Positions 1 to 64,000 of a stretch of DNA of 64,000 bases are shown here, piece after piece (the stretch's first letter is position 1; every line of letters begins with the position of its first letter). The position numbers and the translations under genes are program-made. This DNA is from Alloacidobacterium dinghuense. GTDB taxonomy: Bacteria > Acidobacteriota > Terriglobia > Terriglobales > Acidobacteriaceae. Where the stretch lies: NCBI RefSeq assembly GCF_014274465.1, contig NZ_CP060394.1, positions 2,294,001-2,358,000 of the forward strand, in the 5' to 3' direction. The notes under the pieces were generated by a model. That model had not been told where the DNA came from and ran no database searches. It saw only the letters and a list, made by a program, of their open reading frames with translations.

Positions 1-2228
1 CGATCATCCCGCTTGTCGGAGCCGTTTTTGAAGCCGGTGAGAATCGTGGCGCCATAGGAGCCGCTGTCGTCAGTAAGGTCGATCCAGTGGTGCGACGCAA
101 CTTCAAACTGGCGATCGTAGGCATTGGGACGCTGGATGGTTCCAACTTCCCAGTTGTAGGTCGCCATCTTATTGCTCGCAGAGAGCGGAAAGACGGCTTT
201 GAGATTTGCCGACAGAGATTTCCAGTCAATGGAATTGCTGAACTCGACTCGATTGCCTGCATCGCCATCGGACAGGCGAATCGTCTGCACGAACTTCGAT
301 CCTTCGGTTTCGCGTGAGACTTCGACGGCTATGCGTGCGGGACCGTTCTCGACAACGCGGACTTTTGCCGGACCGGCAACGTACCTGCGCGGAGCAGCCT
401 GCTCCTGATCGAAATCCATGTTCCATGCAGGCCATTGTCTGGGCGTGTCGTTGGAGATGGCGAGACGAATGGGCGCGGAGAGGAGTTCCTTGTTGAGGGT
501 CTTGTCGAAGATGCTGGATACGTCGCCGTCGCTGTTGAGTATGACCTTGTAGCGGGCGTTCTCGAGCGAGGATTCAGTTACGTGCAGATCCGATGAACCG
601 CTGGGCGCTCCCGTAGGCGCGACGCTGTAAATGGCGTAGCCGACAGATGGTGTCTTCGCTACGAAGAGCACTTTGCCATTCTCAAGTTGCGCGGGGACGT
701 CTTTACCATCGGGGCCGGTGACGCGGACGGCCTTTGGCTGTGAGCCGGGAAACGTGACTGCGGCTTCAACGATGTCTTCTCGCTCGATGTTCAGCGGGTT
801 GTAGACGACAACCGGGATTCCGCTGACTTGCGTGTTTAGCCCGGATGCTATCGACTGAGTTGCGCTCGTGAGCACAGTCGCAAACTGGTTGAGCGCGATG
901 ACATCGTCATTCTGTGCGAACTCATAGGCGCGGGGCGTAGCCGTGCCGGCGCCGGTATCGTGGAATTGTCCGCCCATCACGAGCGTCCAGGCATCGTTCA
1001 GCCGCTGTTGCGGATATGGACGTCCGCCCATCCACGCAGCCGCTACAGAAGCTTTTTCAGCAGCATCGGCGAGAAGCTCATTTTCGCGGTTCCAACGCTT
1101 GTGGTAAGCCTGCGAGGTCAGCGATCCGGCTGAGTGGTTGATCAGTTCGAGGTCGCCTTTGTACCTCGGCATCTTCGATTGCATGTCCGGCTTAATATCG
1201 AGGAACATCTGGTCTGCGGCAGAGGAGACAACGCGTACCGGACCGTCGCCCAGACGAACTGGATGGCCATCTGTTCCCTGTGAAGAATTTCCGGCCGAGG
1301 GAAGGACAGCATCGCCTTGCGTCACCATCGCTTCGAGAAGCTTCACTGACTCTTCATCCACTGCCCCACCGATGTCGCCCGTTCCGATGTAGTGATAGTC
1401 GGCGAAGACGCCCGTAGCTTTGCCATCGATGTCGATGCGCTTCACCCAATCCGTCTCCGGTGGACCTTGCCCGGGACCGCGGAAAGAATCTGGGGCTGGA
1501 GATGGCGGTGGAGTCTTGCTCAAATCGGAGTGGATTCGGCTGCCGTAGCCGCCGGGATTCAGAGCAGCCAGAACAGTCTCCCCATCGGGGCCCTCCCATA
1601 CGCCGACATTGAAGGGAATGCCTTCCGGAGTCTGTTCCGGAGAATCCGGTCCACCCACTTGTGGCGCTGGCTGCCAGGCTGCGCTGAGTTTCTGTGTTGA
1701 AAAGCCCTTCACCCCGGCATGAGCCAGGATGGTGGGCAACGATGCCGGGAATCCGAAGCAGTCGGGCAGCATGTACTCGGCGCTGGCCTTGCCGAATTCC
1801 TTCCGGAAGTAAGTGTTGCCGTACAGTACCTGCCGAAAAATAGACTCCGCGCTGGGTAGATTCACATCGCCTTCTTCCATCGAGGAACCTGCCGGATACC
1901 AGTTCCCTGCGGCGATGTATTGCTTCATCTTCGCGTAATCGTCAGGGAAATACTCCTTCATCAGCCGATATCGATTTGCGCCTGTCCAGTTGAAAACATA
2001 GTGCGGGTACTTCGAGATGTAATCGAAGTTCACGCGCATCGTTTTTAGAAGGTATTCGCTAATCGATTGCTGAAAATCCCAGCGCCACTGCGTATCGAGA
2101 TGGGCATATGGCACCACGTACAAGGTAGGCTGCTTGGTAATGTCAGGCGCCTTCATGGTCTGTGCGACCGCGCCCACTGCGATTGCCGTCCCTAGGATGG
2201 CGACAAGGCTCTTTGCGAAAAATGACAT
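1..2228 (-). CDS. Exported GH38 alpha-mannosidase, 3' end beyond the window
   Basis: A secreted glycoside hydrolase family 38 alpha-mannosidase, predicted to release mannose from glycans outside the cytoplasm. The frame is open from the ATG at 2228 to the window edge, so 742 residues are visible of the roughly 1000 usual for the family. Residues 1-23 form a signal peptide ending AVGAVAQ. The metal-binding motif AHLDTQWRW is at about 42-50 and LPDCFGFPAS carries the likely nucleophile Asp156. The later stretch WIDLTDDSGSYGATI is typical of lysosomal-type GH38 beta domains. GGAG lies just upstream of the ATG. A LacI-type operator and a TTGACA box lie further upstream, suggesting sugar-responsive control. 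Family assignment is firm; the exact glycan linkage is not known. Confidence 0.9.
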   Translation of the reverse strand, partial: MSFFAKSLVAILGTAIAVGAVAQTMKAPDITKQPTLYVVPYAHLDTQWRWDFQQSISEYLLKTMRVNFDYISKYPHYVFNWTGANRYRLMKEYFPDDYAKMKQYIAAGNWYPAGSSMEEGDVNLPSAESIFRQVLYGNTYFRKEFGKASAEYMLPDCFGFPASLPTILAHAGVKGFSTQKLSAAWQPAPQVGGPDSPEQTPEGIPFNVGVWEGPDGETVLAALNPGGYGSRIHSDLSKTPPPSPAPDSFRGPGQGPPETDWVKRIDIDGKATGVFADYHYIGTGDIGGAVDEESVKLLEAMVTQGDAVLPSAGNSSQGTDGHPVRLGDGPVRVVSSAADQMFLDIKPDMQSKMPRYKGDLELINHSAGSLTSQAYHKRWNRENELLADAAEKASVAAAWMGGRPYPQQRLNDAWTLVMGGQFHDTGAGTATPRAYEFAQNDDVIALNQFATVLTSATQSIASGLNTQVSGIPVVVYNPLNIEREDIVEAAVTFPGSQPKAVRVTGPDGKDVPAQLENGKVLFVAKTPSVGYAIYSVAPTGAPSGSSDLHVTESSLENARYKVILNSDGDVSSIFDKTLNKELLSAPIRLAISNDTPRQWPAWNMDFDQEQAAPRRYVAGPAKVRVVENGPARIAVEVSRETEGSKFVQTIRLSDGDAGNRVEFSNSIDWKSLSANLKAVFPLSASNKMATYNWEVGTIQRPNAYDRQFEVASHHWIDLTDDSGSYGATILTGFKNGSDKRDD

Positions 2229-2285
2229 GCTCACTCCGGTTTCAACAATAGACAGCATTCATCGGACAGGTTGTTTTTACTGGTT

Positions 2286-2299
2286 TGGAATCGTTACCA
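2286..2299 (-). promoter_or_regulatory. Putative LacI-family operator of the GH38 gene
   Basis: The 14-mer TGGTAACGATTCCA (read on the minus strand) is an imperfect palindrome with a central CG. It matches the general LacI/GalR operator pattern TGNAANCGNTTNCA at all but one defined position. It ends 58 bases before the mannosidase start and lies downstream of a TTGACA box at 2340-2345, where a bound repressor would block transcription. No LacI gene is in the window, so the regulator is inferred. Confidence 0.5.
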
Positions 2300-2360
2300 T
2301 CTTCCAGACACAACAATTTATTAATCGCAGGCGGGTATTTGTCAAGCAGGCGGGTTTGCT

Positions 2361-2386
2361 CCGGTGAAGGGCCTTCCCTTCACCGG
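2361..2386. repeat. Perfect 11-bp inverted repeat downstream of the VOC gene
   Basis: CCGGTGAAGGG at 2361-2371 pairs perfectly with CCCTTCACCGG at 2376-2386 across a 4-base loop. It lies after the VOC gene stop, so it could end that transcript. No T-run follows on the minus strand, so an ordinary intrinsic terminator is not supported. It also sits just upstream of the mannosidase promoter. Confidence 0.5.
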
Positions 2387-2430
2387 AACGAGTGAGAGTG
2401 GGAGATTAGACCAGTGGTGATCAGGCTTCG

Positions 2431-2913
2431 TTAAACCTTGCCAGCTTTTTCCCTGCCTCTTTCGAAAGCAGCTTCAGCGCCTTCTTCAAGTTCGGTTGGG
2501 GTCGGGTTCTTCACGGATTGCCCAATGGACCACAAGTGTCCGAAGGGATCGGTGAACTGGCCGTAGAGGTCACCCCAGAACTGCTCCTTGAATGGCATGA
2601 CGACGGTGCCACCGGCGGCGACAGCACGGTCCCAGGCCGCCTGGCCGTCCTCGACCTGAAGGTGGAGGGTTACGGACGTGCCGCCCAGTGCCTGCGGCGT
2701 ACTGCTTTTGCCGTCATGGAATTCGGGAAAATCATCGGCAAAAAAGAGGGCGCTGCCGTTGATGTTGAGATGGACGTGCATGAGTTTGTCGCTGCCTGGC
2801 GCGCCGTGGCGGGCGACTTCAGATGCGCCGAAAGCCTTTTTGTAGAACTCAATGGCTGCCTTGGCATCGCTGACGGTGAGATATGGGGTCAGACCCATGA
2901 CTGCATTTTCCAT
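2431..2913 (-). CDS. VOC (glyoxalase/PhnB-like) superfamily protein
   Basis: A 160-residue protein of the vicinal oxygen chelate superfamily, closest in look to PhnB/YdcJ-like proteins of unknown substrate. It opens with GLTPYLTVSDAKAAIEFYKK, the typical first beta-alpha unit. It contains LMHVHLNINGSALFFADD, with a His that could bind metal, and ends with a glyoxalase-like strand GDLYGQFTDPFGHLWSIG. No signal peptide is seen. It stands alone on the minus strand, divergent from the MFS gene, with 116 bases between them. The family is clear; the reaction cannot be deduced. It could be an antibiotic-binding or a metabolic isomerase-type protein. Confidence 0.85.
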   Translation of the reverse strand: MENAVMGLTPYLTVSDAKAAIEFYKKAFGASEVARHGAPGSDKLMHVHLNINGSALFFADDFPEFHDGKSSTPQALGGTSVTLHLQVEDGQAAWDRAVAAGGTVVMPFKEQFWGDLYGQFTDPFGHLWSIGQSVKNPTPTELEEGAEAAFERGREKAGKV

Positions 2914-3029
2914 TTTGAAGACTCCTGTATCGGGTCGCTGCCCGACGGTGAAGTATATCCGGCGGAGCCATGGCGGGGCGTGAATTTTTTGTCAGGTTTT
3001 ACTTGTTTTACGCTGTGTTTTAAGCCCAA

Positions 3030-4238
3030 TTGCTGAATGCGATAGGATTGATTGGTTCGATGCCAGGGTGGGCTCCCACAGCAGGAATGGTCAATTCATT
3101 GAACGGTGAAAACAAGCCATCTGCTCAGGTCGTAGCGGCGCTCTATCTGGGATTTGTTCTAACCGGGATTGGTACCAATCTGCTTGGCTGTATCCTGCCG
3201 GCGCTGAGTGGAATCTGGGGCCTGAGCGACAGCCATTCCGGGTTTCTGTTTGCAGCGCAGTTTGCCGGATCGTCAACCGGCGCGCTCCTGATGCAATCTG
3301 ATTTGTTCAAAAGCATTGTTCGGGGATACGTGTTGCTCATTCTCGGCTCGATTGCTTTTGCGTTTTGCCGAGGTCATCTTGCTCCGCTGATTCTCTTCTG
3401 CTACGGGCTTGGCCTTGGCTCAGCGATGACGGCGATCAGCATGATTTTCGGGCGCATGTACACGACAAATCGTGGCGCGTCGTTGTCGCTGCTAAATGCG
3501 TTCTGGGGACTAGGCGCGGTTGTCTGTCCGATGCTGGCTACAGTCTGGGAGCGATTCGAATCGGCGAATTCGATCTATCTTGGGCTTGCTCTGGCTGCCG
3601 TACTGCCTCTGTTCGCGCTTGCGCTCCAATATCGCTACGTGTCGCAGTTGCGCGACGAGATCACGGTTGTGAGCAATCGGCATACAAAGTTCTCTTTGCT
3701 CGTTCCGCTCGCGATCTTTGCATTTCTTTACGTCGGAGTTGAGTCGTCGATTAGCGGCTGGATGATGACCTACGTGCATCGTTTGCCGCTTGCGAGCGGT
3801 TTGTATGCGCCGATTGCGACGTCGTTCTTCTGGATCGCGCTGCTTGTGGGCAGGTCGGTTGCGCCGGCAGTGCTGAAGAGGATTTCTGAGTCCGGGCTGC
3901 TGATGATTACGCTTTGTGTGGTGCTGGTAAGCAACGTGATGCTTCTGCTCAGCTACACGCCCGCAATGAGTATAACGAGCGCTGCGCTGGCGGGATTGAT
4001 GCTGGCTCCTATTTTTCCCTTGTGTCTGTCGAAAGTGCTGGCGATTGCGAGTGGTCCTTCGGAATCGCGATGGGTGTTTGCGATCAGCGGGCTCGGTGGG
4101 GCGGTGTTGCCGTGGATGACTGGCCAGGTGGCTTCGCTGAGCGGTTCGCTGCGGACAGGCTTGGCTGTGCCCTTGGTGGCTGCGATAGTGATGCTGCTGT
4201 TGCAGGTGCGGACGCAGCGTGTTTTGGGTAGAGGCTGA
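3030..4238 (+). CDS. MFS transporter, FucP/sugar-permease-like
   Basis: A major facilitator superfamily permease with about 12 hydrophobic segments across 402 residues, beginning near residue 35 (VVAALYLGFVLTGIGTNLL). The layout (GFLFAAQFAGSSTGALL, LGLGSAMTAISMIFGR) resembles the fucose/sugar permease branch, but the substrate cannot be read. The start is uncertain: ATG codons at 3030, 3060 and 3087 all lack a good Shine-Dalgarno site, and the mature transporter needs only the last of them. It stands alone. Its 3' end is followed by a copy of the dispersed CAGATTCTTCGC...GGATGAC repeat. Confidence 0.8.
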   Translation: MLNAIGLIGSMPGWAPTAGMVNSLNGENKPSAQVVAALYLGFVLTGIGTNLLGCILPALSGIWGLSDSHSGFLFAAQFAGSSTGALLMQSDLFKSIVRGYVLLILGSIAFAFCRGHLAPLILFCYGLGLGSAMTAISMIFGRMYTTNRGASLSLLNAFWGLGAVVCPMLATVWERFESANSIYLGLALAAVLPLFALALQYRYVSQLRDEITVVSNRHTKFSLLVPLAIFAFLYVGVESSISGWMMTYVHRLPLASGLYAPIATSFFWIALLVGRSVAPAVLKRISESGLLMITLCVVLVSNVMLLLSYTPAMSITSAALAGLMLAPIFPLCLSKVLAIASGPSESRWVFAISGLGGAVLPWMTGQVASLSGSLRTGLAVPLVAAIVMLLLQVRTQRVLGRG

Positions 4239-4263
4239 TTCAGATCGATCAAGACTAGAAAAG

Positions 4264-4290
4264 CAGATTCTTCGCTTCGCTCAGGATGAC
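4264..4290. repeat. Dispersed intergenic repeat, copy 1
   Basis: CAGATTCTTCGCTTCGCTCAGGATGAC, here described by its ends CAGATTCTTCG and CTCAGGATGAC. The same unit occurs at 18541 (inverted), 18642, 19469 (inverted, variant centre) and degenerate at 58546-58580. All copies are intergenic. It sits between two convergent genes. Confidence 0.75.
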
Positions 4291-4309
4291 ATCGCGTTGT
4301 TTATTTATT

Positions 4310-5188
4310 TTATTGTCCTGGCATCCAGTAGGGTTCACCAGCGCGGATATATTCGATCGGAACTCCGGGCAGCACGCTTTTCAGCCATTCGGCGCAGTAG
4401 CGCATTCCGGCTTCCTCTGAGATTTCGTGGCCGAGCAGGATCAGTGCCTTGTGTCTTCCCTGTGCGGACGCGTCGCGTGCATATTCGACAGTCTCCCATT
4501 CCGCGGCCTCTCCGGCAACAAGCACCTGTACATCGTCGCGCTCGAGCATTTTCACTTGACGAGTAAGACCGGCTGCTCCGGGCATCAGGGCTACCTGCGT
4601 GACCGGCATCTTGGGGTCGCCGATGACGCGCATAATATGCAGGCCTGTTTTCGCGCGCAGGCTGCCTGCAAGTTGTGCCACGGTTGTCTGCGGAATGGTA
4701 AAGAGGTTCGGATCTGAGGTGCTCTGATTCGGCTTCCAGCCAAACTCGTCTATAACACCTTCAAGGATGCCATCGGGATGGCGAAGATGCCAGGTGTCAT
4801 GAAAGCGCCAGACGACGAGATGATGCTCTTTGATGTAGGCGCGCTTCTGCGCCTGCACAGCATCGTCGCCCAGCACTGTCATGTCGTCCGGGTGGTTATA
4901 GAACGTCGGCTCATGCGTGATGATGAAATTCTTGTTGTCTGCGACTGCCTTCTCAAGAACCTGATAGGTGTCGAGGAAAGTCGTTGCGATCCCGGTGACA
5001 ACCGTGTTCGGATCGCCGCCCTTGATCGTGTCCACCGTGTCCGGCGGCGGCGTTGCGCCCGTGGCTGCAATGATGCGCTTGATAGCTTCAGCGGCGGTCA
5101 GCGGAGTACCGGAAGTCTGCGCGGACAGCGAAAGGCTGATGGCGGAAACTGTAAGCAATACGGTTACAAATCGTTTGTGGATGATCAT
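4310..5188 (-). CDS. Exported NIF3-like (dinuclear metal) protein
   Basis: A 292-residue NIF3/YbgI-family protein. Relatives are usually cytoplasmic, hexameric, dinuclear-metal proteins of debated function. The family is indicated by FIITHEPTFYNHPDD (about residues 87-101; a metal-ligand region like the VHHP motif), VVWRFHDTWHLRHPDG, and a C-terminal HEISEEAGMRYCAEWL segment with His and Glu ligands. Unusually, residues 1-23 form a clear signal peptide ending SLSAQ, so this version acts outside the cytoplasm. Its ATG overlaps the upstream permease stop by 4 bases (ATGA), implying co-translation. The role is unknown. Confidence 0.75.
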   Translation of the reverse strand: MIIHKRFVTVLLTVSAISLSLSAQTSGTPLTAAEAIKRIIAATGATPPPDTVDTIKGGDPNTVVTGIATTFLDTYQVLEKAVADNKNFIITHEPTFYNHPDDMTVLGDDAVQAQKRAYIKEHHLVVWRFHDTWHLRHPDGILEGVIDEFGWKPNQSTSDPNLFTIPQTTVAQLAGSLRAKTGLHIMRVIGDPKMPVTQVALMPGAAGLTRQVKMLERDDVQVLVAGEAAEWETVEYARDASAQGRHKALILLGHEISEEAGMRYCAEWLKSVLPGVPIEYIRAGEPYWMPGQ

Positions 5189-7653
5189 TCTGTGCGCAGG
5201 GCCTCGATGGGGTTAACAGCAGCAGCACGGCGCGCGGGGATGTAGCTGGCGGCCAGGCCGCAGAGCGCGAGGATGGCGGCGACGGCAAAGACGGTGAAGA
5301 TGTCGTATCCGTGGAAGCCGTAGATGAAGGCGCGCATCACTCCGCTGGCGGCGACGGCGATAGCGATTCCGGCGGCTACCCCGATGCCGAGCAGGATGAG
5401 GGCGTGACGCAGGACGAGCCAGAGGACGGTGTTCTGCGGCGAGCCGAGAGCGATACGCACGCCGAATTCGCGGGTACGCTGGCTCACAGAGTAAGAGAGC
5501 AGGCCGTAGATTCCGGCAATGGCAATGACGAGGGCGGCAAATCCAAAGATGCCGAGGAGGCGCGCAGCAAGGGTCTGGCTGCCCATCGAGTCATCGACGA
5601 TATCGTCCATGGACTTGAATCCCTGCATGGCAATGTCGGGGCCTATCGCCTGTATCGCGCTGTGAATTGTCTTTTCCGCCACGGTCGGGGGAAGACTGGT
5701 GCGGACTGCGATATTCATGAACGACGAGAGGATCGGATACATCTCATCGTGGGGATTCATCTGCATCAGGTTGAGATCCATCTCAGGATTTGGCGCCTCT
5801 CCCAGCGTCTGTTGATGGACGTCTCCGGCAACACCAACAATGGTTGCCCAATGCCGTGGCCCAGGCGCATCAGCAACTTCGATTTGCTTGCCTAGAGGAT
5901 CTTCGCCGGGGAAAATCTGCTTCGCGAATGAGTCGTTGACGACGGCCACAATGGGTGAGTCTGGAGTGTCCAGAGCGTCAAAGAATCTTCCCTTCAACAA
6001 CCGTACGCCGAATACTTTGAAGTAGCCGTCGTTGGCGCTGCTCAAATGTGCGCTCGGCTCGTCGCCTTTATTCGGCTTTGGCCTGCCGTTCACAACGATT
6101 CCATCAATGAAGTTCCAGCCCGGCTCCAACGGACGCACGGTGGTAAATCCGACAGCCGAGATTCCAGGCGTGTGCATCAACCTGTCAATCACAGGCTGAT
6201 AGAAGACCTGTACCAGGTTGGCGGCCTTCTCCGGGTTCTGGACGTTCCACCATGCTCCATGCGTCGGCATGAAGAGCATTGCCGTTACCACGTGTTCCGT
6301 GACGAATCCCTTTTCCGTCTGACGCAGCGTGATGAGGGTGCGCATCATGAGCCCGGCGGCGATCAGCAGTGCAAGCGTCAGAGTAATTTCGGCTACAACG
6401 ATGCTATCGCGAAGGTGTGCCTGCCGCTTGCTCGTTCCTGTAGCGACGGCGCCTTCGCGCAGACCTTCCTGTGCGGGTACATTCGAAGCCATCCATGCCG
6501 GAACCAGGCCGAAGAGCAATGCCGAGACGCAGGATGCCAGAAGCAGAAACACGCAAACAGCCGCATCAATATGAATGCGGTCGCCGTTGAAAACCGCACC
6601 CTCGAGATAGTGCTTCAGTAATCGCAGGGCAGCAGATGCGACCCCCAATCCAACGACTGCCCCACCCAATGCCAGCAGAAGGCTTTCTGTAAGAAACTGC
6701 CGCATGATCCGCTGCCTGCCCGCGCCGAGGGCCCCGCGAATGGCAATTTCGCGCCTGCGCCCGTTGGTGCGCGTCAGCATCAGCCCGGCAACGTTGGCAC
6801 AAGCGATGAGCCAGACAGCAATGATGGCGCCATTGAGCGCTAAGAGGGCGGGCCTTGCGCTTTCGGTGAGCGACTCGCGATAGTCGACGACGCGTATGCG
6901 CTCTTTCGATTCTTCTTTTGGATATTCCTTGAGCAGTTGCTCATGAATCGAGTTCAGTTCGTTGCGCGCCTGCTCAATGGAAACACCGGCGCGCAATAAT
7001 CCGAATGGCATCAGGGTGGAACTGTCGCGTCCCTCCAATCCCTTGTCGTCCATGTTTACCGGCGCATAGATTGCTTCATCTACGTTGCCCGGGAATCCGA
7101 TCCCCTCAGGAAGGACGCCGATGACGGCATAGGGGTCGGTGTTAACCTTCACTGTGCGACCAATAATGTCAGGATCGCTGTGGAGATATTTCTTCCAGAT
7201 CTCGTGACTGATGATCAGCACACGGTTCGTTCCCTCTTTGGAGTCGCCGGGAACAAAACCTCGTCCCATCTGGGGACGGACTCCCACCAGATCAAAGAGG
7301 TTCGTGCTGCTCATGATCTGCGTCATGAGATGCGCGCCATCCGTTCCCTCGAAAGTGACGGGCTGCATTCCAAAAAATCCGATTCCCTGAAATGAATGCG
7401 CGCGCGCCTGCCAATCCCGAAGATCAGGGACGGAAACCGTGTTGAAATCCGTGCCGTTTTGTGGAAGGCCACCCATCCGTACCAGCCTGCCGGCGTTGGG
7501 ATACGGCAGCGGGCGGAGGAACACCTGATCGATGACGGAGAACATGGCCGCGTTCACGCCGATGCCGAGGGCCAGCGTGAAAACCGCGGTCAGGGTGAAT
7601 CCTGGGGTCTTGATGAGCTGGCGCAGCGCGTATTTCGTATCGTTCCAGAACAT
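5185..7653 (-). CDS. ADOP/MacB-FtsX type ABC transporter permease
   Basis: A large (about 822 residues) duplicated orphan permease of the acidobacterial ADOP type. It has an N-terminal FtsX-like TM segment (LKTPGFTLTAVFTLALGIG-like region), a MacB-type periplasmic core, three TM helices near 280-390, then a second core and FtsX unit ending in SYSVSQRTREFGVRIALG and SYIPARRAAAVNPIEALR. Known relatives lack a neighbouring ATPase, and none is present here. A GTG at 7665 would add four residues; the ATG at 7653 giving MFWNDTKYALRQL fits the family start better. It is the first gene of a two-gene operon with the exported NIF3-like protein. The substrate is unknown (lipid, peptide or efflux function are possible). 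Confidence 0.88.
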   Translation of the reverse strand: MFWNDTKYALRQLIKTPGFTLTAVFTLALGIGVNAAMFSVIDQVFLRPLPYPNAGRLVRMGGLPQNGTDFNTVSVPDLRDWQARAHSFQGIGFFGMQPVTFEGTDGAHLMTQIMSSTNLFDLVGVRPQMGRGFVPGDSKEGTNRVLIISHEIWKKYLHSDPDIIGRTVKVNTDPYAVIGVLPEGIGFPGNVDEAIYAPVNMDDKGLEGRDSSTLMPFGLLRAGVSIEQARNELNSIHEQLLKEYPKEESKERIRVVDYRESLTESARPALLALNGAIIAVWLIACANVAGLMLTRTNGRRREIAIRGALGAGRQRIMRQFLTESLLLALGGAVVGLGVASAALRLLKHYLEGAVFNGDRIHIDAAVCVFLLLASCVSALLFGLVPAWMASNVPAQEGLREGAVATGTSKRQAHLRDSIVVAEITLTLALLIAAGLMMRTLITLRQTEKGFVTEHVVTAMLFMPTHGAWWNVQNPEKAANLVQVFYQPVIDRLMHTPGISAVGFTTVRPLEPGWNFIDGIVVNGRPKPNKGDEPSAHLSSANDGYFKVFGVRLLKGRFFDALDTPDSPIVAVVNDSFAKQIFPGEDPLGKQIEVADAPGPRHWATIVGVAGDVHQQTLGEAPNPEMDLNLMQMNPHDEMYPILSSFMNIAVRTSLPPTVAEKTIHSAIQAIGPDIAMQGFKSMDDIVDDSMGSQTLAARLLGIFGFAALVIAIAGIYGLLSYSVSQRTREFGVRIALGSPQNTVLWLVLRHALILLGIGVAAGIAIAVAASGVMRAFIYGFHGYDIFTVFAVAAILALCGLAASYIPARRAAAVNPIEALRTE

Positions 7654-7790
7654 TAGTTGTTCCACCGCCTTTTCTGGATTGGAAACACCGTATCACAGCG
7701 AAAACAGGTTGCAGAGTTGACACGCGTGGAGAAGTTGTCAAAAGCAGGCGCAGTTTTTCAGGTCACGGTTTGTACCTTAGTCTGTAATTT

Positions 7791-8444
7791 ATGCCTCTGA
7801 TTCTGTATATAGCCACCAGCAACCCTGGGAAACTGCGTGATTTTGCCGCGGCCGCTCAGGTCTTTCAGTTCAATGTGGTTCCGTTGCCGGGGCTGCGGGA
7901 CATTCCAGCTCCGATTGAGGATGGGCTTACGTTCGAGGAAAATGCGCGTCTCAAGGCAGCTTACTATAGCGGTTTTGCACCGGGACATATCGTTATAGCT
8001 GACGACTCAGGGCTGGAAGTAGACGCATTGTGCGGTGAGCCTGGGGTGCGATCGGCTCGTTTTGCCGAGGATGCGCGGTTTGTTCCTGAGCAGATCGCTG
8101 ATGCAGATGAGCGCAACAATTTGTACCTGACACAGAGGTTGGCTCAGGACGCGGGACCGAAGTCTGGCCGCTATCGCTGCGTGATTGCTGCGGCCCGTGA
8201 CGGAGAGATTCTGACAACCGCCGAAGGTTCAGTCGAGGGTGAGATTCTTCAGGAGCCTCGCGGGAGCAGCGGGTTTGGGTATGATCCCTTGTTTTATCTT
8301 CCAGCGCTGGGAAAGACGATGGCCGAGATTGACATCGATCACAAGCAATTGCTGAGTCATCGCGGAAAGGCGTTTGCAGCCTTGCTGGAAAAGATGCGGG
8401 GCAGTTTTCGGTCTCCCGATGGCGGAAGCGGCGTGGTTTCTTGA
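7791..8444 (+). CDS. rdgB: XTP/dITP diphosphatase (RdgB/HAM1)
   Basis: A non-canonical purine NTP pyrophosphatase that hydrolyses ITP, dITP and XTP to the monophosphates and so keeps deaminated purines out of nucleic acids. The 217 residues show the family's substrate loop ATSNPGK at residues 8-14, ADDSGLEVDALCGEPGVRSA around the catalytic Asp, and SGFGYDPLFYLP and HRGKAF near the C-terminus. Length is slightly above the usual 195-205 because of a short tail. It is a cytoplasmic single gene, divergent from the ADOP permease. Confidence 0.95.
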   Translation: MPLILYIATSNPGKLRDFAAAAQVFQFNVVPLPGLRDIPAPIEDGLTFEENARLKAAYYSGFAPGHIVIADDSGLEVDALCGEPGVRSARFAEDARFVPEQIADADERNNLYLTQRLAQDAGPKSGRYRCVIAAARDGEILTTAEGSVEGEILQEPRGSSGFGYDPLFYLPALGKTMAEIDIDHKQLLSHRGKAFAALLEKMRGSFRSPDGGSGVVS

Positions 8445-8647
8445 CGGTCGCCGTTTCGGACACCAATAATAGAAGGTGACTTCACTCAAGCTTCAACAGT
8501 ATTTCAGCGTCTCCTGTCAGTTGCGACGGAGCCCTTACAGCGGTACCAGTTCCAGGCTGAGCATTTCCCCTTTTGATTCGCCGACTTCGGTTGGATGGGA
8601 TGGATCGTGCCGCACGGATGAGCTTTTAAAGTTGATGAGGAAGACCA

Positions 8648-8683
8648 ATGGCAAAGAATCGTAAGGTTGGACAGCGCATATGA
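8648..8683 (+). CDS. Possible 11-residue leader peptide of sdhCAB
   Basis: ATG at 8648 opens an 11-codon frame, MAKNRKVGQRI, whose TGA overlaps the sdhC ATG by 4 bases (ATGA at 8680-8683). It has a good Shine-Dalgarno site (GAGGAAG, about 4 bases before the ATG), whereas sdhC itself has none at normal spacing. Translation of sdhC may therefore depend on re-initiation after the leader. This is seen in sequence only; no family is known to me. Confidence 0.35.
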   Translation: MAKNRKVGQRI

Positions 8684-9369
8684 GCACAGCTGCGGTTGGT
8701 TTAAGGCGGAATCCGGCAGCCACCTTCTGGGGTTCGACGAATGGCAAGAAGGCGGTGATGGCGGTGACGGGCGCGATCCTGTTCGGTTTCATCATTGGGC
8801 ATCTGGCAGGAAATCTGCAGATTTTTGAGGGCCGCGAAAAGCTGAATGCCTACGGGCGTTTTCTCCACAGCATCGGCGAGCTGTTGTGGCCGGTGCGCAT
8901 CGTGCTGATTGTTTCGGTTCTGCTGCACATCACGGCCACGGTGCAACTGTGGTTGCTGAAGAAGCGTGCGCGTCCAGTTGGCTATTCCCGCAAGGAAGCA
9001 ATCGCATCTTCTTACGCTTCGCGGACGATGTACTGGTCCGGGCCGATCGTTCTGGCTTTTGTCATCTTCCACTTGCTGCAGTTCACAGCGGGATACATTC
9101 ATCCGGAATCGCAGTTTATTGAAGGCGATGTGTACCACAACGTTGTCGCCGGATTTCAGGTGTGGTGGGTTTCGGTGTGGTACATCTTCTCAGTCTGCCT
9201 GCTGGGGTTCCACTTGAGCCATGGCATCTCGAGCATGTTCCAGTCGCTTGGCTATAACCACCCGAAGCACACTCCGGTTCTGAAAAGCGCAGCGGTGGCG
9301 ATCGCCGTCATCATCACGCTGGGCTACATTTCAATTCCGATTAGCGTTTTGCTGGGGATCGTAAAGTAA
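8680..9369 (+). CDS. sdhC: Succinate dehydrogenase cytochrome b558 subunit
   Basis: The membrane anchor and haem-binding subunit of complex II (b558 family), passing electrons between SdhB and quinone. Its 229 residues contain five hydrophobic segments. Conserved His residues are placed for two haems: IIGHLAGNLQIF, VLLHITATVQLW, FVIFHLLQFTAG and LGFHLSHGISSM. No separate sdhD exists, as expected for the one-subunit b558 type. It is first of the sdhCAB operon, and the sdhA ATG follows its stop with no gap. The start overlaps the possible leader peptide. Confidence 0.93.
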   Translation: MSTAAVGLRRNPAATFWGSTNGKKAVMAVTGAILFGFIIGHLAGNLQIFEGREKLNAYGRFLHSIGELLWPVRIVLIVSVLLHITATVQLWLLKKRARPVGYSRKEAIASSYASRTMYWSGPIVLAFVIFHLLQFTAGYIHPESQFIEGDVYHNVVAGFQVWWVSVWYIFSVCLLGFHLSHGISSMFQSLGYNHPKHTPVLKSAAVAIAVIITLGYISIPISVLLGIVK

Positions 9370-11282
<1,913 letters not shown>

Positions 11283-11283
<1 letters not shown>

Positions 11284-12083
11284 TGAAATTAACGCTGAAG
11301 ATCTGGCGACAGAAGAGCGCGAAGGACAAGGGCGCTTTTGCCAGCTATCCGATGGACAATGTCAGTTCGGAGATGTCGATGCTCGAATGCCTCGACGTGC
11401 TCAACGAAACACTGATTGAACGCGGCGAGGAGCCGGTTGCGTTTGAGCACGACTGCCGCGAAGGCATCTGCGGGTCATGCGGCTTCATGATCAACGGTGT
11501 CGCACATGGTCCTCAACGTGCGACGACTGTCTGCCAGCTTACGATGCGGCATTTCAAAGACGGCGAAGAGTTGATCATCGAGCCGTGGCGCGCGGGAGCG
11601 TTTCCGCAGATCAAGGACCTGGTTGTCGACCGCCGAGCTTTCGATCGCATCATTGCTGCGGGTGGATATATCTCGGTCTCAACCGGAAATGCTCCGGATG
11701 GAAACGTAATTCCCGTCGGCAAGGAGATTGCCGACCGCTCGATGGATGCTGCGGCGTGCATTGGCTGCGGCGCTTGTGTCGCTGCTTGTCCGAATGCGGC
11801 TGCGGCATTGTTCACCGGAGCCAAGATTTCGCACCTGAGCGTGCTGCCGCAGGGAGCACCGGAGCGCGATCATCGTGCCGTAAACATGGTGGCGCAGATG
11901 AACGCTGAGGACTTTGGCGGCTGCACAAATATCGGCGAATGCACTGCGGTTTGCCCCAAGGAGATTCCGCTGGAAGTGATCGCCATCATGAACCGCGACT
12001 ACATTCGCGGAAGCTGGAAAAAGCGCAGCGACGAGATCACGACGACTGCGCCAGTTACGGGGTGGAGCTCGGAACGTAGCTAA
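11283..12083 (+). CDS. sdhB: Succinate dehydrogenase iron-sulfur subunit
   Basis: The electron-transfer subunit of complex II with three Fe-S clusters. Residues Cys58, Cys63, Cys66 and Cys84 ([13 protein letters not shown]...CQL) bind the 2Fe-2S cluster in a plant-ferredoxin fold. [12 protein letters not shown] (about 159-170) and [18 protein letters not shown] supply the 4Fe-4S and 3Fe-4S ligands. Its 266 residues are normal for the family. It is the last gene of sdhCAB. The convergent DUF4267 gene ends only four bases beyond its stop, with no obvious terminator hairpin between. Confidence 0.96.
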
Positions 12084-12087
12084 GCAA

Positions 12088-12483
12088 TTACCTGCGGCGC
12101 AGCAGCAATGTTCCGAGGGCAGCCATGTAGACGATCGCTCCTCCGTGGATGAGGATGTGGTAGCTGACCCCTGTTCGCAAAAAGACAGTCATTACATCGG
12201 CGATGGGGACCACAATAATGAGCAGAATCAGCAGGCCGGTAGTGCGGCCTTCCTTCAGGGCAATCGTGGCGAAGAGTACGAGACCGAGGGCAATATCACG
12301 AACGCCAGCGAGGCGTATCCATGGAAGCGCGTCGTCGGTGGCTGCTGGCATGCCGAACATGATCGATCCGGTTGCGGGCGCGAGCATCGCGAACAGGCCG
12401 ACGAGGAAGATGCCAACGGCGAGGACTCCGCTCAGCCAGTAGAACGGAGACCTTGGAGTGAAATCATCAAATCTTGATTTCAA
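12088..12483 (-). CDS. DUF4267 small membrane protein
   Basis: A 131-residue integral membrane protein with four hydrophobic segments: about 17-38, 54-76, 80-98 and 107-126. The sequence around ATGSIMFGMPAA and WIRLAGVRDIALGLVLF matches the DUF4267 pattern as I know it. Relatives are of unknown function. It lies convergent with sdhB and ends in LLLRRR. Nothing in the neighbourhood points to a role. Confidence 0.7.
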   Translation of the reverse strand: MKSRFDDFTPRSPFYWLSGVLAVGIFLVGLFAMLAPATGSIMFGMPAATDDALPWIRLAGVRDIALGLVLFATIALKEGRTTGLLILLIIVVPIADVMTVFLRTGVSYHILIHGGAIVYMAALGTLLLRRR

Positions 12484-12495
12484 AGGAGTGTCTAT

Positions 12496-12904
12496 CTATT
12501 TAGGCTTCCAATCAAATTTGTTATCACGAACTCTTCTCAATTGCTTGAAACTCTTCTGCACGGCAATGCTGTTCGCTCTTGAATCTCGTCGGTAGATCGC
12601 TCTGAACAATCCCTCCAGCTCAATAATCTCGTCATCGGTTATGTTCGGCCATACGGAATATAGTGAAAAATGGCTCCAAAGCTCTTTCTTTTTGGAGCTC
12701 CGCGCATGCGCTGCAAGCCTTCCGCGCATGCGCTGCAAGCCTTCCGCGAATGCCGGTTCTCGACATTCCAATGTAAACCACATCATACTTGTTCACTTCA
12801 GGTTGCTTTTGAAGCAAGGCGTAGATCCCGCGCACCTCTCGCGGAATATTTGAAATGCTCTTTCTGTCTAAAAACTCGGCACAGTGGTTGATAAGTCTTA
12901 ACAT
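12496..12904 (-). pseudogene. GIY-YIG nuclease-like gene broken by a 22-bp tandem duplication
   Basis: Two minus-strand frames together encode one GIY-YIG domain. The first holds EVRGIYALLQKQ and YDVVYIGMSRTGIRGRLAAHAR. The second holds RGRLAAHARSSKKKELW, FSLYSVWPN and ELEGLFRAIYR with the conserved Glu. They meet at a perfect 22-bp tandem repeat (12700-12721 and 12722-12743). Removing one copy restores a continuous 128-residue protein from the ATG at 12904 to the stop at 12496. The start is a guess; no Shine-Dalgarno site is evident and the frame is open further upstream. It could be a dead gene, a slip-strand switch or an assembly error. Confidence 0.75.
12700..12743. repeat. 22-bp perfect tandem duplication
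   Basis: Two adjacent identical 22-base units start CCGCGCATGCG and end CAAGCCTT, and are followed by a further five matching bases (CCGCG). The unit length is not a multiple of three, so gain or loss of one copy shifts the GIY-YIG reading frame. Confidence 0.95.
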
Positions 12905-13002
12905 GGCTAAGCAGTATAAGAGCACATTTTTCACCTGAGAGTAGTTTTTCGTTTGAATCTGATATTGTGCAAGATATCTTCTTGAGGAGCTTTTCTCCAA
13001 GC

Positions 13003-15018
13003 ATGCGTCATTTCTGTGCCGCAGTAGCTGTTCTTTTTGCCATTTCTCCGGTCGTCCTCGCACAACGCCCACAACCGAACCTTACTCCGGAAGAGCGCAA
13101 GGCTCTCATCGAAAAACGCGAGAGTATCGAGAAACAGCTTGAAGACGTTGCCATCATCGATCGCAAGGTGATGGTTCCGATGCGCGACGGCAAGCGCATG
13201 GCTGCGGATATTTATCGCCCCAAGGACACATCGAAGAAGTATCCGATCATCTTCAGCCGCACTCCGTACAACTTCAATTTCTGGGATGTGCGGCTCGGGA
13301 CATACCGCGACATGTCCACCGAGTTGGACGCCGTGAAGCGCGGCTACGTGCTGGTCGAGATGAATGAGCGCGGCCATTTCTTCTCAGAAGGAAACTACGA
13401 CATTCTGGGCGCGCCGCTCTCGGATGCGAATGATCAATTCAACTGGATGTCTTCGCAGCCGTGGTCGAACGGAAAGGTCGGGCTGATTGGGTGCTCGTCG
13501 ACCGCAGAGTGGCAGCTGGCGGCGGCCTCGCTGGGCAACAAAGCGCTGACGACGATTATTCCGGAGAGCTTTGGCGCGGGCGTGGGCAAGGTGGGTCCGT
13601 ATAACGAGCAGGGTAACTGGTATCGCGGCGGCGCAGTGCAGATGTTGTTTATCGACTGGCTCTATGGAGAGCAGAACCAGGTGCGCCCGATGTTTCCGCC
13701 GAACACCTCGCAAGCTGATCTGATCAAGGCTTCGAAGATGTTCGATCTGGCGCCGCAGATGCCTCCGGTGGACTGGGCGAAGGCGTTTGAGCATCTGCCG
13801 GAAAAAGACTTTATTGCCGCGGTGGATGGGCCCAAGGGGATTTACAGCGACAAGATGCCGAACACCACGGGCGGAGCGATGATCGAGCGTACGCCAAACG
13901 ATCCGGCATGGCGCAAAGGCGGCATTTGGCAGTCCGATACGATGCCGATCAACGTTCCTGCGCTGTGGATGATGACCTGGTATGACGTTTCGACCGGACC
14001 GAATCTCGCGGCGTATAACTTTGTTCGCGAACACGCAAAAGGCGAGGTCGCGAATGAGCAATACGCGGTCATTGCGCCGACGCTGCATTGCCAGTACAAG
14101 CGCGCGACAGAGCACACCGTTGTGGGCGAGCGCGACATGGGCGATGCCCGGCTGGACTATGACGCAATCACCTATGCGTGGTTCGATCACTTTCTGAAAG
14201 GCGAGGAAAACGGCGTGCTGCAGAAGACGCCCAAGGTGCAGTACTACACCATGGGACTGAATAAGTGGCAGCACTCGGATACGTGGCCGCCCGAGGGTGC
14301 GAAGCCGGTCACGCTGGCGCTGACGAGCGAGGGCCACGCAAATACGCTGCATGGAGATGGCGTTCTGACGCTGACAGGAGTTCAGGGCGCATCTTCCCTG
14401 CTGCCGCTTACAGGCACGCCTGCGAACGCGGCGAAGGCCGACGCTCCGGACTCTTTTACTTACGATCCGATGCATCCGACACCGAGCTATGGCGGGAACG
14501 TGTGCTGCGCGGGGAATTCGATTCCCGGCACAGGCGGAGCGCTCGATCAGCGCAAGATGGAAGAGCGTGATGACATTCTTGTCTATACGTCTGAGCCTTT
14601 GGCGCAGGATGTCGAGGTCTCCGGGCCGATCACGGTGACGCTGTATGTTTCATCCGACGTGAAGGACACGGATGTGACGGCAAAGCTGATTGACGTGCTG
14701 CCCGACGGGACTGCCTACAACCTCGACGAAACGATCCAACGGCTGCGCTACCGCGATGGCGACGATCACACCGTATGGCTTGAAAAAGACAAGGTCTACA
14801 AGGTCACGTTGACTCCGATGAATACGTCGAATCTCTTCGCGGCTGGACATCGAATCCGTCTGGAAGTAGCTGGCTCGAATTTTCCTCGCTTCGATCGCAA
14901 CCTGAATACCGGCGGGAATAACTACGATGAAACGACCTCGGTCGTAGCGCATACGTCGATTCATCACTCAGAGAAGTATCCAAGCACAATGACGATTACG
15001 GTTGTGCCGAAGTCTTAA
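13003..15018 (+). CDS. Exported CocE/NonD (X-Pro dipeptidyl-peptidase S15-like) hydrolase
   Basis: A secreted alpha/beta-hydrolase of the CocE/NonD family (X-Pro dipeptidyl-peptidase or ester/amide hydrolase). From the ATG at 13003 the protein has 671 residues, with a signal peptide [14 protein letters not shown]...VLAQ. Features are [20 protein letters not shown], the N-terminal strand of the family, a nucleophile elbow [11 protein letters not shown], the probable acid Asp in [10 protein letters not shown] and the probable His in [12 protein letters not shown]. The C-terminal jelly-roll XPD domain runs from about [19 protein letters not shown] to the end. An ATG at 12967 would add 12 residues and spoil the signal peptide. 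The true substrate is unknown. Confidence 0.88.
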
Positions 15019-15121
15019 GAAAACCGCCACGGCAAGAAATCCGCTGACCCAGAAAGAAAGGAGCCTTTGTTGAAAGTGGGATCGCGCTCGACGATCATGT
15101 CACTTACCTTTCATGAGCAAT

Positions 15122-16003
15122 CTACAGCACACGTTGAATTTCATCAGCCAGCTTTGTCCATGCTTCGAGGTCGACGAAGTGGCCTACGCCGGGGAGCGGT
15201 CGCCAATCACCTTCGCAGCCCGCGTCGTTGAAGCTCTTGATGGCGACTGCGGATGGCAGTGCTCCGTCTTTCATTCCCCAAACCATCGTGACCGGGATGC
15301 TGATCGGCGTCTGGTAGAGCGCATAGAGACGCTTGTGCTGCGACGGCAAAAGCAGGGTGCGCACGAAGGCGCGGTAGTACTGGATGGGTCCGTGCATATC
15401 GGCGGCGGTTTGGAAGCGGCCTACGATTTCGTCGACGAGTGCGATGTCCATGGTGCCCGTCTGGCCTTGTCTCACGGTGAACGACCACTTCAGCAGCTTG
15501 CGGCCGAGATTCGTGGTCATAAACCACTCCGGGAACCATGGAATCTGGAAGAACGGCACCCAGGGAATGCGAAATGGCTGCCAGTCCTCACAGGTGAGCG
15601 CGGCGCGGACAAGCGTTTTTGTATGCGTGCAGTTGACGACGACCAGCTTGCGAATGAGCGACGCATAGCGATGCGAGAAGAGCCATCCCAGCGCGCCTCC
15701 CCAGTCGTGGGTAACAAGCAAGCAACCCTGAATGCCGAGCGTTTCGATGAGCGCACGGATGTCATCGGTGAGAGTAAAGACATCGTAGCCCCCGTTTGAA
15801 TAAGTGGTGCCGGGGTAGCCGCGCAGATCCGGCGCGTAGATGCGGTTCTCGGGCATCAACTCCATGACGTGTCGCCAGCTCATCCAGCCCTCGGGAAAGC
15901 CGTGGATGCAGAGGATAGGCCTCGCGTCTGCTGGACCCGAAACGGCGACGTGGAAGGTGATGCCGTTGGCTGCGACCTGCCGGTGTTCGATGTTTGCGGG
16001 CAT
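15122..16003 (-). CDS. Alpha/beta hydrolase, epoxide-hydrolase/dehalogenase-like
   Basis: A cytoplasmic 293-residue alpha/beta hydrolase. The oxyanion motif HGFPEGW (about 33-39) and the nucleophile elbow THDWGGALGW, with Asp rather than Ser as nucleophile, place it with soluble epoxide hydrolases and haloalkane dehalogenases. The catalytic His is in PGVGHFVDLEAW near the C-terminus. The cap domain is about 130-215. Tyr residues that would mark a true epoxide hydrolase are plausible (IQYYRAF) but cannot be confirmed without a structure. It stands alone on the minus strand, after the CocE gene. Confidence 0.85.
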   Translation of the reverse strand: MPANIEHRQVAANGITFHVAVSGPADARPILCIHGFPEGWMSWRHVMELMPENRIYAPDLRGYPGTTYSNGGYDVFTLTDDIRALIETLGIQGCLLVTHDWGGALGWLFSHRYASLIRKLVVVNCTHTKTLVRAALTCEDWQPFRIPWVPFFQIPWFPEWFMTTNLGRKLLKWSFTVRQGQTGTMDIALVDEIVGRFQTAADMHGPIQYYRAFVRTLLLPSQHKRLYALYQTPISIPVTMVWGMKDGALPSAVAIKSFNDAGCEGDWRPLPGVGHFVDLEAWTKLADEIQRVL

Positions 16004-16124
16004 CAGGCGCTCCGAAACATGGCGTGGGTTTTGACGATAACAGATGTCGTCTGATTGCCAACAAGTTTCTGTGGAATCGTGTTGCGGGTGGGACTGGCGT
16101 TTCAGGTTCGGTCTGTCCCGAACC

Positions 16125-16982
16125 TTATACCACGTGGGTTACGTCCATTTCGCTGAGGCGCAGGACGAGGCACTTGGCAGCCCCGCCGGCTTTCAGGAAT
16201 TCAGTCAGCTCCACTTCGATGACGCAAAAGCCGCGCGACTCCAACTGCGCGCGTAGCTCCGGGCTGATTCTGTTCAGCACAATGCTTCGCCCTGCATTGA
16301 CTGCATTGCAGGCGAAACGCAGCGCGTCAGCTTCGGAGACGGCGATCCGCTTCGCCGGACTGTAGCGCGTTTCGATGCGGAGCTGCGAATCGGCGTCGAA
16401 GGCTGCGGGATAGTACATGACGTCGCCGTTCGAGAGCGGGCAGAAGCAGGTGTCGAGGTGATAGAAGCGCGGGTCTACCAATCGCAATGAGACCACCTCA
16501 ATGTTCCACAGGTCGGTGAGATGGCGGTGGCTCGATTCGCGCGTGCGCAGACCATGACCCGCCCACAGGCGCGAACCGTCGGCTTCGAAGAGCGCGTCGC
16601 CTTCCCCCTCAAACGGCGTGGCACGGGGAAGCTCGCATACAGCAAAGCCAGACTCGTGAAACCAGCGGCGGAAGTGCGGTTCTTCGCCCTGCCGTTCAGG
16701 ATGATGGAAGCTGCTCAGGGCGACGATGCCGTCGTGAACGAGACCGGCGTTGGCGGTGAAAACCATGTCGGGTGAGCCGGGCTGCGGTTCGACGAGGTGG
16801 ATGTGCGCGATGGCAGACAAGGCGCAGTATAGGTGCTCCCACTGCATGGCGGCCTGCTCGCGCGAAGAGCGGTGGACGTTGCCCTCCATCCAGGGATTGA
16901 TGACGTAGTTCACGTCATAGAGTTTTGGGGGACACATGAGGAAGGTTGGCTGGTTGTTAGCCGGGTTCGTTATGGTTCCCAT
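16125..16982 (-). CDS. Amidinotransferase/DDAH-like (guanidine-modifying) enzyme
   Basis: A 285-residue member of the guanidine-modifying superfamily (arginine deiminase, dimethylargininase, amidinotransferase). The family pattern is visible in PGSPDMVFTANAGLVHDG, the His of DPRFYHLDTCFCPL and the C-terminal nucleophile Cys in GGAAKCLVLRLSE. It most resembles DDAH-like or CtlX-like hydrolases of arginine-type substrates in proteobacteria and acidobacteria; the substrate is not determinable. An internal Met at 16937 is a second possible start. No signal peptide. It is divergent from the dipeptidase gene. Confidence 0.85.
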   Translation of the reverse strand: MGTITNPANNQPTFLMCPPKLYDVNYVINPWMEGNVHRSSREQAAMQWEHLYCALSAIAHIHLVEPQPGSPDMVFTANAGLVHDGIVALSSFHHPERQGEEPHFRRWFHESGFAVCELPRATPFEGEGDALFEADGSRLWAGHGLRTRESSHRHLTDLWNIEVVSLRLVDPRFYHLDTCFCPLSNGDVMYYPAAFDADSQLRIETRYSPAKRIAVSEADALRFACNAVNAGRSIVLNRISPELRAQLESRGFCVIEVELTEFLKAGGAAKCLVLRLSEMDVTHVV

Positions 16983-17173
16983 GCCAGAGTGTGCCTTGGT
17001 TCCGATGACGCGTCAATATGAATGATCATGCCCAGGAATCAGCATAATCATGCATTGGAAGCCTTGTGGAAAGCGGATCGGCGCATTGGACTGCAGTTTT
17101 TTGTGTATAGTCTTTCATCTTGACCACGGGGAGTTCGGAAGCTGTCTGCTACAATCCGGCCATCGCAAAAAAT

Positions 17174-18487
17174 ATGAAGACTAGACCCGTCGCTGCACTT
17201 TTACTTGCTGTCACACTGCCAATCGCTGCCCAAACTACCAAGAACGTTCCTGTGAAAAAAGCTCCAACCGATCCGCTCACGGTCCACCGCAATGCCATTG
17301 TGATTGACACGCACGCAGACACGACGCAGCGGCTGGTGGATGAAAACTATGACCTCACCGATCCGCTGAATGGCGGGCAGTTGAATTTTGATGCGGCGAA
17401 GAAGGGCAACCTGGGCGCGGAGTTTTTCTCCATCTGGGTCGAGCCGGATCTGTACAAAGACCACTATGCGCGGCGAACGCTGGAGTTGATTGACGCGGTC
17501 TATCAGCAGGCGGCAAAGCACCCGAACCAGATGATGATGGCGTATTCGCCTGCGGACATTGTGACGGCGCACCGCGAGCACAAGCTGGCCGCGCTGATGG
17601 GCATCGAGGGTGGTCACTCGATTGAGAACTCGCTGGCTCTGCTGCGCGACTATTACCGGCTGGGTGTGCGCTACATGACCCTGACCTGGTCGAACTCGAA
17701 TGACTGGGCGGATTCGTCGGGCGACGCCGACGATCCGAAGGTCCACCACACCGAAGACGGGCTGACGGACTTCGGCAAGGACGTGGTGTACGAGATGAAC
17801 CGTCTGGGAATGATGGTAGACATCTCGCACGTCTCGGACAAGACGTTTTATCGCGCCGTGATTACGTCGCGGGCTCCGGTCATTGCGTCGCATTCGTCGG
17901 CGCGGGCGCTGTGCAATGCTCCGCGCAACATGACCGATGACATGCTACGCGCGGTGGCTCGCAGCGGAGGGCCGAACAGCAAGGGTGGCGTGGTGATGGT
18001 GAATTACTACTCGGCGTTTATCAGCCAGGAGTACCGCGACGCCATGCTGAAGCAGGAGCCGGAGGTCAGGACGGCTACGGAAGACCTGAAGGCGCAGTTC
18101 GCCAAGGAAGGCAAGCAGGTAACGTATGGCGATCTCGAGAAGCCGCAAAAATCCTATGCCGACAAGATTCCACGCCCTCCGTTGAGCGCGCTGATTGATC
18201 ACATTGACCACATCGCGAAAGTCGCAGGCGTGGACCACGTAGGGTTAGGGTCGGATTTCGATGGCGTCTCAGGACAGCTACCCGAGGGGATCGACTCGGC
18301 TGCCGATCTGCCGAAGATTACGCAGGCACTGATGGATCGCGGGTACTCGGCTGCGGACTGCGACAAGATTCTTGGCGGGAATTTGCTGCGCGTATTTCGA
18401 GAGGTGGAGGCTACTGCGAAGGAGTTGCAGGCGGAGTCGGGGACTCGGCCCAAGATTGGGGAGCAGCAGCCGTTTAAGAAACAGTGA
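17174..18487 (+). CDS. Exported membrane dipeptidase (peptidase M19)
   Basis: A periplasmic zinc dipeptidase of family M19 (renal dipeptidase type), cleaving dipeptides. From the ATG at 17174 the 437 residues start with a signal peptide, MKTRPVAALLLAVTLPIAAQ. Zinc ligands are recognisable: DTHADT (His and Asp), the bridging Glu in MGIEGGHSIEN, and His in DISHVSDKTF and ASHSSARAL. VGLGSDFDG holds the late Asp. Starting at 17120 would put 18 unrelated residues before the signal peptide. It is followed by a paired inverted repeat at 18541-18668. Confidence 0.93.
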   Translation: MKTRPVAALLLAVTLPIAAQTTKNVPVKKAPTDPLTVHRNAIVIDTHADTTQRLVDENYDLTDPLNGGQLNFDAAKKGNLGAEFFSIWVEPDLYKDHYARRTLELIDAVYQQAAKHPNQMMMAYSPADIVTAHREHKLAALMGIEGGHSIENSLALLRDYYRLGVRYMTLTWSNSNDWADSSGDADDPKVHHTEDGLTDFGKDVVYEMNRLGMMVDISHVSDKTFYRAVITSRAPVIASHSSARALCNAPRNMTDDMLRAVARSGGPNSKGGVVMVNYYSAFISQEYRDAMLKQEPEVRTATEDLKAQFAKEGKQVTYGDLEKPQKSYADKIPRPPLSALIDHIDHIAKVAGVDHVGLGSDFDGVSGQLPEGIDSAADLPKITQALMDRGYSAADCDKILGGNLLRVFREVEATAKELQAESGTRPKIGEQQPFKKQ

Positions 18488-18540
18488 ATTCGTAGTCTTC
18501 TTTCGTTGTCTTGTACAGTTGCGTCCGGGTAATAAATGCT

Positions 18541-18567
18541 GTCATCCTGAGCAACGTGAAGGATCTG
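18541..18567. repeat. Dispersed intergenic repeat, copy 2 (inverted arm)
   Basis: Runs from GTCATCCTGAG to GAAGGATCTG. It faces copy 3 (18642-18668) in opposite orientation with 74 bases between, so transcripts through this gap could fold into a long hairpin. Confidence 0.75.
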
Positions 18568-18641
18568 CTTTTCGCGTCACTTTGCGCGAAAGATTATTTT
18601 CACAAATTTGCAGAAGTGCTCCAGGGAACGTTATTGAAAAA

Positions 18642-18668
18642 CAGATCCTTCGCTCCGCTCAGGATGAT
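18642..18668. repeat. Dispersed intergenic repeat, copy 3 (second arm)
   Basis: Runs from CAGATCCTTCG to CTCAGGATGAT and is the reverse complement of copy 2 over most of its length. The 18488-18735 gap between the dipeptidase and cyclophilin genes holds only this pair; no gene was seen in it. Confidence 0.75.
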
Positions 18669-18735
18669 GGCTCTTCGGACGGGCCGGGTTTTCAGTTCTT
18701 GTGGCGATGCGATACCCTAACCATTGGGATATTGC

Positions 18736-19461
18736 ATGAACGCATTCGCTCGCCTAGCCTCGCTTGCTTTTCTTTCGTCCTCACTTCTTTTCGCACAGCA
18801 ATCCACTCCACAGCAGACCACCCCTCCAGCAACGCCTCCGGCATCGAGTCAGGAATTGCCGGATTCGCCGGGGACACAGGCGCATGTCAGCCCGCAGCCG
18901 ACGGGACCAACGGCGGTTCTGGATACAAGCATGGGCCGTATCACTTGCAAGCTCTTTTCAAAGGAAGCTCCGGAGACGGTTGCCAACTTTACCGGGTTGG
19001 CGCAGGGCACGAAGGACTGGACCGATCGAACGACACACAAAAAGATGCACAACAAGCCTCTGTACGACGGTACGCAGTTTCATCGCGTGATTCCTGAGTT
19101 CATGATTCAGGGCGGCGATCCCACAGCAACGGGTATGGGCGATCCGGGGTACATGTTTCAGGATGAGTTCGACCCGAACTTGAACTTCGACGTGCCAGGA
19201 CGGCTGGCGATGGCGAACTCCGGACCAAACACGAATGGGTCGCAGTTCTTCATCACCGAGGTTCCGACGGAGCACCTAAACCAGAAGCACACCATCTTCG
19301 GGCAGTGCGACGATTCGAGCATTCTGGTGGTCAAGACGATTGCTCGTGTAGAGCGCGATGGCAACGATAAGCCGGTCGATCCGGTGATTCTGAAAAAAGT
19401 GACGATCGTGCCCGAGGGACAGCCACTTCCAAGCACTCCATCGGCATCATCATCTCAATAA
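18736..19461 (+). CDS. Exported cyclophilin-type peptidylprolyl isomerase
   Basis: A 241-residue cyclophilin predicted to catalyse prolyl cis-trans isomerisation in the periplasm. The ATG at 18736 gives a signal peptide ([21 protein letters not shown]). A Pro/Thr/Gln-rich linker follows (about 20-60) and the cyclophilin domain begins at [16 protein letters not shown]. Active-site stretches are [34 protein letters not shown] and HTIFGQ. A TTG at 18724 is a less likely start. It is followed after about 100 bases by a second, signal-less cyclophilin gene. Confidence 0.93.
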
Positions 19462-19468
19462 ATAACTT

Positions 19469-19507
19469 GTCATCCTGACCCTGAACGCAGTGAAGGGGAA
19501 GGATCTG
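19469..19507. repeat. Dispersed intergenic repeat, copy 4 (variant)
   Basis: Starts GTCATCCTGA and ends GGAAGGATCTG, with a longer, changed centre (CCCTGAACGCAG). It lies between the two cyclophilin genes. Confidence 0.65.
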
Positions 19508-19557
19508 TTATTTGGGATGTTGGCTTTTGCAACAAACTTTCAACTTAAGGAGTACAC

Positions 19558-20088
19558 ATGCCTCGTTCCACTGGTACCTACGCGATTTTCAAAACGAGCG
19601 AAGGGACGGTCGTCTGCCGTCTTTTTGAGAAAGAAGCACCGAAGACGGTTGCCAATTTTGTCGAGCTTGCCGAGGGCAAGCGTGAGTGGACGCATCCTGT
19701 AGGGGGCAAGAAGAGTAGCGACAAGCTCTATGACGGCACGATTTTTCATCGCGTCATTCCGGAGTTCATGATTCAGGGCGGCGACCCGGCGGGGACGGGC
19801 ATGGGCGGTCCTGGGTACAAGTTCGAAGACGAGACGAAGGGGTCTCCGCACTCCTTCGACAAAAAAGGCAAGCTGGCAATGGCGAATGCGGGGCCGAATA
19901 CGAACGGCTCACAGTTCTTTATCACAGTCGCTCCGACGACGTGGCTGACGGGCAAGCATACGATCTTTGGCGAAGTGGTTGAAGGGCAGGATGTGGCCGA
20001 CAAGATTTCGACCGTCGCTCGCGGAGCGCAGGATAAGCCGAAGACTCCGGTCACGATTGACTCGCTGGTGATTGAGCGCGTGGCTTAA
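19558..20088 (+). CDS. ppiB: Cytoplasmic cyclophilin-type peptidylprolyl isomerase
   Basis: A compact 176-residue cyclophilin with no signal peptide, preceded by a strong Shine-Dalgarno site (AAGGAG, 5 bases before the ATG). It has the same core as its neighbour: [50 protein letters not shown]. It acts as a folding catalyst in the cytoplasm. The pair looks like a duplication in which one copy gained or lost an export signal. After its stop, a 9-bp stem (20110-20118 with 20143-20151) without a T-run precedes the mobile element. Confidence 0.93.
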   Translation: MPRSTGTYAIFKTSEGTVVCRLFEKEAPKTVANFVELAEGKREWTHPVGGKKSSDKLYDGTIFHRVIPEFMIQGGDPAGTGMGGPGYKFEDETKGSPHSFDKKGKLAMANAGPNTNGSQFFITVAPTTWLTGKHTIFGEVVEGQDVADKISTVARGAQDKPKTPVTIDSLVIERVA

Positions 20089-20148
20089 CACCGCCACCGA
20101 TTGAAAATTGCCATCTCAATTGGTTCGCAGCTGCGTTCCGAATGAGAT

Positions 20149-20156
20149 GGCATTTG
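20149..20156. repeat. Target-site duplication, left copy
   Basis: GGCATTTG directly abuts the left inverted repeat of the 574-bp element. An identical GGCATTTG abuts the right end at 20731-20738. Confidence 0.7.
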
Positions 20157-20730
20157 GGTAGTAGGTCAATTTGATCTGGGCGCGAAGTTACCGATAACGA
20201 GACTTTCGGGAACTCTTACCAGAGATTGAGACTTTTCAGCTCAGATCGAGGAATCAGTGTGACAGCCTGAGCGATCAAGAAGCACTCGCACCCGTACGAA
20301 GGATTGATTTCGAGCGCCACCCGATTCTCTATTCTTAGCCGCTCAAGCTTGTCATTTGCCAGCTTCTCTCCGTCGGGGCTTGCAGCGAATCCGTAGATGT
20401 CCATGTCGCTTCTGGTCAGCTCCTGTCCTTGACGCATAACAATGTCAAAGATGATGTTGCCCTGCAGGAGGCTGTCCATCCGCATTCTTGTCACATCGTC
20501 CGCGACCAAGGCAAATGCCTCGTTGCCTTCGGTCCTGATGAAGATAATCACCTGCGCCTCACGAATCAGTAAGCCATCTACGAACCCATCGTGGAACTTG
20601 CTGTTGTAAGCGTTCATTCTCTAGATCGTCGCTTAAGGGCATGGAATTTCACAAGTGAATGAGCGGCACTCCTCAAAAATGGGGTTATCGGTAACTACAA
20701 CCTGGCTGAAACTTAAATTGACCCACTACC
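20157..20730. mobile_element. 574-bp non-autonomous mobile element with passenger gene
   Basis: The ends are inverted repeats. GGTAGTAGGTCAATTT at 20157-20172 mirrors AAATTGACCCACTACC at 20715-20730 (one mismatch in 16). A second inner block, AGTTACCGATAAC at 20186-20198, mirrors GTTATCGGTAACT at 20684-20696 exactly. An 8-bp direct repeat, GGCATTTG, flanks both ends, as expected for a target duplication. Inside is a single minus-strand gene with no transposase features, so the element would be moved in trans. Families making 8-bp duplications include IS1595, IS66, ISL3 and IS256; I cannot assign one. Its right end lies 15 bases before the likely -35 box of the fluoride riboswitch promoter. 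Confidence 0.75.
20216..20617 (-). CDS. Unknown 133-residue passenger gene of the mobile element
   Basis: I do not recognise this protein. It has 133 residues, mixed alpha/beta character, no signal peptide and no TM segment. Notable stretches are LIREAQVIIFIRTEGNEAFALVADDVTRMRMDSLL, shown here only as its two ends LIREAQVIIF and DVTRMRMDSLL, and INPSYGCECFLIAQAVTLIPR near the C-terminus (ends INPSYGCEC and TLIPR). It is not transposase-like: there is no DDE/DEDD pattern or HTH. It is the only gene inside the inverted-repeat element, reading towards its left end. The ATG at 20617 has no clear Shine-Dalgarno site. It may be a cargo, regulatory or immunity-type gene; nothing decides. Confidence 0.6.
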   Translation of the reverse strand: MNAYNSKFHDGFVDGLLIREAQVIIFIRTEGNEAFALVADDVTRMRMDSLLQGNIIFDIVMRQGQELTRSDMDIYGFAASPDGEKLANDKLERLRIENRVALEINPSYGCECFLIAQAVTLIPRSELKSLNLW

Positions 20731-20738
20731 GGCATTTG
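20731..20738. repeat. Target-site duplication, right copy
   Basis: GGCATTTG directly follows the right inverted repeat and is identical to 20149-20156. Confidence 0.7.
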
Positions 20739-20745
20739 AATTGAT

Positions 20746-20774
20746 TTTGCGCTTTGTGCCTGTGGCGCTAAAAT
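20746..20774 (+). promoter_or_regulatory. Likely promoter of the fluoride riboswitch-crcB transcript
   Basis: A -10 box TAAAAT (20769-20774) lies 17 bases after a weak -35 TTTGCG (20746-20751). Transcription would start near 20781, just before the riboswitch aptamer at about 20789. The mobile element ends at 20730, so the promoter itself is intact. Confidence 0.45.
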
Positions 20775-20788
20775 AACTTCAGAATTTA

Positions 20789-20874
20789 AGGGTGAAGGAG
20801 TTCACCTTTAACCGCTGTCCCCTTCTTTAGCCGGACAGATGATGACTCCTGACAGGGAAGCCTGTCGTGGAGTC
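20789..20874 (+). ncRNA. Fluoride riboswitch (crcB motif)
   Basis: The aptamer matches the crcB motif. GGTGAA/TTCACC pairs 20791-20796 with 20801-20806, CTGTCC/GGACAG pairs 20815-20820 with 20833-20838, and AGGAGT/ACTCCT pairs 20796-20801 with 20845-20850. The conserved TTTAACCGC and GATGATGACTCC blocks are present. An alternative hairpin, GACTCC-T-GACAGG-GAAG-CCTGTC-GT-GGAGTC (20844-20874), would capture the aptamer's 3' strand. Binding fluoride should prevent it and allow crcB expression. There is no T-run after that hairpin, so control may be by an early Rho-type stop or another route. Confidence 0.93.
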
Positions 20875-20950
20875 GTATTCCCCCGGCGCGCTTCCCGAAT
20901 AGATATTGAATGGTTTGGACTTCCCGTTGAACGTGGAGGAAGGAGACTGT

Positions 20951-21328
20951 TTGCAGAACTACGTCTACATTGCTTTGGGCGGCGCGCTTGGATCCCTTAC
21001 TCGTTATTGGGTTGGAGCCACGGTTGCAAACCGCATGGGCACGAGGTTTCCCTACGGCACTTTCATCGTGAACATCACTGCCTGCCTCATTCTAGGGTTC
21101 GCACTCACTCTGATGGGCAAACGGCCGGAGATTAGTCCAGCTCTGCGTTTTCTGATTCCGATTGGGTTTGTCGGCGCCTACAGCACCTTCTCGACATTTG
21201 AGTGGGAGACATTTGCGAACCTGCAGACGGGCGCATTTTTCATCGCAGGGCTCTATGTGATTCTGAGCTGTGTTCTTGGACTCGCCGCGGTTTGGTGCGG
21301 TGTGCTGCTTGCGCGGCTCTGCTCGTGA
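20951..21328 (+). CDS. crcB: Fluoride ion exporter CrcB/Fluc
   Basis: A small dual-topology fluoride channel that expels F- from the cytoplasm. The best start is TTG at 20951: it has AAGGAG about 6 bases upstream and gives MQNYVYIALGGALGSLTRYW, the standard CrcB N-terminus (125 residues). A GTG/ATG-type start at 20906 would add 15 atypical residues. Four TM helices, the FGTFIVN-like motif (PYGTFIVNITAC) and the GFVGAYSTFSTFEWET pore signature are present. It is controlled by the fluoride riboswitch upstream and followed 30 bases later by a DUF190 gene, a common partner. Confidence 0.95.
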   Translation: MQNYVYIALGGALGSLTRYWVGATVANRMGTRFPYGTFIVNITACLILGFALTLMGKRPEISPALRFLIPIGFVGAYSTFSTFEWETFANLQTGAFFIAGLYVILSCVLGLAAVWCGVLLARLCS

Positions 21329-21358
21329 GCGGATGATGATTGCCGAAGTGGAGAAGCT

Positions 21359-22075
21359 ATGTTGAATCCGGGAAAAGCGGCCAAAATTTCGATCTATCTG
21401 AGCGAAGGATCGACCCACAAGGGTGCGGCAGCCTATGCGAGCATTCTCGATTTCTTGTTCTTTCGTGGCGTTACCGGCGCGACCGTGTTGAAGGGAGTGG
21501 CCGGGTTTGGCGCGGATCATCATCTGCATTCCGCGAGCATGGTGGATATCTCAGACAAAATGCCGATGAAGATTGAGTTCATTGAAACTCAGGAGAAAGT
21601 GGACGAACTGTTGCCGCAGCTACAGGAGATGGCTGGGACGGGCATGATCGAAATACAGGAGACAATGATCGCCAAGCCACCACAAGCGGCAAAAGCGAAG
21701 AAGCCTCCTGCGCCGCACGTGAAGATCGAAGGCAAAGCGAAGCTGATGCGAATCTATGTTGGCGAGAGCGACCGCTGGCAGGATAAGCCGCTGCACGAAG
21801 CGCTGGTCACGGCGATGCGCGCTCACGATCTTGCCGGGGTGACGGTCTATCGCGGCATCTCCGGCTACGGGGCGCACCGCCGGGTGCATAAGGAAAAGCC
21901 GTTTCACCTGTCGCGTGACAACTCGATGATGCTGACGGTTGTGGATACGGAAGAAAAGCTCAAGTCTTTCCTGCCGGTAGTGGACCAGATGGTGCAGGAG
22001 GGGTTGGTTGTGCTTTCCGACGTAGACATCATTAAGTACGCGCATCGGGCGGAGACCGGCGAGGCCCACGATTAG
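21359..22075 (+). CDS. Double DUF190 protein, CrcB partner
   Basis: A 238-residue soluble protein made of two DUF190 domains (about 1-105 and 120-235). Each has the same pattern: ISIYLSEGSTHKGAAAYASI / RIYVGESDRWQDKPLHEALV, then GVTGATVLKGVAGFG / DLAGVTVYRGISGYG, then a His-rich HLHS / HRRVHKEKPFHLS segment. DUF190 proteins are PII-like in fold and are often beside crcB; their role is not established. It is probably in the riboswitch-controlled operon and is ended by the strong terminator at 22139-22170. Confidence 0.9.
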   Translation: MLNPGKAAKISIYLSEGSTHKGAAAYASILDFLFFRGVTGATVLKGVAGFGADHHLHSASMVDISDKMPMKIEFIETQEKVDELLPQLQEMAGTGMIEIQETMIAKPPQAAKAKKPPAPHVKIEGKAKLMRIYVGESDRWQDKPLHEALVTAMRAHDLAGVTVYRGISGYGAHRRVHKEKPFHLSRDNSMMLTVVDTEEKLKSFLPVVDQMVQEGLVVLSDVDIIKYAHRAETGEAHD

Positions 22076-22138
22076 CTGCCCCGCTCCAACGTACCTATTG
22101 ACACCTCGCGTAAAATAGAAACAGAAAGAAGTGCATTT

Positions 22139-22170
22139 CAGGCCCGCTCTCAAGCGGGCCTGAGCCTTTT
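22139..22170 (+). terminator. Rho-independent terminator of crcB-DUF190
   Basis: CAGGCCCGCT (22139-22148) pairs perfectly with AGCGGGCCTG (22153-22162) around a CTCA loop, followed by AGCCTTTT. Confidence 0.85.
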
Positions 22171-22236
22171 AGAATCAGATTCTTGCCCATAACTGACTGT
22201 AGTTGCAAATATTTGCGGAATGTAACAATAAGAGTA

Positions 22237-22253
22237 TTGTTTTCAATAATTTA
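22237..22253. repeat. TTGTTTTCAAT intergenic repeat, copy 1
   Basis: TTGTTTTCAATAATTTA followed by a C-rich run (ACCACCCTCCCCC). Two further copies lie after uvrC at 57298 and 57370, where a G-run follows instead. All are at gene ends. Confidence 0.55.
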
Positions 22254-22279
22254 ACCACCCTCCCCCTTAGGCCTCCGAC

Positions 22280-23656
22280 TCACTTGAGCGGCTTGAGATC
22301 CTGCAGGACGGTCGGGATCAGTTCCGAGACGGTCGGATGGATGTGCATGGCGCGCGAGATCGTTGTGTAAGGCTTTTTGGCGTACATTACGTCGAGAATG
22401 CAGTGGATGACTTCATCGCATCCAGTGCCGAGAAGTGAAGCGCCGAGAATTGCTTTCGTCTCGGCATCGACAAGAATTTTGAGGAAACCCTCCGTCTCAC
22501 CCTTTTCGTAGGCACGGCCTACCCTGGTCATGGCGCGTGTGCCGATGAGAGCCGGTCTTCCGGATTGACGCACTTCCCTTTCCGTCATACCGGCGCGTCC
22601 GAGCGGCGGATCGGTATACAGGCAGTGAGCCGGGATGCGATCGCTGACGCGGCGAGGATCGTTGTCGAGCAGGTTGGCGGCGACGATTTCGAAGTCGTTG
22701 TATGAGGTGTGGGTAAAAGCGCCCTTGCCGTTGCAATCGCCCATGGCCCAGATGCCGGGGACGTTGGTCCGGAGCTGGTCGTCGACCTTGATGTAGCCGC
22801 GCTCATCAGATTCGACGCCGGCGCGATCAAGGCCGAGATCGTCGGTATTAGGGCGGCGCCCTACTGCAAGCAGGATGTGGGATCCGACGCTCACCGATGC
22901 ATCGGCTTCGCATTCGACGCCGACGGCTACGTCACTGCCCCGCTGTTCGAGGTGAATACACTTGGCGTTGAGCCGGATCTTGATGCCTTCTTTTTCGAGG
23001 AAGCCCTTGATGGCTTCGGAGACATCTTCGTCCTCGTGCTGCACCAGTCGCGGACCCATTTCGACGACGGCGACTTCGCTTCCAAAGCGGCGATACATCT
23101 GCGCGAATTCGAGGCCAATGTAGCTGCCGCCGACGACGACGAGATGGCGCGGGAGTGTATCTAACTGCAGAATACCGACGTTTGTCAGGAACGGGACGGT
23201 GTCGACGCCCGGCATGTCCGGGATGTGGGCGCGTCCGCCGACGTTGAGGAAGATTTGATCGGCGGAGAGTAGATCATCGCCTACCCGGATTTCGTGTGCA
23301 GACTCGAAGCGCGCGTGACCGGTGTAGACGGTGCAATTTTCCAAGCCGCGCAGCCACCCTTCGACTCCAGTACGGGATTTGCCGGAGATCTGATCCTTGC
23401 GAGCCTTGACTGCCTTCATGTCTACGGTGACCGGGCCCGCAGCGACCCCGTATTCTGCCGCAGTGCGCGCCTTGTGCGCGACGTACGCGCTCGCAACAAG
23501 CGTCTTGGTGGGAATGCAGCCGGTGTTAACGCAGGTTCCGCCAAAGAGCTTGCGTTCAATCATGGCAACCTTGCGGCCAGCTGCGGTGAGGCGTCCCGCT
23601 AACGAAGGACCGGCCTGACCGGCCCCGACGATGATGGCGTCAAATCGATTAGTCAT
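22280..23656 (-). CDS. MerA-like pyridine nucleotide-disulfide oxidoreductase
   Basis: A 458-residue class I flavoprotein disulfide reductase. It has the FAD fold DAIIVGAGQAGPSLAGRL (about 6-23), the redox-active pair GGTCVNTGCIPTKT (Cys42 and Cys47), an NAD(P) fold HLVVVGGSYIGLEFAQMYR, WAMGDCNGKGAFTHTSYND, and the C-terminal HIHPTVSELIPT with the catalytic His-Glu pair. It resembles MerA but lacks the C-terminal vicinal Cys pair and the N-terminal HMA domain needed for Hg(II) reduction. No mer genes surround it, so mercury reduction is unlikely. The real disulfide or quinone substrate is unknown. It is a single gene on the minus strand. Confidence 0.88.
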   Translation of the reverse strand: MTNRFDAIIVGAGQAGPSLAGRLTAAGRKVAMIERKLFGGTCVNTGCIPTKTLVASAYVAHKARTAAEYGVAAGPVTVDMKAVKARKDQISGKSRTGVEGWLRGLENCTVYTGHARFESAHEIRVGDDLLSADQIFLNVGGRAHIPDMPGVDTVPFLTNVGILQLDTLPRHLVVVGGSYIGLEFAQMYRRFGSEVAVVEMGPRLVQHEDEDVSEAIKGFLEKEGIKIRLNAKCIHLEQRGSDVAVGVECEADASVSVGSHILLAVGRRPNTDDLGLDRAGVESDERGYIKVDDQLRTNVPGIWAMGDCNGKGAFTHTSYNDFEIVAANLLDNDPRRVSDRIPAHCLYTDPPLGRAGMTEREVRQSGRPALIGTRAMTRVGRAYEKGETEGFLKILVDAETKAILGASLLGTGCDEVIHCILDVMYAKKPYTTISRAMHIHPTVSELIPTVLQDLKPLK

Positions 23657-23830
23657 GTGAGTGTGTCGCTCTTCCGGGAGTATAGCTCGGCAAAATGCGC
23701 GGCGTTATCACGCTCATGTACATTTAGGTCAAACGCTTTTCTCGTTTTGCCGTCCCGCGTATCGGTACTCGTAGAAGTACGGGTTATGCCGGATGGCGAA
23801 CATTTGCAGGGAAGACCAAAAGGAGCAGAC

Positions 23831-25150
23831 ATGGTTACTCGCCGGGAATTTCTCGACACGCTTGCAGTTGGAGCGGCAGGCATGGCGATTGGAGCAACGG
23901 CCAAAAGTTACGCTCAGATTCTGGGCTCGAACGATCGTATTAACTTTGCCACATTTGGTTTGAATAGCCGCGCCTATGCGCATCTGTCTGCGTTGGGGGC
24001 TAACAAGGATGCTGCACGCCTGTCTCACGTGTGCGATGTCGACACCACGATTCTGGGGAAATTCTGCGGCAGTGTGCAGAAAGAGCTCGGATATGAGCCT
24101 GCCACAGACCAGGATTATCGCAAGGTGCTTGCCTCGAAGGATGTGGACGCGATTACGATTGCGACTCCTGACCACTGGCATACACCGTTAGCGATTGCGG
24201 GGCTGCAGGCGGGCAAACATGTGTATGTAGAGAAGCCGTGCAGCCACAATCCTGCTGAAGGGGCGTTGCTTGTCGAGGCGCAAAAGAAATACGGCAAGCT
24301 CGTGCAGATGGGCAACCAGCAGCGCTCGTCCAAGCACACGATTGAGATTGTTAACAAGATTCATGATGGGCTGATTGGCCGGGCTTATTTTGCGAAAGCC
24401 TGGTACAGCAATACGCGCAAGTCCATTGGGACGGGAAAAGAGATCGCGGTTCCCGCTACTCTTAATTGGGATCTGTGGCAGGGACCTGCGCCGAGAAGAC
24501 CGTATAAGGACAATCTCCATCCTTATAACTGGCACTGGTTCTGGATCTATGGAACGGGCGAGACGTTGAATAACGGGACGCACGAAGTGGATGTATGCCG
24601 CTGGGCTTTGGGTGTGGACTTACCCAATCGCGTTACGGCTTCCGGCGGGAGATATCAATTCAAAGACGACTGGCAGTTCTATGACACGCTTGTCACCAGC
24701 TTTGAGTATGACGATAAGGCGATCAGCTGGGAGGGCAAGTGCTGCAACGGAATGCGATATTACGGGCGCGACCGCGGATCGACGATCATGGGCACGACAG
24801 GATCGGTGCTGGTCGATCGTGACGGCTACGAGATCTACGACCTGCACGGCAAGAAGACCGATGAGTTCAAGACCGGCAGCGAGACCAGCTCTTCTGATCT
24901 GACCGGGCGCGATTCGATGACGGATGATCACTTCGCAAACTTCATTGCCGGCATTCGCACTGGGGCGAAGTTGAACGCTCCAGTAGCAGAAGGAAATGTT
25001 GCGGTGACGATGCTTCAGCTTTCGAACATTGCGTGGAAGGTGAATCGCGAGCTGAAACTGGATACCAAGAACGGGAAAATTCTTGGCGACGCGGAAGCGA
25101 TGAAGGGCTGGAACCGCGAATACGAGAAAGGCTGGGAGCCTCGTATCTAG
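23831..25150 (+). CDS. Tat-exported Gfo/Idh/MocA family oxidoreductase
   Basis: An NAD(P)-dependent oxidoreductase-like protein of 439 residues from the ATG at 23831, which has AAAAGGAG just upstream. It begins with a twin-arginine signal, TRREFLDTLAVGAAGMAIG, ending near KSYAQ. The Gfo/Idh/MocA core follows, with the cofactor-binding region beginning INFATFGLNSRAYAHLSALG, DAITIATPDHWHTPLAIAGL and the hallmark HVYVEKPCSHNPAEG. A longer in-frame extension to 23657 has no family match. Tat export of a prefolded, cofactor-loaded sugar oxidoreductase is common in Acidobacteriota and Planctomycetes. The substrate is not known. Confidence 0.9.
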   Translation: MVTRREFLDTLAVGAAGMAIGATAKSYAQILGSNDRINFATFGLNSRAYAHLSALGANKDAARLSHVCDVDTTILGKFCGSVQKELGYEPATDQDYRKVLASKDVDAITIATPDHWHTPLAIAGLQAGKHVYVEKPCSHNPAEGALLVEAQKKYGKLVQMGNQQRSSKHTIEIVNKIHDGLIGRAYFAKAWYSNTRKSIGTGKEIAVPATLNWDLWQGPAPRRPYKDNLHPYNWHWFWIYGTGETLNNGTHEVDVCRWALGVDLPNRVTASGGRYQFKDDWQFYDTLVTSFEYDDKAISWEGKCCNGMRYYGRDRGSTIMGTTGSVLVDRDGYEIYDLHGKKTDEFKTGSETSSSDLTGRDSMTDDHFANFIAGIRTGAKLNAPVAEGNVAVTMLQLSNIAWKVNRELKLDTKNGKILGDAEAMKGWNREYEKGWEPRI

Positions 25151-25165
25151 CCGCCTGATCTTCAG

Positions 25166-25192
25166 GGGAAGCGGTCCGTACGCTCGCTTCCC
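25166..25192. terminator. Terminator between convergent genes
   Basis: GGGAAGCG (25166-25173) pairs with CGCTTCCC (25185-25192) around an 11-base loop, followed by TTCCTTAA. It sits between the convergent oxidoreductase and SRPBCC genes and can serve both. Confidence 0.6.
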
Positions 25193-25196
25193 TTCC

Positions 25197-25712
25197 TTAA
25201 CGGATCAACATTTGCATCTTGGTCAGGGATAAGCCCCAGAGCTCCTGATGCCAATGCCAATCGCTCGGATTGGCAAATCCAGAATGACGTATGCGCAGGA
25301 GCGCATCGGCACGCACAGTTCGTATGGCCACGCGAAGCTGACTGACACAGGTGCGCGTACGCGATCTTACGTACCAGCGTATGTTCAGGTCCTGCGGCGA
25401 GATGCTTTTGTACTCGGCAAGAATGCTGGCCGTTACCCGATGGTTGCTGCGCAGTTCAATCGATAGCGCTTCTCCGGTCGTGGGATTCCCAGTGCAGCGG
25501 ATTTCATCCGAGTCAGGCGGGGTGAGCCACGTCTCAATGTATTCGGGTATTGTCAGCGCATAGAAAAGCCGCGCGGGGGCAACACTGAAAGCGGCGCTGG
25601 ATCGAACAGACAGAGGCTGGATCGAATCACTTTCAGCTGCCGTCTCAAAGATGGCTTCGCGTCGAGGCTGTGAAGATGTGATGATGACCGGGGACTGAAG
25701 ATATGCGCTCAT
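25197..25712 (-). CDS. SRPBCC/AHSA1-like domain protein
   Basis: A 171-residue START-like (SRPBCC) protein. The hydrophobic-pocket fold is indicated by VRSSAAFSVAPARLFYALTI, PEYIETWLTPP and the C-terminal helix region FANPSDWHWHQELWGLSLTKM, typical of the AHSA1 group. A 35-residue N-terminal tail has low complexity. It starts 19 bases after the TonB-dependent receptor stop on the same strand, so the two are likely co-transcribed. Its link to the receptor is unclear; a ligand-binding role is possible. Confidence 0.75.
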   Translation of the reverse strand: MSAYLQSPVIITSSQPRREAIFETAAESDSIQPLSVRSSAAFSVAPARLFYALTIPEYIETWLTPPDSDEIRCTGNPTTGEALSIELRSNHRVTASILAEYKSISPQDLNIRWYVRSRTRTCVSQLRVAIRTVRADALLRIRHSGFANPSDWHWHQELWGLSLTKMQMLIR

Positions 25713-25731
25713 GTATCACTCTTTCGGCTAT

Positions 25732-28700
25732 TTAGAAAATAACTTTCGCTCCCAGGATCACGAATCGATTGCCCGAGGTGAGACCGGTTGGAGTTGGAAC
25801 CGTTCCGGTGTTGTTAAGGTCAACAGTGCCAAGGTTGTTCGACTCCGCCACGAAAGCTCCGGGCGTACCGCGGTAGGCCTGGTTCAGTACGTTGTAGGCG
25901 GCCATCGAAAGCTCGACGTTGATGCGTTCGGTAATCGGAGTGCTCTTGAGGATGGTCGTATCAAGTTCACTGAAAGTTACGCCACGATTGATGCCACGTC
26001 CAGAACCGGGGTAAGGATTGCCAACAAGTTTCGCGTAAGCCTGATTGTTGATAATCCAGTGCGCCGTCGTCGGGTTCATAGGTGTACCGGGGTTGTAGTT
26101 GCCATTGCCGTCAATGAAGTCGCTCTGATAGGTAACAAATTGCGGCGGCCCAAGCGTCGGGCTGCCATTCACGGTCGGACCGGTGTACGGGTTGTAGTAT
26201 GCCACGGCGTTCAGCGGAGCTTTCTTATTGGAAAGAACGAGGCGGCTGGTGTCGACTCCAACGCCGACATTAAAGTTGCCGTTGAAAGCCGCGTCACCGT
26301 AGCTTATGTCCGGTGTGAAGGCATCGAGGCCAACCGGTTGATAGAAAGTATAGGGCTGTCCTGAGTCGTAGCGATATATGGAATCAAATGCGTAGCCGTT
26401 GATGAGTCGCGACAACAGACCGCTCTTGCGTTGCGTGCGGGGAAAGTCATACATGAATCCAAGGCCAACTACATTTGGGAAATCGTTACCGCTGACACCG
26501 CGCTCGGGAGCATCGGGGTTCAGCGGATTTTGCGGAAATGCGATTGATGAACCACCAACTCCCGTGCTGCGAAACGCGTCGGTTGCGTTGTCGATTGCCC
26601 GACTCTGCGTGAACGCAAAGGTTCCGGTAAGACCGTGGAAATTGCGGGTGGTGATGTTGAGCTGAAGGCCGTTGTAATTTGCCCACGCTGTATTGTTAAC
26701 TACGCTGTTGTTGCCCAAGGAACAGTCGGGACGTCCATAGCCGACTGCGTTCGGATCCTGGCAGAGCGTGACAGGAACATAGTTCGGAAAGTCCATCTGA
26801 ACTGGGAGCAAGAATGGGTTCGCATCACTACTCTGGAAATTCTTATGTGTAACGCTGCCGGTGTAACGAAGTTCTCCGACCGCTGCGCTTCCGAGTTGAT
26901 GCTGGATTGCAAGCGTGTAGATCTGCGTGTACGGCGGGCGAAATGTCAGAGGAACTCCACCCTGGTCGCGCATACGCGGATCGGCCCCGCGTGGCAGCGC
27001 AGGCAGATTAGCAGTGCGCACCCCTCCAACGGTGAAGCTTCCGTTTGAAGGAAGGCAGTTTGCGCCATTGCATACGATCTGTCCGGTATTGGATGTAGGC
27101 GCGAGAACGGCATCATTACTGAAGATGTTGTAAAACGATGGATTGGAGTTGATGGCATAGCCGCCGCGTACAACCATCTGCTTGTCGAAGGTGGGGTTCC
27201 AGGCAAATCCAAGGCGTGGCTGAAAGTTCTTATAGAAGTCGTTGACTGCTGCCACTGTGCGGTCCGCCAGAGGCAGTGTCGGATCCCAGAATGCTGTGGA
27301 GGGGTTTGACTCGCGTGCAACTGTTTCATTATGAAGCGTGTTGTACGGCTGGCTGAAGTACTCCCAGCGCATGCCAATGTGCGCGGTGAAGCTCGGAGTT
27401 ACTCTCCAGTCATCCTGTATATACCCGGCTGCATCCAGTTCTGTGAATTTAGTCGTGTAGTTACCGTCGGCAAGACTAAGAGTAGAAGCGTTTTGCGCGG
27501 TTTGTCCTGCGAGAGGTCCATTCGCCAGGAAGTTACTAAGAGTGTTGAAAACGAATGTTCCGCCGTAGCTGGGAAGATAGGCGCTTGGAGAATTCTGATA
27601 GTCGATTTCGCCGCCGAGCAGAAGCGTGTGGTTGCCGTGACTCCAAGTGGCGTTGTTCTGTACCTGTGTAACCTTTACGATGCGGCCCTGGGGGATTTGC
27701 GGGTTCTGCGTGTAGCCGAAGCTGAGATCGCTGCTTCCGGTAAATACGACATCGGATGGACAGTCGACTACATCAGAGGCGCTGCAACTGGGATATGCGC
27801 CTCCTTCCAGATAGGCTCTGGTCTGCTGGAAGCTATAGCGAAGCTGATCGACCCAGTGTGTATTGAAGGTATGCGTCCAATCGGCTCCAATCGAGTGTGC
27901 GCCACCTAGTGAATCGCCCCAACCGCCGGCCGCAATATCGCCAGCCGCAGCGGCCAGATCGAGATCCTGATAGAAGTAGCGCAGAAACAGATGGTCGGCT
28001 CCGGTCGGTTGCCAGTCGAGCCGGCCGAGATGTTCCTGATCCCTGTACGGCGTGGTGATGAGGCGCTGCACGAGTGAGAATGGAATCGTAGTGGTGACGC
28101 CTCCGGGGCCGGTAACGGTCTGCATGGTGATTGCGCCGACGGGCTGAGGATTGCCAGTCTTCACGCCATATGGACCATAGTTCTGCAGAATGGCAACGGA
28201 TGGATTGTTTGGAAACACGGATGCGAGCTGCTGGAGCCCAGCCGGGGTGGGCGTAAGAGTGCCATCGGTTGGATTGTTTGATACAGCAGGCGCAGCACCG
28301 GTGTGAATCGTGTTCCAGTAAGTGCTCCCAAAGAACCAGAGCTTATCTTTCAGAATTGGTCCACCGAGTGTGCCGCCGTAGCGGTTCTCAACGTAACGAG
28401 TCAGCTGTGTCGGCATGCATCCTGTGGTTGTCGGGTCTTGGCCAGGCAAGCAGTATCCAAAGAGAGGATTCTTTGCTTGATTCGTGAATGAAGACAGGAA
28501 CTGCCCCTGATAGTATTCAAAGCCGCTGCCATGAAACTGGTTCGTTCCTGATTTCGTGATGTAGTTGACGACCGCGCCTGCGTTGCGACCGTACTGAGCA
28601 CTGTAGTTGTTGGTGATGACCTGCAGCTGCCCGATCGCGTCCTGATTGCCGAAGAAGACCTGCGGACCGCCGATGGTATTGTCATTATTCGACTGCCCAT

Positions 28701-29304
28701 CCAGTTCAAAGTTGTTGAAGCGGCTGCTTTGTCCATTGACGGAGAATGTGTCGCCATTTGTGTTGGAGAAGTTATCTGCATGCGCGCTCACAACACCGGG
28801 GATGAGTTCGGTCGCGGTGTCGAAGCCGTTGTTAAAGGGAAGACGTGACATCTGCTGTGAGTCGAAAACCGTAGTGACTTGGGAATCGCTGGTTTCGAGC
28901 AAAGCGGATGTCGACGCGTTCACCTGTACCTGCTCGGCCGCACTCGTTACGGAAAGCGCGATCCGGCCGATGTCCGTTGTCGCACCTGCGTTGACGAAGA
29001 CATTCTCCACATTGGCGTTGCTAAATCCGCTTGCGGAGATGACCAGTTCATACTTCCCAATGGGAACAGCGCGCAGAGAGAAGGCGCCGTCGGGCTCTGT
29101 ATCAGCGATGAGCCTGATGCCTTTCGAAACCTCGGTTGCGGTGATATGCGCGTGTTCGACGACAGCCCCCGAACTGTCGGCTACAGAACCGGAGACGGTT
29201 CCGGTTGTGATGCCTTGCCCGAGGAGATCAGGATTTGACGGCAGAAGCACAACGAGCCCAAAGCAAAGAGGAATGAGACGACGCACCACTTTGGAAAACA
29301 GCAT
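25732..29304 (-). CDS. Oar-like TonB-dependent receptor with carboxypeptidase-regulatory domain
   Basis: A 1190-residue outer-membrane receptor. It has a signal peptide (residues 1-30), then a CarboxypepD_reg-like beta sandwich (about 33-110, TGTVSGSVADSSGAVVEHAHI...), a plug domain (about 125-240, NDNTIGGPQVFFGNQDAIGQ), and a long beta barrel ending in NRFVILGAKVIF with an aromatic C-terminus as expected for BAM insertion. It imports a large substrate, probably a saccharide or peptide, using TonB energy. A good Shine-Dalgarno site, GGAGGG, precedes the ATG. Upstream is a pair of AGCGGAAACCGC sites. It is followed by the SRPBCC gene. Confidence 0.93.
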   Translation of the reverse strand: MLFSKVVRRLIPLCFGLVVLLPSNPDLLGQGITTGTVSGSVADSSGAVVEHAHITATEVSKGIRLIADTEPDGAFSLRAVPIGKYELVISASGFSNANVENVFVNAGATTDIGRIALSVTSAAEQVQVNASTSALLETSDSQVTTVFDSQQMSRLPFNNGFDTATELIPGVVSAHADNFSNTNGDTFSVNGQSSRFNNFELDGQSNNDNTIGGPQVFFGNQDAIGQLQVITNNYSAQYGRNAGAVVNYITKSGTNQFHGSGFEYYQGQFLSSFTNQAKNPLFGYCLPGQDPTTTGCMPTQLTRYVENRYGGTLGGPILKDKLWFFGSTYWNTIHTGAAPAVSNNPTDGTLTPTPAGLQQLASVFPNNPSVAILQNYGPYGVKTGNPQPVGAITMQTVTGPGGVTTTIPFSLVQRLITTPYRDQEHLGRLDWQPTGADHLFLRYFYQDLDLAAAAGDIAAGGWGDSLGGAHSIGADWTHTFNTHWVDQLRYSFQQTRAYLEGGAYPSCSASDVVDCPSDVVFTGSSDLSFGYTQNPQIPQGRIVKVTQVQNNATWSHGNHTLLLGGEIDYQNSPSAYLPSYGGTFVFNTLSNFLANGPLAGQTAQNASTLSLADGNYTTKFTELDAAGYIQDDWRVTPSFTAHIGMRWEYFSQPYNTLHNETVARESNPSTAFWDPTLPLADRTVAAVNDFYKNFQPRLGFAWNPTFDKQMVVRGGYAINSNPSFYNIFSNDAVLAPTSNTGQIVCNGANCLPSNGSFTVGGVRTANLPALPRGADPRMRDQGGVPLTFRPPYTQIYTLAIQHQLGSAAVGELRYTGSVTHKNFQSSDANPFLLPVQMDFPNYVPVTLCQDPNAVGYGRPDCSLGNNSVVNNTAWANYNGLQLNITTRNFHGLTGTFAFTQSRAIDNATDAFRSTGVGGSSIAFPQNPLNPDAPERGVSGNDFPNVVGLGFMYDFPRTQRKSGLLSRLINGYAFDSIYRYDSGQPYTFYQPVGLDAFTPDISYGDAAFNGNFNVGVGVDTSRLVLSNKKAPLNAVAYYNPYTGPTVNGSPTLGPPQFVTYQSDFIDGNGNYNPGTPMNPTTAHWIINNQAYAKLVGNPYPGSGRGINRGVTFSELDTTILKSTPITERINVELSMAAYNVLNQAYRGTPGAFVAESNNLGTVDLNNTGTVPTPTGLTSGNRFVILGAKVIF

Positions 29305-29357
29305 GACGCCCTCCAGAAAGTTCCGTGTCGATGTAGTGCGAAGTAATGCGATGTGGA

Positions 29358-29438
29358 AGCGGAAACCGCGGGCGCAATCTTCTTCGTTGCGCTGGTTGTG
29401 TTCAACTGGCCTCCCTGTACTCCTATGCGGTTTCCGCT
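29358..29438 (-). promoter_or_regulatory. Paired inverted AGCGGAAACCGC sites upstream of the first receptor
   Basis: AGCGGAAACCGC at 29358-29369 and its exact reverse complement GCGGTTTCCGCT at 29427-29438 lie 69 bp apart, centre to centre. They are 54-134 bases before the receptor start. Each is itself nearly palindromic, a typical operator shape. No regulator gene is adjacent. The remainder of the 29305-29879 gap holds no convincing gene. Confidence 0.4.
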
Positions 29439-29805
29439 AACCTGCATGGCTTCGTCACCGGCCTGCTGCAACGCAATATGCATTTGGCTTTCCTGCGGCT
29501 GAAGCTGTGTGCCTATTTGTGACGAGATGTAGGATCGTGCTTTGACAGGTGACGTGGAAGTGGTGGGCGGAATGTTCGGATATTTACTAACCTTGCGAGT
29601 ACTCTCACCATCCCTTCTGATTTCTTCGATTTGTGGAATATGTTCCTGTTAGATCTACAGATAATTGGAAGAGGGACGAATGGATCACTAACAGGGATGA
29701 GGTTGTTATTAGCAAGGCTGGGTGGATAGGTTGTAAGTCATGGATACTTACAAAGCTAGGTAGCACCTTCCAATACTTGTAGATTGTGAAGTGTTGTAGT
29801 GAAAC

Positions 29806-29838
29806 AAAAAAAGGGGGTCGACATTGCTGCCGACCCTG
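29806..29838 (-). terminator. Rho-independent terminator of the second receptor gene
   Basis: On the minus strand, about 40 bases after the receptor stop, GGGTCG and CGACCC form a stem around a 10-base loop, followed by a run of seven T. Confidence 0.75.
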
Positions 29839-29879
29839 GGGAATCTGTGTTGCAAACTTATCTTGCTTGCTATGCGTAA

Positions 29880-32800
29880 CTAAAAGGCATAGCGCAGGGA
29901 GAACTGTTGCACTCGCGGTAACGTAAGCGTTGATGCATAGGCGCCCAATGTATTGCTGGTGGCTACGTTGTTGAGGGCTACGCCCGTGCTGGACGAGACG
30001 CTGGTATCGAAGCGCACGGAGTTTGTTACGTTGAAGACCTCCCATGCAAATTTCAGATTTTGGCGTTCCGTGATTCGCCATGATTTGGCTAGTCCGGAGT
30101 CGATGTCGAAGAAGCCGTCGCCGCGATAGGCGTTGCGCTCTCCTGCTTCGCCCGGATACGGCAAGCGCAATGGGTATCCAGTTTGGATGCCGTTATTGAG
30201 TGTGGTCGGATCGTCAAATGCGTTCGGCGCTCCGTTGATAATGTGCTTGCGGAGCTTTACCGGACCCGTTTTCACCATGCCGCTTTCTACCTGATAGTTA
30301 GTCGTCCATGCAGGTTCTACGACAGTAAACGGAAGGCCGCTGCTCCAGCGCGACAAGCCCGAGAATTGCCATCCACCAATCAATGCATTCAGCACTGTGC
30401 CCGCGCTACCGGCAAACGCTTTGCCCTGACCGAAGGGGAGTTCGTAAACCCAATCAGCACTGATGAGGTGTCGCGTATCGAAATCGGAAACGCCGCGATT
30501 CAGTTGTGGCCTGAAGCTGTTGAGAATCTCGCTGAAGCTATTCCCCTGCTGAAAGACGCCTGTCGTGTTGAATAACTCATTCGTGCGCTCGGTATCGGAG
30601 CCCAAGTCGATGGAGTTTGAGAACGTGTAGCTGAAATCGAGTTGAAGGCCCCGAGTCATAGCGTGGCGCAGAATGAACTGTCCGGCGTTGTAGCTGCTGG
30701 AGCCGACGGTAGACCATGAGTAGAGGGATGAGAATTGATCCTGGTAGAAGCGGTTGGGTTGGCCGCCGCAACCAGGATCGCACGCTACATCGAGCAAGTA
30801 GAGCGCGGTTGTTTCGTTTCCGCGGTTCGCAACCCATATATCGGTGTAGATATTTTGCGTGGCACTCTTGCCTCCGCCGGCCGCATCAGGGAACATGTTT
30901 TCGAAGTAAGGGATCGCTGGCACAGAGGCAAACGAATTGCCGCCGTTTGCATCGACCAGTTTCGACATAAGGGTTCCGGCAGCGAAATAATCCATGCCGG
31001 ATTTCTTGTCGACCAGGTCGAGAGGCTCAGCGAGATCCAATTGCTGCAAAAGATGGCGACCAAACCTGCCTACGTAATCAGCTTCAAAGAGAAAGCCACC
31101 GGGAAGCTGGCGCTGAATGGAAAAGTCAACAACGTCGGAATACGGAGTCTTCAGTTTGTCATCGATTCCCCAGGTAATCGCAAAGCCGCAGTCCGCCGTG
31201 TTCGGAGCCACATAGGGATACGTGATGCTTACGGGCTGGGAGCAGGCATTCGGCGGCAGCACATCTAATCCGCTAAATCGAGGACTCGTATCCACACTGA
31301 AGGTGCTTGCCGGATTGGAGATGCTCGTCGTTAGTCCGAACGATCCGAGTTGATCGAATGAATTGACTACGCCTTGCCCGAAGTGGTCGAAGTACAGACC
31401 GAAGCCAGCGCGTATAGAGGTTTTGCTATCAGGCGCATAGGCAAAAGCGAATCGCGGAGCGAAGTTGGTGTGCTGCGCTAGCCAGTACGGTTTCAGTCCC
31501 CTCGCCTGACCGGATGGAGCGAAGTTCAGGTCTGGTTGGTCGGTGACTCCTTGCGCAGCGTTCGCAGCGCGATTCATGAACCAATCATGCACGCTAATCG
31601 TTGGCGACAGTTGCTGACCGTTGATCTCGTACGGCGTTTGCAGGAGTGTGTGCCGCAAGCCAAACGTCAGCGTCAGGTTCGGGCGAACTCGCCAGGCATC
31701 CTGCACGAAGTACTCAAGCTCATTGGCTTTGAAATGGCGATCAAGAAATGTGCCGTCGGGCAGGAGTGCTCCGGTTTTACCGTCTTTGGAAATGGAGTAG
31801 TTGTAGCTGCCTATCGATTCCGGAACTAATCCTGTAATGAGCGCGATGGCAATGTTGTATGAATTCGCGAAACCGCTGTCGACCGAAGGTAAGCCGAAGC
31901 CGTTGGGATCAAGGCTTTGCGGGCTTCCCGGCACACTTTGACCGGCAATTGCGCCTCCGTTTGCGAGCCAGTATTCATTGGTGTTTCCTTCACTGAAGGA
32001 GAGCTGATCGGAAGAGCGGACGTTGTCGATGATGCGCCAGTTCACGCCGGCTGAAAGGGTGTGATTGCCTTTGGACGCGGTGAAGTTATCGATGAAGTTG
32101 TTGACTGGAACATGCACGAGCGTACTGCGCGACTCAGGCGTCGATTGGTCCATGAAACGGAAGACTACGTATGAGCCCTGTCCAGTACCGCGATTGGAAA
32201 AACCTTGGCGGACATAGCCATAGCGAAAATCATTGACGAGGGAGGGCGAGATGCTCCAGGTATCGCCAGCTGCGAGGCCCTTGCTGTTATCGATGTACGA
32301 ATACGACGGAGCCTGTCCCGGAAATTGAAGAACGTTTTCCTGAGTGTCCTTTTGCAGGTTGCCGCGGATGAAGAGGCGGTGTTTTTCCGTGGGCACGTAA
32401 TCGAGCTTCAGGATCGACGTATTGAGCGATCCGGGATATGGCGACGAGAAGGTATAGGAGCCGAGGTTCAGGCCATCGCCGAGCGCGGAGCCGTTGGCAG
32501 CGGGATACTCGTTGAAGTATGCCAGCGCATTTGGATTCACGCCAGGACCTAACGGGCAGGTTCCATTCGCTGTGCAATTCGGGTCCATGAGCGCAACCTG
32601 CGTTGGCGACAACGTGACTACGTTACCGTTGCTCAGGTACTTTACTGCGCCGCTTTGAAATGAGGCTGTTGGCGTTGTGCGCGTGACCTGCTTGTTCTCT
32701 GCCGTTCGCTGACCTTCATAATTTCCGAAGAAAAAGAACTTATCCTTTTTGATCGGACCGCCCAGGGCACCACCGAAAGTGTTACGGATTAACTTGCCGG

Positions 32801-33638
32801 GAACGTTGGCGTAACCCTGAGAAGCCTGCGCCTCTTTGTTAAACCAATCATTCGCCACGGTAAATGTGTTGCGGTTGTACTCGTATACGGCGCCGTGAAA
32901 CTCATTGGTCCCGGACTTGGTGACCATGCTGACCTGGCCACCGGAAGAACGGCCGGCATCTGCATTGGCATTCGTTGTGGTGACGCGGAATTCCTGCACG
33001 GAATCGAGCGTGGAGCGCAGGACGCCGGTGAATGCGTAGCCCTGTGTCTGATCGTTGTCGTCAAGGCCGTCGAGGGTGACGTTGGTCTGATCGGAGCGCG
33101 CTCCTGCGACAGATCCTGTGCGGCTGTCGCTTTGTTTGTCGGCGCCTCGCCCCAGATACAAGACTCCGGGCTGAACGCTGAGCAGATCGGGAACATTTCT
33201 TCCCTCACTTGGAAGTGCCTCGATCGTCGCATTCGTCAGGGCGTTGCCAATGGTCGCATCGGCGTTGTTGAGGGTCTCGGCTTGCGCGCTTACGTCCACT
33301 GTGGTTGTTTCTGCCTGCACTGAGAGTTGAAAACCGACCGTCGCAGGTTGATTGACCAGAAGCTCTGCGCGCTTGATCTGAACTCCGAATCCACCCGCGG
33401 ATGCAACAAGCAGATATGTTCCGGGGACGAGTTGTTGGAATTGATACTCTCCCTGACTTCCAGCGATCTGTGTCTGCTTCGATCCGTTTGCTTGATTTGT
33501 GATCTCGATCTGTGCGCCAGGGACAACAGCGCCACTTTGATCCGTAACTGTTCCGCGAACCGAAGTAAGTGAAGTCTGCGCCCACACGGTTCCACACAGC
33601 GTGCTGACGATAGCAACTGCCTTCCACAACAAACGCAT
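29880..33638 (-). CDS. Second Oar-like TonB-dependent receptor
   Basis: A 1252-residue outer-membrane receptor with the same design as its neighbour. It has a signal peptide ending VWAQ, a carboxypeptidase-regulatory domain (VRGTVTDQSGAVVPGAQIEI at about 27-46), a plug (DQTQGYAFTGVLRSTLDSVQ), and a barrel ending FSLRYAF. The two proteins differ along most of their lengths, so this is a pair of divergent paralogues and not a recent tandem copy. GGAGG lies about 5 bases before the ATG. It has its own terminator and so is probably a separate transcript. The substrate is unknown. Confidence 0.93.
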   Translation of the reverse strand: MRLLWKAVAIVSTLCGTVWAQTSLTSVRGTVTDQSGAVVPGAQIEITNQANGSKQTQIAGSQGEYQFQQLVPGTYLLVASAGGFGVQIKRAELLVNQPATVGFQLSVQAETTTVDVSAQAETLNNADATIGNALTNATIEALPSEGRNVPDLLSVQPGVLYLGRGADKQSDSRTGSVAGARSDQTNVTLDGLDDNDQTQGYAFTGVLRSTLDSVQEFRVTTTNANADAGRSSGGQVSMVTKSGTNEFHGAVYEYNRNTFTVANDWFNKEAQASQGYANVPGKLIRNTFGGALGGPIKKDKFFFFGNYEGQRTAENKQVTRTTPTASFQSGAVKYLSNGNVVTLSPTQVALMDPNCTANGTCPLGPGVNPNALAYFNEYPAANGSALGDGLNLGSYTFSSPYPGSLNTSILKLDYVPTEKHRLFIRGNLQKDTQENVLQFPGQAPSYSYIDNSKGLAAGDTWSISPSLVNDFRYGYVRQGFSNRGTGQGSYVVFRFMDQSTPESRSTLVHVPVNNFIDNFTASKGNHTLSAGVNWRIIDNVRSSDQLSFSEGNTNEYWLANGGAIAGQSVPGSPQSLDPNGFGLPSVDSGFANSYNIAIALITGLVPESIGSYNYSISKDGKTGALLPDGTFLDRHFKANELEYFVQDAWRVRPNLTLTFGLRHTLLQTPYEINGQQLSPTISVHDWFMNRAANAAQGVTDQPDLNFAPSGQARGLKPYWLAQHTNFAPRFAFAYAPDSKTSIRAGFGLYFDHFGQGVVNSFDQLGSFGLTTSISNPASTFSVDTSPRFSGLDVLPPNACSQPVSITYPYVAPNTADCGFAITWGIDDKLKTPYSDVVDFSIQRQLPGGFLFEADYVGRFGRHLLQQLDLAEPLDLVDKKSGMDYFAAGTLMSKLVDANGGNSFASVPAIPYFENMFPDAAGGGKSATQNIYTDIWVANRGNETTALYLLDVACDPGCGGQPNRFYQDQFSSLYSWSTVGSSSYNAGQFILRHAMTRGLQLDFSYTFSNSIDLGSDTERTNELFNTTGVFQQGNSFSEILNSFRPQLNRGVSDFDTRHLISADWVYELPFGQGKAFAGSAGTVLNALIGGWQFSGLSRWSSGLPFTVVEPAWTTNYQVESGMVKTGPVKLRKHIINGAPNAFDDPTTLNNGIQTGYPLRLPYPGEAGERNAYRGDGFFDIDSGLAKSWRITERQNLKFAWEVFNVTNSVRFDTSVSSSTGVALNNVATSNTLGAYASTLTLPRVQQFSLRYAF

Positions 33639-34058
33639 ACTGCCTCCGAAAAACGTGCTTCAAAAAGAAGCAACCACGAGCGCCTTTTGACAGCCATCTA
33701 GAATTGTCCCGGCTGCTTTGCGCTTTTTTGATTTGTCAGTCAGTTTGCGACTGTAGCGCTCCGAGCAAGGGGACGAAGTCGCGGATGGTATTGGAACTGT
33801 GACGAACGGCGACAATTACGTGATGAATCGAGAGTCCATTGAAGTGAAGAAGAGTTATCTTGTTTGTGATTAGTTGATCTCATCCAAAAAAAGTTGACCT
33901 CAGCTGGATTTGTGATGGATGGGATTGCGGAGGGACGAGCGGCCTTGAGGTTGCGGCCACGCTTCATGGATCAGGGGTGAGTGCCACAAACGCTGGCAAA
34001 AAGATAGGTGACGATATTCTCGCTCGCCTGTCTACGACGGCTAGCTGAGGAGGCCCTC
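33639..34058. other. 420-base divergent intergenic region without a gene
   Basis: This gap lies between the divergent receptor and Sel1-repeat genes and should hold both promoters. I see a short GCTTC-AAAAA-GAAGC hairpin at about 33660, a T-run near 33724 and an A-run followed by TTGACC near 33890. I could not place -35/-10 pairs with confidence. Short open frames in it have no protein-like features. Confidence 0.4.
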
Positions 34059-35189
34059 ATGATCACTCAAAGAACCTTCCTTCGTATGAGCATGTGCACG
34101 CTCACTATGCTCAGCTGCCTAATCGCTAATCCAGTACGGTCGCAATCGAATGCATTGATGGCGGACATCGGCGATGCATCCGGAAAGAGTCCGGAAGGAA
34201 ATCTCAAGCATGAATTGCAACTCGCCGGTGACTACATGATGGGACGCGGAGTTCCTCGCGACCTTGCACAATCGGCGTATTGGTACCGCAAGGCGGCTGA
34301 CCAGGGATATCCGGCCGCGCAGGTACAACTGGGCTATTTTTATCTCGCAGGCGTGGGAGTAGATCGCGATGAAGCGCAGGCCGCGAAGTGGTTTGAGCGT
34401 GCTGCAGCTTCTGGATCGCAGGAGGGAAAGCTGAACGTGGCCGTAATGTATCTGCGCGGTTCAGGTATCGCCCAGGATCCGCATATGGGCTTGGTACTGA
34501 TTCAGGAACTAGCTGACAAAAAGTTTCCTAGAGCAGAAGACTATCTTGGCATTCTCTACTTGCTTGGAGTGGGCACGGAGAAGGATTCGGCAAAAGCGGA
34601 GAAATGGTTCGAGCGTGCGGCCAGCCATCAAAGCCCGGAGGGCGAATACGCCATCGGAACTCTCTACTCTGTTGTAGCAGGACATCCGCACGACTTTGCC
34701 AAAGCTGTAGACTACCTGCGTCGTTCTGCCGACAGAGGGTATGTGCCGGGGATGCATTCTCTCGGGCTGGTGCTGGTGAATCATCCTGAGGTAAATCAGC
34801 AACCGGGTGAAGCGCTGCACTGGCTTCAGACTGCAGCCGAGGGCGGCGCCTATCGCTCCTCTGTCATTCTCGGCATATTGGCACGTGATGGCAGAGGCGT
34901 TCCTAAAGATGAGGCGGCAGCTTATCAGTGGTTCACGATCGCAGCTAAGCAGGGTGGGGCTAAAGCACAGAAACTTCTTGCAAATGATTTGAATGCAGCT
35001 CGCCAGGTTTTAACTGTAGACCAGCAGAGTGAAGCAGAAAAAGGTGCGGAGGCATGGCTGGCCGCGCATCCGCATGAGGATATATATCTTCATGGCAATG
35101 AGCTGAACCTTGCGTACTTTCCGATGAGCGAGGTGTATGCTACCGGACAAGACACGCAGCAGCCAGACAAGGGGGCTACCAGAAACTGA
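34059..35189 (+). CDS. Exported Sel1-like repeat protein
   Basis: A 376-residue protein from the ATG at 34059, which is preceded by GAGGAGG. A signal peptide (about 1-28, ending NPVRSQS) is followed by about seven Sel1 (SLR) helical repeats, seen in AQSAYWYRKAADQGYPAAQV, AQAAKWFERAAASGSQEGKL and AAYQWFTIAAKQGGAKAQKL. Such repeats bind other proteins; periplasmic SLR proteins often act in signalling. It heads an operon with a LytS-like kinase and a LytTR regulator, so a sensory adaptor role is plausible. An upstream ATG at 34008 lacks a Shine-Dalgarno site. Confidence 0.88.
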   Translation: MITQRTFLRMSMCTLTMLSCLIANPVRSQSNALMADIGDASGKSPEGNLKHELQLAGDYMMGRGVPRDLAQSAYWYRKAADQGYPAAQVQLGYFYLAGVGVDRDEAQAAKWFERAAASGSQEGKLNVAVMYLRGSGIAQDPHMGLVLIQELADKKFPRAEDYLGILYLLGVGTEKDSAKAEKWFERAASHQSPEGEYAIGTLYSVVAGHPHDFAKAVDYLRRSADRGYVPGMHSLGLVLVNHPEVNQQPGEALHWLQTAAEGGAYRSSVILGILARDGRGVPKDEAAAYQWFTIAAKQGGAKAQKLLANDLNAARQVLTVDQQSEAEKGAEAWLAAHPHEDIYLHGNELNLAYFPMSEVYATGQDTQQPDKGATRN

Positions 35190-35239
35190 GCGAATCCGAA
35201 GAAAAGGCAAAGCCAGAGCGTCCGTGGTTCCTGCATCCC

Positions 35240-36340
35240 GTGGTATTTCTTACCGGCTGGATGATGTTGGGAGTACTCTTCGCTTTTCAGGAGTACATGA
35301 CGTACCGAGGAACTCGCTACCGCATGAGCTACCGGACGCTGCTTGTTCCGTGGTGTCTCCACTTCATGTTATGGGGTATCTTTTGCCTGATCTTGTGGTG
35401 GAAGTTTCGACCATTTATCAAACGGTCTACAACGAAGTCTATTCTGCTGTGGGTTGCTCCGCTCAGCGTTTTCGTAAGCGTTCTGGAAGAGGCCATCTGG
35501 GTTGCCTGTCAACCGCAGATACCTCTTGGGATGCACAAGTGGACTTACTGGCACCGTCTCCAGTACTTTCTAGATTCCGAATTACTCGATAACTTGATTA
35601 TTTTTTGGGTTACTTTCTGCTTGTTCCGTGTAATTCTCACTTATCAAAGTTTTCGAGAGCGCGAATTTGTGGCCGCGCAGCAGCTGACGCAGGCGCAATT
35701 GCGAGCTCTGCGCATGCAGTTGAATCCACATTTTCTCTTTAACACGATGAATAGTGTCTCCAGCCTGATGCGGTCCGATATGGAGGCGGCTGACCAGGTG
35801 CTGGAACAACTGAGCAGTATGCTACGTATCACTCTCGACAGAGGCGACCAGCAACTGGTTCCGCTTACTGAAGAGGTGGACTTTATACAGCTTTACCTGG
35901 GCATTCAAAGAACGCGGTTTCACGGAACCGTGCACCACTATGTCGCAATCGAACCAGAGGCGCTGGATGCTTTGGTTCCCACTATGATTTTGCAACCCAT
36001 CGTAGAGAATGCATACGTCCACGGCGTCGCCAAGACGGCCGGAGAGGCGTTCATAGGCATCGAAGCACAAACGCACGAGGGGCAACTAAGGATTTGTGTT
36101 CGTAATTCTGGCAAGGGACTGGCACTACGGAGCGCAGCAGAGACCGCCAAAGAGCGGGTGGGCGTGGCCAACGTAAAGGCACGTCTGGAGCTGCACTATG
36201 GCAATGCTCAATGCTTTGAGCTGAAGGAATACGCAGACGGGGAAGTGCAAGCGATTCTCCTGCTGCCCCTTCAATACCCTGCCCGTCTAACGGACAAAAA
36301 TCTGGAGTATGCCTATGACAATCCAGGCGATCATCGCTGA
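35240..36340 (+). CDS. LytS-like membrane sensor histidine kinase
   Basis: A membrane kinase of the LytS/YehU type. Four hydrophobic segments (about 2-20, 36-55, 70-90 and 118-140) precede the His-kinase box LNPHFLFNTMNSVSSLM with the phosphoacceptor His. The HATPase domain follows, with LQPIVENAYVHGVAKT (N box), NSGKGL and GVANVKARLELHYG. The start is unsettled: GTG at 35240 begins inside the first TM helix, and the frame stays open to 35100. A CTG at 35186 that overlaps the Sel1 gene stop (CTGA) would add 18 residues, SESEEKAKPERPWFLHP-like. The next gene is its regulator, overlapping by 32 bases. Confidence 0.9.
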   Translation: MVFLTGWMMLGVLFAFQEYMTYRGTRYRMSYRTLLVPWCLHFMLWGIFCLILWWKFRPFIKRSTTKSILLWVAPLSVFVSVLEEAIWVACQPQIPLGMHKWTYWHRLQYFLDSELLDNLIIFWVTFCLFRVILTYQSFREREFVAAQQLTQAQLRALRMQLNPHFLFNTMNSVSSLMRSDMEAADQVLEQLSSMLRITLDRGDQQLVPLTEEVDFIQLYLGIQRTRFHGTVHHYVAIEPEALDALVPTMILQPIVENAYVHGVAKTAGEAFIGIEAQTHEGQLRICVRNSGKGLALRSAAETAKERVGVANVKARLELHYGNAQCFELKEYADGEVQAILLLPLQYPARLTDKNLEYAYDNPGDHR

Positions 36341-37064
36341 CGACGAAGTGCTCGCGCGGCAGAAGCTGCGCCATTTGCTGGAGGATGAAAAGGACGTAGA
36401 AATTGTTGGCGAAGGCGCGACCGCTCAGGAAACGATTGAGCTGGCGCAACTGACCGAACCTGACGTAATCCTTCTCGACATTCAGATGCCGGGAATGGAT
36501 GGTTTCGATGTGGTATCGGCACTTTCTGCGGGAAAGCCATCCACGTCTCCGCGGATTATCTTCACGACTGCCTTCGACCAGTATGCTCTGCGCGCCTTTG
36601 AGATCAATGCGGTCGACTACCTGTTAAAGCCTTTCACGCGAGAACGCCTGCAACAAGCCATGCAGCGAGTCCGCGAACAAATTGCGTTACAGAACGAGGG
36701 AACGAAGGTTCCGAAGCGTGCTGACGAACCTTACACGACACGGATCGTGTTCAAGTCTCGCGGCCGCATACTTTTTCTCCCCATCTCTGACATCCGTTGG
36801 ATCGGCGCGGAGGAGAACTATGTGCGGATCTGCACGGATCGAGAGAACCATCTACTGCGGGAGACGATGGCAAATTTCGAGGGCAGGCTCGATCCGCGGT
36901 CATTCATCCGCGTGCATCGCTCGGCAATCGTCAATCTGCAATACGTGAAAGAAATCCGAACAGATTCACTCGAAGGAGAATCCTTTGTCCTGATGCAGGA
37001 TGGGCAGAAGGTGCCAGTGAGTCGCGGATACAAGGCGAAGATTACTGGGTTACTGGCGCATTGA
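36309..37064 (+). CDS. LytTR-family response regulator
   Basis: A 251-residue DNA-binding response regulator. The receiver domain (1-125) has the acidic pair Asp11/Asp12, the phosphoacceptor Asp57 in VILLDIQMPGMDG, and the Lys of YLLKPFTRERL. The LytTR DNA-binding domain runs from about 143 (RIVFKSRGRILFLPISDIRW, FIRVHRSAIVNLQYV) to the C-terminus. It overlaps the kinase gene by 32 bases and should be phosphorylated by it. ATG codons at 36309 and 36315 are both possible. The target genes are unknown; nhaA follows 84 bases downstream. Confidence 0.95.
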   Translation: MPMTIQAIIADDEVLARQKLRHLLEDEKDVEIVGEGATAQETIELAQLTEPDVILLDIQMPGMDGFDVVSALSAGKPSTSPRIIFTTAFDQYALRAFEINAVDYLLKPFTRERLQQAMQRVREQIALQNEGTKVPKRADEPYTTRIVFKSRGRILFLPISDIRWIGAEENYVRICTDRENHLLRETMANFEGRLDPRSFIRVHRSAIVNLQYVKEIRTDSLEGESFVLMQDGQKVPVSRGYKAKITGLLAH

Positions 37065-37148
37065 TTCGCAGACTAAGATCCGGCAGCTAGCTCCTCTACA
37101 AAGCTCTTTTCATTGTTTGAATACGCGAGCTTCCATAAACTGTCTGCC

Positions 37149-38498
37149 ATGACAGTACCGGCACGCAGGCTCGGGGCACTTAAGCTGGAGGTGCGCGAAT
37201 CCCTGATCGCGCGCATGGTCGAACTTCCGGTCCAGCAGTTCATCCATACACAGGGTGTCAGCAGTGCTTTTCTGCTCGTAGCTGCTGTAATTGCGCTCAT
37301 TTGGGCTAACTCACCGTGGAGTGCGTCTTACTATCACATCTGGCACATCGAGCTTAAAGTTTCGAAATTGATTTTGCCTTTGCATGCATGGATCAACGAC
37401 GCCATGATGGCGCTGTTCTTCTTTCTCGTAGGCATGGAGGTCAAACAGGAAATTGTTAACGGCGAACTCGCCGATATACGACGCGCTGCACTGCCCGTTT
37501 TCGCAGGCGCTGGCGGCATGGTTGTGCCGGCACTCATTTTTGTCATCCTGAATTACGGGACGGCGGGAGCACATGGATGGGGCATTCCTATGGCAACGGA
37601 TATTGCCTTTTCTCTCGGGGTGCTAACCATGGTGAAAGGCGTTCCTGCTGAACTGAAAGTCTTTTTGCTATCTCTCGCGATTGCTGACGACATCGGCGCC
37701 ATTGTTGTAATTGCACTCTTTTACACCACTACGTTGCACTTTCGTCAGCTAGTCATCGCTGCAGTTTTGTTGGCATTGATTTTGCTTTGCCGTCGCATCG
37801 GGATTGATCGACAGATTATTTATGCAGTTCTAGGTTTCGCGTTCTGGCTTGCGGTTCTTCGCTCCGGTCTTCATGCAACGATCGCAGGAGTGATTCTCGG
37901 AATGCTTGTCCCTGTACGCTCACGCGTTTCCCCAGATACTTTCGTCACAGTGTGCAACGAGACTCTGGAAGAATTTCGCAAAGCCCTTGCTTCTGGTGAC
38001 ACGGCGCTGGCGAACCGGCAGCTGGGCGCGATGGAGTACCTGATTGAGAATACGGAATCACCAGCCGATCGCCTGACACGAAAGCTGCATGACTGGATCG
38101 CCTTTCTCGTTCTGCCACTCTTCGCTCTATCAAATGCCGGCGTCACATTTTCGCAATCGACATGGCGCTCGCTCCTGCACAGTCCGGTTTCGTGGGGCGT
38201 GCTCTTGGGACTTCTTATAGGAAAACCCATCGGCATCGTTTGTGCTTCCTGGATCGCTGTCAGACTTAAAGCTGCGCGGCTTCCAAATAGAGTGAGTTGG
38301 GGGCAGATTGCCGGGGTGGGAGCGATTGCGGGGATTGGGTTTACCGTTTCGCTCTTTATCGGCGCTCTCGCTTTTGATGATCCTGCCACGCTCGACGCAG
38401 CCAAGACCGCTGTCTTGTGCGCTTCGCTGCTTGCGGGAGTATTCGGATACCTGCTGCTGAAGCGAACAACAGCAACGATGGGAACAAGGGACTCCTGA
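37149..38498 (+). CDS. nhaA: Na+/H+ antiporter NhaA
   Basis: A 449-residue inner-membrane antiporter exchanging cytoplasmic Na+ (or Li+) for external protons. The catalytic Asp pair is in LAIADDIGAIVVIALFY. Other family signatures are WINDAMMALFFFLVGMEVKQ, PMATDIAFSLGVLTMV and GIGFTVSLFIGALAF. About 12 TM helices. A C-terminal loop region of the longer NhaA type is present (MEYLIENTESPADRL). The ATG at 37149 is preferred over a TTG at 37113. It may share the transcript with the upstream LytTR system, which would link ion stress to signalling. Confidence 0.95.
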   Translation: MTVPARRLGALKLEVRESLIARMVELPVQQFIHTQGVSSAFLLVAAVIALIWANSPWSASYYHIWHIELKVSKLILPLHAWINDAMMALFFFLVGMEVKQEIVNGELADIRRAALPVFAGAGGMVVPALIFVILNYGTAGAHGWGIPMATDIAFSLGVLTMVKGVPAELKVFLLSLAIADDIGAIVVIALFYTTTLHFRQLVIAAVLLALILLCRRIGIDRQIIYAVLGFAFWLAVLRSGLHATIAGVILGMLVPVRSRVSPDTFVTVCNETLEEFRKALASGDTALANRQLGAMEYLIENTESPADRLTRKLHDWIAFLVLPLFALSNAGVTFSQSTWRSLLHSPVSWGVLLGLLIGKPIGIVCASWIAVRLKAARLPNRVSWGQIAGVGAIAGIGFTVSLFIGALAFDDPATLDAAKTAVLCASLLAGVFGYLLLKRTTATMGTRDS

Positions 38499-38521
38499 TC
38501 AAGTTCAGATAACACCTGTAG

Positions 38522-39001
<480 letters not shown>

Positions 39002-39003
39002 CT

Positions 39004-39519
39004 TCAATCAGTCATGGTCAGCCTGCGAATTGCTTCCGCAGCCTGCGGATATTTCTGTGTGAGCGATTCCCTCTTGCCTGATTCGTAGTCTGCATAGTCA
39101 AAACCCGGACTTACCGTGCACCCGAGCAGTGCGAAGCTGCCGCCGGGGAGCAAGCGTGAACCCTGCCATACATATTTCGGAACGTGGAGTTGGACGTGCA
39201 TGTCTGAGCTGATGTTCTGACCGAGGATGACGGTACGCGCGCTTCCGTCCGGCAGGAGCTGCAGCATTTCGACTGGATCACCCAGGTAGAAATGAAATAT
39301 CTCGTCAGAGGCCAAGCGGTGCAATTCAGAAAATGTATGCGGTTCGAGCAGGTAGTAGATGGCGGTTCCAGCAGCCCGATCGGCTGAATAGCGCGCTGGA
39401 AGTGCAGCTTTAGGAAATGTTTCTTCAGCACGCCATGTTTGTATGAACCATCCACCTTCGCATGGGTGTGGCTCGAGCCGCAGCAGTTTTTTCAGTTCGT
39501 CGGCAGTCATCAGCCTCAT
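39004..39519 (-). CDS. DUF985 cupin-fold protein
   Basis: A 171-residue cupin (DUF985 family). The N-terminal ELKKLLRLEPHPCEGGWFIQ and AIYYLLEPHTFSELHRLASD, IFHFYLGDPVEML and LGCTVSPGFDYADYE stretches are characteristic of the family. Some homologues are annotated as sugar-epimerase-like, but the activity is not established. The ATG at 39519 is chosen (AGG upstream); a TTG at 39561 would extend it by 14 residues without similarity. It is convergent with tadA and divergent from the tonB gene. Confidence 0.85.
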   Translation of the reverse strand: MRLMTADELKKLLRLEPHPCEGGWFIQTWRAEETFPKAALPARYSADRAAGTAIYYLLEPHTFSELHRLASDEIFHFYLGDPVEMLQLLPDGSARTVILGQNISSDMHVQLHVPKYVWQGSRLLPGGSFALLGCTVSPGFDYADYESGKRESLTQKYPQAAEAIRRLTMTD

Positions 39520-39603
39520 GATACCTGGGAACTCTTGAACTACTGCGGTGTCTAATCGCAACAGGTGCCTCGCTTACCAACTCTCGATTGGTCTGGAGGC
39601 ACT

Positions 39604-40329
39604 ATGTTTGAAGACAGTCTTGTGGAGTCGGTTGGGCGCATTCGCACGCGCAGCAGATATTTCGCTGTCGGCTCATTTGGCGTACAGGCGTTACTGCTCG
39701 CGGCGCTGGTGATGTATCCGTTTCTGCACCCGGCCGTGTTGCCGAAGCAAGCTCTTACGATACTACTAACGGCGTCCCCGGTTCCGCTAGCTCCGGCGAA
39801 CCTGCCACAGCGGACAACGGCGGCTTCTACTCATTCGCAACCGATAATGATTATCAATCCACTCACAATCCCGAGCCGAATTCCCCAGCACGTGGTTATG
39901 GATGCGGAGACCGGACCACCTCCTGCCGCCGCTGATACCGGATTCGGCAAAGCAGCAACAGGCACAGACAGCGGATTGTTCGATACGCTCGGATCGTCTT
40001 CTCCTGCAGTTGTGAAGCCACCTTCGGCAAAAGGGCCTGTGCACATCTCGTCAGGAGTGGCTGCCGGACAACTCCTCGTAGCGATCCAGCCGATCTATCC
40101 TGCGATTGCGAGGCAGGCTCGCGTCCAGGGAACTGTGGTGGTGCAAGCCGTTATCTCGACGAGCGGGACGATTGAGCAACTCCACGTAGTCAGTGGGCCG
40201 CCCATGCTGCAAGGAGCTGCAATCGAGTCGATTCGGCGGGCGCGCTATCGACCCTTTATGCTGAATGGCGAACCCGTCGCAGTGGAAACAACAATCAGTG
40301 TTGTCTTTACGTTAGGAGGCGGAAACTAA
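39604..40329 (+). CDS. TonB-family energy transducer
   Basis: A 241-residue inner-membrane protein with one TM helix near 22-42 (FGVQALLLAALVMYPFL) and a Pro/Ser/Thr-rich periplasmic spacer (about 45-150). The C-terminal TonB domain (about 155-241) contains IQPIYPAIARQARVQGTVVV and GAAIESIRRARYRPFMLNGE. It should couple the proton motive force (with ExbBD, not in this window) to outer-membrane receptors, perhaps those at 25.7-33.6 kb. GGAGG lies 5 bases before the ATG; a GTG at 39565 is less likely. A perfect hairpin follows at 40352-40380. Confidence 0.9.
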   Translation: MFEDSLVESVGRIRTRSRYFAVGSFGVQALLLAALVMYPFLHPAVLPKQALTILLTASPVPLAPANLPQRTTAASTHSQPIMIINPLTIPSRIPQHVVMDAETGPPPAAADTGFGKAATGTDSGLFDTLGSSSPAVVKPPSAKGPVHISSGVAAGQLLVAIQPIYPAIARQARVQGTVVVQAVISTSGTIEQLHVVSGPPMLQGAAIESIRRARYRPFMLNGEPVAVETTISVVFTLGGGN

Positions 40330-40351
40330 AAATTTAGCTGTGCACGAATTG

Positions 40352-40380
40352 CCGGGCTGCCAAACGTATATGCAGCCCGG
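40352..40380. terminator. Hairpin between tonB and the glutaredoxin gene
   Basis: CCGGGCTGC (40352-40360) pairs perfectly with GCAGCCCGG (40372-40380) around 11 bases. There is no T-run, so it may be a weak terminator or an attenuator for the glutaredoxin gene, which starts five bases later. Its position argues against the ATG at 40340 as a gene start. Confidence 0.5.
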
Positions 40381-40384
40381 TATT

Positions 40385-40648
40385 ATGTTGCGCATGCCGA
40401 TCCTGCTCTACACCGCGACCTGGTGCCGCGACTGCCGCGAAGCCAAGCGCTTTCTCGAAAAACACAATATTCCCTTCACGGAGATCGATATTGAAACGAC
40501 GCCGGGGGCCGCCGAAGATGTGATTCGGCACGTAGGCAAGCGGGCGATTCCCCAATTTGTGATTGATGGCAAATGGATACAGCCGTACTGTCCCGGACGC
40601 GGTTTTCTTTACGCAGAAATGAGCGAGTTGTTCGGGGTCACGACCTAA
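40385..40648 (+). CDS. Glutaredoxin-like thiol-disulfide protein
   Basis: An 87-residue glutaredoxin fold. The redox motif CRDC sits in YTATWCRDCREAKRFL. AIPQFVIDGKWIQPYCPGRG carries the cis-Pro and substrate-binding region. The unusual CRDC centre and long C-terminal segment resemble NrdH/UxxT-like or ‘glutaredoxin family’ proteins of GC-rich bacteria. It probably reduces protein disulfides in the cytoplasm. Met codons at 40385 and 40394 are both possible starts. Its stop overlaps the convergent CLC gene end by 4 bases. Confidence 0.88.
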   Translation: MLRMPILLYTATWCRDCREAKRFLEKHNIPFTEIDIETTPGAAEDVIRHVGKRAIPQFVIDGKWIQPYCPGRGFLYAEMSELFGVTT

Positions 40649-42315
40649 GAAACAGACTCGTAATCCGCTTCGGCTTCTTTCGCGCGTGATCGAGCAAACA
40701 ACACAGGCAGGCGACGCACGCGCTCTTGTTTCGTTTCGCGAATATATGAGCGGGCGCGGGCATGTAGCATGTCTTCCAGGCCAATCACGGCTATCGCTTT
40801 CCCTGAACTAAAGTCCTTCACGGGCATTTCCGTTACGTGCGCGGACGCCATACGCTCGGCCACCATGCGCAGCGTGTCGCCGGGATAGGCGAAGACTGCG
40901 TCTGAATCCGAAAGTGCATCCTCGTCTGTTCGCATGACCTCAGCGACAGTAACGGTTTCAAGCGGGTCGACACCGTATTCACGGCTCAGATGGTAACCGC
41001 GACGGCTGAGACGCTCGGTAAGAATCGAGCGCTTCTGAAAGAGGACAGTAAATGCATGGGCGGCTACTGATGCTGCCAGGAGGGGCAAAATTAGCGCGTA
41101 GTTGTGAGTCAGCTCCATGCTGAGGACCGCAGCGGTGAGGGGGCAGCCAATGGCGCCTGAGAGAATCGCAGCCATGCCGATCAGCGGCCACGCTCCGGTT
41201 TCCACGGCTGGGAGGCCGAAGCCTATGAGCGCGCCGAGTGCGCCACCGATCATGAGCAGCGGAGCGAGAATTCCGCCAGATGTTCCTGAACCCAGTGAAA
41301 ACGCCCAGATGATGCTCTTGATGATCAGCACTCCGGCGATGAGCTGCCACGTAGTGTTGCCGCCTATCAGCGACGCGATGACGTCGTAGCCTGTGCCGAG
41401 GGCGCGAGGAAAAATCAATCCGCCAATGCCAACGACGAGACCGCCGATTGCAGGCCACCACATCCAGTGCATCGGCAGACGCTCTTCGAAAAGGTCCTCG
41501 CTGGCATACACTGCACGGCTCAGCACCAAGGCTGCGATTCCGGCGATGATTCCGAGAAATAGCGCAGCCACCACGGTACGCGGCTCGATCACCGGTGCAA
41601 TCTGTGGCATGGGAAAGAGCGGGCCGTTACCGAGCAGAAATCTGCGCAGCACGCCTGCCGTAGTCGCTGCAATGGCTACCGGAACGAGACTTCGCGGTCG
41701 CCACTCGAAGAGCAGAAGCTCAACGGCGAGCAGAACGGCGGCAAGCGGCGTCGAGAAGACGCCGGTCATGCCCGCTGCTGCGCCAGCGACAAGGAGCGTG
41801 GTGCGCTCGGCGTCGCTGAGCTTGAAAAGCTGTGCAAAAAGAGAGCCCACCGATCCGGCTGTCATGATGATAGGTCCTTCAGCGCCGAATGGGCCGCCGG
41901 AGCCGATGGCGATGGCGGCGGAAAGCGGTTTGTAGATCGCCACTTTTCCATCGACCTTTGCGCCGTTCATCAGGATGGCTTCAAGCGCTTCGGGAATACC
42001 GTGACCGCGTATCTTATCCGTACCAAAGCGCGCCATCACACCGATCATGAGACCACCAACGATCGGAACGAAGAGGGCCAACCAATGAAGGGTATTCTTC
42101 GCCGGAGAGACAAATTGCCAGCTTAGACGTTGGAAATAGAAAAGGTTGGTAGCTGCGTAGATTAGGTGTAGCAGAAAATATGCGAGTATCGCTCCGGAGG
42201 CACCGATCACGAGCGCAAGAACGCTTAGAAGCAGCATGCGCGGGTCGGCGTTAAAGTCGCGCAAATGAGAGTACAGCCCCGGATTTATGTGTCCGTTATT
42301 CTTGCCTTTGCTCAT
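40645..42315 (-). CDS. CLC-type chloride channel/antiporter with CBS domains
   Basis: A 556-residue CLC-family Cl- transporter. The selectivity region is GSGGPFGAEGPIIM, with the conserved gating Glu as in GREGP of E. coli ClcA, and GSGTSGGILAPLLMIG. About 10-11 membrane helices are followed by a C-terminal pair of CBS motifs (VTVAEVMRTDEDALSDSD, MPVKDFSSGKAIAVIG) that could bind nucleotides. Whether it is a channel or a Cl-/H+ exchanger cannot be told from sequence. The ATG overlaps the marR stop by 4 bases (ATGA), so expression is translationally coupled to that regulator. Confidence 0.9.
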   Translation of the reverse strand: MSKGKNNGHINPGLYSHLRDFNADPRMLLLSVLALVIGASGAILAYFLLHLIYAATNLFYFQRLSWQFVSPAKNTLHWLALFVPIVGGLMIGVMARFGTDKIRGHGIPEALEAILMNGAKVDGKVAIYKPLSAAIAIGSGGPFGAEGPIIMTAGSVGSLFAQLFKLSDAERTTLLVAGAAAGMTGVFSTPLAAVLLAVELLLFEWRPRSLVPVAIAATTAGVLRRFLLGNGPLFPMPQIAPVIEPRTVVAALFLGIIAGIAALVLSRAVYASEDLFEERLPMHWMWWPAIGGLVVGIGGLIFPRALGTGYDVIASLIGGNTTWQLIAGVLIIKSIIWAFSLGSGTSGGILAPLLMIGGALGALIGFGLPAVETGAWPLIGMAAILSGAIGCPLTAAVLSMELTHNYALILPLLAASVAAHAFTVLFQKRSILTERLSRRGYHLSREYGVDPLETVTVAEVMRTDEDALSDSDAVFAYPGDTLRMVAERMASAHVTEMPVKDFSSGKAIAVIGLEDMLHARARSYIRETKQERVRRLPVLFARSRAKEAEADYESVS

Positions 42316-42863
42316 TGCTTAGCCGTCCCCTGCTTACTGGATGACGTCTTCATATTGAGTACCCGGCGTAACGCGCGAATCAGCTCTGGACCAGCCTGCT
42401 CCAGCTCCTGCATGTGATAGTCGGCGAGAGACGCAAGAATGCGCTCGCCCGCTGCTGTGACACGGAGCAGAATGCGGCGATGATCCGTTGGATCAGGGCA
42501 GCGGCGCAGAAGGCCCTGCTCTATGGTGCGGTCTACAAGTTCCACAGCGCTGTTGTGCTTGAGCATCATGCGTGCAGCAACGTTCGCAATGGTCGGATCA
42601 AGTTCCTGCGGCATGCCGCAGACGCACAGCAAAAGCTGATATTGCTGGGGGCGAATGCCTCGGCCTTCGGCGGCCACATGGCTGAATTGCAAAAACTTGC
42701 GCAACTGAAAGCGTAACTCAGCGAGCTTGCGATATTGATCAACGCCCACTGTCGATGCTGAAGCGGCGTTCTGAGTGGGGCGGCTCTTCTGACTGAGAGT
42801 TCCAAGTGAGACCGCTTTTGCGTTTTCAGATAGGCGAGTTAGCAGGTCCGGGGACGAGTCCAT
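42312..42863 (-). CDS. MarR-family regulator upstream of the CLC gene
   Basis: A 183-residue winged-helix regulator. The MarR core is about 50-160, with LRFQLRKFLQFSHVAAEGRG, recognition-helix region ANVAARMMLKHNSAVELVDR and wing RCPDPTDHRRILLRVTAAG. The N-terminal 45 residues are low-complexity. There is no Shine-Dalgarno site before the ATG; the only sequence there is a large palindrome (42864-42905), so the message may be leaderless or start at an internal GTG. It probably represses itself and the coupled clc gene through that palindrome. Confidence 0.88.
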   Translation of the reverse strand: MDSSPDLLTRLSENAKAVSLGTLSQKSRPTQNAASASTVGVDQYRKLAELRFQLRKFLQFSHVAAEGRGIRPQQYQLLLCVCGMPQELDPTIANVAARMMLKHNSAVELVDRTIEQGLLRRCPDPTDHRRILLRVTAAGERILASLADYHMQELEQAGPELIRALRRVLNMKTSSSKQGTAKQ

Positions 42864-42905
42864 GGATATATCGTATCACGATATGATCGCGTTTACGATA
42901 TATCC
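42864..42905 (-). promoter_or_regulatory. Operator palindrome of marR-clc
   Basis: GGATATATCGTA (42864-42875) and TACGATATATCC (42894-42905) are perfect 12-bp inverted repeats. Between them lies a smaller palindrome, TATCGT-ATC-ACGATA. The whole structure fills the 44-base gap between the DUF2007 stop and the marR ATG. It probably contains both the promoter and the MarR binding sites. Confidence 0.7.
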
Positions 42906-42907
42906 GG

Positions 42908-43138
42908 CTATGTGTTCGGCTCCGGCGCCGAACCTGCTCCTGGGTCGGCAAGAATGGCCAGCGCATCTGACTGATCGGAAGCTCTTACCTGAAGTTGCAA
43001 TGGTCCCAGGCCCGGTTCGAGGATGCGGGCATTTTCACCGGAGAGGAATGTGTCGATTCCTGCGGATTCCAGGCGCAATTTCGCCATCTCAGCTTCGAGC
43101 GGTTCAGTAAAGTTGGCGACTGTCACGACTTCTTCCAT
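42908..43138 (-). CDS. DUF2007-type small protein
   Basis: A 76-residue protein with the DUF2007 (putative signal-transducing) pattern: VVTVANFTEPLEAEMAKLRL, then AGIDTFLSGEN and LQLQVRASDQSDALAIL. The fold is PII-like; function is unknown. The ATG at 43138 follows AAGGG, whereas the longer frame to 43267 runs into the purB leader. It lies upstream of marR-clc on the same strand, separated by the palindrome, and is divergent from purB. Confidence 0.75.
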   Translation of the reverse strand: MEEVVTVANFTEPLEAEMAKLRLESAGIDTFLSGENARILEPGLGPLQLQVRASDQSDALAILADPGAGSAPEPNT

Positions 43139-43248
43139 GGATTTCCCTTCTGAGTTCCATTCATTTGTCAGGCAATTAGAAGTTAGATGCATAAACGGTA
43201 GAATGAGAAGTTCACTATTACAGCTTATTCCTTTAGGAGAGTGCTTCG

Positions 43249-44544
43249 TTGATTGCCCGCTACACACGCCCGCAAATTGGCCAAATCTGGTGTGATGAGA
43301 ACAAGTACCGCATGTGGCTGGCGGTAGAGACTGCTGCCAGCGAGACCTTGGCCGAGGATGGGATTGTTCCGAAGGAGGCTGCCAAGGCGATTCGCGAACG
43401 CGGCGACTTCGATGTTGCGCGTATTCACGAGATTGAGGCGGAAGTGAAGCATGACGTCATCGCCTTTACGACGGCAGTGGCGGAGAAGGTCGGGCCGGAG
43501 TCGCGCTGGCTGCACTACGGGCTTACCTCAAATGACGTCGTAGATACAGCACAAGCTTTGCAGATCAAGACCGCATCGGCATTGATTCGCGAGGATCTGC
43601 TCGTGTTAATCGAGGTTCTTAAGAAACGTGCACTGGAGTTCAAGCACACGCCGACCATTGGACGTACACACGGCATTCACGCCGAGCCCACGACCTTTGG
43701 ATTGAAGCTCCTGAACTGGTACGCGGAGATGCGCCGCAACTTGGAACGGTTTGACGCGGCTGCAGAGCAGATTCGCATCGGAAAGTTGTCCGGGGCGGTG
43801 GGAACGTTCGGCCACTTGAGCCCCAAACATGAAGAACGTATCTGCGAAAAGCTGGGGCTGAAGCCCGCTCCGGTAGCAACCCAGGTGATTCAGCGCGACC
43901 GGCATGCACACTACATTTCCACGCTGGCGATCATCACAGCGACGCTGGATAAGATCGCGGTCGAGATTCGACACCTGCAACGGACAGAGGTGCGCGAGGC
44001 AGAGGAATTCTTTTCTGAAAAGCAGAAGGGGTCTTCCGCGATGCCACACAAGCGCAATCCAATTACCACCGAACAGATTAGCGGACTGGCGCGCGTCGTT
44101 CGTGCTAACGCGCAGGCGGCCTATGAAAATGTCGCGCTCTGGCATGAGCGAGACATCTCTCACTCGTCGGTTGAGCGTGTGATCTTTCCCGATTCGACAA
44201 TTCTGACCGACTACCTGCTTGCTAAGACCGCAAACCTTATTGAGAAACTGCTCGTTTACCCGAAACGCATGTTGAAGAACCTCGAGAGCACAGGCGGACT
44301 GATTTTCAGCGGACAACTATTGCTCGATCTGGCTGAAGCGGGCATGCTGCGCGAAGATGCGTATCGGCTCGTCCAGAGCCATGCGATGCGCGCGTGGAAG
44401 GAAGATCTGGTCTTTCGTGACCTCATCAAAGCCGATACAGAGATTACGGTGAAACTCCGCGCAGAAAAACTGGAGCATGCATTCGACCTGAATCGGCAGC
44501 TACGAAACGTGGATGCGATATTTGATCGCGTTTTCCGTGAGTAG
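43249..44544 (+). CDS. purB: Adenylosuccinate lyase
   Basis: Catalyses two steps of purine synthesis: SAICAR to AICAR and adenylosuccinate to AMP. A TTG start at 43249 is supported by AGGAG about 8 bases upstream and by the family-typical N-terminus MIARYTRPQIGQIWCDENKY. The 431 residues contain HYGLTSNDVVDTA, the catalytic His region GRTHGIHAEPTTFGLKLL and the fumarase/aspartase signature GSSAMPHKRNPI. Length and motifs are standard for the short bacterial form. Confidence 0.96.
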   Translation: MIARYTRPQIGQIWCDENKYRMWLAVETAASETLAEDGIVPKEAAKAIRERGDFDVARIHEIEAEVKHDVIAFTTAVAEKVGPESRWLHYGLTSNDVVDTAQALQIKTASALIREDLLVLIEVLKKRALEFKHTPTIGRTHGIHAEPTTFGLKLLNWYAEMRRNLERFDAAAEQIRIGKLSGAVGTFGHLSPKHEERICEKLGLKPAPVATQVIQRDRHAHYISTLAIITATLDKIAVEIRHLQRTEVREAEEFFSEKQKGSSAMPHKRNPITTEQISGLARVVRANAQAAYENVALWHERDISHSSVERVIFPDSTILTDYLLAKTANLIEKLLVYPKRMLKNLESTGGLIFSGQLLLDLAEAGMLREDAYRLVQSHAMRAWKEDLVFRDLIKADTEITVKLRAEKLEHAFDLNRQLRNVDAIFDRVFRE

Positions 44545-44617
44545 TACCTTCAATGCCATGCCTTTCACGGCCTGAGCTTCGAACTCGGCCAGGGTAATTC
44601 GGCATTAGGAGGCGTCC

Positions 44618-45220
44618 ATGGACGCATTCACGCCAACCACGATTGCCGCTTTGATCATCGCCTCAAGTTTTGCCGCGGGGTTGAACGTATATGCCACGCT
44701 GCTCACGCTGGGGCTGTTGGCCCGCGCTCACTGGGTCGAACTGCCGGCGGGGCTGGACATGTTAACGCATTGGTGGGTGATCGGCGTGAGCGGATTCATG
44801 TTCGCGATTGAATTTGTGGCCGACAAGATTCCCGCATTCGACATGATCTGGAACGGGCTGCATACGTTTATCCGCATTCCTGTCGCCGCATTGCTCGCCT
44901 ATCACACGAGCGCCCAGCTCTCGCCTGAGATGCAGGTTCTTGCTGCCGTAGCAGGCGCCGGCATCGCTTTGGTTGCGCATGGCTCAAAGACAGCGATGAG
45001 GGCCGCTGTCACGCCCAGTCCCGAACCCATCTCAAATATTGCCCTGAGCACAAGTGAGGATGTAATGGCGGTAGGGGTAACGTGGCTGGCCACCAAGCAC
45101 CCGCTGATTGCCGCAAGCATTGCATGCATCTTTCTTCTCGTTGCCGTGATTACTGTGCACTGGTTGGCAAAGTTCATTCGCAAGATGTGGAGCAAGCCCA
45201 GGCCGGCGAGTGCGCAGTGA
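44618..45220 (+). CDS. DUF4126 membrane protein
   Basis: A 200-residue inner-membrane protein with about five hydrophobic segments. It matches the DUF4126 pattern: FAAGLNVYATLLTLGLLAR, WVIGVSGFMFAIEFVADKIP, FDMIWNGLHTFIRIPVAALL and the Ala/Gly-rich AGAGIALVAHGSKTAMRA. The family's function is unknown. AGGAGG is present at the right distance from the ATG. It lies between purB and ubiX on the same strand with gaps of 60-75 bases. Confidence 0.85.
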   Translation: MDAFTPTTIAALIIASSFAAGLNVYATLLTLGLLARAHWVELPAGLDMLTHWWVIGVSGFMFAIEFVADKIPAFDMIWNGLHTFIRIPVAALLAYHTSAQLSPEMQVLAAVAGAGIALVAHGSKTAMRAAVTPSPEPISNIALSTSEDVMAVGVTWLATKHPLIAASIACIFLLVAVITVHWLAKFIRKMWSKPRPASAQ

Positions 45221-45283
45221 AGTCGCAAAGATGATTTAATCGTTCCGTGCTGTCTGTAGCTTTCATGATTTGACTGGAGCAGA

Positions 45284-45889
45284 ATGACGCGCGAGCCATT
45301 GAATCTGACTGTAGCCATGACAGGAGCCAGCGGGGCGGTTTTTGGCCAGCATCTGTTGCAGGCGCTGCATGTGGACCCGAGAGTTTCACATGTACACTTC
45401 ATTGCGTCGGATGGCGCGCTACGGGTCCTGGCAGAGGAGTTACGATTCAGTGGGCGCAATAATCTGATCGAAAAATTGCTCGGGCACCCATCCGGAAAGA
45501 TTCACCAGCATGCGGAATCTGATATCGGCGCAGCGATTGCAAGTGGAAGCTATCCATCGAACGGGATGATCGTAATGCCCTGCAGTATGGGAACGCTGGC
45601 CGCGATTGCCAATGGTCTCGCGCAAACTCTCATCGAAAGGTCCGCTGATGTCTGCCTGAAAGAGCGCCGTTCGTTAGTGCTTTGCGTTCGCGAGACACCC
45701 TTCAACAAGATCCATCTGCGCAATATGACATTGGCAGCAGATGCTGGAGCCACCATCTTTCCGATGATCCCTGCGTTCTATAACCATCCAACCGATTCGA
45801 CCGAGATGGCAAAGCAGTTTGCAGCGCGTGTGCTGGCTCACGTAGGGTTGCCACAGTCAGGCGCATACATCTGGAAGGGCGACGTTTAG
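45284..45889 (+). CDS. ubiX: Flavin prenyltransferase UbiX
   Basis: Prenylates reduced FMN with dimethylallyl monophosphate to make the prFMN cofactor of UbiD-type decarboxylases. The 201 residues show VAMTGASGAVFGQHLLQAL (FMN-binding), VMPCSMGTLAAIANGLAQ and LCVRETPFNKIHLRNM, all family hallmarks. No ubiD gene lies in the window, so its partner is elsewhere. GGAG is well placed before the ATG. Confidence 0.95.
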   Translation: MTREPLNLTVAMTGASGAVFGQHLLQALHVDPRVSHVHFIASDGALRVLAEELRFSGRNNLIEKLLGHPSGKIHQHAESDIGAAIASGSYPSNGMIVMPCSMGTLAAIANGLAQTLIERSADVCLKERRSLVLCVRETPFNKIHLRNMTLAADAGATIFPMIPAFYNHPTDSTEMAKQFAARVLAHVGLPQSGAYIWKGDV

Positions 45890-45891
45890 GC

Positions 45892-46305
45892 CTATTTAGT
45901 CAGCAGCTGCATTGTATCCATCCATGCGTCCTGCGGCTTTTCCCTCGGCAGAAGATTTGCGACCTGTTCCAGCAACCGCTGACGACCGAGTGGTTTTGAC
46001 AGGAAGGCGTTGGCACCGGCATCCAAAACACGGCCGGCCTGAAGCCGCGCACCCCGTTCGGCGATCACGATGATTGGAGTTCGCACAAAGGGCGTCATCG
46101 CGCGCAAACGTTCCACCACAGAGAGCCCGTTGCCCGCGGGGAGGCTTAAATCGACAATAACCAGATCAGGTTTGCACTTGTGTGCCTGTGAAATGGCCTG
46201 GACGGCGTCAAACGCGAAATAGACTGCGTGAGACATCACTGAGAGTTCTTTGTGAATTGCCTCACAAACTCGGGGATCACTATCCACAACCAGAACACGC
46301 TTCAT
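45892..46305 (-). CDS. Single-domain response regulator
   Basis: A stand-alone receiver domain of 137 residues, without an output domain. RVLVVDSDP provides the acidic pocket, Asp52 in VIVDLSLPAGNG is the phosphoacceptor, and Lys of AFLSKPLGRQRL is present. Such proteins act through protein-protein contacts. No histidine kinase is adjacent. Its stop lies two bases beyond the convergent ubiX stop. Confidence 0.9.
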   Translation of the reverse strand: MKRVLVVDSDPRVCEAIHKELSVMSHAVYFAFDAVQAISQAHKCKPDLVIVDLSLPAGNGLSVVERLRAMTPFVRTPIIVIAERGARLQAGRVLDAGANAFLSKPLGRQRLLEQVANLLPREKPQDAWMDTMQLLTK

Positions 46306-46415
46306 TCAGTCCTGCCTTCGGCGGCATTGCCGTCTCCGCTTTTATCGGTAGCAGATTGCGCAGGACTAGAGCTTATTTCGCGCTTTTATTCCGGTTTTTC
46401 TTTGAGGATTCTAAA

Positions 46416-46847
46416 TTACAGCCGAAACGCTTTTTCGATGACAGCAGCGGTGAAAGGTGCAACGCGATACTTGCTGTGAGCGTTCAACTCCTCGCGATGC
46501 AGCCAATGTGCCGCTGCGGCATCCGTAGCGCAGCACAGCGTTCCGCACGTTATACGGCAGAGGAAATCCACGAGAACATAATGGAATCGCACCCCGCCTG
46601 ATTCGTCGCGAACAATGCGATCGAAAACCTCAACGATCTGCAATGGTTCAATTTCGAGAGCTGTTTCTTCGAGGACTTCGCGTCGAATTCCCTGTTCCAA
46701 CGTCTCACCCAATTCGAGCGCGCCTCCCGGAAGTGACCATTCGCCCTTGAGCGGCTCCTGTCCACGCTGAATGAGCAGCACCTGATTTTCGTGGATAATG
46801 ATGGCTCCAACACCAACGATCGGAGCCTCTGGATATTCGCGCCGCAT
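46416..46847 (-). CDS. NUDIX hydrolase
   Basis: A 143-residue Nudix pyrophosphatase. The Nudix box is GGALELGETLEQGIRREVLE-ETAL (GX5EX7REVXEE pattern complete), preceded by VGVGAIIIHENQVLLIQRG. It may hydrolyse ADP-ribose, 8-oxo-dGTP or related nucleoside diphosphates; the exact substrate is not evident. The ATG at 46847 avoids overlap with the upstream nitroreductase; a TTG at 46892 would overlap it by 35 bases. The two genes are probably co-transcribed. Confidence 0.88.
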   Translation of the reverse strand: MRREYPEAPIVGVGAIIIHENQVLLIQRGQEPLKGEWSLPGGALELGETLEQGIRREVLEETALEIEPLQIVEVFDRIVRDESGGVRFHYVLVDFLCRITCGTLCCATDAAAAHWLHREELNAHSKYRVAPFTAAVIEKAFRL

Positions 46848-46857
46848 CAGGAAAAGA

Positions 46858-47508
46858 TTAGAGCTTGATTGGCTTGCCGTACTCTTCTGCAAACACGGTA
46901 CGAGCCATGTTGAAGCGTCCGCCGTAGAACTTGTCGCTGCCTTTCAGGCGACCGATCGCCAGCAAGGCAACCACATGATAGCTGAGGGGCAATTTTAGAA
47001 CCTCGCTCACTCTTTCCTGCTCGAAACCCTCCATTGGCGCTGTATCGTAGCCGAGAACTTCGGCCATAAGCATCATGGTTGTGAAAGCGATCATCACGTG
47101 CCGGTTGAGCCACATCGGAAAATTCGGATGATTCGAAAGATAATTGGGAATGTTGATCTTCGCCATTTCCGAATAGTTTTCCGGCATACCACCTTCACGC
47201 CCGAGGCGCAGCATCTCCTCCAGGTCGCCGTTCCGCCAGCCGTCTGCGTCACCGCAGGCGACGATCACGGCAGATGCCTCCTCAACTTTGGCCTGATTAA
47301 AACTGGCCGCCCGCAGACGCCGCTTTTGTTCCTCGGACCGTACGACGAGGAAGCGCCACGGCTGCATGTTGTAACCACTCGGAGCCTGCAGCCCAGCTTC
47401 CAGTATCCTTTTAAGATCTTTTTCCGGCAGAGGGAAACCGTCAAAGCTGGGCGTGGCGCGTCGCTGCGCAATCGCCTGAGACAGCGTCTTCTCCATCACA
47501 TTTGCCAT
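46858..47508 (-). CDS. Nitroreductase-family flavoprotein
   Basis: A 216-residue FMN-dependent NAD(P)H oxidoreductase of the nitroreductase family. FMN-binding motifs are IAQRRATPSFDGFPLP and GLQAPSGYNMQPWRFLVVRS, with the C-terminal YHVVALLAIGRLKG segment. The physiological substrate is unknown; relatives reduce nitroaromatics, quinones or flavins. It is upstream of the NUDIX gene with a 10-base gap and is probably in the same transcript. Confidence 0.9.
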   Translation of the reverse strand: MANVMEKTLSQAIAQRRATPSFDGFPLPEKDLKRILEAGLQAPSGYNMQPWRFLVVRSEEQKRRLRAASFNQAKVEEASAVIVACGDADGWRNGDLEEMLRLGREGGMPENYSEMAKINIPNYLSNHPNFPMWLNRHVMIAFTTMMLMAEVLGYDTAPMEGFEQERVSEVLKLPLSYHVVALLAIGRLKGSDKFYGGRFNMARTVFAEEYGKPIKL

Positions 47509-47558
47509 CTGTAGTGAACCGCTTTCTTTCTAATGTCGCGTGGCAGCCAGCACCTGGA

Positions 47559-48542
47559 CTACTGAATCTGATTCATCGGCAATTCAATCGCAAAAGGTCT
47601 CTGGTTTTCTGCATTGGCGTATACCCAGAGACCGTGGAATGCTTCCCGCAACTCAGGATGCTGCGTCAACAGCGCCTTCATGACAGCAACATTGCGGCTG
47701 CGTGTAGCGACGGGATCAGAAACATCGCTCGCCTTATAGTTCACGACAAGGTCGAGTCCGCCAAGCGATCCATCGGTGTGCACATTTGTAATCTCGAAAA
47801 TCTGTCCATTGGACTCTATTTTCATCGGTTCCTGGTCAGGCAGTCCATCCGGACGCACCGCGCTCATTTCTTTTTGTAGTTTTTCGAGATTAGGACTCGA
47901 AATGAAGTCCACTGGACTGAGGAGGTAAGCCGCATTCTGATAATAGAAAAACGCATTCCACTGCTGTTTTTTGCTCGCGTAGGCACGCGCCTGCGTCCAA
48001 TACCAGACACCGTCGTGTCCTCCAGACGTAAGCGGGCGGACGAAGACTCCAGCAAGCTTCCACTGCGCACTGCCGGTTGGATCATTCTGCAAAATCATTG
48101 CCATCTGTTGAGGCTGCTTTCCGCCGGTCGCATGTACAACCGTAAACGCGTAGTCGCCGGGAGGAAGCTGGGGAATGGAGATATTAATGAGCAGTTGCGA
48201 TCCGGGAACGCTGCAGAAAAACTGGGTGTCCAGAGGTGATTTGAGGTCGGTGGCCTGCAGACTGTAAATGGATTCGATGGTTAGGACACTTCCCTGAATG
48301 AGTGGTGCAACAGATTGGATCGTACCGGCGATAGAATCAAATTGCGCTGCAACGCTCGCGATCGTGTTGGCTTTGACGGCAGACACATTTCCAGACTGAA
48401 TTTCGGAAGCCAGAGACTGCACTGCCTGTATGTATGTTGTCCGCTGGGTTTCGGTCATCTGCGATTGAGTTGTGCAGGTGACAGCGCTGGCCATTCCGCC
48501 AGGTAATAAAATAAGAATGAGGGACAAGCGCCGAAGATTCAT
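47559..48542 (-). CDS. Unknown exported protein
   Basis: A 327-residue protein of unknown function. A signal peptide (MNLRRLSLILILLPGGMASAV) is followed by a helical part (about 28-85, TQRTTYIQAVQSLASEIQSG) and then a mixed region with SQLLINISIPQLPPGDYAFTV and WYWTQARAYASKKQQWNAFF. The last resembles TPR-like helical repeats. No catalytic motif is visible. It is divergent from the STN-like gene at 48651 and may be lineage-specific. Confidence 0.65.
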   Translation of the reverse strand: MNLRRLSLILILLPGGMASAVTCTTQSQMTETQRTTYIQAVQSLASEIQSGNVSAVKANTIASVAAQFDSIAGTIQSVAPLIQGSVLTIESIYSLQATDLKSPLDTQFFCSVPGSQLLINISIPQLPPGDYAFTVVHATGGKQPQQMAMILQNDPTGSAQWKLAGVFVRPLTSGGHDGVWYWTQARAYASKKQQWNAFFYYQNAAYLLSPVDFISSPNLEKLQKEMSAVRPDGLPDQEPMKIESNGQIFEITNVHTDGSLGGLDLVVNYKASDVSDPVATRSRNVAVMKALLTQHPELREAFHGLWVYANAENQRPFAIELPMNQIQ

Positions 48543-48650
48543 AAGATCGCAACGAACAATTTTCTTGATGAGCGAATCTAAACCACTGCTAGTCTAGTAT
48601 ATGGAAGTGTGTTCGCAGGAACTTCCAGCATACAAGCGATAAGGTTTCAG

Positions 48651-49394
48651 ATGCGGTTCAGTGCACAAGTCAGCTTCGTTCTTTTTGCAGTTCTGGTGGC
48701 AACCTTTGCTGAAGGGCAAAATACGCCTCGGCATCGACATCAGCCGCCTGCGGATACGCCCGCAACCGCGTCTCAGCAGGCTGTAGCCCCTCCCCCTACA
48801 CCCATAGCTGCTTCTTCCCTGTTAGAGCAGCCTGCTAAGCCCGCCCAGGTGGGCATGGATGCCGGAAAACTTTCGGTGAAAGCGGACAACTCAGAACTAT
48901 CGGAGATCCTCCACAACATTTCCGCGCAGACGGGCATGTCCGTGGATGGCATTTCACGGGATCAGCGGATTTTCGGTAGCTATGGACCGGCTGCACCGCG
49001 CGAAGTTTTGAGCGCGCTTCTGGATGGACTCGGCTACAACGTAATGATGGTGGGATCGCTCGACAATGGCGCTCCCAGAGAGTTGATGCTCACTCCCAGG
49101 ACGTCTGGCAGTAGCGCCCCCGGCAACGCTCAAGCACCAAGAGTTCGGACGGAAAACACGAACACCAGCAACGACGATGAGGATGAGTCAACGCCAGAGC
49201 AACAGGATGCCCCAATACCGCCTCGGCCTGAGGCCGCGTATCCGCCTGATGGAAACCAGTCGCCCGACCAACAACAGCCCGGCGCCCCTGGCCAGCAAGC
49301 TCCAGTAAGGACGCCGCAGCAGATGTTGCAGGAATTGCAGCAAATGCGCCAGCAGCAACAACAGTTTCAACAGCAGCAGGCGAACCCGCAATAG
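48651..49394 (+). CDS. Exported STN/secretin-N-like protein with Gln-rich tail
   Basis: A 247-residue secreted protein. A signal peptide (residues 1-22, ending FAEGQ) and a Pro/Ala/Thr-rich linker precede a single small beta-alpha domain (about 65-130). Its sequence AGKLSVKADNSELSEILHNI...GMSVDGISRDQRIFGSYG resembles secretin/TonB short N-terminal (STN) domains. The C-terminal half is disordered, Asp/Glu/Pro-rich and then Gln-rich, ending in QQQQQFQQQQANPQ. An STN domain without a barrel or receptor suggests an adaptor in a secretion or pilus apparatus, but none is adjacent. It ends at a bidirectional terminator. Confidence 0.75.
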   Translation: MRFSAQVSFVLFAVLVATFAEGQNTPRHRHQPPADTPATASQQAVAPPPTPIAASSLLEQPAKPAQVGMDAGKLSVKADNSELSEILHNISAQTGMSVDGISRDQRIFGSYGPAAPREVLSALLDGLGYNVMMVGSLDNGAPRELMLTPRTSGSSAPGNAQAPRVRTENTNTSNDDEDESTPEQQDAPIPPRPEAAYPPDGNQSPDQQQPGAPGQQAPVRTPQQMLQELQQMRQQQQQFQQQQANPQ

Positions 49395-49396
49395 GA

Positions 49397-49422
49397 AAGG
49401 CCGCTTCAGCAAGCGGCCTTTT
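49397..49422. terminator. Bidirectional terminator after the STN-like gene
   Basis: AAGGCCGCTT (49397-49406) pairs perfectly with AAGCGGCCTT (49411-49420) around CAGC, followed by TT and preceded by AA on the other side. It can serve the convergent small membrane gene too. Confidence 0.8.
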
Positions 49423-49456
49423 CACTTCTTTAGTCTGGTTCCCTAGTAGGCTCGGA

Positions 49457-49630
49457 TTACGGGTGGGCGACTTCAGGCTTGGTCTGAGGGGCTTTAAGCG
49501 CATACGAGCGCGCGTGCATCTTCAGAGCTGCGAATGCCACGCGGCAAATTCCGTAAGCCGCCAACACTCCGAAAGCGAGCGCAGCAACCGCCGCGCAAAT
49601 TAACATGACCAGATTGATTGCGTCCTGCAT
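49457..49630 (-). CDS. Small single-span membrane protein (57 residues)
   Basis: ATG at 49630 opens a 57-codon frame that starts MQDAINLVMLICAAVAALAF, with a hydrophobic helix from about 6 to 28 followed by a positively charged segment (CRVAFAALKMHARSYALK) and a soluble tail ending EVAHP. AAGGA lies immediately before the ATG. The composition and the helix-plus-Lys/Arg layout are protein-like. No function is known. The TAA is at 49457-49459 and the terminator at 49397 follows. Confidence 0.6.
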   Translation of the reverse strand: MQDAINLVMLICAAVAALAFGVLAAYGICRVAFAALKMHARSYALKAPQTKPEVAHP

Positions 49631-49876
49631 TCCTTATTTCTTTCCTGGCAACCGCTTCTTTGTTGCTGCGGTTCGCCCGATACACGCTCATAAAGTCGTG
49701 CGTATCCTCTAACTACGATGCTGATTGTCGCAGAAAACAGCCACACATTGACCTGGTTTTCTGTTGCCAACTAAGATACCTATAGGATTCTTGTCCCAAT
49801 TTTGAACGGCCGATAGCGCATTTGCAAGGGCTGGAGGCTCTCCGCATCTGCAAGTTTTTCTAAATATTCATCCTTC

Positions 49877-52732
49877 ATGTCGATTACTCACATTACCGTG
49901 CGCGGTGCGCGCCAGCACAATCTGCGCGACATCAGCGTTCAGATTCCCCGCAATACCCTGACGGTCGTCACTGGTCTTTCCGGTTCCGGTAAATCCTCGC
50001 TCGCTTTTGACACGATCTATGCCGAGGGCCAGCGCCGCTATGTAGAGACGTTATCGGCATACGCGCGACAATTCTTAGATCAAATCGAGCGTCCCGATGT
50101 GGATTCGATCGAAGGACTCAGTCCGGCCATCTCTATCGAGCAGAAAACGACGAGCCGCAGCCCCCGGTCCACCGTCGGTACGATCACTGAAATCTACGAC
50201 TACATGCGACTGCTCTACGCTTCGGTCGGGGTTCCTCACTGTCCCAATTGCGGACAGCCTATTTCGCGGCAGACGCACGAACAAATTGTCGAGCGTATCC
50301 TGTCACTGGCTCCGGGAGACCGCGTAACGATCTACGCGCCCGTGGTTCGTGGCCGCAAAGGCGAATTCAAAGACTTGCTCGATGAGTTGGATCAGCAGGG
50401 CTTTCGCGCGCGCATCGATGGCGAGTTGCGTGATCTGACCGAATCGATCAGTCTGGAAAAGCGCAAAAACCATACCATCGAAGCTGTCATCGATCGCGTT
50501 GTTCTCAAACCTGGGGTTGAGACGCGCCTGCAGGAGGCTGTTGCCCGCGCTCTGCAGATGGCGAATGGGCTGGTGCTGATCGGTGTGTCGGGAGGAAGCG
50601 AACAGCTCTACTCATCCTCAATGGCGTGCCCGGATTGCGGGCTTGACGTGCCGAAGCTTGAGCCGCGCAGCTTCTCTTTCAACAGTACCTACGGCGCTTG
50701 TCCCGAATGCCACGGTCTGGGCAGCATTTACGATTTCGATCCGGCAAAGGTCATCACAGACTGGTCAAAGCCGTTACTCGACGGAGCGCTTGGACCCGGT
50801 TCAGCTTCGCAGTATCTTCTCAAGCTGATTCAGCTTGCGGCACAGCGGTACAAGATTGATTTGAAAAAGCCCTTTGAGCAGCTTCCACAGAAGCAGCAGG
50901 AACTTCTGCTTTATGGTCCCGGTAAGGGCGAGGCGCCTCGCACTGGATTTCACGGCATCCTTTCCTATTTACGCGATGCCGTGGAGGAATCAAAATCCGA
51001 CGCGTATCGCGAATGGATGCTGAACTACATGTCGGCTTCGACATGCCCTGTTTGCAAGGGACGGCGTCTCAGACCGGAGTCACTGGCGGTTAAAGTTGGA
51101 GGGCTATCCATCGCGGATTTCACCGCCCTGGCGCTCAAGCGGGCGGTCGACGCAGCACGCAACCTGGAGTTTTCGCAACGTGAGGCACTGATTGCTGAAC
51201 GGCTGCGCCGAGAGGTGGTTGAGCGGCTTGAGTTTTTGAACGCTGTCGGGCTCGGCTATCTCTCGCTCAATCGCAGCGCCGCAACGCTTTCCGGCGGCGA
51301 AGGACAGCGCATCCGGCTGGCGACGCAGATCGGGTCGCGCCTGCGCGGCGTGCTCTATGTGCTGGACGAGCCTTCGATCGGCCTGCATCAGCGCGACAAT
51401 CAGCGTCTGATCAATGCTCTGGAATCACTACGAAATCTCGGCAATACGATTCTCGTTGTCGAGCATGACGAGGACACGATTCGTCATGCGGATTATGTGC
51501 TCGATCTTGGCCCCGGCGCCGGCAAGCTAGGCGGACACGTCGTTGCAGAAGGCACACCGCAGGACATCATGCTCGCTCCTGCTTCGTTGACAGGACGTTA
51601 TCTCGCTGGTGAAGTCAAGATTCTGCATCGCTTTGAACCGCGCTCGGTCAATGGCAATTGGATCACTATAGAGGGCGCGCGCAGTCATAACCTGCGTGAC
51701 GTGACAGCGAAGTTCCCCTTGGGCGTAATGACGGTGGTGACGGGGGTTTCCGGCTCGGGCAAGAGCACCCTGGTGAACGACATCCTCTATCGCGCTCTGG
51801 CAAAACAACTTTACGGATCACGCGAAGAGCCCGGTGAGCATGCCCGAATCAAGGGCTTTGAGAATATCGACAAAGTCATCCGGATCGACCAGTCTCCGAT
51901 CGGGCGCACGCCGCGTTCAAACCCGGCAACGTACACCGGCGTCTTTTCTGGAATTCGTGATCTTTATGCGATGTTGCCGGAGTCGCGTGAGCGCGGATAC
52001 AAGGCTGGCCGGTTCTCCTTTAATGTCGCAGGCGGACGTTGCGAGGCCTGTCAGGGTGAAGGTCAACGCCGCATCGAGATGAACTTCCTGCCCGACGTTT
52101 ATGTGCAATGCGAAGTGTGTAACGGACGCCGTTACAATCAGGAAACGCTGGCCGTAAAATTCAACGGCCATTCCATCGCCGATGTGCTTGATCTTGCAAT
52201 TGAGGATGCGCTGCCGGTGCTGGCCGACATTCCGCAGGTACGGCAGAAATTGCAGACGCTGGTCGATGTGGGGCTTGGCTACATACATCTTGGTCAGGCA
52301 GCCACGACTTTGAGCGGCGGCGAAGCGCAGCGGATAAAGCTGGCGCGGGAGTTGTCAAAACGGCAAACAGGGCGAACGCTTTACCTGCTCGACGAACCGA
52401 CCACCGGCCTGCATTTTGACGATGTGCGCAAGCTGCTGGAGGTGCTGCATCGTCTCACCGATCTCGGCAATACCATTGTGATCATCGAGCACAATCTGGA
52501 TGTGATTCGCAATGCGGACTGGATTATTGACCTTGGACCTGAAGGCGGCGAAGATGGTGGACAGATTGTTGCCGAGGGAACGCCCGAGCGGATCTCGCGG
52601 GTAAGCGGCTCGCATACAGGCGAGTTCCTGCGGCGATACTACGCAGAGCATCCGGTTGTACTCGAACTGAATTCGAATGGCAGCGGTGCTGCCAAACGGC
52701 GCAAAACAGCGAAGAAAGACACAATTCAATGA
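49877..52732 (+). CDS. uvrA: UvrABC excinuclease subunit A
   Basis: The DNA-damage-recognition ATPase of nucleotide-excision repair. It has 951 residues with two ABC modules: Walker A motifs GLSGSGKSS (about 33-41) and GVSGSGKST in the second half, signatures [15 protein letters not shown] and [18 protein letters not shown], and Walker B DEPSIGLH and DEPTTGLH. Zinc modules [16 protein letters not shown]...CPECHGLG and CEACQGEG...CEVCNGRR are present. It heads the uvrA-CPBP-pyrE operon and overlaps the next gene by 4 bases. Confidence 0.97.
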
Positions 52733-53643
52733 CACTCGATCCTATTTCGCTGACGCCGATGCCACAGGAAACAGATGCTACTCCGTCCCAGATTGAGGCC
52801 CCTGAATATTTCTATCCGGTAGAGACACGGCCACCGGTGTCAGACCTGCCTTACCTCAGTCATGCAATTCTCTTCTTCGTGCTGACGATTCCGATGCTTT
52901 TCATCGGTGAGGCTCTGTGCTTGTTTCTGGTGAAGCAATCGCATTTGTTCGGCGATAAGAGCTACCAGGCCATTTTCAGTCTCATGGCCTCCGATGCGCG
53001 GATTGCGATTCCCGCGCAGGCGCTCACCTACCTGCTGACTCTGCTGGCCGCCGTCGCCATTTTTCCGGTTCTGTGGCGGAGGCCCTTCGTCCAAGGAATC
53101 CACTGGAATCTGGACGTGGCGCGCACACGCTTTCTCTGGCTGTTCGCGTTGGGCCTCGGGTTGGGATTCGGCATTACCTTGCTGGGCAATTACCTGCCCA
53201 TGCCAAAAGACCCGCCGATTATGCAGGACATGATGGGCTCGCAACTTGGTGCCTGGATGATGCTGATATTTGGCATCACATGTGCTCCCTTGCTGGAAGA
53301 AATGGCGTTTCGCGGCTTTCTGCTGCCTGGGTTCATCCATGCATTTCGATGGCTGATCCAGCGCGAAATCCTGTCCTCGGACGCGCTCTCGTGGGTCACA
53401 ATTCCCTTGTCGGTGGTGCTGACTACCATTCCGTTTGCATTGCTACATGCGACGCAAGTTTCTCATGCATGGGCTCCACTGTTGCTGATCGGGCTGGTAA
53501 GTGTGGCGTTATGTACGATTCGGCTGCGCCTCAATTCGGTTGCGGCCAGCACCGTAGTACACGCGGCCTATAACTTCACACTCTTCGCTGGCCTGCTGCT
53601 GCAAACCGAAGGCTTCAGACATCTGGAACGATTGAACAGCTAA
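52729..53643 (+). CDS. CPBP-family intramembrane glutamic-type protease
   Basis: A 304-residue membrane protein with about seven TM helices and the Abi/CPBP (Rce1-like) active-site pattern: [12 protein letters not shown] with the Glu pair, and a later His in [13 protein letters not shown] and Asn in [12 protein letters not shown] soluble acidic N-terminus of about 40 residues precedes the first helix. CPBP proteases process prenylated or bacteriocin-type peptides; the substrate here is unknown. The ATG overlaps the uvrA stop (ATGA). pyrE follows 15 bases after the stop. Confidence 0.9.
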
Positions 53644-53658
53644 AATCGCAGTAACGTT

Positions 53659-54261
53659 ATGGCCACAACTTATCGCGATGCCCTGCTTCATCTCCTGTCC
53701 CGCATATCGTTCAAGCTGGGAGAATTCACGCTGTCTTCCGGCGCTACCAGCGATTACTACATCGATTGCCGCACCACCACTCTCCATGCAGAAGGCGGCC
53801 GGTTAACCGGGCTTGCAATTCTCGAATTGCTCCGCGAACAGAAGATTAGAGCCGCTGCGGTAGGCGGGCTTACGCTAGGCGCCGATCCCATCGTTTCGAA
53901 TGTGGCAACGGCAAGTGCCTGGTATGCGCAGGAACACCACGGCGCTCCGCTGATTCACGGATTTCTCGTCCGCAAAGCAGAAAAAACGCACGGAACAGGA
54001 CGGCGGATTGAAGGCTTCCTTGAAAAGGGGGCGCCTGTATTGATTGTCGACGACGTTTGCACCACCGGAGCGTCTACTATCGCGGCAATCGAGGCAGCGC
54101 GCGAGTCAGGCATGAAGGTGGTCGCCGTTGCCTGCCTCGTGGAGCGTGAAGAAGCGAAAGGTCGCGCGGCGGTCGAGGCTGCAGCGCAAGGTGCTCCCTT
54201 CTTCGCTCTTTACACCGCCAACGATGTGCGCGCGGCGCATGTGCGCCAGCTAGCTCTCTAA
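53659..54261 (+). CDS. pyrE: Orotate phosphoribosyltransferase
   Basis: Converts orotate and PRPP to OMP in pyrimidine synthesis. Its 200 residues contain the PRPP-binding motif PVLIVDDVCTTGASTIAA, the orotate-contacting FTLSSGATSDYYIDCR and the Lys-rich region FLVRKAEKTHGTGR that forms the flexible loop. Length is standard. It is the last gene of the uvrA-CPBP-pyrE operon, followed by a strong terminator. Confidence 0.96.
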   Translation: MATTYRDALLHLLSRISFKLGEFTLSSGATSDYYIDCRTTTLHAEGGRLTGLAILELLREQKIRAAAVGGLTLGADPIVSNVATASAWYAQEHHGAPLIHGFLVRKAEKTHGTGRRIEGFLEKGAPVLIVDDVCTTGASTIAAIEAARESGMKVVAVACLVEREEAKGRAAVEAAAQGAPFFALYTANDVRAAHVRQLAL

Positions 54262-54266
54262 AAAGC

Positions 54267-54296
54267 AAAAACCGCGGACGCTCGTCCGCGGTTTTT
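54267..54296. terminator. Bidirectional terminator after pyrE
   Basis: AAAAACCGCGGACG and its complement CGTCCGCGGTTTTT form a long stem with a small loop and flanking A/T runs. It serves pyrE and the convergent OmpA-type gene. Confidence 0.9.
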
Positions 54297-54314
54297 CCAT
54301 CTGCACATAACCCT

Positions 54315-55094
54315 CTACTGCGGAGTGTTAACCTGTCCTTCCTGCGGAAGCTTGACAGTTCCGGATGCCTGAGCAGTCGTCTGTGCACCGCTCTGGCCAC
54401 TCATATTCGTAAGCATTTGGATTTCGACGCGGCGATTCTTCGCGCGGCCAGCCGCAGAAGTGTTCGAAGCTACTGCCTGATCTTTGCCGATTCCGATTAG
54501 ATAGAAACGATGCGGCGGTACGTTGTACTTTGAGGCCAGATACTGAACGACAGCCTCTGCGCGGCGCTGGCTGAGGGCATAGTTATAGTCAGCTGCACCG
54601 GTGGAATCTGTTCCGCCGGTAATCGCGAGAATGTAGCTCTTTTGAGAGTTCAGCTGAGCGGCAAAATCGTCCAGCTTCTGTTTTTCGGCGCGGGTAAGAT
54701 CGGCCTTATCAAAGCCGAAATTAACCTGCGCATCGGCGATCTGTTTGTAGTTGTCCAGATTGCCAACTACGCTGGCGAGAGAATCTGCGCGATTGACTGC
54801 TTCCTGTGCTGACTGGTTTGCCTGAGAGGCTGCGGTTCCCGCATTCTGTGCAGCCTGATTTGCCTGGTTCGCGCTGTTCTGCGCCTGTGTGATCCCTGCT
54901 TGCGCGCGCTGATCGACATCGTGCAAATTACGATTGTTGGTTGCAGTCGCGTCGTCCAGTTCATTGGTCTTCTCAATAACAGGCGTCGTTTGGCTGCGTA
55001 CGTAATTCTTAGTCGAGCAGCCGGTTGCCAAGAGCAGCGACAGCGCACCAAGCGCCGAAACTGTTTGCAAAGATGTTCTGACAGTACGAGTCAT
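54315..55094 (-). CDS. OmpA-family lipoprotein with coiled coil
   Basis: A 259-residue outer-membrane lipoprotein of the Pal/OmpA type. The lipobox LLATGC gives Cys26 as the lipidated residue. An Ala/Gln/Asn-rich helical coiled-coil stretch (about 45-105, ANQAAQNAGTAASQANQSAQ) is followed by the OmpA peptidoglycan-binding domain (about 115-230), with VNFGFDKADLTRAEKQKL, GGTDSTGAADYNYALSQRRA and AAGRAKNRRVEIQM. It probably tethers the outer membrane to peptidoglycan. The mixed Lpp-like coil and OmpA layout is common in Acidobacteriota. Confidence 0.88.
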   Translation of the reverse strand: MTRTVRTSLQTVSALGALSLLLATGCSTKNYVRSQTTPVIEKTNELDDATATNNRNLHDVDQRAQAGITQAQNSANQANQAAQNAGTAASQANQSAQEAVNRADSLASVVGNLDNYKQIADAQVNFGFDKADLTRAEKQKLDDFAAQLNSQKSYILAITGGTDSTGAADYNYALSQRRAEAVVQYLASKYNVPPHRFYLIGIGKDQAVASNTSAAGRAKNRRVEIQMLTNMSGQSGAQTTAQASGTVKLPQEGQVNTPQ

Positions 55095-55390
55095 TATCGT
55101 TCACTCCATTTCTGTTAGCGTCCCAAGGCCGCATAGGCACATTCCTACGACTCAGGAAGGCACGCCATTCCCCTCTTACGATGAAGGTAGAGTGCAAACC
55201 CGTTGCCAAACTGTTTGTAGGTCACCAAATGCATTGAATTGAGCCATTTATCTGGCTTTCACATTGACAGCAAAGCTGCCTTCAATGAAAGGAAAAGTGA
55301 GTAGCTTTTACGCTGTTGAGGAAAATCAGGTCGCCTCAGCGACGGCAGCCATAGGCGAAGAATCGGTAAACTAGAACCAGACACTAGAAA

Positions 55391-57262
55391 ATGGATTTAC
55401 AGGAGAAAATTCGGACGCTACCTACCAGGCCTGGCGTCTACCTGTACAAGAATGCCGACGATGAAGTGATCTACGTCGGCAAGGCCAAGAACCTCCGCTC
55501 GCGCGTGCGCTCGTACCTGATGGAGGCCTCGCAGGCCAACGCCAAAACCGGGACGCTGATGCGCGAAGCTGTCGATCTGGATTACATCCTGGTCGATAAC
55601 GAGCACGAGGCGCTGGCGCTTGAGAACAACCTGATCAAGCAGCGCAAGCCGCGCTTCAACATCCTGCTGCGCGATGACAAGACGTATCCATACGTCAAAC
55701 TCACGCTCGGAGACCGCTATCCCAAAGTCTTTGTCACGCGGCGTCTGCGCAAGGACGGCAGCGTCTATTACGGACCTTACTTTCCGGGGAACCTGGCGCA
55801 TCGCATCGTCGACCTGATCCATCGCAGCTTCCTGATTCCGAGTTGCAAGGTAGATCTCTCGCGCTATCATCCGCGTCCTTGTCTGCAGTACTACATCAAG
55901 CGCTGTTTGGGCCCTTGCGTCGAAGGGTTGACGACTCCAGAGGCGTATCGCGAGGCGGTGCGCGATACCCAGATGTTTCTCGAGAGCCGCAGCGCGGAGC
56001 TTGGGAAGTCGCTCGAAGAGCGCATGCAGGTAGCAGCTGCGAGTGAGCAGTTTGAACTGGCTGCGCGCTATCGCGATCTGCTGCGCACGGTTTCCGATCT
56101 GCAGGAGAAGCAGCGTATCGCGTCAACCGAGAACGATGATGCTGATGTATTCGGTTACCACTTTGAGAGTGGCATGCTCGCAGTCAATCTCTTTCACATG
56201 CGCGCCGGAAAGATCGTGGACCGGCGAGAATTCTTCTGGGAGGAATTGCCGGAGTTGATGGAGGCGGAAGATGACGCGCCATCACATGTGCCTGCTGCGT
56301 TCGAAACGGGCGCATTCTTCTCGGCTCTACTGAAGCAGCTTTACATCGATCAGCAGTATGTTCCGCGAAGCATTTATGTGCCTGTCGATTTCGCGGACCG
56401 CGACGCGCTGACTGATCTTCTAAGCCAGCAGACTGATCGCAGGATCGAACTTGCCGTTCCGCAGCGCGGGGAGAAGCGGTCACTCGTCGATCTTGCCGGA
56501 CAGAATGCGAAGCAGAGCTTCGACCAGCGTTTCCGTGTGATGCAGCCAAGCCAAAAGGCAATTCAGGAAACGTTGCAGGACATTATGGTGCTGCCTGAGT
56601 TGCCGAAGCGCATCGAGTGCTTCGATATCTCGCACATTCAGGGTGCGGAGACCGTTGCTTCGCTCGTCGTCTGGGAAAACGGCACGATGAAAAAGTCGGA
56701 CTATCGCAAGTTCCAGATCAAGACGGTAGAAGGCGTTGATGATTTCGCGTCCATGCGCGAGGTGGTCACCCGGCGATACAAGCGCATCTCTGAAGAGAAT
56801 AAGGCGATGCCCAGCCTGATCCTGATCGATGGCGGCCTGGGGCAACTGCATGCTGCTGCCGCCGCTCTTGAAGATCTGGGCTTCACCAGCCAGCCGCTGG
56901 CTTCGATTGCGAAGCGCGAGGAGATCATCTATCTCTACGGGCAGGAAGACGATCCGATTGTGCTCGATCGGCGCTCGCCGGTGCTGCACCTGGTGCAGCG
57001 GATTCGCGATGAGTCGCACCGTTTTGCCGTCAGCTATCACCGGAAGCGGCGGGAAATGCGCGATCGCGACTCCGAATTACTGCAAATTCCTGGCGTTGGA
57101 GCGCGAACAAGGACGCGTTTGCTGGAACATTTTGGCAGTTTACGCAGCGTTCAGAGCGCAGATCTTCAGTCGTTGACGGCGGTTGTTTCACGCAAAACGG
57201 CGGAGCAGATTTACACGCACTTTCACCCTGCGGACTTTCCGATTCTGAACCAGCCAGCCTGA
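55391..57262 (+). CDS. uvrC: UvrABC excinuclease subunit C
   Basis: The dual-incision nuclease of nucleotide-excision repair, with 623 residues. The N-terminal GIY-YIG domain (about 10-95) is TRPGVYLYKNADDEVIYVGK...RVRSYL. Next come the Cys-containing region (CKVDLSRYHPRPCLQYYIKR) and a UVR motif (about 205-240). The RNase-H-like endonuclease half contains FDISHIQGAETVASLV, with the catalytic Asp, and LILIDGGLGQLHAA. Tandem HhH motifs (LLQIPGVGARTRTRLLEHFG) close the protein. It is transcribed alone and followed by two TTTTCAAT repeats. Confidence 0.96.
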   Translation: MDLQEKIRTLPTRPGVYLYKNADDEVIYVGKAKNLRSRVRSYLMEASQANAKTGTLMREAVDLDYILVDNEHEALALENNLIKQRKPRFNILLRDDKTYPYVKLTLGDRYPKVFVTRRLRKDGSVYYGPYFPGNLAHRIVDLIHRSFLIPSCKVDLSRYHPRPCLQYYIKRCLGPCVEGLTTPEAYREAVRDTQMFLESRSAELGKSLEERMQVAAASEQFELAARYRDLLRTVSDLQEKQRIASTENDDADVFGYHFESGMLAVNLFHMRAGKIVDRREFFWEELPELMEAEDDAPSHVPAAFETGAFFSALLKQLYIDQQYVPRSIYVPVDFADRDALTDLLSQQTDRRIELAVPQRGEKRSLVDLAGQNAKQSFDQRFRVMQPSQKAIQETLQDIMVLPELPKRIECFDISHIQGAETVASLVVWENGTMKKSDYRKFQIKTVEGVDDFASMREVVTRRYKRISEENKAMPSLILIDGGLGQLHAAAAALEDLGFTSQPLASIAKREEIIYLYGQEDDPIVLDRRSPVLHLVQRIRDESHRFAVSYHRKRREMRDRDSELLQIPGVGARTRTRLLEHFGSLRSVQSADLQSLTAVVSRKTAEQIYTHFHPADFPILNQPA

Positions 57263-57297
57263 ATCCCCCTCCCCCTCTCCGATCGGATTAGGCTCAT

Positions 57298-57330
57298 TTG
57301 TTTTCAATGATTTAGCGGGGGATCATCCCC
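57298..57330. repeat. TTGTTTTCAAT repeat, copy 2, with hairpin
   Basis: TTGTTTTCAATGATTTA (57298-57314) followed by GCGGGGGATCATCCCC, which can form a GGGG/CCCC hairpin. It is preceded by a C-rich run at 57265-57280. Confidence 0.6.
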
Positions 57331-57369
57331 TTCTATGCCGATGATTCTAATGGGGTTAGGGCGGTTCTA

Positions 57370-57393
57370 GTGTTTTCAATAACTTAGCGGGGG
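57370..57393. repeat. TTGTTTTCAAT repeat, copy 3
   Basis: GTGTTTTCAATAACTTAGCGGGGG, a near copy of the previous unit about 72 bases further on. The 57263-57562 gap holds only these repeats and the terminator at 57416. Confidence 0.6.
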
Positions 57394-57415
57394 TCCTCTT
57401 TGTCATGCAAAATAG

Positions 57416-57440
57416 AAAAGCCCGCAATCGCGGGCTTTTT
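57416..57440. terminator. Bidirectional terminator between uvrC and the PIN gene
   Basis: AAAAGCCCGC (57416-57425) pairs with GCGGGCTTTT (57430-57439) around AATC, with flanking A and T runs. It can end both uvrC and the convergent PIN-domain operon. Confidence 0.85.
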
Positions 57441-57562
57441 CTTCCTATTTCAAGAATAGCAGTTTTCGCGAAATAACACGCCAAATTTGACGGTTTGTAT
57501 GTGGCTTGTTTTCTTTGGCTTGAGAATTATTTTGCAGTTTGGGGGCTTGACAGCACTGTTTG

Positions 57563-57988
57563 TCAAATGAGCGGCGTATTGAAATCGGCAATGAACTGCA
57601 CACCAGGAACATGCAGCTTTACCAGTTGTTTGTCACCGGTCAGGAAGAGATCGACCTTGGCAGAGGCCGCGCACGCCAAGTGAATGGAATCCGCTACTCG
57701 CAACTTGTTCTTCGATCGCAGGCGGCTGAATGGAAGCACGGCGCCTTGGTCGAAAGCGAGAAAATGAAAACCCATGTCACGAATCGTATTCTGAATTACG
57801 GTCTCTTTCTTAGGATCGGTAGACAGAGCGGCTCCAGCGATGATTTCAGCAAGCGCCAGATAGCTGCAGCAGAGATCATCGCCTCGCTCATAACAATGCT
57901 CCAGGATGTGCCGCACACGCGAAACATGCGCGGCATTTCCCTCAAGCAGGTAAATGAAAAGCATAGTATCCCAGCAAATGCGCCTCAC
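57563..57988 (-). CDS. PIN-domain toxin-like RNase (VapC-like)
   Basis: A 141-residue PIN-domain protein. The four acidic residues expected for a Mg2+-dependent RNase are present: Asp7 in ICWDTMLFIYLLEG, Glu48 in LALAEIIAGAA, Asp100 in RVADSIHLACAA and Asp119 in LFLTGDKQL. PIN toxins cleave tRNA or rRNA to halt growth. Its ATG overlaps the stop of an upstream 146-residue gene by 4 bases, the usual antitoxin-toxin layout. The partner is not a recognisable VapB, so the toxin's pairing is unusual. Confidence 0.85.
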   Translation of the reverse strand: MRRICWDTMLFIYLLEGNAAHVSRVRHILEHCYERGDDLCCSYLALAEIIAGAALSTDPKKETVIQNTIRDMGFHFLAFDQGAVLPFSRLRSKNKLRVADSIHLACAASAKVDLFLTGDKQLVKLHVPGVQFIADFNTPLI

Positions 57989-58425
57989 GCGGCATCCTCA
58001 TCCTCTGAGCGCACCCACTGGATAAAGCCCTCGGCTCCGCCCTTGCCTGCTAATTCTTTCTTCAGCAGACCACGCAGCCCTTCCGTCAGTCTCCTGGCAC
58101 GGTCGCTCGGGCTTTCATTCTGAGGGGCGTTGCCGCCAGCATTGCCTGCTCCTACGATTCGGTAGTGGACGATCACCCTCGTTCCGGTTTGCGATTTTGG
58201 CCCCTCGATGCGTGTTATCTCAAGATTGTTCTCATGCTGAAAGCTCTTCGTCTTGATGGAATTGCACACCAACGGGGTGTAATTGAGCGGAAAGTTGAGA
58301 GCTTGAAGGTCTTTGAGCAGGTCCTTGACTGCGATCGAGAATTCGGCGGATCCGGCTTTTTTTGCGGGGCCCACATATTTCAGCAAGGCCATCGCGCGGA
58401 CCTGGTCTGCGAGCGGTAAATCCAT
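57985..58425 (-). CDS. Unrecognised partner of the PIN toxin, candidate antitoxin
   Basis: I do not recognise this 146-residue protein. It has no AbrB, RHH, HTH_3 or Phd motif that would mark a standard VapB. The N-terminal half (about 1-75) is mixed alpha/beta, with QVRAMALLKYVGPAKKAGSA. A central strand region ITRIEGPKSQTGTRVIVHYR is followed by a Gly/Asn-rich linker and a basic C-terminal helix (RRLTEGLRGLLKKELAGKGG). GGAGGAG gives a strong ribosome site. Gene order, a 4-base overlap and a near-consensus promoter with repeated sites argue that it is the antitoxin or regulator of the PIN gene. That role is inferred. Confidence 0.7.
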   Translation of the reverse strand: MDLPLADQVRAMALLKYVGPAKKAGSAEFSIAVKDLLKDLQALNFPLNYTPLVCNSIKTKSFQHENNLEITRIEGPKSQTGTRVIVHYRIVGAGNAGGNAPQNESPSDRARRLTEGLRGLLKKELAGKGGAEGFIQWVRSEDEDAA

Positions 58426-58442
58426 GTCTCCTCCTTAAGAGA

Positions 58443-58506
58443 GACGGATAGATAAGTATTTATATGTCTGTTTAGTCTGTCTGTCAATATCAGTCTATCT
58501 ACCGTC
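58443..58506 (-). promoter_or_regulatory. Promoter/operator of the PIN operon
   Basis: On the minus strand, TTGACA (complement of 58482-58487) and TATAAA (complement of 58459-58464) are separated by exactly 17 bases, close to the consensus promoter. The spacer contains repeated GACAGAC units, and an inverted pair GACGGATAGAT (58443-58453) and ATCTACCGTC (58497-58506) brackets it. This layout suits autorepression by the antitoxin. Confidence 0.7.
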
Positions 58507-58545
58507 AAAAATCCCTACGTTTTCGTGGGCTTGTCCTGCATCGTT

Positions 58546-58580
58546 GAGATTCTTCCGCCTTTGCTCAGGGTCAGGATGAC
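58546..58580. repeat. Dispersed intergenic repeat, copy 5 (degenerate)
   Basis: Runs from GAGATTCTTC to GTCAGGATGAC with a damaged centre. It lies in the gap before the GT39 gene. Confidence 0.5.
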
Positions 58581-58657
58581 AACATGGAGATTTGTAGCGG
58601 AAGGCCAGGGAATATTTGAACTTCACATTTGGGTTCCGTAGTAAAAAGGCAGACACG

Positions 58658-60265
58658 ATGACAACTGCCGCTTCCGGTGTTTCGCATCAGACTCTGCGCC
58701 GCGAGGAGCGGCTGCGCTCCATTCTCTGGGTTGCGTTTCTCTTTGCTGCTCTCAAACTGCTGATCCAGATCATTGGCAATGTGCTGGCGCAGCGGGCGGG
58801 GTATGGGATTTTTCGCGATGAGATGTATTACCTCGTCTGCGGGCGGCATCCGGCGTTCGGCTATGTTGACCAGCCGCCGCTGGTCGCGCTGCAGGCACGC
58901 TTGAGCGAATTGCTGTTTGGCTACCAGACGATGTGGTCGCTGCGGCTGATTTCCGCAGTTGCAGGTGCGGCGAAAGTCTTTCTTACCGGCGTTCTGGTCT
59001 GGGCAATTGGCGGCGGACGCAGGGCTGCAGCCCTGGCGATGCTTGCGGTGATAGCCGGCGGCGTGTATCTCGGCATCGACAGCTATTTATCGATGAACTC
59101 GTTCGATCCTGTCTTGTGGATGCTCTGCGTGTTGGCGCTCATCCGGATTGGGCAATCGGAGTCATCCGCGGAGATTCGGAACTGGTGGATTGTTCTCGGC
59201 GTCAGCGCCGGGCTGGCTTTTGAAAACAAGGATTCCGTCGTTTTCTTTCTGGTTGCGATGCTGGTGGCATTGCTCCTCACGCCGCAGCGCCGCATCTTGG
59301 CGAACCGTTGGTTTGCGGTGTCGGTGCTGCTGATTGTTGTTGTCGCACTGCCGAATTTTCTCTGGCAGGTGCACTACCACTTCCCTACTTTGGAGTGGCT
59401 GCAAAGAGTGCAGGCTACGGGGAAAGATGTGAAACTGCCGCCGCTGCCGTTTCTGTGGGGGCAGATCAACATGCTGACGCCGCACAGCGTTCTGTTGTGG
59501 GGCACGGGCGTGCTCTGGCTGCTGTTTACAAAGGCGGAGCGGAACCTTCGCTTTCTTGGCATCTTCTATATGCTTTTTCTCGCCCTGATGATGGCCCTGC
59601 ACGCGAAGGACTACTATCTTGCTCCGGCGTATCCAGTGTTTTTTGCGGCGGGCGCGGTGGCGTGGTTCCGGTGGGCGCGGCATATCGTATGGCGCAATGC
59701 GCTGATCAGCGTTTACGCGGTCATTGTGGTGATCGGCCTGGTTCTCTTTTTTCCCTTCTCTGTCCCAGTGCTTCCGCCCCAGCAGTGGATCGCTTATGCG
59801 GAGAAGCTGCACTATGTATCGCACGATTCGGAGGTCGAGAAAGACAAGCCGCTGCTGCCGCAGTTCTATGCCGACCGCTTTGGATGGCAGGAATTGGCGG
59901 AGAAGGTCGGGCGCATCTACAACGCGCTTCCGCCGCAGGAGCGGGCTGTGACGGGCATCTTTGGGCAGAACTATGGCGAGGCCGGCGCGATTGATGTATT
60001 GGGGCGCCAGTATGGATTGCCCGAGGCGATCAGCTCGCACCAGACCTATTGGATGTGGGGGCCGCGCGGCTATACGGGCCAGGAGATGATCGTGATTTCC
60101 GATGCGTCGATGCCGCAGATGCTGGAGCGCTACGCTTCATGCGAGGTTGCGGATCGAATGGACAATCCGTATTCCATGCCGTACGAGCGCAGGCCGATTT
60201 ATTTATGCCGTGGCAGAAAGAAGCCGTATGAGGCAGACTGGAAAGAACTCAAGCTCTATCACTAG
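58658..60265 (+). CDS. GT39/ArnT-like membrane glycosyltransferase
   Basis: A 535-residue polytopic transferase of the dolichyl-phosphate-mannose / ArnT type, adding a sugar from a polyprenyl-phosphate donor on the periplasmic face. The catalytic Asp region is YGIFRDEMYYLVCGRHP, followed by FGYVDQPPLVAL. About 11 TM helices are followed by a soluble C-terminal domain (about 390-535, FGWQELAEKVGRIYNALPPQ). The ATG at 58658 is preferred over a TTG at 58616. The acceptor is unknown (lipid A or protein are possibilities). No other sugar-polymer genes are adjacent. Confidence 0.85.
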   Translation: MTTAASGVSHQTLRREERLRSILWVAFLFAALKLLIQIIGNVLAQRAGYGIFRDEMYYLVCGRHPAFGYVDQPPLVALQARLSELLFGYQTMWSLRLISAVAGAAKVFLTGVLVWAIGGGRRAAALAMLAVIAGGVYLGIDSYLSMNSFDPVLWMLCVLALIRIGQSESSAEIRNWWIVLGVSAGLAFENKDSVVFFLVAMLVALLLTPQRRILANRWFAVSVLLIVVVALPNFLWQVHYHFPTLEWLQRVQATGKDVKLPPLPFLWGQINMLTPHSVLLWGTGVLWLLFTKAERNLRFLGIFYMLFLALMMALHAKDYYLAPAYPVFFAAGAVAWFRWARHIVWRNALISVYAVIVVIGLVLFFPFSVPVLPPQQWIAYAEKLHYVSHDSEVEKDKPLLPQFYADRFGWQELAEKVGRIYNALPPQERAVTGIFGQNYGEAGAIDVLGRQYGLPEAISSHQTYWMWGPRGYTGQEMIVISDASMPQMLERYASCEVADRMDNPYSMPYERRPIYLCRGRKKPYEADWKELKLYH

Positions 60266-60289
60266 GAGGCGTGCGAGTTTGGCACACCT

Positions 60290-60306
60290 CAGGGGCTAAA
60301 GCCCTG
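60290..60306. repeat. GGGCTAAAGCCC palindrome, unit 1
   Basis: CAGGGGCTAAAGCCCTG forms a hairpin with the palindromic core GGGCTAAAGCCC. A second unit follows at 60326. Confidence 0.7.
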
Positions 60307-60325
60307 GCGCATCTATGACTTTTTC

Positions 60326-60347
60326 GGCGAGGGCTAAAGCCCTCGCC
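60326..60347. repeat. GGGCTAAAGCCC palindrome, unit 2
   Basis: GGCGAGGGCTAAAGCCCTCGCC is a 9-bp stem with the same core as unit 1. The tandem pair resembles REP-type elements and occupies the GT39-APC gap. Confidence 0.75.
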
Positions 60348-60385
60348 TACCGAACGCTATCTCACCTTTGTAGGAGTTCTGTTCG

Positions 60386-61768
60386 TTGCCAGCAACGCAG
60401 CAAGCCACACAAACTCACGATCTACCGCGCGTTCTGGGCGCGTCGCATGCGACGGCCATCGTTGTAGGCACGATCATCGGCAGCGGCATTTTTCTTGTTC
60501 CGCATGAGATGATGGGCGCGGTTGGGAATTCCGGCCTGGTGTATCTGGCGTGGATTGTAGGCGGCCTGCTCTCGCTCTTTGGCGCGATGACCTACGCGGA
60601 GCTGGGCGCGATGATGCCGTATGCGGGCGGCGAGTATGTCTACATTCGCAATGCCTACGGCGACATGCCGGCGTTTCTCTACATGTGGACGTGGTTTGCC
60701 GTGGCCAAGCCTGCTTCGATCGCCAGCGTGACCAGCGGGCTGGCGCGTACGCTGGCGATCTTTGGCGTCTTCGCATGGCTGGAGCAGCCGGTCTTTCATG
60801 GCTCGACGATCCTCTACTGGTCGCAGCTTTTTGCCATTGCTGCGACTTGGCTGATTACAGGGCTCAACTATCTCGGTATGAAAAAGGCAGGAGATTTTCA
60901 GCTCATCTTCACGTGGCTGAAGGGCGTGCTCATTGTTGTGATCGCTGTTTTCTGTTTCACCTCGCATACCGGGTCGCTGGCGAACTTCAGGACATCGTTT
61001 ACGGGAGCGCAGGGCGGATTTGGCGGCTTTATGGTGGCGATGATTGCCGTGCTCTGGGCCTACGATGGCTGGAACGATCTGACGATGGTGGCAGGCGAGG
61101 TGAAGCGTCCGGAGCGCAGTTTGCCGCTGGCGCTGATTGCCGGGCTGTTCATTGTCGGCGCACTCTACATGGCGACGAATGCGGCGATCCAATACATTCT
61201 GCCGGCGGCGCAGATTGCCTCGTCACCGCGTCCCGCCGTGGCGGCGATGGCGGTCGTGTCGGGGCATGCGGGAGCGATTCTGGTTTCGGCCGCGATGGGG
61301 CTGAGCATATTTGTCACTTTGAACGGCACAATTATGTCGGGGGCGCGGGTTCCTTTTGCCGCCGCACGCGACCGGCTTTTCTTTCATGGCATCGCGCATA
61401 TTCATCCGCGATTTCAGAGCCCATCGACTTCGCTGGTTGTGCAGGCTCTGCTCAGTACGCTGCTGCTGCTGGTCGTGGGGCGCTTCCAGCAGCTTTTTGA
61501 GCTGGCCATTTTTGCCGAATGGCTTTTCTACATGATTACGGCGACGACAATCTTTGTGTATCGGAAGCGATTGCCGGATGCGCCGAGGCCTTACCGGGTG
61601 TGGGGATATCCAGTGCTTCCGGCGCTGTTCGTTGTCGCTTCAGCGGTACTGCTCTATTTCTCCTACGCCGAGAACCTGAAGAACTCGCTGGTGGGAACGG
61701 CGATTATTCTGGCTGGCATTCCTCTGTTTCTGGGAATCCGGCGCAGATATGCGGCCGAGGCGCGCTAA
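60386..61768 (+). CDS. APC-family amino-acid permease
   Basis: A 460-residue amino-acid/polyamine/organocation transporter with 12 TM helices. Family signatures are VVGTIIGSGIFLVPHEMMG (first helix with the unwound Gly-rich segment), AELGAMMPYAGGEYVYIRNA and AVLWAYDGWNDLTMVAGEVK. A TTG start at 60386 is supported by AGGAG upstream and the predicted N-terminus. The substrate could be an amino acid such as serine, threonine or an exchange partner (LAT-type). Its 3' end overlaps the convergent glgA end by 4 bases. Confidence 0.9.
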   Translation: MPATQQATQTHDLPRVLGASHATAIVVGTIIGSGIFLVPHEMMGAVGNSGLVYLAWIVGGLLSLFGAMTYAELGAMMPYAGGEYVYIRNAYGDMPAFLYMWTWFAVAKPASIASVTSGLARTLAIFGVFAWLEQPVFHGSTILYWSQLFAIAATWLITGLNYLGMKKAGDFQLIFTWLKGVLIVVIAVFCFTSHTGSLANFRTSFTGAQGGFGGFMVAMIAVLWAYDGWNDLTMVAGEVKRPERSLPLALIAGLFIVGALYMATNAAIQYILPAAQIASSPRPAVAAMAVVSGHAGAILVSAAMGLSIFVTLNGTIMSGARVPFAAARDRLFFHGIAHIHPRFQSPSTSLVVQALLSTLLLLVVGRFQQLFELAIFAEWLFYMITATTIFVYRKRLPDAPRPYRVWGYPVLPALFVVASAVLLYFSYAENLKNSLVGTAIILAGIPLFLGIRRRYAAEAR

Positions 61769-63219
61769 CTTCTTCTGCGCGCCACTTCCTCGTACACCTT
61801 GACGTAGGCTTCGCCTGGCTTGATCCAGGAGTAATCCTGCAACATGCCATTGCGCATCAGGGTTTGCCATGCGTCCTTGTCGGCGAAGACGGCGAGAGCA
61901 CGCTGCACGGCTCGCAGATAATCGTCGGCATAGTAGCCATGGAATTTGAACCCTGTGCCGGTCTTCGCTTCAGGGTTCCATTCCTCTATGGTGTCGTCGA
62001 GGCCGCCGGTGGCGCGGACGACGGGTACGCTTCCGTATTTGAGGCTGTAGATCTGGTTGAGGCCGCAGGGCTCATAACGCGACGGCATAAGGTAGATGTC
62101 GGACCCGGCGTGAATTTTGTGAGCCAGCGTTTCGTCGTAGGTGATGCGCACGGAGAGCTTATCCGGGAAGCGCTCATGGAGCGAGCGGAAGAGGTTTTCG
62201 TAATATGGCTCGCCCGTGCCCAGGATAATGAGGAAGATATTTTCAAAGCTCAGCTGCTCGATGATCTGTGCGGTTAGGTCGAAGCCCTTCTGAGTCGCGA
62301 GGCGCGAGACGATGCCAAGCACTGCCGCGTCGTCTCTCACATTGGATGCACCGAAGGCGTGAAGCAGGTCGCGCCTGCACTGGGCTTTGCCGCTGAGGTC
62401 TTTGGGCGAATAGTGGGCGGCGATTTTGCCATCGTTCTCAGGGTTCCACTTGTTGTAGTCAACCCCGTTCAGGATGCCGTGCAGATCGGCGGCACGCTTG
62501 GCGAATGCGCCGTCGAGGCCGTTGCCGAATTCCGGCGTCTGAATCTCTTCCGCATATTTGTGGCTGACGGTAGTGATTGAGTCGGAGTAAACGATGCCGC
62601 CCTTCAGGAAGTTGAAGGTGTTGTATTGCTCCACGCGGTCCATGGTGAAGATATCCCACGGCAGGAGCAGGTGTTCGGTGGTCTGCGGCGGGAACCAACC
62701 CTGATATCCGGCATTGTGAACGGTGAGCAAGGTGCCGGAGTTGCGCAGTGCGGGGTCGAAATAGTAGACCGTGCGCAGGTAGACGGAGAGCATCGAAGCC
62801 TGCCAGTCGTGCATGTGGAAGATATCGGGTACGCCCAGATCCTTGCTGGCTTCGAGCACGGCGCGGCAGAAGAGTCCAAAGCGCTCCCAGTTGTCGAGGT
62901 ATTCGCCGGCTTGCGTGCCGTAAGGGGTTTCGCGGTCGAAGAGCTCGGGGTTGTCGATGAAGTAGAACTGGACACCGTCGTGCTTTCCGCCATCGATTAC
63001 TGTGACGAAGCGGTTGTAATACTGGAATGGAATGGTAATGCTGGAGATGACGACCTTCTTCTCAGGAAAATGACTCGACACCTGGCGGTAATACGGGATA
63101 TAGACCGTGACCTGATGGCCGCGCCGGGCGATTTCTTTCGGAAGGGATTCGATGGCATCGGCGAGTCCGCCGGTTTTTACAAAGGGCGCGCATTCTGGCG
63201 CGACAAAGGCGATGTGCAT
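61765..63219 (-). CDS. glgA: Glycogen synthase (ADP-glucose type)
   Basis: Adds glucose from ADP-glucose to the growing alpha-1,4-glucan. Its 484 residues have the ADP-glucose-binding KTGGLADAIESLP (KTGGL at 15-19), FHMHDWQASMLSVYLR, the GT5 retaining-transferase stretch NGVDYNKWNPE, and MPSRYEPCGLNQIYSLKYGS with catalytic Glu residues. Length and motifs are standard. It is divergent from rsmA. No other glycogen genes are in the window. Confidence 0.95.
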   Translation of the reverse strand: MHIAFVAPECAPFVKTGGLADAIESLPKEIARRGHQVTVYIPYYRQVSSHFPEKKVVISSITIPFQYYNRFVTVIDGGKHDGVQFYFIDNPELFDRETPYGTQAGEYLDNWERFGLFCRAVLEASKDLGVPDIFHMHDWQASMLSVYLRTVYYFDPALRNSGTLLTVHNAGYQGWFPPQTTEHLLLPWDIFTMDRVEQYNTFNFLKGGIVYSDSITTVSHKYAEEIQTPEFGNGLDGAFAKRAADLHGILNGVDYNKWNPENDGKIAAHYSPKDLSGKAQCRRDLLHAFGASNVRDDAAVLGIVSRLATQKGFDLTAQIIEQLSFENIFLIILGTGEPYYENLFRSLHERFPDKLSVRITYDETLAHKIHAGSDIYLMPSRYEPCGLNQIYSLKYGSVPVVRATGGLDDTIEEWNPEAKTGTGFKFHGYYADDYLRAVQRALAVFADKDAWQTLMRNGMLQDYSWIKPGEAYVKVYEEVARRRS

Positions 63220-63323
63220 GTAGCGACCACTCCATTGACTTATTCGTGTGATGATGAAGATCGTTGAGCTTTCATTGCTGCCCAGAACAGTGTAAGCCTA
63301 CTCAAGTTAAGAACTTATATAAG

Positions 63324-64000
63324 ATGCCGCAGAAAGCAAAATTAGGGCAAAACTTTCTTGCCAACCGTAATGCCCGCACGCGCATCGTGGAGGCGCTGGG
63401 CGATATTTCCGAGAAGACCGTGGTCGAGATCGGGCCGGGCAAGGCCGCGATTACCGAGCTTCTAGCGCAGAAGGCGCAGAGGCTGATTGCCGTCGAGCTG
63501 GATCGAGAATTGGCGGCCGGTTTAAGGCATCGGTTTGCGGAGAGCAATGTCGAAGTGGTCGAGCAGGACATTCTGACTGTCGACCTGGCTTCATTTCGCG
63601 ATGGCGAGGAAAAGCTGTTCGTGGTGGGGAATCTTCCCTACTACATTACCTCGGATATTCTGCTGCACATGTTCCGCTATCACGACGCGATTTTGCGAGC
63701 GGTGGTGATGATGCAACGCGAGGTTGCCGATCGCGTGGCAGCGGCCCCAGGATCGCGTGATTATGGGGTGCTCTCGGCGACTACGCAACTCTATGCGCAC
63801 GTGGAAAAGCTGATGACGCTGCCACCGGGCGCGTTCTCGCCGCCTCCTCAGGTGCATTCGAGCGTGCTGAGGCTTACGTTTGCTCCGCGCTTTGCTGAAC
63901 TGGCGGTGGATGCAGAGGGATTTATTGCTTTCTTGCGACAGTGCTTTGCCCAGAAGCGCAAGACCCTGCTGAATAACCTGCGCGTGGCTGGATTCGAGTC
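63324..64000 (+). CDS. rsmA: 16S rRNA dimethyladenosine transferase, 3' end beyond the window
   Basis: KsgA/RsmA dimethylates the two adjacent adenosines in helix 45 of 16S rRNA. The first 225 residues are visible. KAKLGQNFLANRNARTRIVE and the SAM-binding VVEIGPGKAAITELL lie near the N-terminus, with VVGNLPYYITSDILLHMF (the NLPY catalytic motif), MMQREVADRVAAAPGSRDYG and PPPQVHSSVLRL following. No Shine-Dalgarno site precedes the ATG; TATAT at 63315-63319 could be a -10 box of a leaderless message. The gene runs off the right edge. Confidence 0.94.
   Translation, partial: MPQKAKLGQNFLANRNARTRIVEALGDISEKTVVEIGPGKAAITELLAQKAQRLIAVELDRELAAGLRHRFAESNVEVVEQDILTVDLASFRDGEEKLFVVGNLPYYITSDILLHMFRYHDAILRAVVMMQREVADRVAAAPGSRDYGVLSATTQLYAHVEKLMTLPPGAFSPPPQVHSSVLRLTFAPRFAELAVDAEGFIAFLRQCFAQKRKTLLNNLRVAGFE

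What the first reader, a model, noticed from the sequence alone, without database searches (positions are those of the whole stretch)
20149..20738. 574-bp MITE-like element with an unknown passenger gene, inserted beside the fluoride riboswitch promoter
Three independent signs agree: 16-bp terminal inverted repeats with one mismatch, a perfect 13-bp inner inverted block, and identical 8-bp direct repeats (GGCATTTG) exactly at both outer edges. The only gene inside is not transposase-like. Non-autonomous elements carrying a 133-residue cargo gene are uncommon. The insertion left the riboswitch -35/-10 region 15 bases away, and could alter its upstream context.
Basis: seen in the sequence. Interest (0 to 1): 0.72.

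Follow-up and report, generated by a model that had tools for sequence, protein, structure and literature searches.

The report
IS1-type mobile cassette carrying one gene
A 574-base piece of DNA beside a fluoride switch looks like a small jumping element of the IS1 type that has no jumping enzyme of its own and instead carries a single gene, possibly an immunity gene against a rival bacterium's toxin.

Summary
Two same-genus genomes have cyclophilin, riboswitch and crcB side by side without it. Six other loci of the genome share one or both ends around different genes. The tip occurs in 136 of 397 genomes of the order; elements with such tips and 8-bp duplications include some with an IS1-type transposase plus passengers, one on a named Mesorhizobium loti plasmid. 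So it is best called a transposase-less mobile insertion cassette of an IS1-type group, not a MITE. A subgroup, including this one, shares about 55 bp of end with a GTTACCnATAAC motif that was not matched in the transposase-bearing copies searched. The 133-residue passenger belongs to a rare unnamed family; its model resembles a chain of toxin-immunity complex 8owu (Z 8.9), and one of eight homologues directly follows an RHS gene: immunity-like, unproven. Mobilisation in trans is inferred; an effect on the riboswitch is not shown.

The parts
20149..20156 (.). left copy of the 8-bp target duplication GGCATTTG
20731..20738 (.). right copy of the 8-bp target duplication GGCATTTG
20157..20172 (+). 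terminal inverted repeat of the B-type end (GGTAGTAGGTCAATTT)
   Evidence: similar tips in IS1-type elements
20715..20730 (-). terminal inverted repeat of the A-type end (GGTAGTGGGTCAATTT read inward)
20157..20222 (+). extended B-type end, shared with the B ends of five other loci (E2 to E6)
   Evidence: the model was built from these ends, so its own-genome matches are by construction; searches used this element alone
20666..20730 (-). extended A-type end, shared with the A ends of six other loci (E2 to E7)
20186..20198 (+). subterminal motif AGTTACCGATAAC (near-palindrome), B side
20684..20696 (-). subterminal motif AGTTACCGATAAC, A side
20216..20617 (-). passenger gene, 133 aa, unnamed family, immunity-protein-like by fold match and by one homologue's context
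19558..20088 (+). flanking cyclophilin-type gene (named from its sequence, no family search); conserved neighbour in two same-genus genomes
20108..20152 (.). strong hairpin just upstream of the insertion; the left duplication overlaps its 3' foot
20782..20858 (+). fluoride riboswitch
20951..21328 (+). crcB-type gene (name from position after the riboswitch and sequence; start codon uncertain)

Best explanation
The element is a mobile insertion cassette of an IS1-type transposon group. Two IS1-type ends (tip GGTAGTGGGTCARTTT) bracket one passenger gene, and there is no transposase inside. A transposase of a related autonomous element, acting in trans, would recognise the tips, make a cut staggered by 8 bp and insert the cassette; the filled-in gap is the GGCATTTG duplication. 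It landed between the cyclophilin gene and the fluoride riboswitch-crcB gene, most simply after this species separated from two same-genus relatives that lack it. The passenger most likely helps its host as an orphan immunity-type protein. SHOWN: the ends, the duplication, other loci with these ends and other genes, relatives without the element, transposase-bearing elements with such tips. INFERRED: mobilisation in trans, the identity of the helper transposase, the time of insertion, the passenger's function.
For: Anatomy. Nine further matches to this element's ends at six other loci of the genome with this element alone as query; E2 to E6 each have one A and one B end and different genes inside. 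Element absent in G101 and G070, where cyclophilin (88% identical) and crcB (82% and 77%) are adjacent with the riboswitch between them. Tip in 136 of 397 genomes of the order, reversed-pattern control in nine (my count of the table). Of 17 tip pairs kept, 13 have 8/8 duplications, 3 have 7/8, 1 has 6/8; five hold a full-length transposase, three a remnant, nine none (pairs below 6/8 were dropped, some regions were chosen because tips were paired, and three of the 17 are in the own genome). Transposases: Pfam PF03400 (IS1) above its cut-off in 5 of 5 scanned; invariant D, D, E and R in seven aligned. Named plasmids with an annotated 'IS1 family transposase' between inverted ends and exact 8-bp duplications (exactness was required by the script): Mesorhizobium loti CP050295.1 (GGTAGTGGGTCAGTTTGA at both ends), Acidiphilium multivorum and Hoeflea sp. 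(GGTAGTGTCTCAGTTTGA; left and right ends agree at 17 and 18 of 18).
Against: No intact transposase with exactly this tip was found in the own genome: of four matches to the transposase, two are intact, in elements with tips GGTAGTGGTGCAGTTTGA and GGTAGTGTCCTAATTTCG, and the element with the closest tip (465286-467108) keeps only a remnant. The end models built from this subgroup did not match the transposase-bearing elements searched (E <= 0.1). The other in-genome ends are diverged (77-90% identity in matched parts); only E2 has a near-intact duplication (7/8), so the sign of transposition is clear for this copy and weak for the others. The target sequence is not conserved in the two relatives, so loss of the element there is not formally excluded. 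NCBIfam's IS1 model is the best hit but below its curated cut-off in 3 of 3. The fourth plasmid region, Methylocapsa, gave no end pair.
Confidence: 0.82

Rival explanations
1. The subgroup of cassettes with the subterminal GTTACCnATAAC motif is mobilised by a different, still unseen transposase or needs a second DNA-binding factor; the shared outer tip is only part of the recognition signal.
For: About 55 bp of end with the motif is conserved next to tips (4 of 81 tips chosen by the tip alone outside the own genome, 0.3 expected from shuffles; the four agree at 82-94% over 54-56 bases and not further inside). All four lie in one other genus (g35, handles) and two of them sit beside similar DNA, so they are not fully independent. 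The motif is a near-palindrome, and the transposase-bearing elements searched were not matched. Genome G040 has inverted copies of the inner block with different outer sequences.
Against: Outer tip and 8-bp duplication equal those of the IS1-type elements; I saw no other transposase inside elements of this subgroup, apart from a fragment resembling an IS110-type transposase in E6 (by eye).
Confidence: 0.2
2. A MITE-like remnant: a decayed IS that by chance keeps an open reading frame.
For: Small size, no transposase, no promoter-like site found upstream of the ORF.
Against: The product has eight homologues (27-42% identity; one match holds a TAG) in other genera with invariant HDG, GN and SYG residues; no transposase remnant was detected in the element (profile search, printed); sister cassettes carry other open reading frames, several with known domains.
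Confidence: 0.08
3. A fixed chromosomal locus in which the inverted repeats serve regulation, not transposition.
For: None found beyond its position upstream of a riboswitch.
Against: Exact 8-bp duplication, absence in two same-genus relatives, ends shared with six other loci.
Confidence: 0.02
4. The passenger is not an immunity protein but a small regulator or binding protein of unknown role.
For: No Pfam or PADLOC match, only non-significant NCBIfam hits; beside seven of eight homologues I saw no RHS-like gene by eye within about 1.5 kb; best Foldseek E-value 0.007; the tool does not say which partner of complex 8owu chain E is.
Against: Fold match Z 8.9 against Z 5.4 for the first row outside 8owu and 5v77; homologue L090 begins 9 bases after an RHS-core gene with a further C-terminal region.
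Confidence: 0.45

Closest known systems
Mobile insertion cassettes (MIC231 of Bacillus cereus, mobilised by IS231A; mic-qnrD)
   Same: Passenger gene between inverted repeats, no transposase, target duplication, mobilisation expected in trans (passages of PMC3913671; PMC3129680)
   Different: Ends and duplication length are those of an IS1-type group, not of IS231 (IS4 family, recalled); asymmetric A/B ends with a subterminal motif; trans mobilisation not tested
Transporter ISs (tIS)
   Same: The autonomous relatives carry a transposase plus unrelated passenger genes; term seen in passages of PMC3129680 and PMC9330008
   Different: Classically tied to the IS1595 family (reference title seen); here PF03400 (IS1) was hit and no IS1595 model was listed; the focal element has no transposase
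IS1 family insertion sequences
   Same: DDE-type transposase with IS1 Pfam match, 8-bp duplications; GG-starting ends (family norm recalled)
   Different: Single ORF of 273-316 aa rather than two ORFs (two-ORF statement seen in a passage of PMC10017437); NCBIfam IS1 model below cut-off
Orphan immunity genes on mobile elements (acquired interbacterial defence clusters)
   Same: A possible immunity gene away from a toxin, on a mobile element (passages of PMC10470768)
   Different: One gene on a 574-bp cassette rather than an array; function untested

Membership tests
Mobile insertion cassette (MIC) | two inverted repeats bracketing the element | tested here: met
Mobile insertion cassette (MIC) | passenger gene present, transposase gene absent | tested here: met
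Mobile insertion cassette (MIC) | target-site duplication | tested here: met
   GGCATTTG twice
Mobile insertion cassette (MIC) | related autonomous elements with the same ends | tested here: inconclusive
   tip and duplication shared, but the region inside the tip is not and no intact exact-tip helper was found in the own genome
Mobile insertion cassette (MIC) | mobilisation in trans | not testable with these tools
   needs a transposition assay
IS1-type group (the relatives that carry a transposase) | IS1 transposase by Pfam profile | tested here: met
   PF03400 above gathering score in 5 of 5 scanned
IS1-type group (the relatives that carry a transposase) | NCBI's curated IS1 transposase model above its cut-off | tested here: not met
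   58.6-60.6 bits against 100 in 3 of 3, though it is the best hit; 4 of 5 plasmid homologues covering at least 80% of the query are annotated 'IS1 family transposase'
IS1-type group (the relatives that carry a transposase) | 8-bp target duplication (8-9 bp as the family's norm is recalled) | tested here: met
MITE | short, non-coding, multi-copy derivative of an IS | tested here: not met
   carries a conserved gene; the other loci with these ends carry different genes
Immunity protein of a polymorphic toxin | gene directly downstream of a toxin gene | tested here: inconclusive
   RHS gene upstream of one of eight homologues (L090), none here
Immunity protein of a polymorphic toxin | fold of a known immunity protein | tested here: inconclusive
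   8owu_E Z 8.9, rmsd 2.3, 91 aligned; chain role not stated by the tool
Immunity protein of a polymorphic toxin | neutralises a toxin | not testable with these tools
   needs an assay

The most novel reading that the evidence does not exclude
Acidobacteriaceae harbour a dispersed gene-cassette system built on IS1-type ends. Single-gene cassettes with about 55 bp of conserved A and B end and an operator-like subterminal motif are moved in trans, and shuttle unrelated, host-useful genes (immunity-like proteins, acetyltransferases, hydrolases) much as integron cassettes do, but without an integron. The motif would recruit a second factor that marks these cassettes as substrates, and cargo may be exchanged between the same ends.
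Probability: 0.22. Interest if true: 0.72.

Novelty: new variant of a known kind. Interest (0 to 1): 0.5.

Why it matters
It links an anonymous 574-bp insertion to an IS1-type transposon group whose tip is found in about a third of the genomes of the order examined (136 of 397) and whose members carry many unrelated genes (HicA-like, methylase plus HNH, proteasome-fold, acetyltransferase, possibly immunity-like). Such cassettes escape annotation that starts from transposases. If mobilisation in trans holds, they are a simple route by which single genes spread among soil bacteria; carriage of an orphan immunity gene, if confirmed, would tie it to competition between bacteria. In print I saw MICs and transporter ISs, but no IS1-type cassette family of Acidobacteria in the listings (a limited library).

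Tried and rejected
Considered from memory and dropped: IS21, IS256/Mutator-like or Tn7-like origin of the ends; the transposases found between such tips were IS1-type. Hairpin targeting: a strong hairpin (z about -5) ends at the insertion, but of 20 sites folded only this one and L131 1275-1833 have a left flank below z -4. The pattern scan of named contigs gave three stretches: L079 is a cassette with a 6/8 duplication; L080 cannot be judged because the stretch ends 28 bases after the match; L081 showed no close second end. The end models R1 and R2 find own-genome ends by construction; R1 with strict filters hit 3 of 100 family genomes, the own one included; R2 hit 4 of 4 genus genomes at E <= 0.05, mostly partial matches outside the own genome. 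No relative of the passenger was found in viral contigs (35 pattern matches, none confirmed) or plasmids (query was homologue L083). Foldseek gave no PDB match at E <= 0.001; sequence searches of the PDB gave nothing I consider meaningful. I found no paired ends of this type within about 1.5 kb of the eight homologues of the passenger. The single target sequence could not be shown in the relatives without the element. Pairs with duplications below 6/8 were dropped before the count (for example L122, whose repeat is shifted by one base, L130 and L140), and many stretches there had only 1.5 kb on each side, which favours short elements.

Full report
OBSERVATION. Window 20157-20730 (574 bp) has 16-bp ends with one mismatch, an inner 13-bp inverted block, and GGCATTTG at both edges. 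A scan of the full window for exact 8-bp repeats flanking inverted 16-mers ranks this pair first (15/16), the next at 12/16. The only substantial gene inside is 133 aa on the minus strand. The fluoride riboswitch at 20782-20858 is confirmed.

IT IS AN INSERTION. A crcB protein search over 61 genomes hit 49; the 30 loci returned were compared with the window's cyclophilin, passenger and crcB. Cyclophilin lies beside crcB in the own genome and in two same-genus genomes, G101 and G070 (88% identity; crcB 82% and 77%), with the fluoride riboswitch between them (nine loci scanned, six with a riboswitch). There the gap from cyclophilin to riboswitch is about 0.1 and 0.2 kb against 0.7 kb here, and the passenger is absent. 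The third relative, G100, had only a partial crcB and no locus. The intergenic letters are too diverged to show a single GGCATTTG.

OTHER COPIES IN THE GENOME. With this element alone as query, the own genome (6.27 Mb, one contig) gives nine further matches at six loci (each end alone). The ends are of two kinds, A (GGTAGTGGGTCAATTTAAGT...) and B (GGTAGTGGGTCAATTTGATCTGGGCG...); E1 to E6 have one of each, E7 only an A end. Contents differ: a Cupin_8 protein (E4), a 396-aa and a 227-aa protein without a solid family (E3, E2), several genes including DUF3313 and an acetyltransferase (E6), a 476-aa protein and a tandem duplication (E5). E2 keeps a 7/8 duplication; E3 to E6 show none clearly. These copies look old.

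THE TRANSPOSON GROUP. The tip GGTAGTGGGTCAATTTRA with at most one mismatch occurs in 136 of 397 genomes of the order; the reversed control occurs in nine by my count. Regions around some tips were read. Among tip pairs with at least 6 of 8 duplicated bases, 13 of 17 had 8/8, 3 had 7/8 and 1 had 6/8; five hold a full-length transposase, three a remnant, nine none. Pairs below 6/8 were dropped, some regions had been chosen because tips were paired, many stretches were short, and three of the 17 are in the own genome, so these are not frequencies. The transposases are IS1-type: PF03400 above gathering score in 5 of 5 scanned, invariant D67, D137, E200 and R207 in seven aligned (catalytic role inferred). 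NCBI's IS1 model is the best hit but below its cut-off in 3 of 3. Of 13 plasmid records with a homologue, five cover at least 80% of the query and four of these are annotated 'IS1 family transposase'. Of four regions examined, three show an end pair with an exact 8-bp duplication, which the script required: Mesorhizobium loti CP050295.1 (3370 bp, GGTAGTGGGTCAGTTTGA at both ends, CGCTGGTG), Acidiphilium multivorum and Hoeflea sp. (GGTAGTGTCTCAGTTTGA); Methylocapsa none.

PASSENGERS. Elements with a transposase or a remnant carry P63C-domain proteins, a DNA methylase with an HNH protein, an HTH-IrrE protein, a HicA-like protein (just below its cut-off) and a proteasome-fold protein. Transposase-less ones have one main ORF each: RibD_C (L128, 775 bp), GNAT (L079, 791 bp, named contig JAJYGR010000100.1), 162 aa (L152, 723 bp), 142 aa (L159, 645 bp), 107 aa (L131, 559 bp) and this one. 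Single-ended matches L136 and L151 adjoin an alpha/beta hydrolase and a DUF899 protein.

THE SHARED END. GTTACCnATAAC lies about 29-36 bases inside the tip in this element and its sisters. Among 81 distinct tips chosen by the tip alone outside the own genome, 4 have it (up to two mismatches) against 0.3 expected by shuffling (the count of 14 of 108 includes ends chosen for similarity). All four lie in one other genus (g35). They agree at 82-94% over the first 54-56 bases and show no further similarity over 800 bases inside: one end, different contents. L137 and L151 are also 77% identical over 382 bases outside the tip, beside similar ABC-permease genes, so these two are not independent, yet their contents differ. 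The end models did not match the transposase-bearing elements searched. So these cassettes form a subgroup whose close autonomous partner I did not find. In the own genome two IS1-type transposases are intact, in elements with tips GGTAGTGGTGCAGTTTGA and GGTAGTGTCCTAATTTCG.

THE 133-AA PROTEIN. No Pfam or PADLOC match, no significant NCBIfam match, one weak unnamed PHROG match. The family is in 9 of 398 genomes, the own one included (27-42% identity to the other eight); nine aligned sequences keep H9 D10 G11, G15, G53 N54 and S107 Y108 G109. The AlphaFold2 model has mean pLDDT 84.7. Foldseek finds no PDB match at E <= 0.001 (best 5v77, 0.007). The second look gives 8owu_E (complex of toxin PT7 with immunity PIM7) Z 8.9, rmsd 2.3, 91 aligned, and 5v77_B Z 8.8, the next rows being 5.4; the tool does not say which partner chain E is. 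One of eight homologues (L090) begins 9 bases after a gene with an RHS core above cut-off and a further C-terminal region. Immunity-like is my best guess at about even odds.

MECHANISM AND STATUS. Trans mobilisation by an IS1-type transposase is inferred from shared tips and duplication length. Nothing shows that the cassette alters the riboswitch: the RNA, and the region read by eye as its promoter, are intact downstream of it.

NOVELTY. Mobile insertion cassettes and transporter ISs are known (passages of PMC3913671, PMC3129680, PMC9330008). A review of prokaryotic MITEs has no occurrence of 'passenger' or 'cargo' (PMC10969869, term counts), and a comparative paper on Acidobacteria mentions many IS families (passages of PMC5900883). 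An IS1-type cassette family with such ends was not seen in my listings. I rate it a new variant of a known kind.

Noticed in passing
L137 4559 (minus) and L151 4122 (plus): Two genomes of genus g35 have a motif-bearing tip at nearly the same place upstream of similar ABC-permease genes (77% identity over 382 bases outside), but different genes inside (189-aa protein; DUF899 protein): cargo exchange or insertions close to each other.
   Followed up: partly
L123 3203-3451, L124 3639-3932, L145 3511-3822, L162 4177-4455, L131 2720-3952 (N-terminal part): Several transposase-bearing elements also encode a small protein (or domain) with a motif like KGGxARAxxLxPExRxxIAKKAAxARW (read by eye); it may be a conserved accessory protein. 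A 'histone H1' is annotated in the M. loti element (L195 2075-2284), not compared.
   Followed up: no
G000:C1:465286-467108 (L121 1287-3109): Own-genome IS1-type element with exact duplication TAAGACTC, a transposase remnant and a HicA-like toxin gene (PF07927 just below cut-off) beside another small gene.
   Followed up: partly
G000:C1:4372709-4375348 (L145 2710-5349): Intact IS1-type element with identical ends GGTAGTGTCCTAATTTCG and exact duplication GCCATGTT, carrying a proteasome-fold protein gene (PF00227).
   Followed up: partly
G040: L064 around 2101-3300, L067 3793, L069 4407: The subterminal inverted block also occurs in another genus with quite different outer sequences, as if the inner block and the tips were separate modules.
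   Followed up: partly
L015 2808-6577: Element E5 has a second copy of its right end plus flank about 1.9 kb downstream, that is, a tandem duplication.
   Followed up: no
window 20108-20152: A strong hairpin (z about -5) lies between the cyclophilin gene and the element; the left duplication overlaps its foot.
   Followed up: yes
G070 contigs C17 end and C25 start (L070, L073): A same-genus genome has A- and B-type ends at two contig ends that share an inner stretch, suggesting a repeated copy broken by the assembly.
   Followed up: no
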